Assembly (NCBI RefSeq): GCF_040183065.1
Contig: NC_091120.1
Location: forward strand, 191,473,627-191,537,626
Origin: Periplaneta americana
Taxonomy: Eukaryota; Arthropoda; Insecta; Blattodea; Blattidae
Length of the DNA: 64,000 bases
Direction: 5' to 3'
Shown here: positions 1-64,000 of the stretch, one piece after another
How the letters are laid out: each line of letters begins with the position of its first letter
Numbering within the stretch: the first letter of the stretch is position 1
Made by a program: the position numbers and the translations under genes
The notes under the pieces: model-generated
What the model was told of the DNA's origin: nothing
The model's input: the letters and a program-made list of their open reading frames with translations, nothing else
Database searches by the model: none

Positions 1-505
1 CTTTTATCATCCAGTCTGCTGTCGAAAAATCTGAAAGTTAGAACTTATAAAACAGTTATATTACCGGTTGTTCTGTATGGCTGTGAAACTTGGACTCTCA
101 CTTTGAGAGAGGAACAGAGATTAAGGGTGTTTGAGAATAAGGTTCTTAGGAAAATATTTGGCGCTAAGAGGTATGAGGTTACAGGAGAATGGAGAAAGTT
201 ACACAATGCAGAGCTGCACGCATTGTATTATTCACCTGACATAATTAGGAACATTAAATCCGGACGTTAGAGATGGGCAGAGCATGTAGCACGTATGGGC
301 GAATCCAGAAATGCATATAGAGTGTTATTTGAGAGGCCGGAGGGAAAAACACCTTTGGGGAGGTCGAGACGTAGATGGGAAGATAATATTAAAATGGATT
401 TGAGGGAGGTGGGATATGATGGTAGAGACTGGATTATTCTTGATCAGGATAGGGACCAATGGCGGGCTTATGTGAGGGCGGCAATGAACCTCCGGGTTCC
501 TTAAA
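1..505 (+). pseudogene. LINE-A reverse transcriptase C-terminal fragment (copy 1)
   Basis: Non-LTR retrotransposon ORF remnant, entering from the left edge. Motifs in order: SSLLSKNLKV, LYGCETWTL near 75-100, KIFGAKR, then the tail GRSRRRWEDNIKMDLREVG ending LRVP at the stop at 502-504. It is the region after the RT thumb and has no catalytic YxDD. An in-frame TAG near 268 replaces a Leu that the 7.1 kb and 36.9 kb copies keep (RRLRWAGH), so it is dead. The stop is followed by an AGTAAGT-type short tandem tail, as in the other LINE-A copies. Clade is uncertain (RTE/jockey-like). Confidence 0.85.
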
Positions 506-1400
506 AGCCAGTAAGTTAGTAAGTAAGCATTTAAATCTCTATGGCGCTTGTTCCATTCACTACCCAGTGTACGGTTACCATGGTAACTCGATAAAGATAG
601 GAGTTTGGGAAGGCTTAGGTGCGGTCTATATTAAACTGATTTTTAAAGTACATTTTTGTAGTAATATCCGCGCCCTAAGCTGGTTTTCAGTTGGCCTTCT
701 AAACTTAAATTACGTCATACAGCTACCGGTGCGCCGTAACTCAAAATCATTCTCTGGGCACGTGTAACACGTGGGGAAGCTTCGAGTTCGTACATCACCC
801 CTCGCGTAGGCTACTCCATTACGGCCCGTGTGAGCTGTGAGATATTTGTATCCATACGAAAGCATTAAAAGGCGTGTTAGCCTATGTGAGACGAGAGGCC
901 TTGTTGCTCTCTGAAATGGTACTATTTATTTTATAGAGGAAGTCGGGGATATAGCTACAGGCGACATCTACGTCCGGAATTCCATATTTAAAGAAGCATG
1001 AGGATCGCGAGGGGGGTGAGGGGATGCCTCTCGTGACGTAGGAGGCAGCACCAAACCGTTTTGTATGCGCTCACAACTTCATTGAATTTTCTTCTCCCCG
1101 GATGACGAGGATCAACGCCGGCGAGGGGGGAGAAGAAGACCGCAAATAAAACAGCGAAAAGCGTGCGGAGATGTCCAACTTGCGGATCGGGCCGGTCAAG
1201 TTGTCATTCCGTTGTAAATAGGGCTTGGAAACATGGGGCACACCCGTCAGCCGGGTCTTTGTGCTTTTGACGTGACATGCACTCTTCGCCAGTGGGATAG
1301 GCTAGATGTTTATAAACAGAACAAGAATGTCCGGGCATTCCCAGCTAAAGAGCTGTGTTTAGAAGCTAATGGTTCGTCTCACATATATTATATACATGTA
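506..1400. other. Unassigned stretch
   Basis: No domain, tRNA-like sequence or repeat recognised. It contains a purine/G-rich patch (about 1005-1140). The short ORFs at 459-767 and 1233-1472 have no recognisable motif; the second runs into the CATA microsatellite and is probably spurious. Confidence 0.4.
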
Positions 1401-1401
1401 T

Positions 1402-1459
1402 GCATACATACATACATACATACATACATACATACATACATACATACATACATACATAC
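1402..1459. repeat. (CATA)n microsatellite
   Basis: Near-perfect tetranucleotide repeat, about 14 units, directly beside the 3' end of the LINE-B copy on the minus strand. Confidence 0.95.
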
Positions 1460-1474
1460 TATTAGTATTTAGTA

Positions 1475-2283
1475 TTTATTTATTTAACCTGATAGAGATA
1501 AGGCCATCAGGCCTTCTCTGCCCCTCTACCAGGGGATTACAACTATAACATGAACAATAAAATTACAATTAATATTAAATTTACAATTACAATTACAATA
1601 AAAATTAAAATACGACAAAATTACCTGATTAATGAAAGCTAGACATTTTATCATAGAAGTTAAGAACAAAGAATATTTTTGTATTTAGTGAATTACAAAT
1701 TAAACCTAGAATAACAAAATTCTATAGTGATGAAATTACCATATATTGAGATATTTTGTGATATATTAAGAGAACTATTTACAAGAAACCATGTCTGAAC
1801 GGGTCTCAATTAGGCCTACTGACCAAGTGCCTAGTAAGTTTGCGTTTGAATTCAATTTTATTTCGACAGTCCCTGATGCTAGCAGGTAACGAATTCCAGA
1901 GTCTTGGCAGGGCTATTGTGAAAGAGGATGAGTATGAGGAGGTGCGATGGGATGGTATTGTTAGTATTGTTTCATGGCGAGAGCGTGTGTTCAGATTGTG
2001 GTGGGAAGAAAGGTAAGTGAAGCGAGACGACAGGTACGAAGGAATAGAAGAGTTCAAGATTTCGAAGAGAAGGAGAATTGAATGTAAATTTCTTTTCTTA
2101 TCAAGTTTAAGCCAACCTATTGCTTCCAGGGATGGGGTGATATGATCATATTTACGAACATTGCTTACAAAACGTACACACAAAGTATGAGCACGTTGAA
2201 GTTTCGTTTTGTTGTCGCTGGAAAGGTCAGTCAGTAAAATGTCAGCATAGTCAAAATAGGGAAATACAAGCGTCTGCACAAGG
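1475..2283 (-). pseudogene. LINE-B 3' end: RT C-terminus plus 3' UTR (copy 1)
   Basis: On the minus strand the frame from about 2270 to 1806 encodes FDYADILLTDLSS, CVRFVSNVRKYDHITPS, the TSSYSSSFTIALPRLWNSLP block and a terminal stop. This is the conserved C-terminal domain of a CR1/jockey-like LINE. The 3' UTR (1475-1805) carries the family hairpin GGCCTgatGGCCTT and ends in TAAATAAATA. The catalytic RT part is missing: the 5' side stops at the CATA microsatellite at 2284. Confidence 0.88.
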
Positions 2284-2363
2284 GACATACATACAAACAT
2301 ACATACATACATACATACATACATACATACATACATACATACATACATACATGCATGCATACA

Positions 2364-2394
<31 letters not shown>
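2284..2394. repeat. (CATA)n microsatellite
   Basis: Tetranucleotide array with a few CATG interruptions near 2350. It joins the truncated 5' end of LINE-B to the LINE-A' fragment. ORFs reading MYVC repeats here are spurious. Confidence 0.95.
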
Positions 2395-2415
2395 TCTGCC
2401 CATGGGCAAATCTTT

Positions 2416-2631
2416 CACTGCAAACCCAGCATTCTCCAATCTTTCATATTTTCTACCTTACTCTTAGTATCCTCATATGATCCATATATTTTAATGTCGT
2501 CTATCATCTGATATCTTCTTCTGCCCCGAACTCTTGTCCCGTTCACCATTCCTTCCAGTGCATCCTTCTTTAGACACTCTCTTCTCAACCAGTGACCCAA
2601 CCAGTTCTTCCCTTTTCTCTTTCTAATCAGT
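2416..2631 (-). pseudogene. LINE-A' RT C-terminal tail (3' part of a split copy)
   Basis: Minus-strand reading gives RKRKGKNWLGHWLRR, GRRRYQMIDDIKIYGSYEDT and DWRMLGLQ, the tail of a second RT family related to LINE-A. The upstream part of the same protein lies at 4754-5066, ending VGEERM plus a degenerate LKLI-type segment. About 2.1 kb of other elements therefore splits one LINE. Similar bases flank the insert (TTTCTAATCAG at 2622-2632, TTTACTGATCAG at 4742-4753), consistent with a diverged TSD. Confidence 0.75.
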
Positions 2632-2713
2632 ATGTATGTATGTATGTATGTATGTATGTATGTATGTATGTATGTATGTATGTATGTATGTATGTATGTA
2701 TGTATGTATGTAT
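2632..2713. repeat. (TATG)n microsatellite forming a LINE-D tail
   Basis: About 20 perfect units. On the minus strand it continues the 3' terminus of LINE-D (..GCAGTGTAAATACATAC), so it is an expanded LINE tail. Confidence 0.92.
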
Positions 2714-3872
2714 TTACACTGCAAGTGGGCAAGCACCCGGTGGCAGTGGTATACACAATATAAACAATACACAATAAAATCATAAACAATACACAATAAA
2801 ATTTACAATACACATTACAATTATATACACAATACAATAAGAATGCAGAATACAATTTAACACAATAATTACAATTAATAATAAAACATAAATAAAATAC
2901 CTAATTTTACAATACAACCTACATATGTATAGGCCCTCCATAAGTTTCACATTGGTACTGATAATAGTCTTTCACTTTACTCTCATCACACTCACTGTAG
3001 TGGCACTATGACGCATTTCACTGAGACTTTAAGACACATTTCACTGATACTATAGAACACATTTTATTGACGCTATAAATTATCACTGATCGGAACTATT
3101 CACTGCACTGTAAAACCATAACTTCACTGACTCACTGCTTCACTGATACAACAGTTTAAATAAGTCAAATAATTACACCCTTATGCATACTTATAAACAG
3201 AACTACATTTAAGCTAAACATTTCTAGTCTAAGGCCCTCTTACACGCTTATTTTTTAAATAATTTGCAATTCAAACCAAGGAAGTAGCTCGTCAGGCTAA
3301 ATAAATACATGTCACCTTAAAAAATTAAATGTTAAATGTCACCTTAATTTTAATTTGCACTTAATACACAACTTTTTAAGTTATTCTTGAATCTCCTTAA
3401 GGAAGGACAGCCCTCAAAGACCGCTGCAGGTAGGTCATTCCAATCATTTATAGTTCTATTTAAAAATGAGAATTTACCTATATCCGTTTTCTGTTTCCTA
3501 CATTTGATTTTAAAATCATGATCGTTCCTACCATAGTACGTTGGCTTTTCTAACCGAGCCGTTATGTCTACCCATGCTTTCTGACCTAGATGTGCTCTAT
3601 ACAATGATGTTATTGTAGTTTTCCTACGTCTTTTTTCCAAAGTTTCCCATTTAAGTTCTTTTATCGTATCGTTTCCATCTTCTCTTTTACCTTTAACAAA
3701 TTTAGCTGCCCTATACTGATTCTTTCTAAGGAATTTATCTGATATATTCTATATGGATCCCAACATGTAGTTCCGTATTCCATTAACGGTCGCACTAACG
3801 TTAGATATGCTATTTCCCTCGATTTGGGGCTAGCCTTTCTCAAGATTCTCATAATAAAGTGAAGTGCACTCC
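2714..3872 (-). pseudogene. LINE-D fragment: RT C-terminus plus CAGTGAA-rich 3' UTR (copy 1)
   Basis: Minus strand. Two frames give YLTLVRPLMEYGTTCWDPYR, AHLGQKAWVDITARLEKP, KFSFLNRTINDWNDLP and FKNNLKSCV, the C-terminal region of a jockey-type LINE. A frameshift separates them near 3650. The 3' UTR (2714-3345) holds repeated CAGTGAAATG-like words and ends with a conserved CACCGGGTGCTTGCCCACTTG segment. The left part is cut by the hAT element at 3873. It lies inside the LINE-A' copy. Confidence 0.85.
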
Positions 3873-4741
3873 AGTGGATGCGGGATGACTTAAGGAAAAG
3901 TGAAGTTGTTTCGTAACAGAGTGTATGGCACGTGCCCCACCGTCCGTCTTTTGTGTACCTGGCGAGTACAGCAGCGTACAAAACGAAGGAACTCCGGTCC
4001 GTTCATAGTAACATTGCAACGCAATGTGTGCAGTTGTGTTATCCTGCTCAAGTATTTAGTACGCTTGGGATTTGTCGTACTGATCCATTCATAATGTCGA
4101 AGTCAAAACGTTAAATTCGCTCAGAGATACGAAATGCAATTAAGAAGTATGAGAGTGACATTTTATGTATTAACGAAGACAATATCGTGTGTAATGTATG
4201 TAAAATTTAAATAAAAACCAGAACAACTCAGGCTATAGAGAAACATTGCAACAGTACTTCGCACAGGAAATGCGTTGAAATGAAACCTGAGGAACCATCT
4301 ATATCATCATCATCATCATCATTTAGTTATACTGGTCTAAACGACACGTGCAACATGATGCTCAGTGCAAATATTCCTCTAAAGAAATTGAGTGATCCCC
4401 ATTTTAGAGTTTTTCTTCAGAAATTCTCTCGATACAAAAACTGTTTAAGCGATAGGCGAAGACGATTCATCTTCGACAACTTACGAGAATATATCGTCGT
4501 TTACTGCAACGCTGGTAATTGCATCAATAATGACGAGGACTGAACCTTGCAAGGTATGTACTACAGTAATACAGTACGTTATTTTTCTTTTCCTTCTGAC
4601 TGTACGGAGATACAGTAGCATGTTGACGTCGTCTGTTTACGTTTAAAACCTGTTCAGCCAATGGTCTAAATGAAAAAAAAAAAATGTAACATATAGTAAA
4701 TGTGTACCTACATTCAACGATAAGTCATCCCGCATCCACTG
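3873..4741 (+). mobile_element. hAT element with CGGBP1-like zinc-finger transposase remnant
   Basis: Ends are inverted: CAGTGGATGCGGGATGACTT at 3873 matches the reverse complement ending at 4741. The interior plus strand (about 4095-4540) reads as a BED-like finger region (VCNVCK.., EKHCNSTSHRK) followed by ANIPLKKLSDPHFRVFLQKF, which I recognise from CGGBP1-like hAT proteins. In-frame TAA codons at 4111 and 4207 and the missing catalytic core make it non-autonomous. No clean 8-bp TSD is visible. Confidence 0.72.
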
Positions 4742-4753
4742 TTTACTGATCAG

Positions 4754-5066
4754 TTTCAGCACATTCTTTCTTCACCCACTCTTTCCAACACAGCTTCGTT
4801 TCTTATTCTGTCTATCCACTTCACACGCTCCATTCTTCTCTATGTCCACATTTCAAATGCTTCTGTTCTTTTCTCTTCATTTGGTCGTAATATCCATGTT
4901 TCTGACCCATACAATGCCACACTCTACATAAAGCACTTCACTAGTCTCTGCCTTAGTTTTTTTTTCAGAGGTTCGCAGAAGATGCTCCTTTTTCTATTAA
5001 AAGCTTCCTTTGTCATTGCTGTCCTCATTTTGACTTCCTGGCTGCAGCTCATGTTACTGCTTATAG
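4754..5066 (-). pseudogene. LINE-A' RT fragment (5' part of the split copy)
   Basis: Minus-strand reading, with stops: MRTAMTKEAFNRKRSIF, LRQRLVKCFM, SVALYGSETWILRPNEEKR, AFEMW, RRMERVKWIDRIRNEAVLE. It pairs with 2416-2631, which continues the same protein. The YGSETW motif corresponds to YGCETW in LINE-A. Confidence 0.78.
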
Positions 5067-5068
5067 TA

Positions 5069-5709
5069 CAGTAGTGACAGAAAAAACCGGACCGACCCTT
5101 GTAGCTGATTTCAGAGCCTTATTCACTCCAGAACACGATAGACTGGTAACTAAGACTTTTCGATTGCTGGTAAAATTCATGTTGTGGGAATAATAAGTTA
5201 ATTAAGTAGTAAAATATCGCTGCAATCGAAAAGTATTGGGAATAAATTTGGAAGGTAAAGGTAAAGATATCCCCGTAACATGCCATGAAGGCACTTGGGG
5301 GGGGGCATGGAGGTAGAGCCCCGTGCTTTCCATGACCTCGGCACTAGAATGAGGTGGTGTGGTCGGCACCACGCTCTGAGCGCCTTTTACCCCCGGGAAA
5401 GACCCGGTACTCAATTTTATAGGAGGCTGAGTGAACCTCGGGGCCGTTCTGAAAGTTTGGCAACGAGAAAAAATCCTGTCACCACCTGGGATCGAACCCC
5501 GGACCTTCCAGTACGTAGCCAGCTGCTCTACCAACTGAGCTACCCGGCCGCCCTATAAATTTGGATAAGGAACAAAAAAAAAAGTTTCCTTCCCAGGCAG
5601 GATTGGAACCACGAAAGTCATAGTTACCAGTCTATCGTGCTCTGGAGTGAACAAGGCTCTGAAATCAGCTACAAGAGTCGGTCCGGTTTTTTTTTTTTTG
5701 CCACTACTG
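5069..5709. mobile_element. Fold-back (long inverted repeat) element
   Basis: A left arm of about 95 bp (5069-5163, starting CAGTAGTGACAG) is the inverted copy of 5612-5709 (ending CACTACTG), with about 90% identity by eye. The arms share ACCGGACCGAC and TTGTAGCTGATTTCAGAGCC. The spacer contains a later SINE insertion. Next to the right arm, CAGGATTGGAACCACG resembles a reversed tRNA T-arm, so the arms may derive from tRNA-SINE heads. No transposase is present. Confidence 0.75.
5253..5554 (-). mobile_element. tRNA-derived SINE (family C)
   Basis: An 11-bp TSD, ATAAATTTGGA, lies at 5242-5252 and 5555-5565. The minus-strand head reads GGGTAGCTCAGTTGGTAGAG (A box) then GGTTCGATCCCAG (B box), followed by a body of about 220 bp. 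The Pol III internal promoter is thus visible. The anticodon stem does not pair, so it is not a tRNA gene. The spurious ORFs on both strands here come from the SINE body. Confidence 0.9.
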
Positions 5710-6690
5710 TTCATTCCAAGTATTTGAAGCTGTTCACTTGGTCTACTGTCTCATTTAAAATTCGCAAATTTACCTTCTTTATTTTTCTTGCGACAACCAT
5801 GGTCGTATCTTAAACCCTGCTCTTTACCTTACTAACATTGGAGTCATAATTAATATTAATCTCGTATTAAGAATAAATCAATTTTTATCCCTTCTTTTGA
5901 AATGACTATCGGGTTACGACAACAATCGAAATAAAATGAATTTCAGTAACAGCTAAAGCGATCTTGAGTGTACCACTGCTTTGGAACGATGGGCATGCGC
6001 AGTGCATTGTAGCTGGAGCGTGACAAAATTCAGGCGGGCCGTTTTTTTTTTCTGAAACTGTACATTTACTTCTCCTCAATTCACTTCACAGATCTCAAGA
6101 CCTGAGATGTAGAGAGTACTAAATGGGAGTTACGTAACCTTACGATTTAATTTAGCCTAGAGTACAGAGTGATAGAGTGACGACATGTCTGATGAAATGT
6201 CTCTCGTCTCATTCGTGTAGTTGAAAACTTACTCTATTCGCAGAAACGTGATGGAGTCACATGGATGGGGCCCAACCTTTAGAACTTAATCTTCTTTCCC
6301 GCTGATGGAAAAATATTTCCTTAATGCTGTTTTCCCAGCAGAGAATTTCTTGGTTTTATCTTAAAATGTGCGTCATTATCTCCACGGCAACCCCAGTGAC
6401 TTTAACGTAGAGCCCTGCCGCGATTTCTTTCGCTGAATGTGTCATGTTGGTATAAGGACAAGAAGATCACGGGAAATGGCGGGTGGATCCATCCAAGGTG
6501 ACGTTAATGGAATACTGTGGCCTGGCAAGGTTGCAAGACTTCAAGCATTTAAGGGTATATGTACGTGAACGACGACAAATATTATCAGAAAATGCAGGTT
6601 CTAAATTTCTGAAGTTTTATAAGGAAATGATTTCACAATTGGACAAAAATTACAAGATACAACAGCAAGACTTACTAGAACTTAAATATT
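5710..6690. other. Unassigned, with one unrecognised ORF at 6483-6710
   Basis: No family recognised. The plus-strand ORF MDPSKVTLMEYCGLARLQDF.. continues to about 6690 with normal amino-acid composition (HLRVYVRERRQILSE, KFLKFYKEMISQLDKNYKIQ) and then runs into LINE-B 3' UTR sequence. It could be an exon or an element fragment; I cannot tell. The rest is AT-rich and non-coding. Confidence 0.35.
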
Positions 6691-6790
6691 TTATTTATTT
6701 ATTTATTTATTTAACCCGGTAGAGATAAGGTCATCAGGCCTTCTCTTTCCCCCTACCAAGGGATTACAACTACAATATTAAGAATATATA
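6691..6790 (-). mobile_element. LINE-B 3' UTR fragment
   Basis: Minus strand: the family 3' hairpin (GAAGGCCTgatGACCTTATC) followed by CTACCGGGTTAAATAAATAA. Only the terminal part is recognisable. No coding sequence is attached; 6791-7134 beyond it is unassigned. Confidence 0.7.
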
Positions 6791-7134
6791 AATATTTAAA
6801 GAAAATAATCTGCCCTCAATGAGGGTGACCATAAAGATCCAGAATAAAAGCACTACAGAATAATTTAGGAATTGTTTAGTAAAAAAATTGAGAGAAATGC
6901 AAACCCAACAGAATCATCAATGGCCAAAATATAAATGGTAATGTAAGGCATGGCGCGTCCTCAGGTTGCGGATAGAGGAGACGGCCTCCAGATATGGAGG
7001 GTAGCTGCGAATATATTGAATAAGCAGTCGTGGACAGCCGATAAGGGGTGGTCCTCCAGCTTGGGGGTTGGGCGAAGGGCTAACAACCCATCACCGTAAA
7101 AAACAGCTTGTTACGTATCCCTATAATAAGTAAC

Positions 7135-7745
7135 AAATATAAATGACACTCGGGAGGAAATTAAACGCAGAATAAATATGGGAAATGCGTGTTATTATTC
7201 GGTTGAGAAGCTCTTATCATCCAGTCTGCTGTCCAAAAATCTGAAAGTTAGAATTTATAAAACAGTTATATTACCGGTTCTTCTGTATGGTTGTGAAACT
7301 TGGACTCTCACTCTGAGAGAGGAACATAGGTTCAGGGTGTTTGAGAATAAGGTGCTTAGGAAAATATTTGGGGCTAAGCGGGATGAAGTTACAGGAGAAT
7401 GGAGAAAGTTACACAACACAGAACTGCACGCATTGTATTCTTCACCTGACATAATTAGGAACATTAAATCCAGACGTTTGAGATGGGCAGGGCATGTAGC
7501 ACGTATGGGCGAATCCAGAAATGCATATAGAGTGTTAGTTGGGAGACCGGAGGGAAAAAGACCTTTAGGGAGGCCGAGACGTAGATGGGAGGATAATATT
7601 AAAATGGATTTGAGGGAGGTGGGGTATGATGATAGAGACTGGATTAATCTTGCACAGGATAGGGACCGCTGGCGGGCTTATGTGAGGGCGGCAATGAACC
7701 TTCGGGTTCCTTAAAAGCCATTTGTAAGTAAGTAAGTAAGTAAGT
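7135..7745 (+). pseudogene. LINE-A RT C-terminal fragment (copy 2, longest)
   Basis: The open frame from 7139 to the stop at 7712-7714 encodes DTREEIKRRINMGNACYYSV, LLYGCETWTLTLREEHR, KIFGAKRDEVTGEWRKLH, RRLRWAGHVARMGES, GRPRRRWEDNIKMDL and WRAYVRAAMNLRVP. It has no internal stop, but the RT catalytic domain and endonuclease are missing (5' truncation typical of LINEs). The 3' end passes through TTAAAAGCCA into (TAAG)n at 7723-7746, the family's short-repeat tail. Confidence 0.9.
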
Positions 7746-7799
7746 AATGTAATATTTGGATTGAATCCTTAAGAATATTCAACAAAATTATTTGAATTT

Positions 7800-8516
7800 C
7801 AAAAAATCGGAGTCAGAGTGCTTTTAAAATATCGCATGTGAATTTAGGAAGTGTGCCACGAGCACCAAACAAAAGACCAGAAACACTCCACTGACTAGTG
7901 GGAATGTTATATTTCTCACTTAGATAAGGGATGCAGGACTCATAAATGGATTTCTTCTCCTCATCAACGTGTTGTGTCGACCTGGTTGGCAAGTTGGTAT
8001 AGCGCTGGCCTTCTATGCCCAAGGTAGCGGGTTCGATCCCGGGCCAGGTCGATGGCATTTAAGTGTGCTTAAATGCGACAGGCTCATGTCAGTAGATTTA
8101 CTGGCATGTAAAAGAACTCCTGCGGGACAAAATTCCGGCACATCCGGCGACGCTGATATAACCTCTGCAGTTGCGAGCGTCGTTAAATAAAACATAACAT
8201 CAACGTGTTGTGCCTGCAGGGCATCCCTCTCGATCCGGATTGTAGGATCAAGAACTAATCCCTTAGATTGAGTCCTGTGGATGGCTACAATGTCTGCTCT
8301 TCTGTTCGAATCTAAGGATGAAACGCAGTGGATCTCCTCGTGTACTTCCCATCCACGACGCTTGAGGACATCGGCAATCCCGGTCCTGGCCTTATGGTGT
8401 AGATTGTTGTGCAGAAGCTCCGTTTTTCGACAGAATCCCAACACGTGACCAAGAGTTTCCATCTCGTTGCAGCCGCTATGGCGACAACGGGTTGTGTTGA
8501 AACTTCTGCCAGGCAC
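7800..8516 (-). pseudogene. R2/CRE-type restriction-like endonuclease domain remnant (copy 1), split by a SINE
   Basis: Minus strand. Upstream part (8516-8213): a CCHC-type knuckle, CRHSGCNEMETLGHVLGFC (C-x4-C-x6-H-x4-C), then NRRADIVAIHRTQSKGLVLD, the PD-(D/E)xK-like segment of the restriction-like endonuclease (REL-endo) at the C-terminus of R2/CRE/NeSL-type LINEs. Downstream part (7961-7800): DEEKKSIYESCIPYLSEKYN and LLFGARGTLPKFT. The same blocks recur at 12.6 kb and 13.4 kb. No RT domain remains. Confidence 0.72.
7977..8197 (+). mobile_element. tRNA-derived SINE (family B), 221 bp
   Basis: A perfect 15-bp TSD, CATCAACGTGTTGTG, lies at 7962-7976 and 8198-8212. The head GACCTGG.. and CCAGGTC close an acceptor-like stem; internally TGGCAAGTTGGTATAGCGC (A box) and GGGTTCGATCCCGG (B box). 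The tail ends GTTAAATAAAACATAA. It interrupts the REL-endo remnant, whose reading resumes after the duplication. Confidence 0.95.
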
Positions 8517-8519
8517 AGA

Positions 8520-9553
8520 TCTAACCGCAGATAGATTGCAATTATATTAAAATTTATATTACATTTACAAATACAATAAAAATCAAAGTCCTAAAAGATT
8601 ATCTGATTAATAAAAGCTAGACAGTTTATTGTAAAGGTTACGAAGAGAGAAACATTTTTTTTATTAATTAAGTAAAAATTAAACATACTCTACCCAGAAA
8701 GAAAATGCTTAATAAGTTTGCTTTTGAACGCTACTAAATTCCGACAGTCTCTGATGTCACTGGGTAGGGTATTCCACAAGCGCGAGAGCGAGATTGTGTA
8801 TGATGATGAATACGATGATGTCTTATGTGTTGGTATGGCTAGTATGCGGCTATTTTGCGTGCGTGTGAAGAGATTATGATATGATGACAGGTAACTGAAA
8901 CGGGAGGCAAGGTAGGTAGGTGTAGAGGTGTGAAGGACTTGGAAAAGGAGAACAAGAGAATGAAAATTTCTACGTTCGTTAAGCCGTAGCCAGTTTAGAG
9001 TTTGGAAGGATGGGGTAATGTGGTCCGCGCGACGGACATCGCAGACGAAGCGAACACAAGAATTATGAACACGTTGTAATCTTTGCGACTGGTTGACATT
9101 GAGGTCAGTCAGTAGAAAATCACAATAATCGAAGTGGGGCATTACTAGTGTTTCCACTAATATTTTATTGAGTGATATCGGAAGGAATTTTCGAATGCTG
9201 TTTAAGGAATGTAGTATGGAAAGCACTTTTTTGGTAATATGGGTTACTTGGTTATTCCAGTTTAAATGCGTATCAAAATAAACTCCAAGGTTTTTAACAC
9301 AGGAAGCAAAAGGGATTATTGTGTCGTTTAACTTGCCTGGAAGAGCAGGAGTAATGTTGCATAATAGACGTTGATGTCCCACTAGGATTGCTTGTGATTT
9401 TCTTGCATTGAGAGTCAAACCAAACTTTCTGGCCCATGCAGATATAAATTCAAGGTCCTCGTTAAGATTGTGTACTGCGTCATTAAGTGGGTCAGGGGTT
9501 GTATGGATATAGATTTGTAAATCGTCTGCGTAGAGGTGATGCTTACAGTACAA
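8520..9553 (-). pseudogene. LINE-B RT fragment with YADD motif (copy 2)
   Basis: Minus strand, a 287-residue open frame 9553-8690. YADDLQIYIH carries the RT catalytic YxDD at residues about 8-11; then FGLTLNARKSQAILVGHQ, VKNLGVYFD, LVMPHFDYCDFLLTDL, CVRFVCDVRRADHITPS and SSYSSSYTISLSRLWNTLP. The N-terminal half of RT and the endonuclease are missing. The 3' UTR is 8689-8520. This is the best-preserved LINE-B frame here, but still only a 3' fragment. Confidence 0.92.
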
Positions 9554-10341
9554 TACTTTTCAAGTAATAAAATAATGAAATGTTATACGTTTAAGTCGGA
9601 CACAGTGTATATCATACGGCAGGCTTATGAAATAATGAGAGATAAAGTATGTTCAACATAAATACACCGAAGAGTTCTTCTCTTTTATTCAAGCGTGAAA
9701 TCTATCGTTCAGAACTAGTGGGCATCCGATCACCAGGTCTAAATGAAACATATTTACAAATCGTCAAGCTTCAATTAATGCTAAGTTAAAAGAAATTGAA
9801 TGGGAAAGCACAATACTCAATCTTTGTAGAACTCTGTCTTCTTGCGTTTCCATGGTTACTGTCTTTCACTGGGTTGACAATATTTCTCGCCGCTTACTCT
9901 TCTACTTTCGTATTTACCTCCTCAAAGTTTGGAAATCGCGTTAAATAGGGGCATTTAGTGTAACTAGAAACCCTTAGTGTCTTGTCGTTAACAATTCAGG
10001 AACTCTTGTTTCATATCAAATATTACAACTCTCTCTCTGTCTCTCTCTGTGTGTCCCAACTTTCTTAACAAGCTTCTTATTTACATACAAGTTCGCTTGA
10101 TTGTTGTTCGTCTCAGGGCACGCTGGTGCGCACCGATGACTCCAATCTGCGTTTATTGCTTTTTTTTTTCTGCCTTGCAAGAATTATGGAATGTATACTG
10201 GATCCCTTGAAGACGTCCCTACGTAATGATAGTTTGAGAGCTTTCATCTTACAAGCGCGACAAACTGTTCTGAATGGTTTGTAAACACAACAGTAGATGG
10301 ATTCAGTAACTTCATAATTGGCATCTTCTAATAAATAATCT

Positions 10342-10344
<3 letters not shown>
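9554..10344. other. Unassigned stretch
   Basis: AT-rich; a short (CTCT)n run near 10029-10052 and a T-run near 10160. No ORF or repeat family recognised. Confidence 0.4.
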
Positions 10345-10872
<528 letters not shown>

Positions 10873-10919
10873 GAATTTAATGTCATTCAGCGATTTACAG
10901 CCATAGACAATGTCAGAAT

Positions 10920-10968
<49 letters not shown>

Positions 10969-11600
10969 GGCTGCTACAATATGAATAAATGTAAGAATAA
11001 AATAAAAAATAAATATACAATCACCAGATAATCACTAAAACAGGTTAAAAGTTTTAAAAGAAATAGTATAAAATCAGGTTAAAATGTACAGATTTGTCAA
11101 TTACATGAGGTTAAAACAAATAGTATCTAAAACGTAATATTGCTAAAATCATTGACACTGTAGATTGGATTTGCCATCAATGTCCTTCTCGCCATCCTTC
11201 TGAAAGTAAAATATGACGTGTTACTTATATGCAATGGCAAAGAGTTATAAAGTTTATAAGATATGGAAATAAAACTATTGCTTGTAGTACTATATTTGTA
11301 CTTGGTGAAATGTATGTCAAGTCTGGAACGGGTAGAATAATTATGAATGGATGAACAAGTAGGAAGATTATGCACATTACGCTTAACATGCAGAAGGCAA
11401 TCGAGAATAAACATTGACGGCAACGTAAGTATTCCTAGTTGTACAAAAAGTGGTTTACAATGCGTTCTAGAAGAGACACCACAGACAATTCTCACTGCTC
11501 TCTTTTGAAGAATAAACAACTTAGAAACCGAAGTATGGATGCCCCACAAAAGCGTCCCGTAACTTAAGTGACTGTAAATATGGGCATACATAACAAATGA
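10873..11600 (-). pseudogene. LINE-C 3' fragment (copy 1)
   Basis: Minus strand. The frame 11591-11127 reads LSYGTLLWG, IHTSVSKLFILQKRAVRIV.GVSSRTHCKPLF, LGILTLPSMFI and SISYKLYNSLP, the C-terminal region of a jockey-clade RT. The 3' UTR contains an (AT)n run at 10921-10962. The 5' truncation joins LINE-D at about 11601. Confidence 0.85.
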
Positions 11601-11601
11601 C

Positions 11602-12125
11602 AGAGGACGGACACTGGAAAGTTTTCTTTTCTCAATCGTACTATCAGGGACTGGAATGCTTTACCTGCAGACTTATTAAAGGCTTTACCAATAACCAAAA
11701 ATGTATTTAAAATAGGCTTAATTGAGGACTTTACTAATAGATGGTAATATAATATTATGCACGCTATTTAAAAGGTGTAATTGATGTTTTGTTATTTGAA
11801 GTGTTGTATCAGTGAAGAAGTGTGTTGTGTCAGTGAAGTTTTATAATTTCTAGTGGTAGAGCAAAGTATTCGAACAGCGAAATGTTTTTGAAGTGTTAGT
11901 GAAATCAGGATAGTATCAGTGAAATATGTCGCAGTTCCAGTGCAGTGAGTGAGTTAACAGCGAAATGAGTGTAGTGCTGAAAGGTTCTTGTGCATATATG
12001 AACATATCATACTCGTTCGAACATACAAATACATACAAATTACATTTACTTTAAATGCTATTTTAAGTGATCGTGCTTCATTTAATTTAGGATACTTCTA
12101 GTTAATATTGTTATACTCTTGTTAT
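11602..12125 (+). pseudogene. LINE-D 3' fragment (copy 2)
   Basis: Plus strand, frame-damaged: TDTGKFSFLNRTIRDWNALP-like text across 11606-11670, then LLKALPITKNVFKIGL, then a 3' UTR with repeated CAGTGAA words (11810-11965). It ends near the TTA microsatellite at 12126. Confidence 0.75.
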
Positions 12126-12138
12126 TATTTATTATTGG

Positions 12139-12206
<68 letters not shown>

Positions 12207-12207
12207 G
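12126..12207. repeat. (TTA)n microsatellite
   Basis: Trinucleotide run of about 80 bp at the end of the LINE-D copy. The poly-Asn ORF on the minus strand is spurious. Confidence 0.95.
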
Positions 12208-12294
12208 TTATTGCTACAACAACAAATTCCACAGTTTGGGACATTTGGCCGAAATCTACGACTGACTACTAGGATCCAGAATACAAAGCACAGG

Positions 12295-12899
12295 TTAAAT
12301 GAAAAATACGATATGATTGCGGAGAGAATACGGAACAATGATAAATTTAAAAATAAAGTACAATTTGATTTCGGAGAAACATGAGATGAAAATACATTGA
12401 AGAGTAATGAAATGAAGTGAAAAAAATATATATATAGTATTATACAAGTGATTGTGTAAAATGGATAATGAATCACTCAATACCATTAGACAAATTTTGT
12501 TAATGTCCTCATTAGAAAATTTAAGAGAAAGGAGAATGGTTTTGGTTAACTTAAATGAAGTACCCCTAGCGCCAAAAAGAAGTCCTTTCACTTCCCATGT
12601 ATTAATCTTCATTTTGTATCTCTCACTGAAGTGATGAATACATGGGTTGTAAATAGACTTCTTTTCATTGTTAATGTTATTGGCTTGTTGATCATCCTTC
12701 TCAAAACGGACAGTGGGGTCAAGAATGAAGCTCTTTGATTCCGGCGATCGATGGCTATAATGTCTGCTCTTCTCGTTGACCCATTCTCAGCCAAGCAGTG
12801 CACTTCTTCGTAAACCTCCCACTTTGCCTTCCGAAGAGTGGTTGCGATGTAGCTTCACACTTTGTGGTGGCGATTGTTCCTCAGTAGTTCTCCTTTAGG
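12295..12899 (-). pseudogene. REL-endonuclease domain remnant (copy 2)
   Basis: Minus strand: KGELLRNNRHH, EVYEEVHCLAE, RRADIIAIDRRNQ then, after frame changes, WEVKGLLFGARGTSFK and ILLSLKFSNEDINKICLMVL. The blocks parallel copies 1 and 3. The CCHC knuckle is missing because another element end interrupts at 12900. Confidence 0.65.
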
Positions 12900-13037
12900 G
12901 CTATTTTTGCTTATAACTTTCGACTTAGTCATTTCCGGACCAGGGTTCCTTATCTCAAATGGATACATGTGCCCTTCCCCATCATCCCTGAAAGTTAGTA
13001 ACACCAGCCCGGAAACACTCTTTATACCTCCTCTCCC
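12900..13037 (-). mobile_element. Mariner-type terminal sequence (MITE-like)
   Basis: The reverse complement starts near 13037 with GTGTTTCCGGGCTGGTGTTA and continues with GGGAAGGGCACATGTATCCA, TTTGAGATAAGGAACCCTGG and CGAAAGTTATAAGCAAAAAT. The same sequence occurs at 44064 on the plus strand. It lies exactly where the REL-endo reading stops. Confidence 0.7.
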
Positions 13038-13189
13038 TTATGCCCATGCCTGCCTTATTACCTTTTATTGTTTGATTTAGGAAACGGTGTGCATATTAAT
13101 TTTTTTTTTTCAATTTATGTAACATTCTTGAATATTTCAAAGAAAATAAAGAATAAAAAGTCAATTCGCATCATAATACAGGAAGTAAA

Positions 13190-13985
13190 GTGTACAAAAC
13201 GAAATATCTTGAGAAATCATACTTATCTTCTTCACCAGTGAGAAGTCTTCATGGGAGATCCTTGGACGGTTTCCGTTGCAAATACTGCAACGAGATTAAA
13301 ACCTTAGCACACGTCCTAGGATCCTGTCAGCATGGAGAACTCCTGAGAAATTCACGCCATCATAACATCCGAAAACTAGTAGCACAAGCCCTTAGAAGCA
13401 TATCCTTCGAGGTCCATGAAGAAAGAGGTGCACTGCGTTGCGTCTGAAGGCGGCGGAATTAGAAGAGCGGACATCGTGGCTCTAGACAAGACTAATAGTA
13501 AAGGCTTTATACTGGACCCAACTGTTAGATTTGAGATGAGCCAGACCCAACCATCCGAGGTCAACAAAGAGAAACAACAAATTTATGAGCCTACTATCCC
13601 GTATTTTCGAGAAAAATATCAGATGGAAGGCACCTGGGAAGTACATGGTTTAATGATCGGAGCGAGGGGCACCATCCCACGATCAACTGTAAACACAATC
13701 AAAACATTTGGAATCCATGACATCATTCCAAAAATAATTACTTCTAGCATTAAAGGGTCTGTGGCAATTCTGAAAAATTATTTTTACGGAATATCATAAT
13801 CCCCCCTCCCTTTCTATCCGGTAGTGTGTGATTGTTACAATATATGTACAAATTTATTATTTCTTAAATTTAAGCTCCTAGTTCACATTTCAATTTGACT
13901 CATCTATTTTACTGTAATCGTTATTATTCTTATATGTGTGTTATTCTGTGTTTTTGGCAACCCAGGATGCCTGGGCAGACTATTT
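13190..13985 (+). pseudogene. REL-endonuclease domain remnant (copy 3, most complete)
   Basis: Plus strand. The first frame (13190-13440) has CKYCNEIKTLAHVLGSC, a knuckle variant (C-x2-C..H..C), then LLRNSRHHNIRKLVAQAL. A one-base frameshift near 13425 moves to the frame 13416-13799: RRADIVALDKTNSKGFILD, KQQIYEPTIPYFREKYQ, WEVHGLMIGARGTIPRSTV, then the stop. The 3' UTR has a CCCAGGatgCCTGGG hairpin at 13962-13976. No RT domain precedes it. Confidence 0.75.
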
Positions 13986-13999
13986 CTTTGAATTAATTA

Positions 14000-15102
14000 T
14001 ACAGGGACATCATTTTATTTTTACTAACATTTTTAATATTAACCTGGCTATACCTTTAGAGAACCGGAAACACCGTTCGCTACCCCTTCCACGGCTGGAG
14101 TTCGATGATACTGGCGTAAAACACAAACAAATCACTTTACTAGGCATAGGAGGGAAGAAAAGTAGTTCATCCATTTACGTAAACTAGGAAATATCGCGAT
14201 TTTGAGTTCGATGATTTTCATTAGGTATTTGTTTAATTAAAATACAGTACAGTATTAACATTAAGTGTTTTTATTCACGAATTGAGTTATCCATACGAAC
14301 GTATTCATTATGAAGTGTATATTATACTGTCTACTGCACATTAGCGTACAATATAGAGAATGAAGTTAAATTGAAAAATAATCATAATATGGATATTTAA
14401 ACACATATTTGAAAATGCTGGCCGGTCATTTCGATACAGGCTTCAATTCTTTTGTGCATATTATCGCACTATAGACTATTGTACTTAATCCCAATTACCA
14501 GATTCGTCCTTCGTACTAGTAACTCATGTTGAAATAATTCTGTACTTACTCTATAAAAGAGTACCTTACGTACTGTAAATTCAATCTTCACTTCTGCCCG
14601 ACCCGCACAGATAAAATTACTCAGACATGCTATCTACTGTCCGTCCAAGTGGTTATGCCGCAGGATCGTAGAAAGGGGGGAAATCACGTGACAATTAATT
14701 ACTTAACGAGGTCCTTTTAAGTTATTTTAAACAGATGTATAAAATTACGTAAACGTCCAATTCCTAACCGAAATTTATGTTTACAGAAAAGAGCTAAGAC
14801 AGCCCAGCTTTTACAGAGGGGCGAGCAGAAGCAGGTGGGGGAAATCGGGATGCGACGTAGGCAAACGGACAGTACCTGTGCGAAAATATGGTTCAATATT
14901 GAAAGCTCTTTCGTCACTGGAAAACGCTAACATATTTCTGGAACGTACTATACTCACTAACTCAGTGCTGTTTACTATATGCGGCCTTGATTCTGTCTGG
15001 AGGACAGTTGGAACTTCATTAGTAGAAGGGGTGGGAGTGAAGTAGATTAAAAAAACTCAGGTATAATAAAAATTGAAGTAAAAGTAAAATGATTGGCCTG
15101 TA
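14000..15102 (+). mobile_element. 1.1-kb TIR element (family T, copy 1)
   Basis: It starts TACAGGGACATCATTTTATT and ends with a diverged inverted copy (..GTAAAATGATTGGCCTGTA). Almost the whole length is repeated at 42858-43942. TA flanks suggest a Tc1/mariner-like TSD. The interior contains the words LKALSSLENANIFLERT in the copy 2 frame, but no transposase domain, so it is a non-autonomous element. Confidence 0.82.
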
Positions 15103-15645
15103 TATTATCTTATAAGAGAATGAATGAGGTACAGTGATTTCGGAAGCGCATAGACCTGATATTACAAGCGAAGTTGATGTTGAAATCAGAGATTCTGTTA
15201 GCTTGGCACGAAAATTGATGAACCGTGGTAACAGCCCGCGCTGTAATGTTGTTGCGGCTGTAAACAACAGTGGACAGATTCGCTCTTCCGTTGCATGTGC
15301 CCCGCGTCACGAATGCTCCCGGCATCCATTAGACACAATGAGCCACAAATCCATTCTCGGTCTTTTCCGGTATTTACCCCCTTGTCCTTCGGGAATCCTT
15401 CACTTAACTGTCATCAGAGCTAATGCACGGATTAGTAAATAATTTATTTACAGTCTCCGCATATAACACTCGAGTCAAATCGAATTTTTACAACAAATCT
15501 TTATTGTTTAAGCACTGAAGGTTTCATTTGGTTTAAATGCCTGATGGAATAGACTTAGCTGTTATCTCTGTAGTGCTGCTATGTTCATTATTTTTGTGAA
15601 TTTCATTATAAATTTCTTGTGGCTATGATTTAAGATGTGTAGGTG
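15103..15645. other. Unassigned stretch
   Basis: The short plus-strand ORF 15134-15442 (EVDVEIRDSVSLARKL..) has no recognised domain. No repeats seen. Confidence 0.35.
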
Positions 15646-15732
15646 TATGTATTTATTCACACTGCAAATGGGTATATACCCGGTGGCAGTGATAACTAAT
15701 TACACTCAATAATGGCAATAATAAATACAATT

Positions 15733-15989
15733 TTTTATTTTAGTAGGTTATTTTACGACGCTTTATCAACAGCTTAGGTTATTTAGCTTCTGAATGAGAT
15801 GAAGGTGATAATGCCGGTGAAAATGAGTCCGGGGTCCAGCACCGAAAGTTACCCAGCATTTGCTCATCTTGGGTTGAGGGAAAACCCCGGAAAAAACCTC
15901 AACCAGGTAACTTTCCCCGACCGGGAATCGAACCCGGGCCACCTGGTTTCGTGGCCAGACGCGCTGACCGTTACGCCACAGGTGTGGAC
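15733..15989 (-). mobile_element. tRNA-derived SINE (family A, copy 1), 257 bp
   Basis: A perfect 13-bp TSD, AATAAATACAATT, at 15720-15732 and 15990-16002. Minus-strand head: CACCTGTGGCGTAACGGTCA then GGGTTCGATTCCCGG (B box), body with GGTTGAGGTTTTTTCCGGGG, tail TGATAAAGCGTCGTAAAATA. Confidence 0.95.
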
Positions 15990-16570
15990 AATAAATACAA
16001 TTATTAATAAAAATACAATCAATAATAAATTACTAATAATAATAACAGGAAGCATACTAAATTAAATGGAACACGATCACTTAAAATAACATTTAAAGTA
16101 AATCTAATTTGTATCTTAACACTAAGTTCGAACTAAAACCTACGACTATGATATGTTCTTACCTGCACAAGTACCTTTCAGCACTACACTCATTTCGCTG
16201 ACAACTCACTCACTGCACTGGAACTACGACACATTTCACTGATTCTATCCTGATTTCACTAACACTTCAAAAACATTTCAATGATCAAATACTTTGCACT
16301 GCCACTGTAAACTATGAAGCTTCACTGACAGAAACACACTTCACTGATACAACACTTCAAATAACAAAATATCTATTACACCCTTTATATAGTGTGTATA
16401 ATATACTACCGTATATTAGTAAAGTCCTTAAGCCTATTTTAAATACATTTGTGGTTATTGGTAAAGCATTCAGTAAGTTTGCATGTAAAGCATTCCAGTC
16501 CCTGATAGTACGATTGAGAAAAGAAAACTTTCCAGTGTCCGTCCTCTGTCTTCTTTCCCTCAATTTATAT

Positions 16571-16827
16571 TTATATTTTTTTATTGGGTTATTTTACGAC
16601 GCTGTATCAACATCTAGGTTATTTAGCGTCTGAATGATATGAAGGTGATAATGCCGGTGAAATGAGTCCGGGGTCCAGCACCGAAAGTTATCCAGCATTT
16701 GCTCGTATTGGGTTGAGGGAAAACCCCGGAAAAAACCTCAACCAGGTAACTTGCCCCGACCGGGATTCGAACCCGGGTCACCTGGTTTCGCAGCCAGACG
16801 CGCTGACCGTTACTCCACAGGTGTGGA
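16571..16827 (-). mobile_element. tRNA-derived SINE (family A, copy 2), 257 bp
   Basis: A perfect 13-bp TSD, CCTCAATTTATAT, at 16558-16570 and 16828-16840. Same family, orientation and length as the copy at 15733, inserted in the same LINE-D about 840 bp away. Confidence 0.95.
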
Positions 16828-17747
16828 CCTCAATTTATATGAGTGGTCGTTCCTTGAAGAGTAATTTGGTGGCTGCAACCTATTTTTTATTTCTCTCCGG
16901 GCAGGCTCACCTCCGTATGTTTTGAACATTGCGCATAATCGAATTCGCTTTCTGCTATCCGTGAGTGTGTCCTATTTTAATGGTGAATTATTACGACAAC
17001 ACTTGAGAGCCCGTTTTTTTTATATTTTCCGGTGTCTTAATATGTTCTAATCTGTAAGGATCCCAACATGCAGCACCATATTCCATTACTGGACGAACTA
17101 GTGATTTATATGCAATCTCTTTGGATTTATCAGAGCCTTTTCATAGTACCCTCATCACAAAGTGTAACGCTCTCCATGCTTTTCCCGCTGTGTCTGTAAC
17201 GTGTTCCCCCCAGCCGAGATCGCCGCTAAATGTTATTCCGAGGTATTTACATTTGTTAACTTCCGGAATGGTTTCGCCCCCTAACTTGTACGATGCGATT
17301 ATTTTATTTCTTTTTCTTGTAAAGCTGACGGCTTTTGCTCTTTAGAGAATTTATTTTCATTTTGTTGGCTATTGCCCAATAATTTATTCTATTGAGGTCA
17401 TTCTGAAGAAGACTTGTATCTTTATAACTTTTTATTTCCCTGTATACGATATAATCATCCGCGAAACTGCATTGAAACTGTCACAGGTTAACCAAACAGT
17501 AAATCAGGAAAAGATAATTACCAGAATTGCATAAGAACACCTTTTCCAAAGCCTCCTTAGTACCGTACCGTGTTACAAAATATCTGTAGATGCAGTAGGT
17601 AACTAATGTTTGTGCCATTGTGACAGTTATCTTTAAATAACATGAAAACGATTAGAGATATCTCAGAACGGATTGCACCATTGTTTTTCTCAGAAAATCA
17701 AGCATATGGAAGATATTTATATGGTTCCAGACTTTTGATTCACCCTA

Positions 17748-18639
17748 TACAGGGCGTTTAAAAATACGGGGCATAATTTGAGGTATGTATTTCCCACATG
17801 TAGACAATCAAAATAGTTCATTACAACATGTGTCCGGAAATGCTTCATTTCTGAGTTATGGCCTTCACAACATTGAAATTCTCCGGAACGTTTTACTTTC
17901 TGCACGTCGTTGCCGTCAAAGGAGACATTAAGAGGGCACTCTGACAGTTCATTCCGAGGCGAAGGTTACATTCAGTGTTGTGTAGGCGTTAGACTGTGCG
18001 ACATGTATTCAAATCAAGAGCTGGCAGAGATACACTTCATGTACGGTAAGGCGGACGGCAATGCTGCGCTGGCTCGTCGTTTGTACCAGGAGAGGTACCC
18101 ACAGCGATAATGTCCAGATCGGAAGACATTTGTACGTCTCCATTACCGTCTTTGCGAGTATGGAAAATTAACTCTCCTGGTTTGGGAAGGGGACGACCAA
18201 GATCTACAACTCCAGAAGTAGGCTACAGGAGGAGATTCTGGAGGCTGTGAACATGACTCCTTCTATCAGCACACGAAGGGTAGCGTTGCAAGTCAATGTT
18301 CCTCATACGACTGTCTGGAGACTGTTGAAAGAGTATCAATTGTATCCTTATCATTTGCAACGTGTACAGGCCGTCACCAGCAGAGTTTGGATCGTGTTCG
18401 CAGGTCAATGAGACATCGATGTGAGGTCTGTATTCAAGCAGGACGTGGACATTTTGAACATCTTCTGTAATGACAACGACCTGCGGAAAGAAAAACGTTC
18501 CGGTGAATTTCAATGTCGTGAAGGTCATAACTCGGAAATGAAGCATTTCCGGATACATGTTGTAATGAACTATTTTGATTGTCTACATGTGGGAAATAAA
18601 TACCTGAAATTATGCCCCGATTTTTGAAACACCCTGTAT
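17748..18639 (+). mobile_element. Mariner-like element with 158-bp TIRs and an HTH-only transposase remnant
   Basis: Long TIRs (17748-17906 and 18482-18639, over 90% alike by eye) begin TACAGGG(C/T)GTTT and are flanked by TA. The interior plus frame has MYSNQELAEIHFMYGKADGN and ALARRLYQERYPQR, then a stop at about 18108. After it come KTFVRLHYRL, GRGRPRS, EEILEAVNMTPSISTRRVAL and VPHTTVWRLLKEYQL. This is the DUF4817-type helix-turn-helix DNA-binding region of Tc1/mariner-like transposases. The DDE catalytic domain is absent, so the element is an internal deletion derivative. Confidence 0.85.
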
Positions 18640-18979
18640 AGTAATTAATATCCAGCCTCGGTTTATTTCCACTTCGCTATATTGGTCAAATCCCTAATCA
18701 CCATCTACATCTGACTCGGTAGACGTACCCAATACGCTGTGTAAGGCGTTTCATATATGGTTTTTAGAGCGTGGTTTCTTAGATATATGCTGTGAACGTT
18801 TCACAACCCTGGGCTTAGACCACGCCATGGAAGAAGAATGTGTTCAAATCAAGCCATAATACGAGTAAAACTGTGTCTGAAATGATTAAAAACTGGAATT
18901 CTCAGCAGTAGAGTCTCGGGTATTGGTTCGTCGCTAGTGCAAGCAAATCAATATGGAGAATGAAGGGTACAGGAGGATA

Positions 18980-21087
18980 CTTAAGGTATATGTACACCTT
19001 TACATACAAAAAATTTTGTTTCGTATAATTTTGCTCTGTAAAATTTTTATACAATTGAGAATGGTACCAAAAAGATAATGAAGTCAGAAAGCATGGGTAG
19101 ACATAACGGCTCGGTTAGAAAAGCCAACGTACTATGGTAGGAACGATCATGATTTTAAAATCAAATGTAGGAAACAGAAAACGGATGTAGGTAAATTCTC
19201 ATTTTTAAATAGAACTATAAATGATTGGAATGACCTACCTGCAGCGGTCTTTGAGGGCTGTCCTTCCTTAAGGAGATTCAAGAATAATTTAAAGAGTTGT
19301 GTATAAAGTGAAAATTAAAATTAAGGTGACATTCAACATTTAATTTTTTAAGGTGGCATGTATTTATCTAGCCTGACGAGTTTACTTCCTTGGTTTGAAT
19401 TGTAAATTATTTAAAAATAGCGTGTAAGAGGGCCTTAGACTAGAAATGTTTAGTTTAAATGTAGTTCTGTTTATAATTATGCATAAGAATGCAATTATTT
19501 GACTTATTTGAACTATTGTATCAGTGAAGCGAGGTGAGTCAGTGAAGTTATGGTTTTACAGTGCAGTGAACAGTTCCGATCAGTGATAATTTATAGCGTC
19601 AATGAAATGTGTTCTATAGTGTCAGTGAAATGTGTTACAGAGTGTCAGTGAAATGTGTGCTAAAGTGTCAGTGAATTGCGTCATAGTGCCACTACATGGA
19701 ATGAGATGAGAGTAAAGTGAAAGACTATTGAAAATTATGTAGGACCTATGCATAATTATGTAGGTTGTGTTGTAAAATTAGGTGTTTTATTTTATGTTTT
19801 ATTATTATTGTGTTAAATTGTATTGTGTATTCTTATTGTATTGTGTATAAAATTGTATATGTGTTGTAAATTTTATTATGTATTGTAAATTTTATTGGGT
19901 ATTGCTTATCATTTTAACTGTGTATTGTTAATATTGTATATACCACTGCCACCGGGTGCTTGCCCACTTGCAGTGTAAATAAATACATACATACAAGTGA
20001 ACACATCTCTTGAAATTATGTCTAAATTGTTTTTAAAAATTATTTTGTTTACAATTTTGACATGCAACTTGAAACATGATAGCTCATGCAGTTTTTAAGA
20101 TAGAGCCACAGTTTTTTCACTGTTTTATAGCTAAAACTATTCTTTAGTGCCTGACATAGAGCTATTTTTTTATGTTTATTTACATTAATTAAATATTACC
20201 ATATATGTAACTTACAATAATATTTTATGCTGCATATATCATGTAAAAATCCATAGATAATTATTAGTTATATTAATGTTATTTTACTCATTGTCAGGCA
20301 CTGGGGGACATTTCAAGCTTCAAAATGATACCAATATCTTCTTGGTATCACCATATTTGGCTAAGATATCATGTTTGAAAGAATTAAATATTCTAAATTA
20401 CTATTTACAGGAAATGAGCCACAAACTTTCAGAGCCTAGAAGACTCCATCATCATATGTCATCCCTTAAGCAGCTTCATGTCGGTCCAGTTTCAGCTTCT
20501 TTCTGCCTCTCAAATACCTCCGCCTTGTTTTAACTTCAGGTGTTGAATGTTTTTTTTTTTGGCATTTTTGTCCCTATTTCCATTGATGCAACAAATCCTG
20601 CGATGGTGTTTGTCCCAGGATTTATGCCCAATTGCCCATCCTCCTCAGAATTGTAATTTCTACTTTTGTACTCTTATTAAAATGACGTACAACATCATTG
20701 ACACACAAATTTACAGTTTTATGACTAACAGTAAAATATTATAAATTACTTCATTATGTAAAAAGGTTTTTTCAATCTTATTATCATGCCCAGATATCTA
20801 TGCATCTATTTCGGGACTAGAAAGAAGTTTATTTTACAAGCAATGCTGGACGAGGGGATTGACTGCTACGAAGATCACTCCAAAAGTAATGCACTCCAAA
20901 AGTAAGTGACCGTGGCTAATGACGCAGCATTTTGGAAAATGGTACTTATCTGAAAAACCATAAGGCATAAATCGAAAATTCTTATATCATATTAAAGGGG
21001 AGAAAATTCTCTATTAAAATAATTATGTTTTGAAAATTCTAATTTTCCATCATTTTTTGCGTTTTGTGGGTGTACATATACCTTAAG
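18980..21087. mobile_element. TTAA-type TIR element (Kolobok/piggyBac-like), carrying a LINE-D insert
   Basis: CTTAAGGTATATGTACAC at 18980-18997 is perfectly inverted at 21070-21087. Read as TTAA target duplications (18981-18984, 21083-21086), the TIR is GGTATATGTACACC. Without the LINE-D insert the element is about 1.2 kb. Interior ORFs (20276-20533, 20547-20744) show no domain. Superfamily is inferred only from the TTAA. Confidence 0.6.
19090..19996 (+). pseudogene. LINE-D 3' fragment (copy 4)
   Basis: Plus strand: AWVDITARLEKPTYYGRNDH, FKIKCRKQKTDVGKFSFLN, NDWNDLPAAVFEGCPSLRRF, NLKSCV, then the stop at about 19305. The 3' UTR holds four CAGTGAA(A/T)TG repeats (19510-19690) and ends CACCGGGTGCTTGCCCACTTG, then AAATAAATACATACATAC. 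This defines the intact LINE-D 3' end. Confidence 0.88.
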
Positions 21088-21830
21088 GAGCGAGGTAAAC
21101 TCTCAGGTTTCTTGCTTTTATTTTAGCATAAGCAGACAACCGCCGTGCACCAGGAGTTGTGCAGGTCATAACTAGGAGAGCTTGAACCATTTAACATGCG
21201 GGTCCTCGATTCGAAGTGTTTTCCCATGTGAAGTTCAGCTTTACAAAGAACTCTATTGGAGAAAGGAGATAATTGCCACTGGGTATAGGATTACACGGTT
21301 CTCATTGTTGACCGTGAACTCTTCTTCTCTCCGTGCTACGCGCCCGTCCATCTGGCTGCACCTGCTAAATTTTTAACGGCCGCTTTTTAAACCTCTTTAT
21401 TTCTTAAACGAGATATCTCATTTCAAGGACTGTGTTTGGTTCCAGCAGAAGGTAATGTTTTATTCCGAACATTGGGGCTATTATCTCCGCCAATTAAACG
21501 TTTCCTTTGTCTGTGAGAGCCCCCTAGTAGCTCTCTGTAAGTTTGACGGCTTTCACCAAAGGTTAATAGGGTTCGATCCTAGGCGAATCGTTAGCCGAAA
21601 GACCAGAGCCACGGATTTCCGTGTCATAGTCCCGGATTCAGACCGTGCCTCGTCGCGATGGAATTTGTGATTAACGAACGTTATGTTAAGGCAGGGTTAG
21701 GCAAGGTAATTTACTCTATAACCTTTTTATGTAAGTTACATGTAATTTACTGGTAATTTACTCATGTTGATTTATGAACTAATTATGTTAATTTTTAAAC
21801 TTCTGTGTTTTTATATATTTCAGCAGAAAA
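21088..21830. other. Unassigned stretch
   Basis: Two short ORFs (21182-21376, 21455-21670) without recognisable motifs. No repeats. Confidence 0.35.
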
Positions 21831-23515
21831 GCATTGTTTTCTATCTTCTATCTTCACTTTGTTATTCTTTTATTACCCTTCTTCTTCTTGTATTCCCCTT
21901 GTTCTCCTTTTATTCCCTTTGTTTTCCTTGTATTCCCCTTTTATTCTTGCATTCCCTCTTTTCTGCTTGACTTCTCATTTTTTCCTAGTGTTTCTCTTAA
22001 TCTTCGTGTCGTTTCTTTGTTCTCCTTTTATTCTCCTTATATCCTTGTATTCCTCTTATTATCCGGATATTTCTCTTTCTGTCTCCTTTGTTGTCGCATC
22101 TTCCGTGTTCTCCTTGTATTTCCTCTTCTTCTCCTTGTATTCTTCTTGTTATCCGTATATTTCTCTTCCCCTTTTATTTCTCTTGTCCTTGTATCCCCTT
22201 TGGTCTCCTAGTATTCCCTTTGTTGTCCTTTATTCTCCATGTCCTTCTATTACAATTTTTCTACTTGTGTTCCGGTTGTTCTCCTTGTATTTCACTTGTT
22301 CTTCTTAAATTCTCTTTGTGCTTGTATTTCCCTTGTCTCTCCTTTTTGTTGTCTCGTCCGGTGTCCTCCCCTTTTTTTCTTTGTCTCCTTTTCGTGCTTG
22401 TATTCCCCTGCTTATTCTTGTATTACCAACGTTCTCTTTGTGATTCCTTTTTCTTCTTCTCTTTGTATTTTCCTTAGACTATTGTTTTTCAATTACCCTC
22501 ATTCTTGTGTTCCCTTGTTCTTCTTGTTTTCCCCTTGTTGTCCTGTTACCCCTTTTTATAGTTTTATTCCTCTTGTTCTTTTTGTATTTTCCTTATTGTT
22601 TTTAAATTACCCTCATCCTTCTTGTGTTCCTTTGTTCTCCTTGTTTTTCACTTTCCGTATGCTCCATTGTTCTCCTTTTACCCCTACTTATCTTTGTATT
22701 CCTCTTGTTCTCTTTGTATTTTCCTTAATGTTTTTCAACTACCCTCATTCTTCTTGTGCTCCCTTATTCTCCTTGTTTTTCACTTGTCCGTATGTTCCCC
22801 ATTTTCCCTATTACCCCTTTTTTATCTTTGTATTGCTCTTGTTCTCTTTGTATTTTCCTTATTGTTTTTAAATTACCCCTCTTTCTTCTTGTCTTCCCTT
22901 GTTCTCCTTGTTTTTCACTTGTCCGTATGTTACCCATTTTCCCGTATTACCCCCTTTTTATATTTATATTCCTTTTGTTCTCTTTGTATTTTCCTTATTG
23001 TTTTTAAATTACCCCTCTTTCTTCTTGTCTTCCCTTGTTCTCCTTGTTTTTCACTTGTCCGTATGTTACCCATTTTCCCCTATTACCCCTTTTTATATTT
23101 ATATTCCTTTTGTTCTCTTTGTATTTTCCTTATTGTTTTTAAATTACCCCTCTTTCTTCTTGTGTTCCCTTGTTCTCCTTGTTTTTCACTTGTCCGTATG
23201 TTACCCTTTTTCCCCTATTATCCCCTTTTTATATTTATATTCCTTTTGTTCTCTTTGTATTTTCCTTATTGTTTTTAAATTGCCCCTCCTTCTTCTTGTG
23301 TTCCCTTGTTCTCCTTGTTTTTCACTTTCCGTATGTTCCCATTGTTCTCCTTTTATTCCTATTTATCTTTGTATTCCTCTTGTCCTCTTTGCATTTTCCT
23401 TATTGTTTTTCAGCTACTCTCATTCTTCTTGTGTTCCCTTGTTCTCCTATTACCTTTTTTAATCATAGTATTCCTCTTGTTCTCCTTGTCTTCTCCTAGC
23501 TGGTGACATATTCTG
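21830..23515. repeat. Pyrimidine-rich domain with ~136-bp tandem repeat
   Basis: The plus strand is strongly C/T-rich throughout. From about 22480 to 23470 a 135-136 bp unit repeats: the block TTATTGTTTTTAAATTACCC recurs at 22860, 22996, 23131 and 23267, with CCTTGTTCTCCTTGTTTTTC downstream in each. Earlier sequence (21830-22480) is a degenerate CTTGTATTCC / TTGTTCTCC pattern. Phe/Ser/Leu-rich ORFs in several frames are by-products. Confidence 0.88.
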
Positions 23516-24840
23516 CACTCTGTTCGCCAATTGCCAGTTCTACATAAAGATACGCGACATTATGCCCTGTCGTTTTTTTTTTTCAGCCTTACTTTCTGAT
23601 GTAGCACAATGTACCTATATCGGCGGCCTTAGTAGGCGTAAATTTGTCCTAAGCTCGTCCCTAAATCTATCCATCCATAGCTTAATTTGCTCTAACTTAA
23701 CTCTTTCCTCTTGTGAGTCATTAGCTCTCCTCCCTTTTATGAATACTGTTTAACTTGCAGCTCAAACACGTTCACCCTTCCCTCTTCCTGTAATATTTGA
23801 CAGAAATCTCCTTCATTCTCTTTCGCAACATCTTCACCTCAAAGCATTTTATTCAATCCCTCGAAATATATAATGGAAATAACCCCTTCCACGCTCAGGA
23901 AGTCGTCAACGCACGAGACTTTCTAAAAACTTCGTTAATTTATTTGTCTTCTAGTTCTTAATGTTTTGTTGTAGGCACAATCCGCCCTCTTTCCCGGTTG
24001 TCACTCCAGGACACCCTCAGTTCTGCTAATCCAGTGCATCAGTTCGGGGGTGCGCGCGCGAACAGGTCCTTTGCGGGTGAAGGAGCTTACTCCTAAAACT
24101 AGGCAGACCGCTAACACAAGTCCTTTTAAGAGAACTATGCCAGTATCAAGAGGGATTAATCCCACACTTCCCTTTCATTATGTCTCATATAACGTTACCT
24201 CTGTTTACAAACTCATGGAATGCTAGTCCTGCTGTTAGGTATCCTAGGAGATACGTCTTACACTGAATGTATAGCATGGTGGGGATAACAAAGGGTTTCA
24301 TTAAGAACTTAACTCTCTTCTTCTACTACATCCAACTCATCCCCTACAATCATCATACTCCCCTTCGCACTACCCTCATATTCCATCCTTTCTAATATCG
24401 TTCTTCCTTTTAGCATCCCCTACTTGCACTAACTCTTCCTCCTTGTCTTTTCCTTAGCATTAACCCTTTCTACATCTTGTTTTTTATCATCTCCCTTTTC
24501 CTTCCTGTATGCTCCTCATTGAATCTTCGCCCTTTCAAATTTGCTAACCCCCCCCGGCGCATAGGTTGCAGTGCATTAGAGGTGGCAGTCGTGATATTCC
24601 TGAACCTGCGTCTCGTTAGAATTTCGTCTCCCTTCCCCGAGGGTTTGGTTGTTTATGCACATCCACACTCAGTTAAATGAGAGACAATTGTTCGGCACTG
24701 AAGAAGGAAGCATCGCATCACAAATGTAGACGCAGGATAATGATCATGTGTGCGTTGTAAAGCAACAGACTTGAGTTAACTCTACTGCTGTTCGAACCTC
24801 CGAAGAAGTCGTGACAATTATTGCAGCTAAAAGGCTTGTG
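23516..24840. other. Unassigned stretch
   Basis: Pyrimidine-leaning, not clearly repeated. Short ORFs (23562-23753, 24477-24680) have no recognised domain. Confidence 0.35.
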
Positions 24841-26544
24841 TTTTCTCTATGTTTGTCGTGGATTTCGTCGCTCCTTTCCACTTAGCTTTTGATCAATTAG
24901 TCGTTCTCCATTTTGCCCTTTTATATTCCTTTTTATTTTGTGAATTTTTCATCTTCCCCTCCTCTTTTGTTTCTTGTCTTCTCTTTCATAATATTCTTTC
25001 CTCTTTCCCCTCGATTTCGTTTCTCTTCCTCTCTTTCCTTTTCTCCCTCCTCTTTCGCATTTCTCTTTCATCTTTCCCATTTCTTTCGCTTCTTACCCAT
25101 TCCTTTTCTTACATTCCCATTTCTTCCTTTTCTCTAAAATCTTTCTCAGCTTTTCCTTTTCTTATCATTCTTATTTCCTTCTCCCTTTTTCCATTTTATT
25201 TTCTCTGTTTCACACATCTTTCTCCTTCCTTCATATTATTCTAAATTCTCTCTCTCCTTTCCCATTTCTTTTTCTTCTTTCTATTTTCTCCCTCCTTTTT
25301 AATATTTATTTCGCCTCTTTCTATTTTCTTCCTCCTGTTTTACATTTATTTCGCCTCTTTCTATTTTCTTCCTCCTGTTTTACATTTATTTCCCCTCTTT
25401 CTATTTTCTTCCTCCTGTTTTACATTTAGTTCACCTCTTTCTATTTCTTCCTCCTGTTTTACATTTATTCCGCCTCTTTCTATTTTCTTCCTCCTGTTTT
25501 ACATTTATTTCGCCTCTTTCTATTTTCTTCCTCCTGTTTTACATTATTTGGCCTCTTTGTATTTTCTTCCTCCTGTTTTACATTTATTTCGCCTCTTTGT
25601 ATTTTCTTCCTCCTGTTTTACTTTTATTTTGCCTCTTTCTATTTTCTTTCTCCTGTTTTACATTAATTCGCCTCTTTCTATTTTCTTCCTTCTGTTTTGC
25701 ATTTATTTTTCCGCTTCTTATTTTCTTCTGTTTCACATTTATTTGCCCTCTTTCTATTTTCTTTCTCCTGTTTTACATTATTTCGCCTCTTTCTATTTTC
25801 TTCCACCTGTTTTACATTTATTTCGCCTCTTTGTATTTTCTTCCTCCTGTTTTACATTTATTTTGCCTCTTTCTATTTTCTTTCTCCTATTTTACATTAT
25901 TTCGCCTCTTTCTATTTTCTTCCTCCTATTTTACATTTATTTCCCCGCTTTTTATTTTCTTCTGTTTCACATTTATTTTCCCTCTTTCTATTTTCTTTCT
26001 CCTGTTTTACATTATTTCCCCTCTTTCTATTTTCTTCCTCCTGTTTTACTTTTATTTCCCCTCTTTTTATTTTCTTCTGTTTCACATTTTTTGCCCTCTT
26101 TCTATTTTCTTTCTCCTGTTTTACATTATTTCGCCTCTTTCTATTTTCTTCTTCCTGTTTTACATTTATTTCCCCGCTTTTTATTTTCTTCTGTTTCACA
26201 TTTATTTTCCCTCTCTCTATTTTCTTCCTCCTGTTTTACATTTATTTTCCCGCTTCTTATTTTCTTCTGTTTCACATTTTTTGCCTTCTTTCTATTTTCT
26301 TTCTCCTGTTTTACATTATTTCGCCTCTTTCTATTTTCTTCCTCCTGTTTTACATTTATTTCTCCGCTTTTTATTTTCTTCTGTTTCACATTTATTTTCC
26401 CTCTTTCTATTTTCTTTCTCCTGTTTTATATTATTTCGCCTCTTTCTATTTTCTTTCTTCTGTTTTACATTTATTTCTCCCCTTTGTATTTTCTTCCTCC
26501 TGTTTTACATTTATTTCCCCGCTTCCTAATTTCTTCATAAATTC
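24841..26544. repeat. Pyrimidine-rich minisatellite, ~40-bp unit
   Basis: From 25300 to 26535 the unit CCTCTTTCTATTTTCTTCCT + CCTGTTTTACATTTATTTCG (40 bp) repeats about 30 times, with shorter variants (CGCTTTTTATTTTCTTCTGT..) interspersed in a higher-order order. 24841-25300 is a degenerate CTTTCTCTTTC run. The 330-, 310- and 293-residue ORFs in three frames show the array has no stop-rich phase, not that it codes. Confidence 0.9.
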
Positions 26545-26597
26545 AGGTACAATAAAAATTGAATTCAAAATGAAATGATATCCCTGTATATGGACCA
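26545..26597 (-). mobile_element. Solo right end of TIR family T
   Basis: CAGGTACAATAAAAATTGAA then AAATGATATCCCTGTATA matches the right ends of the 1.1-kb elements at 15102 and 43942. No matching left end was seen between 21 and 26 kb. Confidence 0.7.
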
Positions 26598-26739
26598 TAT
26601 GCGGAGACAAAGAGGAAGGCAGAAAATAAGAAGATTGAAGAATGTTTGGTTTGCTCTTGGACAGAAAACAATGAATGATCGAATGTATTAACTGCTCGAT
26701 TATTTAAAGTGGATGGAATTATGTGATAGCGAGATGATA

Positions 26740-26925
26740 TTTGGCGAGGTGAGGCTGAGGATTATTCATAGATTACCTGGCATTCACCTTACAGTTGTTG
26801 AAGACCCCGAAAAAATACCCAACCGCTAATCAACCAAAGCGGGAAATGAACCCACGTCCGAACACAGCTTCGGTTCAGCAGACAAACGCACCAAACACCT
26901 GAGCTGCACGGTGGCTGACCTGTTA
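26740..26925 (-). mobile_element. tRNA-derived SINE (family D, copy 1)
   Basis: Minus strand: CACCGTGCAGCTCAGGTGTT head, GTGGGTTCATTTCCCGC (B-box-like), then a GGTTGGGTATTTTTTCGGGG body. A second copy of the family is at 63640-63910. Confidence 0.65.
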
Positions 26926-27442
26926 GGTATGTGGCGAGGTCCCTCAGAAGTATGTTTTAATTATAGGAAAAAGCTAAATTGAAAAAATGTGACTGCTAGG
27001 AAAAAAGTAATTCATGTGAGTTAATGTAGATGTTTGAACGTTTAATTTATTGTTGCTTGCGTGACGTTGGCGAGCTCTCGTCGAGTTGACATATGCACGC
27101 GAATATAAATAAAAAGCTATTACGTCATCATGAAATAAATCTTGAAAAGTACTACAGTAATAAAAGTAACTGATGGCCCTGTGCTTGCAGCGTTGTAGAG
27201 CTGTTGAAAGAAACAAATAGACCGGCTCATACCACTTAATAAAGGAAAGGCTCTCGTTTGAGAACATCACCTCGCAAATCTCTGTCAAAGGGTCTCTGGG
27301 TTTGCTTGGTTGAAGATCGTTGCAGCACGCAGAACATCATGTTCAGATTGGATAGTTGGTACTCTGCGTACAAATATTTCACTGGATTATCTTTTTCATA
27401 CTTACAGTTAATAACGTCATATCTTACAAGCAGGTAGCAGCA
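26926..27442. other. Unassigned stretch
   Basis: The minus-strand ORFs 26974-27288 and 27236-27454 have no recognised domain. No repeat. Confidence 0.3.
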
Positions 27443-28682
27443 TGTTTCATTCAATCAAGTAAAATCAAAACCATTTACAGTAACTTCAGGTGTACCTCAA
27501 GGATCCAATCTTGGTCCCTTGTTCTTTTTACTTTATATCAATGACTTACCTAAACAGATTTTGCACTCTAAATGTTTACTATATGCCGATGATGTTAAAT
27601 TGTATAAAGTCATTGACAAAAAAGAAGATATTTTTTATCTACAGCATAATTTGGTCAGACTATATAGATGTAGTATCGATAATTTTCTTCTGTTAAATCT
27701 TAATAAATGTTGCTTTATGACGTATTCTAAAAATAACACACTTACTCAAAATTTGTATGAAATTAATGGTGTGAAGTTACCTAGAGTAGAATCATTTGAG
27801 GATTTGGGTATTTATTTTACACACAACTTGTGTTTTAAAATGCACTTAAATCACGTGGTAATTGATGCATATCGAAAATTAGGATTTATAATCAGAAATA
27901 CAAAAGAATTAAAAAATATAAATACTATTGATATTCTATATAAAACTCTAGTTAGGAGTAAGGTAGACTATGCGTCTGTAATATGGTCACCTCAGTTCCA
28001 GTCCCATCAGATGCAAATAGAAAGGATACAGAAAAGATTTTTACGTTACTTATATTTTTAAAAACATCACGTGCCGTCTTATGACAAGCAAATTTCATAT
28101 AATCAGTTAGTTTTTGAATTTAATTATAAAACTTTAAAATCTCGACGATTAATAAAAAGTCAAATTTTATTGTATAAGACTGTTAACGGTATATTGAATA
28201 ACTGTGATTTTCTTAAATTCCTTCAGTTCAATGTAAAAAAAACAGAATTACGTCATAGGCAACCTTTTGTTATTCCCATTCCTAGAACTGTTTTCTTCAA
28301 GAACTCTCCATTGTTTGTTATGTGTAATACTTACAACTCTCTGTCTTTAAACTGTGATTCTCAATTAGATTTCAGTTTAACAGTTGAAAATTTTCATGCA
28401 ATATTAAAAAGAATTGTATTTCTTAGATATTTCAATTATGAAGAAGTGTATTATAAAGTTTTACTCTAGTTTTTAAATAATTTTGCATCATTATATTGAC
28501 ATTTGGCACTATATTAACTGCAATATTATATTCTAGCATCTATTACCGTTATGTATTTTCTTTCTTTCGTTTGTGTTGTTTTGTTTTGTTTTTCTTTTTA
28601 TGTGTTTTGTGTATGTATCTATGTAAGCCACCTGTAATTGCAAGCCTGATTCTGTTGGTGGTGGATTTAAATAAATAAATAA
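27443..28682 (+). pseudogene. LINE-E reverse transcriptase fragment (palm to C-terminus)
   Basis: Plus strand. From about 27481: SGVPQGSNLGPLFFLLYIND (RT palm), LLYADDVKLYKVID (catalytic YxDD), LLNLNKCCFM, VESFEDLGIYF, SKVDYASVIWSP, then a stop at 28059-28061. A second frame continues 28071-28469: SRRLIKSQILLYKTVNGIL, RQPFVIPIPRTVFFKNSP, NTYNSLS. The 3' UTR ends TTTAAATAAATAAATAAATG. It is jockey-clade-like, 5'-truncated, broken once, with very AT-rich codon use. Confidence 0.9.
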
Positions 28683-28911
28683 ATGAATGTTAGGTACCAT
28701 GGCGATACGATTTTGGTCTCCTCTGCACATGTACTCTCACTATATCTTGATAATAATCAGACAAATTTAGTCAGATTGTGTGAACCATGGTGAAATCCTG
28801 TATTTAGTTCTTTTAAATGTCGTGTCTAAAACCAGGTTTAAGGGTTGAATCAAAACATGTGCCACTCTTATAGTTTCTTACCGTGTTATACAATATTTCA
28901 TTCGTTTACAC
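28683..28911. other. Unassigned short stretch
   Basis: Spacer between LINE-E and the hAT element; nothing recognised. Confidence 0.4.
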
Positions 28912-30207
28912 CAGCGTTTCTGAAACTTTTTGAAATGGGGACCACTTTTCAAAGTCAGAACAGTTCCGCGGACCACCTTACTCTTGTTCTCTTCGAAAGC
29001 AAATTTATCATTTTTGTAGCATATTTTCATACCAGTATATATTTATATTTTAAAGCAGAATTAATTAATTTAATTCACTTAATTCTATATTAGTATTAAC
29101 TAAGTAAGTTAATGTTAACAGAAAAAAATCATTTTCGTTTTTTAATAATTCAAGGCTATTACAGTTTAGATAATCTTTAACTTATTAACTAAACAAAATA
29201 AATAAATGTCGGTGCTCACATTAATGAGTTGGATGAGCCTGTCGATTCTTGTACAATTGTTCTATATTTGGATGTATGCTGGCAAGCTTAAGTCTGAGAT
29301 CGTCACATACATCGAGTCGATTTCGGTACTTTGTTTTTATTAGAGTTAGTGATGAAAACCCTTTCTCACACAGATACGTAAATACAAACTAAATTATAAT
29401 CTGTAAAGCACTATTGTACATTTCACTATATTCTCTTTTTACTTGTGATGAGGTCCAGAAATTAACCATACCTTCCGCTTTGAATTTCATTTTAAGTCCG
29501 GTGTCATTCGAGAGTTCAATTAACTGTTCTCTTTCACGCAATGAAAGTGTATTTCAATATCGCAATGAAAGGGATCACGAATCCATGAAAGTTTTATTCA
29601 TCATATTTACTTGGAAAATAAGTTAAAATTGTGATCTTAGAGTTTCGAAATGCGAACATATGTCATTGCATAATTCTTTTGCAATAACGAGATCATTTTC
29701 AACCAAAAAAAGACTCTAGGGTTGGAAATGGTGAAAAAATCCTCTGTTTTACGGATCTGACCCACAAACCAAGTTTCTTCTCAAACACCTTTATTTTTTC
29801 ATGCGCATTGAGAACAGTCAAAGAATTGCCATGTAGAGAGAGATTTAGTTCGTTTAGTTTTGAGAATACATCTGGAAGATATGCCAATGTACTTAGATGT
29901 CATCAGCTGGTGTGCAGGGAAAAGATGGCGAGAAACACCACGTGTATAGTGCTTTAAATCCCTCTTTTGTTGCTGAGAGTAGAGTGGGAAGTCGATAGAC
30001 AGGTACGGTAATAAATTTCATAAAATGTCATTACTGGGAGAAAAGTGAAAGATGGTTGCCATGTGTCATTTCCAAACTCAGATTTTCAGCTATAGTGTGA
30101 TACGCAATTCGTTTGAATTTTATTTTATCTTCTGTCCTTTTTGAAGGACCTCAAGGGCAGACCTCGGGAACCACAGGTGGCCGCGGACCATAGTTTGAGA
30201 AACGCTG
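28912..30207 (-). mobile_element. hAT element (ZBED/SCAND3-like transposase remnant), ~1.3 kb
   Basis: TIRs: CAGCGTTTCTGAAACTTTTT at 28912 and the inverted ..TAGTTTGAGAAACGCTG ending 30207. The 8-bp flanks GTTTACAC and ATTTCCAC match 6/8, as for an old hAT TSD. Minus-strand coding traces: YLPDVFSKLNELNLSLHGNS, KKLGLWVRSVKQR (29887-29699) and, nearer 29220-29360, LIKTKYRNRLDVCDDLRLKL, the hAT C-terminal dimerisation region. Many stops; inactive. Confidence 0.85.
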
Positions 30208-30299
30208 ATTTCCACAACACAACACTCACTATTACTCACTAATGTATGAGACATGGCATTACGTGACTCCGACAGCCAACAAAACCACACAATCAGTGT

Positions 30300-30680
30300 T
30301 TTTTAAAGATGATCGGTGTTTGGTGTGCAGTATCCCGGTGGCGAATAATTGGTCCCATCTTCTTCAATACAACCATCCCAAGAAATGAATACCTTGAAAT
30401 ATTCAATACGTTTGTAAATCACCTGGACGAGAAGGAACTCACCACAGGATATTTCCAACAAGACGGTGCGACATGCCACACGTCAATAGCCAGCATGGCC
30501 GAAATTCAATCCTTTATCGGCGACGACGTCCTTTCGAAACGGCTTTGGCCGCCGCGCTCGCCCGACTTGACATCACCTGTTTTTTTTTTTGTGGGGACAT
30601 CTGAACAGGCGCGGCTCCTTAAGGTTGTAGCAAGTTTGCGCTACACAGAGCTACTAATGAGTGACAATGAATGAGTCACA
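30300..30680 (+). pseudogene. Mariner-like transposase DDE-domain fragment
   Basis: Plus frame: IGVWCAVSRWRIIGPIFFN, NTFVNHLDEKELTTGYFQQD, GATCHTS and LWPPRSPDLTSPVFFF. QDGATCHTS carries the second catalytic Asp. The segment usually reading SPDLTPPDFFLWG has Val where the third acidic residue (..PPDFF) should be, and a T-run precedes a frame change. It is from the same broad family as the HTH-only element at 17.7 kb, but is a separate fragment without TIRs. Confidence 0.85.
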
Positions 30681-31217
30681 GACGAACATGCCAGTCCTGT
30701 GACTGTAGTTAGGCGCGAAAACAATTTTTTTTAGGGTAGAGGGTGAGCTTGTATTTTATTGGTGTTTTTGCTTTCCGTTTCACTGCAGTTACTTGAGTCG
30801 AATTGGTTGAGAGCACGTGGTGACGCGTAAGAAGCTGTTTTAATAAATTGTGTTGTTTGTGTTATTCTACTATATTAAATAGACCCTAGTTAAGATGAAT
30901 ACAATTAAGTCTTTAATAGAACATCCATTGTCATCGAGCAGCTTAGAAGAGAAGTGCGAGATTAAGCTCTTGGTAGATCGACTCCGAACCTTGAAATTTC
31001 GCAGTGCGTGAAAACCAAAACCAGGTAGTTTAACAGAAAATTCAATTCTGACGCGTACGAGAAGTTTCAGTGGTTATGTGGCTGTGAAATAAAATCTTTG
31101 TCCTGTTTTCCTTATGTTTTGTTCGGAGGAGAGTAGGAAAACACCTTTCAGCCTCTGAAGTCGTCATAGGGATTGTTAGTAAAATTTCTAGTAATTTTGT
31201 ACACTCGCCGAAAGTTG
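30681..31217. other. Unassigned stretch
   Basis: No repeat or domain recognised. Confidence 0.35.
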
Positions 31218-31999
31218 AAAATGAATCAGGGGCGGCCCGTCCTTATGTGCTACAGTGCTACAGCACAATGATAATTTTGACTCAAATAATGTATTTGTAA
31301 CACCACTATAATATTTGATCTGTAATTTGACAATTTCCCGTGGTTATGTTCATGACGCGTTATAAAGTGTTTAGTCTTCGTGCCTTCTTTGGTGCCTCAG
31401 GGGGTTCGTTGTGCTACTCAAAGCTCCACATGAAAAATGTAGACAGTTATGCGCATGTGCGAAGCTGAAATCACTGCTCTGATTGGCTATTTTTACGCGG
31501 GAAAGTGCTGTAGTCAGCTTCAGCACAACACAGCTTGGAGATTGCAAAAGTAAAGCGTAACGAAAGAAAGCTTGTTTGTGGAAGAATCCGGAACTATGTA
31601 CAATGTATTTGGTAATTCAAGTGTCCGACTGCTGCTGCCATCTACCAGTTGAAATTGCTGTCAACAGCTATACTATATTGAAAAAAAGAGTGTTCCAGAT
31701 ACAAGTTGGATTTCTATACGGAAGACCTGACTTCCGAAATATAAATGGCTGTTCAATTGTCACAATACATAGTATCCAACAATTTACAGGATCCATTCTG
31801 TGAAGTATCGAAGTTGTTAAATATTTTGGTTACAACACCAATGACCACTGCTGAGCCAGAAATATGTTTTTCTTCCTTGAAACGCATAAAAACGTTTTTA
31901 AGGAACACTATGTCCCAGGATCGTCTCACTGCTCTTGCAATACTGTCAGTAGAACAGAGTATGATGTCCAAGATGGAGGGGTTTAACACCAAATGATAA
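31218..31999 (+). mobile_element. hAT (ZMYM1-like) remnant with C-terminal dimerisation domain
   Basis: A hAT-like end CAGGGGCGGCCCGTCC lies at 31218. The plus frame 31745-31996 reads VSKLLNILVTTPMTTAEPEI, CFSSLKRIKTFLRNTMSQDR and LTALAILSVEQ, the hAT C-terminal domain of ZMYM1-like transposases, ending in a stop. The catalytic domain is deleted. The opposite end was not found. Confidence 0.75.
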
Positions 32000-33604
32000 G
32001 TTCTGTAGTACGAAAGAACGACGTATGGACTTCATATTTCATCACTAGACGAGACTCCACATTAAGATAAATGCATAAGTGTAGGCCTCTACAGCAGGCC
32101 GATATAGAGATTGTAGCACACTCATTATTTTGACCACCAGCCGCTACTGAAATGAAAACTTTCATTAGAGACACACGGCCTGAAATGTTCCTGAACTCCT
32201 CATTGCCATAAATAACTGAAAGTTCAATGCGAATATTCCTTTCATTTATGAACGGATACGCTCTAATGACACTACGAAGAGACTCTTCTTGGAAAAAAAT
32301 GTGGAAATAAATAGATAAGACTTTGCAAATTTTTACGGCTGCAGCATGATAGGCCTAATATTTTGTAGTAAGAAAGTAAACGAACAAAATTTTGAAGCAC
32401 CAGCCGCCATTGCATCTGAAAGGGACAGTGTATAAGAAGAAACCACGAACCATAGATGGTTTGAAAGAAAACATCATCACAGAGATCCAGGCAATAAACG
32501 CGGACATCCTAGCCAAGACTTCCGATAATATCACAGTCTAGTATATATAGTCGCGAAGCTCAGTACGTAGTAAATATGCAAACATTAGATAGTTGCTCAC
32601 CACTAGGATCGCTAATATCGCCTCATTGCAGGCAATGCAAAATAGTACCGTCACAGTCTATTGTTTCTAGCACCCTCAAAACTCAAGCTTCGTGACTGTA
32701 TATAGTAGACTGTGTTAATATGGTCCGGCGAATTCAGTTTTCTCTGGATGCAAATGGCGGGCACTTCCAGCATCTGTTGTGTTGTCACCTAATTTCTCGC
32801 AGAATGAGATAAGTGGTCTTCAAATTTTATTGCAATATCTTCATCAGTATTGGAATTATTAAAATAAATTCTGGGTTCGGTAGCGAGTTGGAGAGACTGT
32901 ATTTAGTAACAAACTCTTGGGATATGGGTCCATGTTCCCATGAATAACCTCGGGAACAAGCCACATAAGTGCGGATGAAATTTCGGGAATTACTTTCTAT
33001 ATTTACACAACACTTAAAGTGTTTTACGTGCACAGAAGTGAATTGTTCAGGTGTGGAATTTAGTCTGAGGTATGACAGACAGTAGCTTGCAGCACGCACG
33101 TCCAATTTATACGAGGCCTGCGGGAGACACAGCGACATTATACGTAATTTGGAGACTTTTAATTGCAGCAGATAAGAAATCTGACCTTGCGTCCGTCTGG
33201 TTTCTGGACACCAGGGGGGAATAAACTGCGCTGTCCCTTTGCATTGCATACGTTAAGTATAAGGTGTCGGTAAATGTCAATGTCACAGTAAGTGAATTTC
33301 GGAAAATATCGTATTAAATTAAGGAAATAATTCATATGGAAATAATAAAGTTCGAAATATTGGTGGAATCAAGATATGTGGGAGAAATAGGCTCGACAAA
33401 AGAGTAAACGATGCAGTTTAAAATGAAATAGGGGACCCAGAAAATGTAGAGAAAGATCCGGTATAAAAAATACATCAGAACACGTCTAGAATAAATAGAG
33501 GATAAAGAGGAGACGTGGAGAAAAAGGAGAAAGATATTGTGGCACTGATTGTGTTTTTCTGATCACGGTGGCCTATTATTAATTACAACGGCATATACGT
33601 GTAG

Positions 33605-33606
<2 letters not shown>
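32000..33606. other. Mostly unassigned; small mariner-like C-terminal trace near 32436-32530
   Basis: At about 32436-32530 the plus strand reads KPRTIDGLKENIITEIQAIN-like text, resembling the extreme C-terminus of mariner-like transposases; this is weak. The minus ORF 33249-32827 (140 residues) has no recognised domain. GC is higher around 32900-33250. Confidence 0.35.

Positions 33607-33644
<38 letters not shown>
33607..33644. repeat. (TAA)n microsatellite, left half
   Basis: The trinucleotide run is interrupted by the pogo-like element and continues at 34395-34437, so the element landed in a TAA array. Confidence 0.93.
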
Positions 33645-33646
<2 letters not shown>

Positions 33647-33647
<1 letters not shown>

Positions 33648-34391
33648 AGTGAAACTTCCCTTAACGGACACTTCCCAATAGCGGACTGCTCTCAATAGCG
33701 GACATTTTAAAATTCCCCAGCAAAATAACATTGGCCCTTATGATAAAATTCTTCCAAATAGCGGACATTCTCAATAATGGACGCGGACACTGAAATGTAT
33801 CTCCCAACAACAATTAAAACTTCCAAATAACGGACAGCGTGAGAGAAAAAAAGAAAAAGACGGTTGTAAATCAAACGGAATTCTTTGCAACAATCATTAT
33901 CGTGCATTTGAACGTTCTTGTACTTCATTGAAGGTAAGCAGCACAGTTGTTAGTTGTGATACTGTACGAGAGCAGTCCGTACTTTCTTAGTTTGACAAGT
34001 TGAGTGTTCGGAAGTACAGTCACATTAAAAAGTCACAAAAACGTAGACGTTGGTCACTAAAAGAGAAAGTGGATATTGTAAGGCAAAAAATGGGTAGGAG
34101 AAATTAAGTGTACGTGAGCTGGCCACAAAGTTTAATGTGGGAAAAACTCAAGTTAGTAATGTTTATTTTATTTACGAAACATTTACTGGTACGATTTCTG
34201 TCTGGCTGAATACTGTAAACAATCTCACAATCTCACTGTCTACTGTACTGTACTGTAAAATATAGTGTTGAATATGTATGAGAAATTTTAATGTACTGTA
34301 TACATACTAACGATTTTCTAAATAGCGGACACTTCTCAATAACGGACATTTAATTTTTCCCCGGTGGTGTCCGCTATTGGGACGTTTCACT

Positions 34392-34392
<1 letters not shown>
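33647..34392 (+). mobile_element. pogo/Tigger-like element, 746 bp
   Basis: TIRs CAGTGAAACTTCCCTTAACG at 33647 and the inverted ..CCCAATAGCGGAC-type end at 34392 (plus strand ..GGGACGTTTCACTG), flanked by TA on both sides. Repeated ATAGCGGACA words lie inside each end. The interior near 34030-34170 encodes SQKRRRWSLKEKVDIVRQKM then, after a one-base frameshift, LSVRELATKFNVGKTQVSN. That is the CENP-B-type N-terminal helix-turn-helix of pogo transposases. No DDE domain: a deletion derivative. Confidence 0.88.
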
Positions 34393-34394
<2 letters not shown>

Positions 34395-34440
<46 letters not shown>

Positions 34441-34804
34441 CTTTGTTTAACCTGGCCGAGTTAAGACTGTAGGATCTTTTCTTGCACTCAACCAGGATTA
34501 AACCTGCTTACATAGTTCAACATACACCGAATCGGAATTAAGAAATTACATACCGATACGATTTACATAATGATATCAAAAGAGGCAGTTAAATAAACAT
34601 TTACCCAATAAAATAAAAATAAACACAGTGGAATACATATTAATGTTGTTAGCATCAAATACATGACATCAGAAGCCGATAATTCAATAAAATGTACACG
34701 ATAAAACAATAATAAACACATTGGAATACATATTGGTATTAAATTACAAGCAAGTAGAATTCACATAATTAATCCAGAAACTGACAATTGAATAAAATGT
34801 ACAC

Positions 34805-34883
<79 letters not shown>

Positions 34884-34990
34884 TGTGAGTATCTATAGTG
34901 GAATACATATTGGTATTAGGTGTTGAATGAGCACGAGTTACATAATAAAGTCGTAAACAAAGATTTGAATAAAGAATACACAAATATGAA
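34395..34990 (-). mobile_element. LINE 3' UTR fragments with (TAA)n runs
   Basis: TAA runs at 34395-34437 and 34807-34881. Between them, a LINE 3'-end word (TTTAACCTGGCCGAGTTAAG) related to the LINE-B hairpin end. No coding part on this side. Confidence 0.6.
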
Positions 34991-35169
34991 CGCTACCGTA
35001 TATTAGCCATACCAACACATAAGGCATCTTCGTATTCATCATCATACACGATCTCGCTCTCGCGCTTGTGGAATACCCTACCCAGTGACATCAGAGACTG
35101 TCGGAATTTAGTAGCGTTCAAAAGCAAGCTTATTAAGCATTTTCTTACTGCGTAGAGTAGGTTTCATTT

Positions 35170-35175
<6 letters not shown>
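34991..35175 (+). pseudogene. LINE-B C-terminal fragment (copy 3), split
   Basis: Plus frame: IPTHKASSYSSSYTISLSRL, WNTLPSDIRDCRNLVAFKSK, LIKHFL, nearly identical to the copy at 8690-9553. Its 3' UTR continues at 36420 (GATTAATAAAAAAAATTCTC), so 35176-36419 is inserted material. Confidence 0.82.
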
Positions 35176-35226
<51 letters not shown>

Positions 35227-35448
35227 GTTTATTTTTACTGGCAGAGTTAAGGCCATTTGACCTTCTCTTCCACTCGACCAGTATGATAGAAAATTACGAG
35301 TACTACATTGCTATGAATATAACATAATACAATTCAAAGCAATGCAATACTATAATACAAGACAATATAATACATAATTAATATAATACAATGACAATTA
35401 TTTTCATCTTCACAACACCAATAAAATAATTATGTAATAATAATACTT
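35176..35448 (-). mobile_element. Short LINE 3' UTR fragment with (TAA)n tail
   Basis: (TAA)n at 35176-35223, then TGGCAGAGTTAAGGCCATTT, the same terminal motif as at 59640-59720. AT-rich beyond. It abuts the tRNA-like concatemer. Confidence 0.6.
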
Positions 35449-36409
35449 ACGTTAAACCAAAGGTCCCAGGTTCGATACCCGGATCCGGAACAATTTTTCC
35501 CTCGAAATTATTCAAATCAACTTTACAGGGAGTTATACCTGAAATCTTGATTTGCATAATACACGTCACTGTTCGTTAACAGAAAACCACAATTTAAGTC
35601 ACACGGAGTTAGTGTGCACTCGAAGTTGGTTGCTTGACGGTTGTCAGCCCACTTTGAGGTCTGTGGATATAGAAGGAGAAATTGGATCGGTGTCGGTTAG
35701 AGTTCCCGGGTAGCTCAGTGGTAGAGCGTTGGTACGTTAAACCAAAGGTCCCGGGTTCGATACCCGGATCCGGAACAATTTTTCCCTCGAAATTATTCAA
35801 ATCAACTTTACAGGGAGTTATACCTGAAATCTTGATTTGCATAATACACGTCACTGTTCGTTAACAGAAAACCACAATTTAAGTCACACGGAGTTAGTGT
35901 GCACTCGAAGTTGGTTGCTTGACGGTTGTCAGCCCACTTTGAGGTCTGTGGATATAGAGGGAAAAATTGGATCGGTGTCGGTTAGAGTTCCCGAGTAGCT
36001 CAGTGGTAGAGCGTTGGTACGTTGAGCCAAAGGTCTCGGGTTCGATACCCGGCTCCGGAACAATTTTTCCCTCGAAATTATTCAAATCAACTTTACAGGG
36101 AGTTATACCTGAAATCTTGATTTGCATAATACACGTCACTGTTCGTTAACAGAAAACCACAATTTAAGTCACACGGAGTTAGTGTGCACTCGAAGTTGGT
36201 TGCTTGACGGTTGTCAGCCCACTTTGAGGTCTGTGGATATAGAAGGAGAAATTGGATCAATGTCGGTTAGAGTTTCCGAGTAGCTCAGTGGTAGAGCGTT
36301 GGTACGTTAAACCAAAGGTCCCGGGTTCGATACCCGGCTCCGGAACAATTTTTCCCTCGAAATTATTCAAATCAACTTTACAGGGAGTTATACCTGAAAT
36401 CTTGATTTG
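35449..36409 (+). mobile_element. tRNA-like concatemer 1: 3.4 tandem 285-bp units
   Basis: Head-to-tail units at an exact 285-bp period. tRNA-like modules lie at 35704-35775, 35989-36060 and 36274-36345, plus a 5'-truncated one at the left end. Each folds as a cloverleaf: acceptor TCCCGGG/(A or C)TCCGGA with one C:C mismatch, D arm GCTCAGTGGTAGAGC, anticodon stem TTGGT/ACCAA around loop ACGTTAA (anticodon position GTT, Asn-like, but C at position 33), T arm CCGGG-TTCGATA-CCCGG. The 10-bp TSD AATAATACTT lies at 35439-35448 and 36410-36419. The 3' end is at CTTGATTTG. Confidence 0.88.
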
Positions 36410-36419
36410 AATAATACTT

Positions 36420-36640
36420 GATTAATAAAAAAAATTCTCTCTTCTTAACTTTTACAATAAACAGTCTAGCTTTTATTAATCAGTTAATCTTTTAGTACTT
36501 TGATTGTATCTGTAAATTTAATATTAACTGTAATTATAATTGTAATTGTATTCTTAATATTGTAATTGTGATCCCCTGGTAGAGGGGAATTGAAGGCCTG
36601 ATGGCCTTATCTCTACCAGGTTAAATAAATATATAAATAA
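36420..36640 (+). mobile_element. LINE-B 3' UTR, continuation of copy 3
   Basis: AATTCTCTCTTCTTAACTTT.., then GAAGGCCTGATGGCCTTATC and CTACCAGGTTAAATAAATA: the complete family 3' hairpin and tail. Confidence 0.85.
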
Positions 36641-36776
36641 AATAAATATGAGCATTAAATTTAGAAGAAAATACTATTTACACAATTGACATTAAAAAGA
36701 CGATTGAATTAAGTGTACACAATGAAAATAGGAGAGAAAAAAATTAAAATAAACACGGTGGACTACATTTCATTAG

Positions 36777-36955
36777 TCCACACCTGTGGAGTAACGGTCA
36801 GCGCGTCTGTCCGCGAAACCAGGTGGCCCGGGTTCGTATCCCTGTCGGGGCAAGTTACCTGGTTGAGGTTTTTTCCTGGGTTTTCCTTCAACCCAATACG
36901 AGCAAATGCTGGGTAAGTTTCGGTGTTGGACCCCGGACTCATTTCACCGGCATTA
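36777..36955 (+). mobile_element. tRNA-derived SINE (family A, copy 3), truncated
   Basis: Head CACCTGTGGAGTAACGGTCA, B-box-like GGGTTCGTATCCCTG, body to CATTTCACCGGCATTA, cut at 36955 by LINE-A. Confidence 0.9.
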
Positions 36956-37309
36956 TTTGGGGCTAAGAGGGATGAAGTTACAGGAGAATGGAGAAAGTTA
37001 CACAACGCAGAACTGCACGCATTGTATTCTTCACCTGACATAATTAGGAACATTAAATCCAGACGTTTGAGATGGGCAGGTCATATAGCACGTATGGGCG
37101 AATCCAGAAATGCATAAAGAGTGTTAGTTGGGAGGCCGGAGAGAAAAAGACCTTTGGGGAGGCCGAGACGTAGATGGGAGGATAATATGAAAATGGATTT
37201 GAGGGAGGTGGGATATGATGGTAGAGACTGGATTTATCTTGCTCAGGATAGAGACCAATGGCGGGCTTATGTGAGGGCGGCAATGAACCTCCGGGTTCCT
37301 TAAAAGCAA

Positions 37310-37310
<1 letters not shown>
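36956..37310 (+). pseudogene. LINE-A RT C-terminal fragment (copy 3)
   Basis: Starts at FGAKRDEVTGEWRKLHN, then RRLRWAGHIARMGESRNA, an in-frame TAA near 37116, GRPRRRWEDNMKMDL, ending NLRVP and TTAAAAGC. It was inserted, 5'-truncated, into the SINE. A (TTA)n run follows at 37311-37368. Confidence 0.88.

Positions 37311-37368
<58 letters not shown>
37311..37368. repeat. (TTA)n microsatellite at LINE-A 3' end
   Basis: Trinucleotide run directly after the LINE-A terminus, in place of the TAAG tail seen in other copies. Confidence 0.93.
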
Positions 37369-37369
<1 letters not shown>

Positions 37370-37960
37370 TCTGCTATTACTATTAAGTCAGCTGATGATT
37401 GCGTTGTTATAGTTCAATACCGTCAAAGAAAACTAAGTAACGGATAACGGAGAGGAATGATGCAATCCACGTACGATTGTGGTAAGTTATCAGATTTCTC
37501 CTTTAAGCAACTGCTCTCTTTATTATAAAAGCGGTGTGTGTGCAGTTGTCCGTGACGGTGCCCGTGTAGTTTCGAAGGCCCTGATGCGGTTAATTGCTCC
37601 GCGAATGGGAAACAGGTGGTGCAGGTGAGTTCCAACTCGTGTGCACCTGCTACACGAGCTAGCAATCATAATGCTCCGCCAAAATCGCCTCCGCTACGCT
37701 ATAGTGTGCTCTTCTGTTAGGTATTAGGGCTAGGTGTACAACAAAGTTCATGCTTTGATGTCTGCTTATTTAAAACAGATGTTAATATTTTTCGTTTTAT
37801 ATTTTTGTCGCTGTAGTTACGCTCTTGCTATCAGACGTACAATCAAGTTCAACCCACTCTCTTTACTTTAGGCTTAAATAAGACATTTCTTATTTCACTA
37901 GAGTCCCGGTTACTCGAATTGCGATTTTACAAATTTCCGGATTAGTCGAACCACAACGAC
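37369..37960. other. Unassigned, locally GC-rich stretch
   Basis: 37440-37720 is less AT-rich than its surroundings and contains CAGGTGAGT at 37622, a good splice-donor match. The ORF 37665-37423 on the minus strand has no recognised domain. Exonic origin cannot be supported. Confidence 0.3.
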
Positions 37961-38158
37961 GCAAAAAATAACATTTTATGAATGAATTTCTGTATTTACA
38001 AAATAACATTTTATGAATGAATTGCTGTATTTACAAAATAACATTTTATGAATGAATTGCTGTATTAGGAAAGTAATATTTTATGAATGAATTGATGTAT
38101 TAGGAAAGTAACATTTTATGAATGAATTGCTGTATTTCGAAAATAACATTTTATGAAT

Positions 38159-38977
38159 AATTTAAGTCACACGGAGTTAGTGTGCACTCGAAGTTGGTTG
38201 CTTGACGGTTGTCAGCCCACTTTGAGGTCTGTGGATATAGAGGGAAAAATTGGATCGGTGTCGGTTAGAGTTCCCGGGTAGCTCAGTGGTAGAGCGTTGG
38301 TACGTTAATCCAAAGGTCCCGGGTTCGATACCCGGCTCCGGAACAATTTTCCCTCGAAATTATTCAAATCAACTTTACAGGGAGTTATACCTGAAATCTT
38401 GATTTGCATAATACACGTCACTGTTCGTTAACAGAAAACCACAATTTAAGTCACACGGAGTTAGTGTGCACTCGAAGTTGGTTGCTTGACGGTTGTCAGC
38501 CCACTTTGAGGTCTGTGGATATAGAGGGAAAAATTGGATCGGTGTCGGTTAGAGTTCCCGGGTAGCTCAGTGGTAGAGCGTTGGTACGTTAATCCAAAGG
38601 TCCCGGGTTCGATACCCGGCTCCGGAACAATTTTTCCCTCGAAATTATTCAAATCAACTTTACAGGGAGTTATACCTGAAATCTTGATTTGCATAATACA
38701 CGTCACTGTTCGTTAACAGAAAACCACAATTTAAGTCACACGGAGTTAGTGTGCACTCGAAGTTGGTTGCTTGACGGTTGTCAGCCCACTTTGAGGTCTG
38801 TGGATATAGAGGGAAAAATTGGATCGGTGTCGGTTAGAGTTCCCGGGTAGCTCAGTGGTAGAGCGTTGGTACGTTAAACCAAAGGTCCCGGGTTCGATAC
38901 CCGGCTCCGGAACAATTTTTCCCTCGAAATTATTCAAATCAACTTTACAGGGAGTTATACCTGAAATCTTGATTTGC
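38159..38977 (+). mobile_element. tRNA-like concatemer 2: 2.9 tandem 285-bp units
   Basis: tRNA-like modules at 38272-38343, 38556-38627 and 38841-38912 (periods 284 and 285). The 3' end is again CTTGATTTGC. The flanking minisatellite phase is duplicated by 14 bp (AACATTTTATGAAT at 38145-38158 and 38978-38991), as expected for a TSD. Loop is ACGTTAA, with stem variants ATCCAA in two units. Confidence 0.88.
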
Positions 38978-39034
38978 AACATTTTATGAATGAATTGCTG
39001 TATTTGGAAAATAGCATTTTATGACTGAATAGCT

Positions 39035-39295
39035 GTTATAGGATTTTTAATCCTAATTATATTATTAACAATATTATCAGTAAAACAACCATATATCTTA
39101 GGAGACCCGGATAACTTTACCCCAGCAAACCTATTAGTTGCCCCAGTTCATATTCAACCTGAATGATACTTCCTATTTGCATATGCAATTCTACGATCAA
39201 TCGCAAACAATTTAGGGGGTGTAATTGATTTAGCAATATCAATCGTAATCTTGTTTATTATACCTATATATGATTCAAACTTCCAAGGTATACAG
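39035..39295 (+). pseudogene. CYTB: NUMT: mitochondrial cytochrome b fragment, 87 codons
   Basis: A nuclear copy of part of the mitochondrial cytochrome b gene (Complex III subunit). The frame from 39035 reads [19 protein letters not shown], then [20 protein letters not shown], then [23 protein letters not shown], the [18 protein letters not shown] helix and LGGV are cytochrome b signatures. Trp of PEW is TGA (39164-39166), so the frame is open only under the invertebrate mitochondrial code. ATA codons are frequent. It lies within the 35-bp minisatellite, without start or stop, and cannot be expressed from the nucleus. Confidence 0.96.
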
Positions 39296-41075
39296 CTGTA
39301 TTTGGAAAATAACACTTTATAAATGAATTGCTGTATTTGGAAAATAACATTTAATGAATGAATTGCTGTATTTGGAAAATAACATTTTATGAATGAATTG
39401 CTGTATTTGGAAAATAACATTTTATGAATGAATTGCTGTGTTTGGAAAATAACATTTTGTGAATGAATTGCTGTATTCGGAAAATAACATTTTATGAATG
39501 AATTGCTGTATTTGGAAAATAATATTTTTTGAATGAATTGCTGTGTTTGGAAAATAACATTTTATGAATGAATTGCTGTATTTGGAAAATAAGATTTTAT
39601 GAATGAATTGCTGTATTTGGAAAATAACATTTTATGAATGAATTGCTGTATTTGGAAAATAACATTTTATGAATGAATTGCTGTATTCGGAAAATAACAT
39701 TTTATGAATGAATTGCTGTATTTGAAAAATAACATTTTATGAATGAATTGCTGTGTTTGGAAAATAACATTTTGTGAATGAATTGCTGTATTCGGAAAAT
39801 AACATTTTATGAACGAATTGTCGTGTTTGGAATATAACATTTTATGAATGAATTGCTGTATTTGGAAAATAACATTTTATGAATGAATTGCTGTGTTTGG
39901 AAAATAACATTTTATAAATGAATTGCTGTATTTGGAAAATAATATTTTATGAATGAATTGCTGTATTTGGAAAATAACATTTTATGAATGAATTGCTGTG
40001 TTTGGAAAATAACATTTTATGATTGAATTGCTGTATTTGGAAAATAACATTTTATAAATGAATTGCTGTATTTGGAAAATAACATTTTATGAATGAATTG
40101 CTGTGTTTGGAAAATAACATTTTATGAATGAATTGCTGTATTCGGAAAATAACATTTTATCAATGAATTGCTGTATTTGAAAAAATAACATTTTATGAAT
40201 GAATTGCTGTATTTGAAAAATAACATTTTATGAATGAATTGCTGTCTTTGGAAAATAACATTTTATGAATGAATTGCTGTATTTGGAAAATAACATTTTA
40301 TGAATGAATTGCTGTATTTGGAAAATAACATTTTACGAATGAATTGCTGTGTTTGGAAAATAACATTTTATGAATGAATTGCTGTATTTGGAAAATAACA
40401 TTTTATAAATGAATTGCTGTATTTGGAAAGTAACATTTTATGAATGAATTGCTGTGTTTGGAAAATAACATTTTATGAATGAATTGCTGTATTCGGAAAA
40501 TAACATTTTATCAATGAATTGCTGTATTTGAAAAAATAACATTTTATGAATGAATTGCTGTATTTGAAAAATAACATTTTATGAATGAATTGCTGTCTTT
40601 GGAAAATAACATTTTATGAATCAATTGCTGTATTTGGAATATAACATTTTATGAATGAATTGCTGTATTTGGAAAATAACATTTTATGAATAAATTGCTG
40701 TGTTTGGAAAATAACATTTTATGAATGAATTGCTGTATTCGGAAAATAACATTTTATCAATGAATTGCTGTGTTTGGAAAATAACATTTTATGAATGAAT
40801 TGCCGTATTTGGAAAATAACATTTTTTGAATGAATTGCTGTATTTGGAAAGTAACATTTTATGAATGAATTGCTGTATTTGGAAAATAACATTTTATGAA
40901 TGAATTGCTGTGTTTGGAAAATAACATTTTATGAATGAATTGCTGTATTAGGAAAACAAACATTTTATGAATGAATTGCTGTATTAGGATAATGACATTT
41001 TTTTAATGAATTGCTGTATTTGGAAAATAACATTTTATGAATGAATTGCTGTATTTGGAAAATAACATTTTATAA

Positions 41076-41448
41076 ATTAATTATTGTCTCGCCTGTGTAA
41101 TTTAAGATATATAAATCTGATTTTTTTTCTCTTTTGTTACAGGTAAGTCCGGCCTGTCCAGAAGTGAATTCCAAGTTCTGTAGGAGTACGTATAAGACAT
41201 TATATTAAGTATTTAGAAATTATTTTCACAAACGATGTTACTCGCTGCTATATATTTGTGTATTGCATATATTCCGCCGAGTGTAATCCACTTTATTGGC
41301 GTGGAAGTCTTTATCTTTTCTTCAGAAATCTCGTGACTATGCTTTCGGAATTAATTCGTCAGTATTTAGTGTAAAATTCTACTTTTATTTACTTTATTGA
41401 AGTTATCCCACATGAGTTAGTAAAAGCTAGCATTTACTTACTTACAAA
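41076..41448. other. Unassigned stretch
   Basis: AT-rich, no family recognised. TTTTGTTACAGGTAAGT near 41134 combines acceptor-like and donor-like words; not interpretable alone. Confidence 0.35.
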
Positions 41449-42660
41449 TGGCTTTTTAGAGAACCCGGAGGTTCATTGCCGTCCTCATATAAGTCCGCCA
41501 TCGATCCCTATCCTGAGCAAGATTAATCCAGTCCCTACCAACATATTCAAACGCCCTCAAATTCATTTTAATACTATCCTCTCATCTACGTCTCTGTCTC
41601 CCCAAAGCTATTTTTCCCCTCATATCTTCCAACTAATACTCTATACGCAATCCTGGATTCGCATATACGTGCTACATGCCCTGCCCATCTCAAACATCTG
41701 GATTTAATGTTCATAATTGTGTTAGGTTAGGAATACAATGCGCAGTTCTGTGTTGTGTAACTTTCTCCGTTCTCCTGTAACTTCATCCCGTATGATGACG
41801 TAGAATATCTGCATGGAAATATCATATGTACTTCGGTACATTAAAATAATATATATGATATGCGTAAATCACTTCGTGATTTAAGACGGCGCTTATTCCG
41901 TCGGATCCCGGCCAACTAGTCACTCATATCGAGTGCACCTCAGCACATGTGTGGACTTCGGTCCTGCGTTCATAGACATCTATGACGTAGTGCAGAGGGC
42001 GGCCACTAGAGGGAACCCAAGAGTTGGAGCTTAATCTGAGACGATTCTAACCGGCGTCGGGGTTGTATCCGGTGTGGCTTAGTGGATAAAACATCAGCAC
42101 GTAGAGCTGAAAACCCGGGTTCAAATCCCGGCGCCGGAGAGAATTTTTCTCCGTTGCATTACTCTTTCATCGTATGATGACGCAGAATATCTGCATGGAA
42201 ATATCATATGTACTTCGCTACATTAAAATAATATATAGATGATAGAAGCTTCTATACTGAATAATAGCAGCTATTTCCCGTATTTATTCTGTATTTAATT
42301 TCCTCTCGAGTGCCATTTATATCTGTTTCTATAGCTCCAAGATATTTTAATTTTTTACCTCTTCAAAGGATAGGTTTCCGATTTTTATATTTCCATTTCG
42401 TATTATGTTCTGATAAAGAGACATAATCATATACAGTTTTTTTTTCGGGGTTTACTTCCAAACCCATGTCTTTACTTGCTTCAAGTAAAATTCCCGTGTT
42501 TTCCCTAATAGTTTTCTGGATTTTCTCCTAACATATTCACGTCATCCGTATAAACAAGCGGCTAACGTAACACGTTTATTTTCAAATCCTTTCTGTTTTC
42601 CTGGACTTTCGTAATGGCGTATTCTAAAAGCTAACATTTGTAAATACTATATGGATTCTT
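41449..42660 (-). pseudogene. LINE-A fragment (copy 4, older), interrupted by a tRNA-like element
   Basis: Minus strand. 42660-42245 preserves RT thumb text (ILLEASKDMGLEVNPEKK, a REEIK.RINTGNSCYYS-like segment). 41789-41449 holds the degraded C-terminus up to NLRV-like text. The intervening LINE-A section (about KLLSS to FGAKR) is gone, replaced by 41790-42243. Confidence 0.78.
41790..42243 (+). mobile_element. tRNA-like tandem element, 382-bp unit (1.2 units)
   Basis: GTATGATGACG(T/C)AGAATATC starts both 41790 and 42172, giving a 382-bp period. The tRNA-like module at 42068-42139 has a fully paired acceptor (TCCGGTG/CGCCGGA), anticodon stem TCAGC/GCTGA around loop ACGTAGA (anticodon position GTA, Tyr-like, C at position 33) and T arm CCGGG-TTCAAAT-CCCGG. 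A T-run follows at once (GAATTTTTCTCC). Same architecture as the 285-bp family but unrelated in sequence. Confidence 0.75.
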
Positions 42661-42857
42661 TGCTGTGAATGCGTGGTCTAATCTTCATCCTATCTCGCAG
42701 TCGATCCGGCATTCGAGTATCGGACAGGCCTGTTGTTTTTCATTTTGAAAATCCATAATAACACTCTTTGGAGAATGCGTACGATAGACAAAATATTTGG
42801 AATAATGTTTATTTTGTGAATAGTATTAGTCTAATGATTTACTCGCATATATGTTTA

Positions 42858-43942
42858 TACAGGGACATCATTTTATTTTTACTAACATTTTTAATATTAA
42901 CCTGTCTATACCTTTAGAGAACCGGAAACACCGCTTGCTCCCCCCTCCAAGACTGGAGTTCGATGATACTGGCGTAAAACACAAATCACTCTACTAGGTA
43001 TAGGATGGAAGAAAAGTAGTTCATCCATTTACGTAAACTAGGAAATATCTCGATTTTGAGTTTGATAATTTTCATTAGGTTTTTCTTTAATCAAAGTACA
43101 GTACTGTATTAAGAATAAGTGTTTTTACTCACGAAGTGAGTTATCCATGCGAACGTATTCATAATGCAGTGTATACTGTCTACAGCACATTAGCGTACAA
43201 TATAGAGAAAGAAGTTAAATTGAAAAATAGTCATAATATGAATATTTAAACACAATTTTGAAAATGGTGGCCGTTCATTTCGATACAGGCTTCAGTTCTT
43301 TTGTGCATATTATCGCACTATAGACTATTGCATCTAATTCCAATTGCCAGTTTCGTCCTTCGTACTAGTAACTCATGTTGAAATAATTCTGTACCTACTC
43401 TACGTACTGTGAATTCAATCTTCACTTCTGCCGGACCCGAAAATATAAAATTACTCAGACATGCTATCTACTGTCCGTCCAAGTGGTTATGCCGCTGGAT
43501 TGTAGAAAGGGAGGAAATCACGTGACAGTTAATTACTTAACGAGGCCCTTTTATTTAAGTTAAATTAAACAGCTGTATAATATTACGTAAACGTCCAATT
43601 CCTAAGAGAAATTAATGTTTTCAGAAAAGAGCTAAGACAGCCCAGCTTTTACAGAGGGGCGAGCAGAAGCAAGTGGGGGAAATCGGGATGCTACGTAGGC
43701 AAATGGACGACAGACCTGTGCGAAAATATGATTCAATATTGAAAGCTCTTTCGTCACTGGAAAACGCGAACATATTTCTGGAACGTACTATACTCACTAA
43801 CTCAGTGCTGTTTACTATATGCGGCCTTGATTGTGTCTGGAGGACAGTTGGAACTTCATTAGTAGGGGGGGGTGGGAGTGAAGAACATTAAAAAACTCAG
43901 GTACAATAAAAATTGAAGTAAAAATAAAATGATGTCCCTGTA
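42858..43942 (+). mobile_element. 1.1-kb TIR element (family T, copy 2)
   Basis: Ends TACAGGGACATCATTTTATT and ..AAAATGATGTCCCTGTA form perfect inverted termini of at least 20 bp. It aligns throughout with 14000-15102. The frame 43673-43891 (LKALSSLENANIFLERTILT) has no known domain and may be accidental. Confidence 0.88.
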
Positions 43943-44063
43943 TCAGGCAAGGAAAAATCGTCAGGCTGCCTAGTATACGAGGGAAGTTTCTTTGAGACGT
44001 AACAGGCTTTTAGGCTAGTGAGGTAGGCTAGTAGAAGACGAATAAAATTAATGTTTAGAAATA

Positions 44064-44460
44064 TACAGGGTGTTTCCGGGCTTGTGTTACAACCTCTCAG
44101 GGATGATGGCGAAGGGCACATGTATCAATTTGAGATAAGGAATCATGGTCCGGAAATGACTGAGTCGAAAATTATAAGCAAAAATAATTGTGTGGAAATG
44201 GAATTGTAATTTGGTACCCCGTGCCATCCTTCCCTTAACATTTGGAACAGTCGTGGAAAAATGGTATGGGCCGGATGTCTCCTACGTGGGTACTTGTCCT
44301 GATACAATCTGTGGGCTTGTCTACTGTTCGAATTGGCTCATCCGTATTCGAAAATCAGGTGTGCTTATTCCGCTTTCGTGTACTCCATTTCACTAGCACT
44401 GAACGACTGGACACTGCAACTTGTGTGAATTTACGTGTCACAAGTTCATAAGAGTGTAAT
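44064..44460 (+). mobile_element. Mariner-type element fragment
   Basis: Starts TACAGGGTGTTTCCGGGCTT, matching the inverted copy at 12900-13037, and continues with GAAGGGCACATGTATCAATT and TATTCGAAAATCAGGTGTGC. No coding domain. The other end was not identified. Confidence 0.65.
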
Positions 44461-44752
44461 ATTTAAATTGAGTACGATTACAGTTATGTTATTTCAGGGA
44501 TTACTTCATAATTTACATTTAAACTTGACTTTTAGTATTTTTTTTCAAGTGATCGGTTTTTTTGCCGGTCAGTGTATATTTTTGCTGAAGTCAAGTCACT
44601 GCAGCTATCTACGAACGGTGTATGTTATTTCTACAATTTCCTTTGAATAGTTGTATCTTGGACCATAGTTGTGTTCCAGGACCATAGTTATGGAAAATGA
44701 CGGAACCTAAAAAAAGTAGTTCATATATAATTCTTTTTCACTGCTCTCAGCA

Positions 44753-44753
<1 letters not shown>

Positions 44754-44818
<65 letters not shown>

Positions 44819-44985
44819 CTTTATTGCCAGAACAAGGATACATATTGATTTTTTTATATAAAAACACACTAGCACCCCCAGAAAGAGTAAGTCATATAGT
44901 CGTGCTCAGGGGACATTCCACATAATGTTAAGACATTTTATTAAATAATAGAGTAAGAAGTAAAAGAAGAAGAAAAAATATAGAT
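44754..44985 (-). mobile_element. LINE-C-like 3' UTR with (ATA)n tail
   Basis: (ATA)n at 44754-44817 then AACTTTATTGCCAGAACAAG, similar to AACTTTATTGTCGAAGG beside the GATA array at 57139. The GTGCTCAGG word is shared with the LINE-C copy at 50640. Confidence 0.6.
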
Positions 44986-44989
44986 CACA

Positions 44990-45199
44990 ATACATCAAAT
45001 ATTCATATGTATGAGGTCTCGCCCACTTAAATGAATATTACACGACTAACATGAATTAGTCAATTGTATTATTACTATTAAATACGACAAACATTTTTCT
45101 CGTATTTAGTAGTAATAATACAATTGACTCTTTCATATTAGTCGTGTAATATTCAATGAGGTGGGCGAGACCTCATACATATGAATATGTGATGTATTA
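44990..45199. repeat. Long perfect-looking hairpin (inverted repeat ~98 bp arms)
   Basis: Arms 44990-45087 and about 45100-45199 are inverted copies (TATGAGGTCTCGCCCAC / GTGGGCGAGACCTCATA; TATTACACGACTAA / TTAGTCGTGTAATA), with a loop of about 12 bp. No coding capacity; a MITE-like palindrome. Confidence 0.88.
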
Positions 45200-45232
45200 A
45201 ACTGTTAGCAGTTGTCATGAAACTGATGTTGA

Positions 45233-45487
45233 TTTTATTTGTTGGGTTATTTTACGACGCTGTATCAACATCTAGGTAATTTAGCGTCTGAATGATATGA
45301 AGGTGATAATGCCGGTGAAATGAGTCCGGGGTCCAGCACCGAAAGTTACCCAGCATTTGCTCGTATTGGGTTGAGGGAAAACCCCGGAAAAAACCTCAAC
45401 CAGGTAACTTGCCCCGACCGGGATTCGAACCCGGGCCACCTGGTTTCGCAGCCAGACGCGCTGACCGTTACTCCACAGGTGTGGACT
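45233..45487 (-). mobile_element. tRNA-derived SINE (family A, copy 4)
   Basis: An 11-bp TSD, ACTGATGTTGA, at 45222-45232 and 45488-45498. Minus-strand head CACCTGTGGAGTAACGGTCA, B box GGGTTCGAATCCCGG, standard body and tail. Confidence 0.95.
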
Positions 45488-45599
45488 ACTGATGTTGAAT
45501 ATGTCCACAAAGTCATTTAAAATATGCGCTCCTGCATACATATGAATTGTATCGTCTCAAGTGCAGGTAGTAAGGCCGTAAAATAGCATTAGGCCTGCG

Positions 45600-45740
45600 A
45601 GAGGGGTTCGGCCGGCGCCGTGGATAGTGTCCCGGCATGGCTCAGTTGGTAAGAGCGCTCAGCTCGCAGAGCTGAGAGGTCCTGGATTCGATTCCCGGTA
45701 CCGGTACGAATTTTTCTCGTACTGAATAGTAATAATAGAT
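45600..45740 (+). other. tRNA-like module (Cys-like GCA position)
   Basis: At about 45637-45708: GGCTCAGTTGGTAAGAGC (D arm), stem CTCAGC/GCTGAG around TCGCAGA (anticodon position GCA, C at position 33), T arm with GATTCGATTCCCGG, then CGAATTTTTCTCG with a terminator-like T-run. The acceptor stem pairs imperfectly. More likely a repeat-derived tRNA-like sequence than a tRNA gene. Confidence 0.55.
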
Positions 45741-47245
45741 CATAACACTTGAACTTTAAATTTTCTCTGTGAACAGCAATTTTTATTTGATTTTTTGAAA
45801 TAAGGAGCATTAGCAAGTTGTATGTTTGGGAATTTAGCCATTATGATATAAAGCCTTGGACCGAAGTTGCTACTGTGATTATATGCTACAGTTGTACTAT
45901 AAAATACATTATTATTTCGCTAAGAAATCATTTTTAAGAATATATTTTTAACAAAAAAACTAATTTAAAACTCCTGATAAGTGTAGTTTTACTCTGCATG
46001 TTGTTGCTCTTGAAGGTAGCTAATTGCAATACACGAATGGTTCAATGTAATCTGTCTTTTATATACCAAAGCCGCAGCTGTCTACCCACAAATACAGCGA
46101 ACAAATCGAACATACTTTAAACCGAACACTAAGGCAGTCTGCAGCTTTGCGTTCTGACTACAACGCCAGTCACTCAGTGTTATTATTTAATTTCTATTAT
46201 TCTCAACGAGTTTTGCAAGACTCTAGTTCGTATCACCATAGCAACTTGTCTTTGTAGCTACCACACAAACGAGGTGATTTTAATATTTCTGTAAGGGCGA
46301 TGTTACAGTAATGAGGTAAGTGGTTTATAGGGCGTATAAAAAGTCGTCACTCTGTTATAATGATGATAAAGCCATCTGCAATGTTAACGAAGCGGTGCCG
46401 TTACTCATGTTGTGCGGTTACGGAAGAAGGCTCCGTAAAATTTAAATGAGCTCTGCCTCCGCCGTGCTCGAACACTGGCCTTCTAAATGATGTAACGCTT
46501 CACTAATTCATGCCGCTCTCCGAGCGGGTACGTCGGTGTGTTCACACGAGACTACAATACACGCGCCTGCTCTTATTTCCTTCCTAACTGATCTTTAAGT
46601 TTACTGAAGGATGCGTACATACCACGTGAAGTTAATGAACATAGTTAATTTATAATTTTCGTTTACCTGATAAAGTTTTTATTTGTTAAAGTTTCGTTGA
46701 CTCTTTTACCTTTTTAAAGTTTCGTTATACTAAAATCACCTTTTCAGAACTTCATGGCTTCAATTCGTGAAATAAGTGTCAAGTGCATAAAAGCTTATAT
46801 TTTCTTTTCTCAGGGTTTTATTTCTTAAAGGGACTACTTTGACTTGTTACAAGCTGACAAGGAAATCAGAGACAAGTGAGAAGTCAGGTCAGTTTGGTTT
46901 TTAGATTTTTTGTCAAGCTTGTCAAGTGATTGGTAATAGTTGACAAGTTTGACAGATCACAATATACTGCAGTGGTTCCCAACCTTTTGAATGTCCATTA
47001 GAGTTCGTACTTCATTTTGCAAAATGTTGACCCATAAAAATCCTTTACTCATTAAATATTTGTATCATGTTATGAATTAAACATCCTAAGTAAAATGATG
47101 GCGATATTAGATTTTAGTTTTACTTCTGGATAATATGAAAATACATAAATACAGAGATAATTTACGTTCTATCACTTTTTCTAAGAAAAATGAAATTAGA
47201 TTTTTAGACTTAATATAAAGTTATTAATGGAATGGTTGAGAAATC
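45741..47245. other. Unassigned; hAT-like end at 46971
   Basis: No coding domain. CAGTGGTTCCCAACCTTTTG at 46971 is a typical hAT terminal sequence, but no opposite end was found. 46380-46560 is locally GC-richer. Confidence 0.4.
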
Positions 47246-48150
47246 TGATTCAATAAATGCCTTGCAGTTGTCAGTTTCAGGAAATCTGGTTCAGTAATTG
47301 CTTTGCAGTTGTCGGTCTCGAGAAATCTTGTTCAATAAATGCCTTGCAGTTGTCAGTTTCGAGAAATCTGGTTCAATAATTGCCTTGCAGTTGTCAGTTT
47401 CAGGAAATCTGGTTCAGTAATTGCTTTGCAGTTGTCAGTCTCGAGAAATCTTGTTCAATAAATGCCTTGCAGTTGTCAGTTTCGAGAAATCTGGTTCAAT
47501 AATTGCCTTGCAGTTGTCAGTTTCGAGAAAATCTGGTTCAAAATTTGTTTGCAGTTGTCAGTCTGGAGAAATCTGGTTCAATAATTGCCTTGCAGTTCTC
47601 AGTTTCAGGAAATCTGGTTCAGTGATTGCTTTGCAGTTGTCAGTCTCGAGAAATCTTGTTCAATAAATGCCTTGCAGTTGTCAGTCTCGAGAAAATCTGG
47701 TTCAATAATTGTTGTGCATTTGGCAGTTTCGAGAAATCTGCTGTGCAGTTCTCAGTTTCAGGAAATCTGGTTCAATAATTGCTGTGCATTTGTCAGTTTC
47801 GAGAAATCTGCTTCAATAATTGCCTTGCAGTTCTCAGTTTCAGGAAATATGGTTCAATAATTGCTGTGCATTTGTCAGTTTCGAGAAATCTTGTTCAATA
47901 ATTGTCTTGCAGTTCTCAGTTTCAGGAAATCTGGTTCAGTAATTGCTGTGCATTTGTCAGTTTCGAGAAATCTGCTTCAATAATTGCCTTGCAGTTGTGA
48001 GTTTCGAGAAATCTGCTTCAATAATTGCCTTGCAGTTGTGAGTTTCGAGAAATCTGGTTCAATATTTGCCTTGCAGTTGTCATTTTTTAGAAATCTGGTT
48101 AAATAATTACCTTGCAGTTTCAGTTTCGAGGAATCTGGTTCAATAATTTT
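47246..48150. repeat. 41-bp minisatellite, ~22 units
   Basis: Unit GGTTCAATAATTGCCTTGCA + GTTGTCAGTTTCGAGAAATCT, with alternating variants (AGTAATTGCTTTGCAG, CAGGAAATC) suggesting higher-order dimers. Cys/Ser-rich ORFs are by-products. Confidence 0.93.
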
Positions 48151-49317
48151 ATTTAAAAAAGTATACTTATTTATTTATACGTAATAGAATTTATAAGTGG
48201 AGTCAAATTCTTTCGCTTTTTCTGCATTGTATTCTCATTACCTTTTCCTTCCTTTCTTTCCTTCTGTCGTCTTGCATTATTTCTTTTCCTGCATGGATAT
48301 CTGTTTCATGTGTATTAGCGACTCTGCATTTGCGTGCATTCCGAAGTGTGTCAGTGTAAATGTACCTGTCGAGGTAGCAAAATATCTAATATAAAGTGTA
48401 TTATAAGAATGTGGTTATGTAACGTGGACGGAAATGTAAATTATAATACGAGAAACTAAATTATTTCGGAATGCAGACAATGTATAATGACAAAGCATGT
48501 GTCATCTCGATGACACTATTTATTCCGTTGTTACTCTGTTCTCTGCTGCCTCCCCACACGCAGTCTGCCGTGCTATTTACTCATTGTGTTCTATGCCACC
48601 TGAGAATTAAGTGTTTTGTAATAATTCACTGCACACAGCAGGTCTTTCAATTGTCCCGTGAAGGCCCTCAGAAGACGTGTGTGGCTCTTCAGCCCATATA
48701 AACATGTCACACTTTGTCAAAGTCCGTGGGATCCACGCCGTGGTGAGTGTTTTCGCTGCACTGTCTTCTCGTCGTAATGGGCGCGGTGTTTTCATTGCTT
48801 TGAATCTGTGCCAAGAATTTTTCGTCATGTTGTCGTTGCGGCTCCTACATTTTTGTGCGTGCCCATAACTTGGCAACTCTTAGGCCCGAGGATACACAAT
48901 AAACAAGTGCTGATAACGCTCTCGGTATCTCGACGCTTGTACGTCACAAGCGTCTTTGGGGGGGGGGGGGTTCGTCTTGCTTTATGTGCGGAGATGCCTT
49001 CGCTTCTCACGTTATGTGGACCTCGTCTCATTAACAATTCCTCTGTGATAAACTTCCTCCGGTGACTGAATGCCATGCTGGTAGGCGGTCATATTTAATG
49101 GAACTTGAGTCAAGCCCTTCTGTGGTGAAAGACAGGATTCTCAGAACCCGAACTTTGAAATACTTGTCGAGGATGTCGCTAGGTTTCTCCAATTACTTCA
49201 CGTAAATGTTGGGAAAATAACTTCGTACATGCTACAATAATTACATTCAATATTCAACAACACCATGCTGACGAACCACTGTTTCAGAATCGTAAAAAAA
49301 AATTCGCAATAGCTGAA
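48151..49317. other. Unassigned stretch
   Basis: Several short ORFs (48471-48701, 48607-48876 minus, 48808-49065) lack recognisable domains. A G-run (11 G) sits at 48958-48970. No repeat family. Confidence 0.35.
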
Positions 49318-49318
49318 T

Positions 49319-49381
<63 letters not shown>

Positions 49382-50198
49382 TTTGGTTGGTTGTTTGTTC
49401 GTTTATTTATTTATTTTTTTACTTATTTAATTATTTACTTACTTATTTATTTACTTATTTATTTACTTGTCTATTTACTTATTTATTTACTTATTTATTT
49501 ATTACATATTTATTTACTTACTTATTTACTTATTTATTTCCTTATTTATTTACTTATGTATTTACTTATTTATTTATTTATTTATTACATATTTATTTAC
49601 TTACTTATTTATTTCCTTATTTATTTACTTATGTATTTACTTATTTATTTACTTATTTATTTATTTATTACATATTTATTTACTTACTTATTTACTTATT
49701 TATTTCCTTTTTTATTTACTTATGTATTTACTTATTTATTTATTTATTCATTCGTTCGTTCGTTCGTTTCTTTGGTTGGTTGGTTGGTTGGTTGGTTGGT
49801 TGTTTGTTTGTTTGTTTGTTTAGTTATTTATTTACTTATTTACTTATTTAACTGTTTACTTATTTACTTATTTATTTACTTATTGCTTTATTTACTTATT
49901 TATTCACTTATCTATTTATTTATTTACTTATGTATTTACTTACTTATTTACTTGTTTATTTATTACTTATTTATTTACTTACTTATTTACTTATTTATTT
50001 ATTCATTCATTCATTTATTTGTTTGGTTGGTGGGTTGTTTGTTTGTTTATTTATTTATTTACTTATTTAATTGTTTACTTATTTACTTATTTATTTACTT
50101 ATGTATTTACTTATTTATTTATTTACTTATTTACTTATTTATTTATTTACTTAATTATTTATTTACTTAATTATTTATTTACTTATTTATTTATTTAC

Positions 50199-50257
<59 letters not shown>

Positions 50258-50262
50258 TTTTG
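49318..50262. repeat. TTTA/TTAC low-complexity array
   Basis: About 945 bp of TTTA, TTAC, TTCA/TTCG and TTGG tetranucleotides in blocks (e.g. TTGGTTGG at 49774-49800). The phase is conserved, so three overlapping Leu/Tyr/Ile ORFs appear; none is a gene. Confidence 0.95.
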
Positions 50263-50545
50263 CAGTGTAGGCTTTCACGGCCGGAGTCTATAGATGTAGA
50301 TTCATTTTCCGGGCTGAGAGGCCTTGGTCTGTTGGTTGGTTTTATACCAGACGTTTCGTCTGCAGTTGCGGCAGACATCTTCAGTGGAGTGGTATGCGAG
50401 GTCGCAAGACTGATCAGTTGCCTCAGGTACGCCGAGATACCACTCCACTGAAGATATCTGCTGCAGTTGCAGACGAAACGTCTGGTATAAAACCAACCAA
50501 TAGACCACGGCCTCTCAGCCCGGAAAATGAATCTACATCTATTTA
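50263..50545. mobile_element. Penelope-like fold-back with hammerhead-like motifs
   Basis: Inverted arms of 105 bp (50291-50395 and 50437-50541) around a 41-bp centre. The arms contain CTGAAGA, a short stem-loop (GTCTGC..GCAGAC) and GACGAAACGTCTGG: right arm 50448-50483 plus strand, left arm on the minus strand. CTGANGA..GAAA..GTC is the hammerhead core order, reported in Penelope-like element terminal repeats. GGCTTTCACGGCCGG at the left edge is also typical, from memory. An extra base after CTGAAGA makes activity doubtful. Confidence 0.65.
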
Positions 50546-50559
50546 TTTATTTATGTATT

Positions 50560-51347
50560 ATATTTATTTATAGTACGTTTGACGTGAATACAAGTTAATA
50601 CAATGAAAGATAAACTAGCCCACGCCTGAATGAATAAGACTCGTGCTCAGGAGGGATTCCAGTACAGACAAAAATAAAATTAAAATTGAGAGTGAATACA
50701 GATTAAAAAGTGTTTAATGTGTTTAAACCCAAACTATAAATCCAATACAATTTTTTTAATTTTTTTATTAATTTGGAGAGTATTCGTGGTTAAAATATTA
50801 TTAGAATAAAATTTGTTTAATAATCTGGGACCTTGACTCATGCTATGATAAAAAGCTGCATTGGTTTTACATTTAGGTTCAGACAAACACAGAGAATTCA
50901 TATTTTTAGTTCTATATTTATGTATATACCTTTCAATGTTATTTAAGATTTCTGTCAAAATATTTCAATAAAATAAAATAATAAATTTGTTTAATGTTGA
51001 AAACTTTGAAATGTTTAAACAACAATTCAGTTGAGTAATCTTTCTGCTTTTTTTAAAACAAATTTTAAATACTTTTTTCTGTAGTAAAATTAATAGATAT
51101 AGGTTGGATTTATAAGCTCCACCCCAACCTATAATACCATACATAAATATACTCGTAGATTGAAATAATGCTAAAAAAAATTGTACGTAAACAGTTAATT
51201 GACAAAAAATTTCTTAGAAGAACAAAGTAATATGTATTACTTAATTTATTACAAATATAATGAATGTGATTATTCCATTTTAAATGATTATCAATAATTA
51301 TAACTAAGTATTTAACCTGATTAATTTAATTAATAATTGAACAATTG
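50560..51347 (-). pseudogene. LINE-C RT C-terminal fragment (copy 2), 3' part
   Basis: Minus strand: VKYLVIIIDNHLKWNNHIH (about 51300-51240), YYFVLLRNF, IIGWGG, CFKKSRK.TQLNC, then PKCKTNAAFYHSMSQGPRLL and the stop near 50735. Broken by stops and frameshifts. Its upstream part continues at 52622, beyond the inserted inverted concatemer, with NCSI duplicated in frame on both sides by the TSD. Confidence 0.8.
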
Positions 51348-52621
51348 AATAATTTCGAGGGAAAAATTGTTCCGGGGCCGGGTATCGAACCCGGGACCTT
51401 TGGTTAAATGTACCAATGCTCTACCAACTGAGCTACCCGGGAACTCTACCAGACACTGATCCAATTTTTCCCTCTATATCCACAGACCTCAATGTGGACT
51501 GACAACCGTCAAGCAACCAACATTGAGTGCACACTAACTCTGTGTGACTTAAATTGTGGTTTTCTGTTAACGAACAGTGATGTACATTATGAAAATCAAG
51601 ATTTCAGGTACAACTCCCTGCAAAGCTGACCCGAACAACTTCGAGGGAAAAACTGCTCCGGACCCGGGCACCGAACCCGGGACCCCCGGCCAAACGCACC
51701 AACGCTCCACCAACCGAGCCACCCGGGAACTCCACCAGACACCGATCCAACCCCCCCCCCCACATCCACAGACCCCAATGCGGGCCGACAACCGTCAAGC
51801 AACCAACACCGAGTGCACACCAACTCTGTGCGACCCAAACTGTGGCCCTCCGCCAACGAACAGTGACGTGCATTATGCAAATCAAGCTGCTCGCCAACAG
51901 AAAACCACAATTCAAGTCACACAGAGCCAGTGCGCACCCAACGCTGGCCGCCCGACGGCTGCCAGCCCACACCGAGGTCCGTGGACACAGAGGGAAAAAT
52001 TGGACCGGCGTCCGGCAGAGCTCCCGGGCAGCCCAGTTGGCAGAGCGCCGGCACGTCCAACCAAAGGTCCCGGGTCCGACACCCGGCCCCGGAACAACTC
52101 CCCCCCCGAAACCACTCAAATCAACCCCACAGGGAGCCACACCTGAAAGCCTGATTTGCATCTTTGAGTCTATAATACATCAATTAAATTTATAACACAT
52201 ATTCTTGAAGAATGTAAAGATATTTGTAGGAATTCTTAGCTGCTTAAAGCCAAAACTGGTTTATATATTATATTTCACACTTCAATCCAGAAAATTTTAC
52301 CTTACCTTGTTCTTCTAATGTGCACTTCATTTAATAACATGTGAATAACTGTTCGTTAACAGAAAACCACAATTTAAGTCACACAGAGTTAGTGTGCACT
52401 CAATGTTGGTTGCTTGACGGTTGTCAGTCCACATTGAGGTCTGTGGATATAGAGGGAAAAATTGGATCAGTGTCTGGTAGAGTTCCCGGGTAGCTCAGTT
52501 GGTAGAGCATTGGTACATTTAACCAAAGGTCCCGGGTTCGATACCCGGCCCCGGAACAATTTTTCCCTCGAAATTATTCAAATCAACTTTACAGGGAGTT
52601 ATACCTGAAAGCTTGATTTGC
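51348..52621. mobile_element. Inverted tRNA-like concatemer with one-strand T-to-C hypermutated core
   Basis: 1,274 bp flanked by a perfect 13-bp TSD, AATTGAACAATTG (51335-51347, 52622-52634), splitting a LINE-C frame. Order: minus unit, normal (51348-51600); minus unit, altered (51601-51886); plus unit, altered (51887-52160); unrelated 185-bp spacer; plus unit, normal (about 52346-52621, ending CTTGATTTGC). tRNA-like modules: 51370-51442 and 51656-51728 on minus, 52022-52094 and 52484-52556 on plus. The GC-rich ORFs on both strands at 51567-52195 arise from the base change and are not genes. Confidence 0.9.
51611..52151. other. T-to-C hypermutated zone (A-to-G on the minus strand)
   Basis: Aligned to the unaltered sister units, changes are nearly all T to C on the plus strand in both arms, centred on the hairpin apex at 51886/51887 (276 and 265 bp each side). 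Apparent A-to-G differences match G in other family copies and so are ancestral. T survives in the loop (ATTATG, 51872-51877) and mainly in TC and TG contexts. Confidence 0.85.
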
Positions 52622-52720
52622 AATTGAACAATTGTAATTTATATGGGAACAGTCAAAATTATGCATTTTAATTTTTAGTATAGTTGAAGTTGGTTTGTTA
52701 CCTTTACTATTTATAAATAC
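52622..52720 (-). pseudogene. LINE-C RT fragment (copy 2), 5' part
   Basis: Minus strand: STILKIKMHNFDCSHINYN, leading in frame into NCSI of the duplicated target. The reading continues at 51335 leftwards. Truncated at about 52720 by a (TTTA)-type run. Confidence 0.72.
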
Positions 52721-52832
52721 ATAAATAAATAAACACATAAATAAATAAACACATAAATAAATAAATAAACACATAAATAAATAAACACATAAATAAATAA
52801 ACACATAAGTAAATAAACAAATGAATAAATAA
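52721..52832. repeat. (ACATAAATAAATAA)n / (TAAA)n microsatellite
   Basis: Repeats of ACATAAATAAATAA, 14-18 bp period, then TAAATAAACAAATGAATAAA. Confidence 0.9.
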
Positions 52833-53025
52833 CGGTTAGCTCGTCTGACTGTGAAACGAGCGGGCCCGGGTTCAAATCCCTGTTAGAACAAGTTACCTGT
52901 TTGAGGTTTTTTCCGGTATTGTCCCTAAATCCATTAAGAGCAAATACTGGGTAACTTTAGGCTCTAGACCCTGGACTCATTTTGCTGTCATTATCACCTT
53001 CATCTCACTCATACTCTTGAGATAT
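52833..53025 (+). mobile_element. tRNA-derived SINE (family A, copy 5, diverged)
   Basis: ACGGTTAGCTCGTCTGACTG, B box GGGTTCAAATCCCTG, GTTTGAGGTTTTTTCCGGTA, GGACTCATTTTGCTGTCATT. Lacks the first bases of the head. Confidence 0.82.
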
Positions 53026-53594
53026 TTTTTTGTTATAAACTGCTGTAAGAGAAATTATGCAGATATTTGAACTGTGCGGTGGACATTTCTTTCCGTGTCA
53101 GGCGGAGAGAATGGTGTAGTGCGTGGCAGCAGTTTCCAAGGAGAAGGGCACCGTGCTAATTTGTGCATCGCCTGTTGTGGATTTCGAGCTTACTGAACCG
53201 TGAGTCCAGGCTTCCTTTTTCTGTTATTCTCAACGCGACTTCTGAGCCCTCCCCTAATTAAAACTGCTTTATCATTGTGCGCTTGACTCAGTGAACTGTA
53301 AAATGAGGCTCCGCTGGAATAACCCCTGATATTATACACTTTAAAGTGTTTTATCCCGGCATCTTCTATCCGAAGACGTTCGTCTAATCGAATAACGAGA
53401 TCCATGCGTCTTTCGAAGCTGAAACCACGATTTCAAATCCTGGCATGTTAAGTAGCATGACTTCAGACTTCCACAGTGTTTAGTGTAGTTAGAGTTTTTT
53501 AGGTACTTGCACCGTGTTTTAAAATTTATGTAAATACATCGAACGTCGTGGATTTATAATCGGCTTTAGCGTTAGAGAATAGTACATTATGCAA
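53026..53594. other. Unassigned stretch
   Basis: The minus ORF 53405-53190 has no recognised domain. Slightly GC-richer than its neighbours. Confidence 0.3.
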
Positions 53595-54270
53595 CGAGCC
53601 TATAATGATAGTAATTAAGAAGCGAGTATGGATGTTTATGAAACGAGCGCAAGCGAGTTTCATAATTTTCATATGAGCTTCTTAATTACCATTATAGGCG
53701 AGTTTCACACGACTTTTTATGCTCGACCATATTTCTAACTTGAAATTATTCAGATGTAAATTATACATTTTATTTGCATCTGACAAGATCGGAAGTGACC
53801 TTGTTCTAGGTCGTGAATTGTGAGATGTGCGCAGACGCGAAAGTATTGATTTTTTCCGAGGAACAGTAAAGTCATTGACCTTGTGTAATCCCGTTAAACT
53901 TGGTATAACTTTGATTATTGAATTGGACATTGAAAAACGAGATGACAAATTGTATTTATTTGAATATTATTTACATTTAACGCTAATTATTATAGTAACA
54001 GAATATAACGTTCTGCGACAGTATTGGATTTCCAGCCTCCGTGACTTTTCGCTAATTCTCTTTCGATTGCATATCCGATAATAATCGATACTTGCGGTTT
54101 TATAACGGTTCATAGTTGACTTGTTATTGGCTGAACACCTGTAAGCTGAGTTGTCATTGGCTGAAAACACCTGTACTTTAATGAGTAGGTGTACTTTAAG
54201 GACATGCATAAAGAACTGCTACCAGGTGTATAATTACTACATTTCGGCATGGTCGAGCATAAAATATTTA
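53595..54270. mobile_element. Nested palindromic (fold-back) segment
   Basis: Hairpin CCTATAATGATAGTAATTAA..TTAATTACCATTATAGG at about 53599-53693, with an inner ATGAAACGAGCGC / GCGAGTTTCAT stem. Independently TTTTTATGCTCGACCAT (53716-53732) is inverted at 54250-54265. No coding domain; probably a non-autonomous DNA element. Confidence 0.55.
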
Positions 54271-55319
54271 AAGATGTTAACTCATCTGTCGGAGCTGTTC
54301 TACAAGTCAGAAGTATGGGATATTGGGTAAGGTATGGATAGAAAATACGGAAGAATTAATAAAATGTGATATAAAGAACTGTTTTCAAGCATAACTATTA
54401 AGTAGTAACTACTCTTATACAAACATTTCGTCACGTTATGATCTTGCACCAATTATATAATTGACTATTTCGTTTATATGATGTCATTCCATTTTCGGTC
54501 AATGAAGTGTAATGAAATTTTGAATTCCAACCATTCACAGTCATACATCGCGATAATTTTTGTAGTTATATTTGTCACTATCAATTTATCGCATGGTCGT
54601 TCTTTTGTTTAGTCAGTGTCGCCAACTGTTTCCACGTAAATCGATGAGCATGAATCCATTGTATTAAATAAAGTACGAAATCCTACTTCCACATTTACAT
54701 CTTCATCTTCTAATTCCACGTCCATTGTATCTAAAGAAAATGACACTCCTTCATAACAATTGCTCATTTAATTAATGTATTAATCAGGTTACTTGTAATT
54801 ATACTATAAAATGTTTAAATTAAATTATGATTTCAGCAGATAATGAAAACGTATTTCTGTTATAATAACAAGACAAAAGTGCAGTACATGTAATTAACAT
54901 TGTTAAACCTGTATTTCGCTTTTCTCAATTGGCATTATTGAATAGCATTCAATTTCTTTTTTACAGTAATCGTTATTCATCTATTTCGACTTCACAATGT
55001 CTGAGTAGGTGAAGTATTCACAAATATACAATTATTAACATTTTGTGAGCGAATTTTAGGAATATATTATTTACATTTTTATTTTATTCACGAAATGGTC
55101 CTAATAGATGCCACCTGAGGTCTGAGAGCGAAGCGAGTGGATTTATTTGGGAATAAAATTAAGCTTATAACCGGAAGTATAGCATATAAAACTGTCTTGT
55201 TAGTGTCTAGCTTGTATAGTTTGTAGTTTTGTTTTCCTTCATCAGGTCCGTTTCACAACACTCTTCAACATCTTGCGATACTCAATCTCAAGCTTTCCCT
55301 GTTCATCCACTGATCTTCA
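54271..55319. other. Unassigned AT-rich stretch
   Basis: No ORF or repeat recognised. Confidence 0.4.
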
Positions 55320-55566
55320 TGAGACACTGTAAAAGATGACGAGTAACAGGATGTTCTATGAAAGTGTACCATTGTTAAGTGATTGTGGCTAGAGTATAGG
55401 TAAGAGAAACGAGACGAAAGGTAATTTGGTAATGAGGTATGCAGAATTCGAAAGAGTAAAGGTAAAGAGTTTAAATTTCTACGTTCCTTGAGCCGGAGCC
55501 ACGAAAGTCTTGAGAAGAACGGTAATATGTGATCATATCACCGTACATTGCATACTTATATGACGC
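55320..55566 (-). pseudogene. LINE-B fragment (copy 4), 3' part
   Basis: Matches 60130-60385 of the 60-kb LINE-B copy (TATAGGTAAGAGAAACGAGA, GAAAGGTAATTTGGTAATGA). It is interrupted by the GATA array; the rest of the protein resumes at 58070. Confidence 0.75.
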
Positions 55567-57099
<1,533 letters not shown>

Positions 57100-57100
57100 C

Positions 57101-57138
<38 letters not shown>

Positions 57139-57139
<1 letters not shown>

Positions 57140-58069
57140 TAGAACTTTATTGTCGAAGGCATAATGTATGCATAGACATGGTCAAATATATACAATTACA
57201 ATTTAATGTAAAATAAGTCAAATATATAAAAAAAAAACATTATTCATTTCCAGGGCCCATGCGTGCATCCTCAAGACTGTAGGGACACAATTTTATTAAT
57301 TTCGTTTTTATATAATTCCTAAATTTCAGAGAATTTTTTGTATATTTGATGTCATCAGGCAAACTGTTGTATATTTTGATACCTAAGACCATATATGTTC
57401 TACTAGTGTTTGTAAGGTGGTGGGCTGGAATAGTTAAACTATTTTTCTTACGAGTGTCATAGGTATGGAAATAAACAATTTTGATGAAAATCAGACAGAT
57501 TTTTATAAATTAGTAGTAAAACATTAAAAATGTATAAACCATAAACAGTTAGAATATTATATTGTAAAAAATGTTCCTTGCAAGAGGTCCTGCTGTCAAC
57601 ACCCGCTATGCATCTGACAATACGCTTTTGAGCAATAAATATATCGTTCAGCGTGGTTCCAGATCCCCAAAAACAGATACCATATGAAAGCCTTGACTCG
57701 ACGTGTGCGAAATAATAAGACATTAATACATCGTGATTTATTATCGTCCTCAAAATTCTGATTTGATAACAAATGCTATTGAGCTTAGAAATTAAACCTG
57801 TGCAATGGTGTCTCCAAGACAAACAATCATCAAATGTAACGCCCAAGAATTTAGTAGTTTCCCATTTACATAAGTATTGATCTTGAATAGAAATATTGAT
57901 GTCCTTCAAATTTCTCTTTTGAGAATTATGAAAGTAAATATATCCGGTCTTATTAACATTTAAGTGAAGCAGATTGCTATCAAACCATGTTTTGAGATCT
58001 TTTAACAGGTCACAACAGGTTGTCTCTAAATCCAGTTCCTCTCCATCTTCTGAACACGCTGTAGCACCT
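57139..58069 (-). pseudogene. LINE-C RT C-terminal fragment (copy 3) with GATA tail
   Basis: Minus strand: GATACSEDGEELDLETTCCD, LLKDLKTWFDSNLLHLNVNK, TGYIYFHNS, then (frame 57909-57457) KFLGVTFDDCLSWRHHC, YYFAHVESRLSYGICFWGSG, IFIAQKRIVRCIAGVDSRTS. Jockey-clade thumb/C-terminal region, 5' truncated just after the YADD position and fused to LINE-B at about 58070. 3' UTR 57456-57139. Confidence 0.87.
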
Positions 58070-58620
58070 AACAGAAGGTCACAATAATCGACATGCGGTA
58101 TTTAGTGTCGTGCATTAGAGGCGCTATATTCGGTTCAAGTTTGTCGAGTATGGTGAAGTTCGATATTCGCCGATGTTCGCTCTGCAGAAGAAGGCCTGTC
58201 GTGGTTGTTCCATCTTATTATAAAAATATGCATTCCACTTCATGTTTTACCGCTGAAGAACTTTAGCACAGATCTTGTGCTTAGTTTTTCATATGAAATG
58301 AGATGAAGTTTGTTATGTCTTGGGTGCCTCTTTGATTTCGAGCATACAGGACACTACTAGGGTAAGTTTTAGTTGCTGGGCAACAAGTTTCTTATGGGAC
58401 TCAGATAGTGAATGGAGGAACAGATTGTTTTGATTACTGCTTTAACGTCAACATTCCGATTTAGATTCCTTTCCAGATAGAAATCAAGATTTGTTTTACA
58501 ACAAATGAATTGTAAGGGCAGTGGCGGTTAATCCATGGAGAATTCTCGGTCTTATCTGGCTGTCACCACTGTTGATAACCCCACTGTTGATACAGCTTCA
58601 TTAAATAGTCCATGAAAGAA
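58070..58620 (-). pseudogene. LINE-B fragment (copy 4), 5' part, interrupted
   Basis: Minus strand: PHVDYCDLLL at about 58100-58070, continuing the 55.3-kb fragment across the LINE-C insertion. 58105-58344 is foreign and unassigned; LINE-B resumes 58345 onward (ACTAGGGTAAGTTTTAGTTG), matching 60490-60600. Confidence 0.7.
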
Positions 58621-59215
58621 AAATGATGGAATGATACATTTCATAAAAGGATTCCAGTATTCTGATACATCCTGTACATTCGCTTCGGTGCTCTGACCTT
58701 CCTCATCTCTTCCGCTTTTAATATACTTTACAAAAGTAATTACTCTTTACCATTTACTTCGTTTATGAGGTTTTTCTGCACAGAAAGGCCTTCAGGATCG
58801 CTGGGAATTAGTTTGCTCGTAATCGCAGGCATAACACCATCGAGACGAGTAATGCAATGTAGCCAAGGCTTAACGATAAAGCAGTTTAACTCCCCTACTT
58901 GGCTTCTGGCCTCAGCACGCGCGGTAGCCCGACGATGAAGTTCCTGCAGTGAACGTTTTAATATAATACAGCTGTTAGGATATATAAGGTGGCGATAAAT
59001 ACGAAAAACCCCCAAAATTAGATTATTTGTTTATTTTTATTTTACATCAGTGGAAATAGGCTGCTAGCATGTGAAACTAGATTTTAGAGGCGATTGCCCG
59101 TGAAATAAAATAATACAAAGGCGAAATTACCATTGAGAAAGGTTGCGGCTATGAGAAAGACCTCTTGAAGTAACATAATAGATTTAAGTTTTTTCACCTG
59201 AAAAACAATGTTGAA
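58621..59215. other. Unassigned, with one unrecognised minus-strand ORF 59015-58740
   Basis: The 91-residue ORF (MGVFRIYRHLIYPNSCIILK..) has no domain I know. Composition is balanced (ELHRRATARAEARSQVGEL), so an exon or an element fragment are both possible. Confidence 0.3.
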
Positions 59216-59340
59216 TTACTGAGCGAGTTGACACAAACGGTAGCGTTCGGGACTCGCAATCGGGACGTCCCGGGTTTAAATTCTGTGGTCGGTTAATATG
59301 ACTGGATTTTTTCATTATTTTCCACAGTCACAAAGACAAA
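59216..59340 (+). mobile_element. tRNA-derived SINE head (family E), degraded
   Basis: GCGAGTTGACACAAACGGTA (A-box-like), GGGACTCGCAATCGGGACG, B-box-like GGGTTTAAATTCTG. The body is not delimited. Confidence 0.5.
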
Positions 59341-59369
59341 TGTCGAATTGAAAATTTAATAATTATTAT

Positions 59370-61015
59370 TATTTATTTATTTAATCTGGCAGAGCTAAGG
59401 CCAGTAGGCCTTCTCTTCCGCCCAGCCAGACTCTAATTCTAATTGAATACAATTGCTTACATAGTTATTACCAGGGAAAGGGATTTCGAGTATTATAAAG
59501 AATGGTGAAACGTAGTATAGGTATTCGTAGCTCAGTGACTGTCAAGCGAGCTGCATGGACGAGTACAGTCCAATTCATACAAACTTACACGCAACGAGCT
59601 GTAAACGTATTTCAGAATAAAGAAATATTATAGTTTAACGACATATAATAATAATAATAATGATTTATTTTAGCTGGCAGAGTTAAGGCCGTAAGGCCTT
59701 CTCTTCCACTCAACCAGCAAAAAGTGTATATACATATGCATGAACTTACAAAGAATCCAACAATTTGATTTAGATGAGAGTTACATGTACCGTATACAAA
59801 AGTTATTTACAAATTAAACAACAAAATACTATGAACTATTAATTAAACACTGAAATAAACTGTGTAGCAGAATTAAACTAAAATACATAGAATGTTAATA
59901 TATTTCAAATAATATTAGATAATAGAAAGAGATTATTACGAGACAATTAAAATACAGCACAATCAGGATGATGTCTAAAGAAAAAAGTAACAATGTAGTC
60001 AGTGATAGTTTAAATCAGTATGATTGGAGTGAAATGCTAATAAGGTTATCTTTTAAGCTGTTCTTAAAGGTGTTTATTGTCTTGCAGCCCCTAATACTTT
60101 GTGACAAGGAATTCCATTGACGCGAGGTGGATATTGTAAAAGATGATGAATAACAAGATGTTCTATGAAGAGGTATACTTAGCGTGCCACAGATAAGTGA
60201 TCTGGTATTTACGTCGTGGTTAGAGTATAGATAAGAGAAACGAGACGAAAGGTAATTTGGTGTTGAAGTGTGCAGAATTCGAAAGAGTAAAGACAAAGAG
60301 TGTAAAGTTCTACGTTCTTTAAGTCGGAGCCACGAGAGACTTGCGAAGGACGGTGATATGTGATCATACCGTCGGATGTTGCACATGTATCTGACGCACA
60401 TATTCTGAGCTCGCTGTAACTTGACTGACAATTCAGAACTTAGGTCACTTAACAAAACGTCACAATAATCGAAGTGCGGCGTTACTAGGGTTTGCACTAG
60501 GGTAAGTTTTAGTTGCTGGGGCAAGAAGTTTCTCAAGCGACTCAAACAGTGAATGGAGGAACAGATTTTTTTATCGTTTCTTTAACTTGAAAATTCCAAC
60601 TTAGATTATTATCAAAAAAGAAGCCAAGATTTTTTACGACAGATGAATAAGGGATTAGCGTGTTGTTAAGGGTAACAACTGAAAGATTACTGTTATTAAG
60701 GGAGTTAACTAAACGCTTATGTCCAATAATTATGGCTTGAGTCTTACTTGGATTAAGTGCGAGTCCGAAATTGGCCGCCCAAGTGGAGACAGTGGCTAGG
60801 TCACAATTTAACTTGTCAATCGATTCATTGATCGTATTGGGTCTGGAATGTATGTAAAGTTGTAGGTCGTCGGCATAGAGGTGATATCGGCAATACTGTA
60901 AGTTCTTTGATACGTCATTAATGTAGATAGAGAAAAGTAGTGGTCCTAATACGGAGCCCTGCGGCACTCCCGCCTTTGTGCATCTCCATTGGGAGAATTG
61001 ATTATCAAGTGGCCT
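59370..61015 (-). pseudogene. LINE-B RT fragment (copy 5): palm to C-terminus
   Basis: Minus strand from about 61005: KAGVPQGSVLGPLLFSIYIN (palm), YHLYADDLQLYIHS (catalytic YxDD), FGLALNPSKTQAIIIGHKRL, NLGFFFDNNLSWNFQV. After a frameshift near 60550 come SRLRNFLPQQLKLTL, PHFDYCDVLLSDLSS, CVRYMCNIRRYDHISPS, TSCYSSSFTISTSRQWNSL, and the stop near 60015. 3' UTR with the GGCCGTAAGGCC hairpin at 59685; further 3' UTR-like sequence with its own hairpin at 59375-59420. The longest LINE-B here, disabled by one frameshift and 5' truncation. Confidence 0.9.
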
Positions 61016-61239
61016 ACATACATAATCTGCATTTCACTTTGAACTACATGTGTTTTTCTTGGCAACGCAAACGATACCAATAAACAACATTACTAATATA
61101 CATAATTAAATATCAATCGCTGCATCCTCGCGTGGAAATATTGATTGCTGATAGACAGTTGTCTTTTATATGGAACTCGCCTCTGAATATGTAGAACCAA
61201 ACGAAATGGCATTTTCATTTAATGCTATGTTTTGTTGAT

Positions 61240-62010
61240 GAAACAATTATTCCTGCTGTGCCTTGTTATAATAAACTGTAAATATCATTTTCAAATTTTC
61301 AAAATACAACTTTGCTCTGTTACAAGGAAGGAAATTTTTTAAAATGGAAAAACTCCGCTCTACATCTGCAGAGACAATTATTGGAGAATAAGCACTTGAA
61401 ACAAGATACGTCAATTAAATTCACATGTTGAATGAATGAATGACGTCATTGGGACACGTCTTTGTTAGTACATCTGAAATCCGACTAAGAATACTGTACC
61501 CATAATTTTTAATCAAAACTCTGTTCATTTTTTCACCAACACGTTTTCCTACTTCACCTTCTACTGCACTCAGTTTATTTACAATAGTCCTCATAATATT
61601 TATTTGCTCAACTAGTTCTAATCCTGACTCATCTAATCGAATAATGGCATCCGGTAAATATAAAAAAATTTGACTTAATATCCGTGACTTCTTTCTCGAT
61701 TGTTCTATCATTTAGCAATTCCTGGCGTATTTGAATTGCAGCCGCGTCATCGAGATCGAAAGACTGGACCACTTTCTTCACAGATTGGAGGTGATGTGCG
61801 TAATAATTGCAAGCTTCTAACCTTGACCCCAAGCTCTTAAGAACTGGACATGGGAGAAGCTACAATTTAGGGAATTGTTTCCTGAATTTTGATACTCGAT
61901 CTGGAGCTTTTACAAATATAGTCTTTCAATTTTTTTATTGTTAGTTGGTTTCACTTTCGGCATTGTATCTCCACTTCAGTACTCCGAATTGCAAACCTGC
62001 ATGTTGAAGT
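61240..62010 (-). pseudogene. hAT transposase remnant (DUF4371/zinc-finger type), C-terminal half
   Basis: Minus strand: SRLEACNYYAHHLQSVKKVV, FDLDDAAAIQIRQELLNDRT, VTDIKSNFF (61832-61629). Then, overlapping in another frame, LPDAIIRLDESGLELVEQIN, IMRTIVNKLSAVEGEVGKRV, KMNRVLIKNYGYSILSRIS (61711-61421). Then VSADVERSFSILKNFL and KLYFENLKMIF (about 61400-61270), the hAT dimerisation domain. One frameshift near 61650 and a stop near 61420. No TIRs found. Confidence 0.78.
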
Positions 62011-62270
62011 TCTTATGCGACAACTGTCCCGTTCACCTGTTGTTGACGTGCAGAGATCTGCGAGTATGTCATGGAGGGGAGGACTTGGTATAAAGGGTTG
62101 TAAACAAATGGCTGTGTAGATGCTAATACTAGCTTTTACTACTCCAAATTCCGTTCCCTAGTTATTACATTAATATCTAGACCATAAAACAACATGAAAG
62201 TAAATAATGAAAGTTGGATAAGTAATGTTAGTGTGACAATAGTAAACATTGGTAAGAAATAGTGATCATG

Positions 62271-62273
62271 ATG

Positions 62274-62335
<62 letters not shown>
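62271..62335. repeat. (TAA)n microsatellite at LINE-B 3' end
   Basis: Trinucleotide run in tail position of the minus-strand LINE-B copy that follows. Confidence 0.93.
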
Positions 62336-62338
<3 letters not shown>

Positions 62339-62339
62339 A

Positions 62340-63200
62340 TAATTTAGATATTTATCTGTGATATATATATATAACCATTAAACATTGAGAAACCTGAAAC
62401 AGCTATTATTGTTAACAAGAATTGTTAGAAAAATATCTCGTTAGCCTATTCTTAAATTGGTTTGATGTCTGACAGTCCCTGACATTACTCGGTAGGGAAT
62501 TCCAAAGCCGAGGAACAGCCACAGTGAAAGAAGATGAATATGAGGATGTTCGGTGGGAGGGAATGGATAATATTGAGGAGTGTTGTGATCGTGTGTCTAG
62601 GTTATGATGGGTGGATAAATTTTGAAAACGAGACGCAAGATAGACAGGAGTGGAGAAATGCAATATGTGAAAGAGAAGGGAAAGACAGTGGATTTTCCTA
62701 CGATCTTCTAGACGGAGCCAGGACAACATTTCTAGGGATGGTGTTACGTGATCAGCCCGGCGAATATTGCAGACGAAACTGACGCACATATTATGAACAC
62801 GTTGTAGTCTCTGCGCCGAAGTAACGCTTAGGTCAGTAAGCAGAATATCACAGTAATCGAAGTGGGGCATCACGAGTGTTTGCACTAACATTTTTTTTCA
62901 TGGAAAAGGGTAGAAAATTCTTCAATAGCCTAAACGAGTGGATTAATGAGAATACTTTTTTGCAGGTTTCTGCAACTTGAATGTTCCAATTTAAACTTTT
63001 ATCCATATAAATACCTAGATTCTTTAGTGATTCACTGAACGTTCGGTGCCGTATATTTTAATCGGGGACAAATTTGGTATGATAATAGTGCTTAGCAAAC
63101 GCGAATGGCCCACTATGATTGACTGTGATTTTTCTGGATTTAGTTTAATTCGGAATTTCCGTGTCCATGTCCAGATTGAGTCCAGATCGTCATTAATTTA
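62340..63200 (-). pseudogene. LINE-B RT C-terminal fragment (copy 6)
   Basis: The minus frame 62891-62412 reads LVMPHFDYCDILLTDLS, NMCVSFVCNIRRADHVTPSL, TSSYSSSFTVAVPRLWNSLP, FKNRLTRYFSNNS then the stop. Upstream, in damaged frames to about 63200: FRIKLNPEKSQSIIVGHSRL-like and WTWTRKF. The catalytic YADD is lost. Confidence 0.87.
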
Positions 63201-63370
63201 CGTTCTATAATTCATCAAAGCCTCAATCACCAAGATCATAAATATTAATCAAAATCGAAATTCAGTTACATGAACACAATCCATCTACAACACACAATAG
63301 AAAAGGAAATCAGCAACAGTAACAAGGGTGCAGGTATACCCACAGATACTGAAACACGTGACATGACCAC

Positions 63371-63448
63371 ATTCATTCATTCATTCATTCATTCATTCAT
63401 TCATTCATTCATTCATTCATTCATTCATTCATTCATTCATTCATTCAT
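63371..63448. repeat. (CATT)n microsatellite
   Basis: About 19 units of CATT; the FIHS-repeat ORF is spurious. Confidence 0.95.
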
Positions 63449-63629
63449 TATATTCCATAGATCTTACATGAGCAATGAAACTTTAAGATGTGGAACAAGT
63501 CAAAATTTTACAATATTACAATTGCAACTCTTACAGATTTTTACAATATTTTATAATTTAGTAATTTTCTACAATTTTTACAATTTTCTGCAATTTTTTA
63601 CAATATTTTGGCGAGCTGTAGTGAGATGA

Positions 63630-63910
63630 GATAAGGTGAGGTCCGAGGATTCGCCAAAAGATTACCCGACATTTGCCTTTTGGTTTGGGAAAACCTCGGA
63701 AAAAACCCAACCAGGTAATCATATCAAAGGGGTGAAATGAAGTGATGCCGAGGACTCGCCATAGACCATCCGGCTTCAGTCCCACAGCTGGGGAAAACCT
63801 CGGAAGAAACGATTCAATGAGACCAAAGGGGGATCCAACCCAAGCCCGAACGCAGCTCCGGATCAGCAGCCCAGCGAGTCTGCCGATTGAGCTACATCGA
63901 TGGCTCTACT
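63630..63910 (-). mobile_element. tRNA-derived SINE (family D, copy 2)
   Basis: Minus-strand head AGCCATCGATGTAGCTCAAT.. with GGGTTGGATCCCCC (B-box-like), then GGTTTTCCCCAGCTGTGGGA. The GAGGTTTTCC block occurs twice (63690 and 63795), suggesting two overlapping units or an internal duplication. Confidence 0.7.
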
Positions 63911-64000
63911 AAAAATATACAGTACATAGCCAGTCAGATTATTAAATTTACTAACGCAAACGATCATTGATCAGTTGAGCTATATGTATAATACAAAACA

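Follow-up and report, generated by a model that had tools for sequence, protein, structure and literature searches.

A hairpin RNA of a short interspersed element (SINE), hyper-edited by ADAR, was very probably retroposed into a chromosome of Periplaneta americana. The window, as we call the whole 64,000-nucleotide stretch of DNA that was analysed, contains copies of a 285-bp tRNA-Asn-like repeat arranged as an inverted array, and the inner hairpin of this array, made of two arms termed L2 and R1, forms a 541-bp altered zone (51611-52151). When the majority of the four closest sister loci (on contigs C11, C13, C2 and C14) is taken as the reference, 103 of the 146 T in the two hairpin arms have become C, beside one other substitution (G>C). 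This reading draws on sequence comparison, and all of its evidence comes from one genome assembly of 3.23 Gb in 91 contigs (17 chromosome scaffolds and 74 unplaced contigs), which was searched for sister loci, target repeats and further altered copies.

Anatomy of the insertion

The array is flanked on its left and right by a 13-bp target-site duplication (TSD), AATTGAACAATTG. For a test of the empty site, the joined flanks served as the query and 40 of 1,749 candidate places, including the window itself, were scored; the 39 other scored places of the target repeat are all uninterrupted across the site, and AATTGAACAATTG is present once in each of three aligned related target repeats. Because the duplication lies on both sides and the target repeats elsewhere are uninterrupted, 51348-52621 is a 1,274-bp insertion, with the following parts:

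51335-51347, no strand: target-site duplication, left copy (AATTGAACAATTG); its last three bases, TTG, are also the first three of the donor match (microhomology)
51348-52621, minus strand: retroposed insertion, 1,274 bp; the RNA copied for 51345-52347 was probably minus-sense
51345-51589, minus strand: L1, tRNA-Asn-like unit, unedited (0/67 T changed); 51355-51600 identical to the donor unit (246/246 bp)
51590-51863, minus strand: L2, the donor hairpin's left arm, with editing that starts at 51611 (51/71 T>C); its outer 21 bp (51590-51610) are unedited (0/6 T)
51864-51886, no strand: hairpin apex, predicted to fold as a short stem with a 3-base loop; 0/6 T changed
51887-52160, plus strand: R1, the donor hairpin's right arm, with editing as far as 52151 (52/75 T>C); its outer 9 bp (52152-52160) are unedited (0/4 T)
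52161-52347, no strand: x, donor-locus flank that came along with the array; 99.5% identical to C2 and C14, 0/74 T>C, one T deleted
52348-52622, plus strand: R2, second copy of L1's donor unit in inverse orientation; 275/275 identical to the unit in C2, C11, C13 and C14
52622-52634, no strand: target-site duplication, right copy (AATTGAACAATTG)

L1 and R2 are inverted copies of one donor unit, 100% identical to it over 246 and 275 bp. Three apparent L1/R2 mismatches were rejected, as their positions fall outside the unit, in flank x. The left end of the insertion carries the TTG shared by target and donor, and no microhomology was found at the joint between x and R2 (52347/52348). ARAGORN calls tRNA-Asn in the repeat, corresponding to the tRNA-like part of the SINE. 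Elsewhere in the window, two tandem arrays of the same 285-bp SINE (35448-36417 and 38159-38978) both begin within a unit and show no excess of A>G or T>C, and a separate short palindrome with 106-bp arms, 94% complementary, lies at 50290-50542 beside a long ATTT array.

The sense of the RNA can be assigned from family copies of differing 5' extent (loci L062, L065 and L067), since these end at one unit position: they share the 3' end ...CTTGATTTGCA or a close variant of it. L062 has a 13-bp TSD at this shared 3' end, and for L065 and L067 the script called no proper TSD. The RNA behind 51345-52347 would then be minus-sense, and T>C on the plus strand therefore A>G in the RNA. The layout suggests a 5'-inverted, twin-primed insertion, in which R2 directly copies the unit at the RNA's 3' end, and L1-L2-R1-x is an inverted copy made from that RNA or from a sister molecule. 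A preliminary description of this DNA, made from the letters of the window, had reported neither the insertion nor the twin-priming layout nor the donor loci.

Donor loci and hairpin fold

Five sister loci (C11, C13, C2, C14 and C7) carry the same palindrome in unaltered form, and window positions 51345-52347 are colinear with them over their full length, apart from a single gap. When the two edited arms were used as queries and the best 40 of 3,017 and the best 40 of 1,574 candidates were scored, the top matches besides the window were 85% and 82% identical. The donor array is embedded in a larger repeat on five contigs (L029-L033), of which stretches 3.5-6.5 kb long agree between loci at 96.5-98.7% identity; within this repeat, L032:445-1608 (minus strand) holds a fragment of a reverse transcriptase and RNase H reading frame (Pfam RVT_1, RNase_H) on the strand of the putative RNA.

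In the predicted fold of the donor RNA, L2:R1 is the single long duplex. The long helix slightly exceeds these arms (51578-52182), and the six additional T that it takes in are unchanged. Seven T in the arms of the zone are left unpaired by the fold, at mismatches, and all seven are changed. The preliminary description had ascribed the unchanged T near the apex to a loop, which holds for 51873-51874, unpaired and unchanged; the remaining apex T fall in a short stem of the fold and are unchanged as well.

Substitution pattern

The left arm (51611-51863) has C in place of 51 of its 71 T, together with the single G>C, and the right arm (51887-52151) in place of 52 of 75, with no other change. No A in the zone is altered (0/150), and T>C is absent outside the edited arms (0/157, part by part in the list above), where one T is deleted. 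L1 shows no substitution against the four-locus majority, nor does x, apart from its T deletion. Of the 104 substitutions in the zone, 103 are of a single type, A-to-G in the RNA sense that follows from the twin-priming layout. All changes lie within L2:R1, the predicted long duplex, and 0/141 T outside L2 and R1 became C. By way of control, the private changes in 121 unit copies amount to 59 of A>G and 54 of T>C, with at most three A>G per copy. The preliminary description had noted a near-exclusive T-to-C difference in both arms of 51611-52151 and proposed a comparison of substitution types between the core and the outer units; the counts given here bear the observation out.

Neighbour context

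ADAR enzymes favour adenosines by their 5' neighbour in the order U, A > C > G. Read in RNA sense, the changed sites of both arms fall by 5' neighbour as U 29/29, A 43/50, C 23/40 and G 8/27 (left arm: U 14/14, A 22/23, C 12/21, G 3/13; right arm: U 15/15, A 21/27, C 11/19, G 5/14), and in the window 5' A or U differs from C or G with Fisher p = 2e-9. An earlier tally made by hand, whose stretch (51641-51886) coincides only in part with the left arm counted here, had given the plus-strand order TA, TT > TG > TC and was read as ADAR-like, and the full count returns the same order.

By 3' neighbour, the window gives U 22/28, G 22/29, C 27/40 and A 32/49, A being the lowest of the four. According to PMC5625713, G is strongly depleted upstream of edited sites in all species groups of that study, and invertebrates show an enrichment of A 3' of edited sites; this 3' enrichment is not present in the window, which counts against the ADAR reading. 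In four other loci (see below), the triplets favour purines 3' of the edited A.

Other loci with A-to-G clusters

The preliminary description had suggested a search for other clustered copies. We compared 131 unit copies from the window and 39 loci, plus three further loci, counting as edited those A whose variants occur in at most 5% of control copies. Four more insertions have A>G clusters in RNA sense, all at lower density than the window: L058 (13/72 A edited), L062 (8/72), L064 (12/71 in the outer arms and 13/78 in the inner antisense arm) and L069 (17/70); as the loci were chosen because they resemble the edited zone or its sister unit, these counts give no rate or share of edited copies in the family. 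The four loci together give, by 5' neighbour, U 27/76, A 20/121, C 12/86 and G 4/80 (A/U against C/G, p = 4e-4), with UAG (12/20) and UAA (9/18) as the best triplets. The four also hold a few other private changes, as in the full unit of L062 (1 T>C, 2 C>T, 3 G>A and 3 transversions).

L064 repeats the pattern of the window: its left outer arm has 11 plus-strand T>C, its inner plus-strand unit has 13, and its right unit has 11 A>G, likewise on the plus strand. Its inner units share four variants (u238, u247, u248 and u263) that look inherited and not edited, and its stretch 2430-2520 aligns poorly, holding 3 G>A and 8 transversions beside 8 T>C. Over their overlap, the inverted outer arms have edited sites in common: 12 in L058 (12 and 13 in the two arms), 10 in L064 (11 and 11) and 5 in L069 (5 and 5). 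Such sharing is as expected if one edited RNA was copied into both arms, and later gene conversion between arms could be another source of it. Each of the four loci has its own TSD. Edited sites overlap between loci (of the 13 in L058, 8 are common to L064 and 8 to L069), so the loci may not be independent; 1, 2, 2 and 6 sites are private to L058, L062, L064 and L069, respectively.

Two candidates were not counted as edited loci, namely L070, with one private A>G, and the tandem copy L068 on C3. The latter has private A>G in both units (L068:196-767; u177, u187, u189, u218, u221 and u248) together with C>T and T>C; it may represent an edited lineage of some age. Among other palindromic copies of the family (29 pairs, L058 and L064 left out), private variants are shared between arms in 29 cases vs 210 unshared. 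A general formation of family palindromes at insertion from one RNA is unsupported by arms that share so few private variants, and inversion at insertion is therefore not demonstrated for the family at large.

A candidate editing enzyme

The genome encodes an ADAR-like deaminase. A profile search of the genome found four A_deamin matches at C7:68033349-68055411 and two at C6:15288961-15293798, a locus which we take to be ADAT1-like. One C7 exon peptide matches human ADAR2 with E 5e-20, its best match in the PDB. No dsRNA-binding domain was found near the C7 deaminase exons, and because the genome's matches to this domain lie elsewhere, the C7 evidence falls short of a complete ADAR gene. The top dsRNA-binding domain match of the genome is on contig C85 (G000 C85:1021059-1021256), away from the deaminase exons.

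Proposed mechanism

The sequence of events may be reconstructed as follows. A minus-sense RNA would have been transcribed from the donor array, for which four near-identical candidate loci were found. In this RNA, L2 and R1 would pair as a hairpin of about 270 bp, with L1 and flank x left without a long partner, and ADAR would deaminate A to I along both strands of the duplex, the apex and the ends being spared; the single change type, the neighbour order and the confinement of the changes all suggest deamination of the duplex. The edited RNA would then enter target-primed reverse transcription, in which first-strand cDNA made from the 3' end of the unit would give R2. A second cDNA, primed from the other target end through the TTG microhomology, would yield the plus strand of L1, L2, R1 and x, with C copied from each inosine, and the joining of the cDNA ends at 52347/52348 would leave the 13-bp duplication. 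An overlap of about 230 nt between the two cDNAs on a single RNA is more than twin priming needs and counts against twin priming on one RNA; the insertion may instead have come from two RNA molecules or through a template jump. The same process would apply to the edited copies at the other loci.

Of the two routes named in the preliminary description, the fixation in the genome of an edited hairpin RNA has gained support from the donor loci, the TSD together with paralogous sites that are uninterrupted, the inverse orientation of L1 and R2, the restriction of changes to the donor duplex, the neighbour order and the A>G clusters of the four other insertions. The other route, edited minus-strand cDNA, fits worse, as L062 and the direct arms of L058, L064 and L069 carry A>G in the RNA sense and not in the sense of the first cDNA strand.

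If the proposed retroposition of an edited RNA is correct, RNA-level information has been written into inherited DNA through SINE-type retroposition, at a locus where donor, target, duplex and editing sites are all readable and which preserves a snapshot of ADAR at work on what looks like a single hairpin molecule. More broadly, RNA editing might mutate this SINE family repeatedly and heritably, a proposal for and against which we see the balance as even: insertion with inversion would create palindromes, palindromes would give hairpin RNAs, ADAR would rewrite up to about 70% of the A in an arm, and the rewritten RNA would be reinserted, so that the germline would gain edited elements and the genome would keep single-molecule records of ADAR activity. 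Clusters of A-to-G alone, in RNA sense and inside TSD-flanked insertions, can be scanned for, and such a scan could measure how frequently edited RNA re-enters genomes.

Alternative explanations

ADAR can act on DNA in RNA:DNA hybrids, and the deaminated substrate could accordingly have been dA in minus-strand cDNA, produced by a single template-jumping reverse transcription. The layout permits this, for if the whole insert came from a plus-sense RNA by a template jump, T>C on the plus strand would be A>G in the minus first strand. The hybrid would, however, also span L1 and x, where no T became C, and the direction of change in L062 and in the direct arms of the three palindromic loci is again that of the RNA; we regard deamination of cDNA as very improbable. 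Polymerase eta has WA hot spots, which the 5' A/T preference at A resembles, and the tract is centred on a palindrome, as it would be if an error-prone polymerase of the eta or iota type, placing G opposite T, had filled a gap across a cruciform extruded from existing DNA. Such a polymerase would have had to change every UA (29/29) while leaving one other substitution in 541 bp, and to stop at the limits of the donor's duplex although L1 and R2 would lengthen the palindrome here; since five palindromes of the donor type are also unaffected and a cluster of A>G occurs in L062, a tandem copy without an inverted arm, gap filling seems extremely improbable.

We give hardly any credence to an artefact of base calling, consensus or assembly, even though palindromes are hard templates and the sequence is known from the assembly alone. 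Base calls are normal in five sister palindromes that have these arms, which is why a palindrome artefact is set aside; in addition, the changes track RNA strand sense and 5' neighbour, L058, L062, L064 and L069 show changes too, at lower density, and the assembly is probably PacBio HiFi, going by PMC12774602. Somewhat more weight, while still unlikely, is due to the view that these four loci form one A>G-rich subfamily and that the window locus alone records an editing event. Their overlapping site sets, above all those of L058 with L064 and with L069, speak for common descent. Against it stand the separate TSD and some own sites of each locus, the best triplets UAG and UAA, as an enzyme preference predicts, and the inner antisense arm of L064, whose 13 T>C in unit sense would not be given by an inherited A>G subfamily.

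Relation to known systems

Both ADAR hyper-editing and twin priming are already known, as are A-to-G clusters in integrated retroviral proviruses (PMC8025556). Among the titles listed by a literature search that left subscription papers mostly outside, none concerned an ADAR-edited SINE RNA retroposed or fixed in a host genome, and PMC2873906 expects re-integration of edited retrotransposons to be rare.

Ultra-edited RNAs (PMC3197674, PMC5625713) share with the present locus the dense A-to-G change in one strand sense, the strong depletion of 5' G and the preference for repeats; they differ in being known at the RNA level, whereas here the product lies in assembled genomic DNA, and in the 3' A enrichment of invertebrates (PMC5625713), which the window lacks. 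A-to-G hypermutated BLV proviruses (PMC8025556) likewise display clusters, ascribed to ADAR1, in reverse-transcribed and integrated DNA, but these concern three retroviral proviruses with at least 7 changes in about 70 bp, in contrast to the 103 changes that a SINE-type insertion carries here in a reference genome. The insertion resembles 5'-inverted (twin-primed) LINE-1 elements (PMC4245944, PMC2912911) in its TSD, which is 10-20 bp long in those elements, its inverted 5' part and its microhomology at the 5' junction, and departs from them in that its arms overlap, giving a palindrome; one 5'-inverted Alu among 5,554 is recorded in PMC2912911. Finally, the German cockroach SINEs Sbg1-9 (PMC9191728), likened here by description, are also short retroposed repeats flanked by direct repeats, one of them dimeric, while the present family differs in forming palindromic and tandem arrays.
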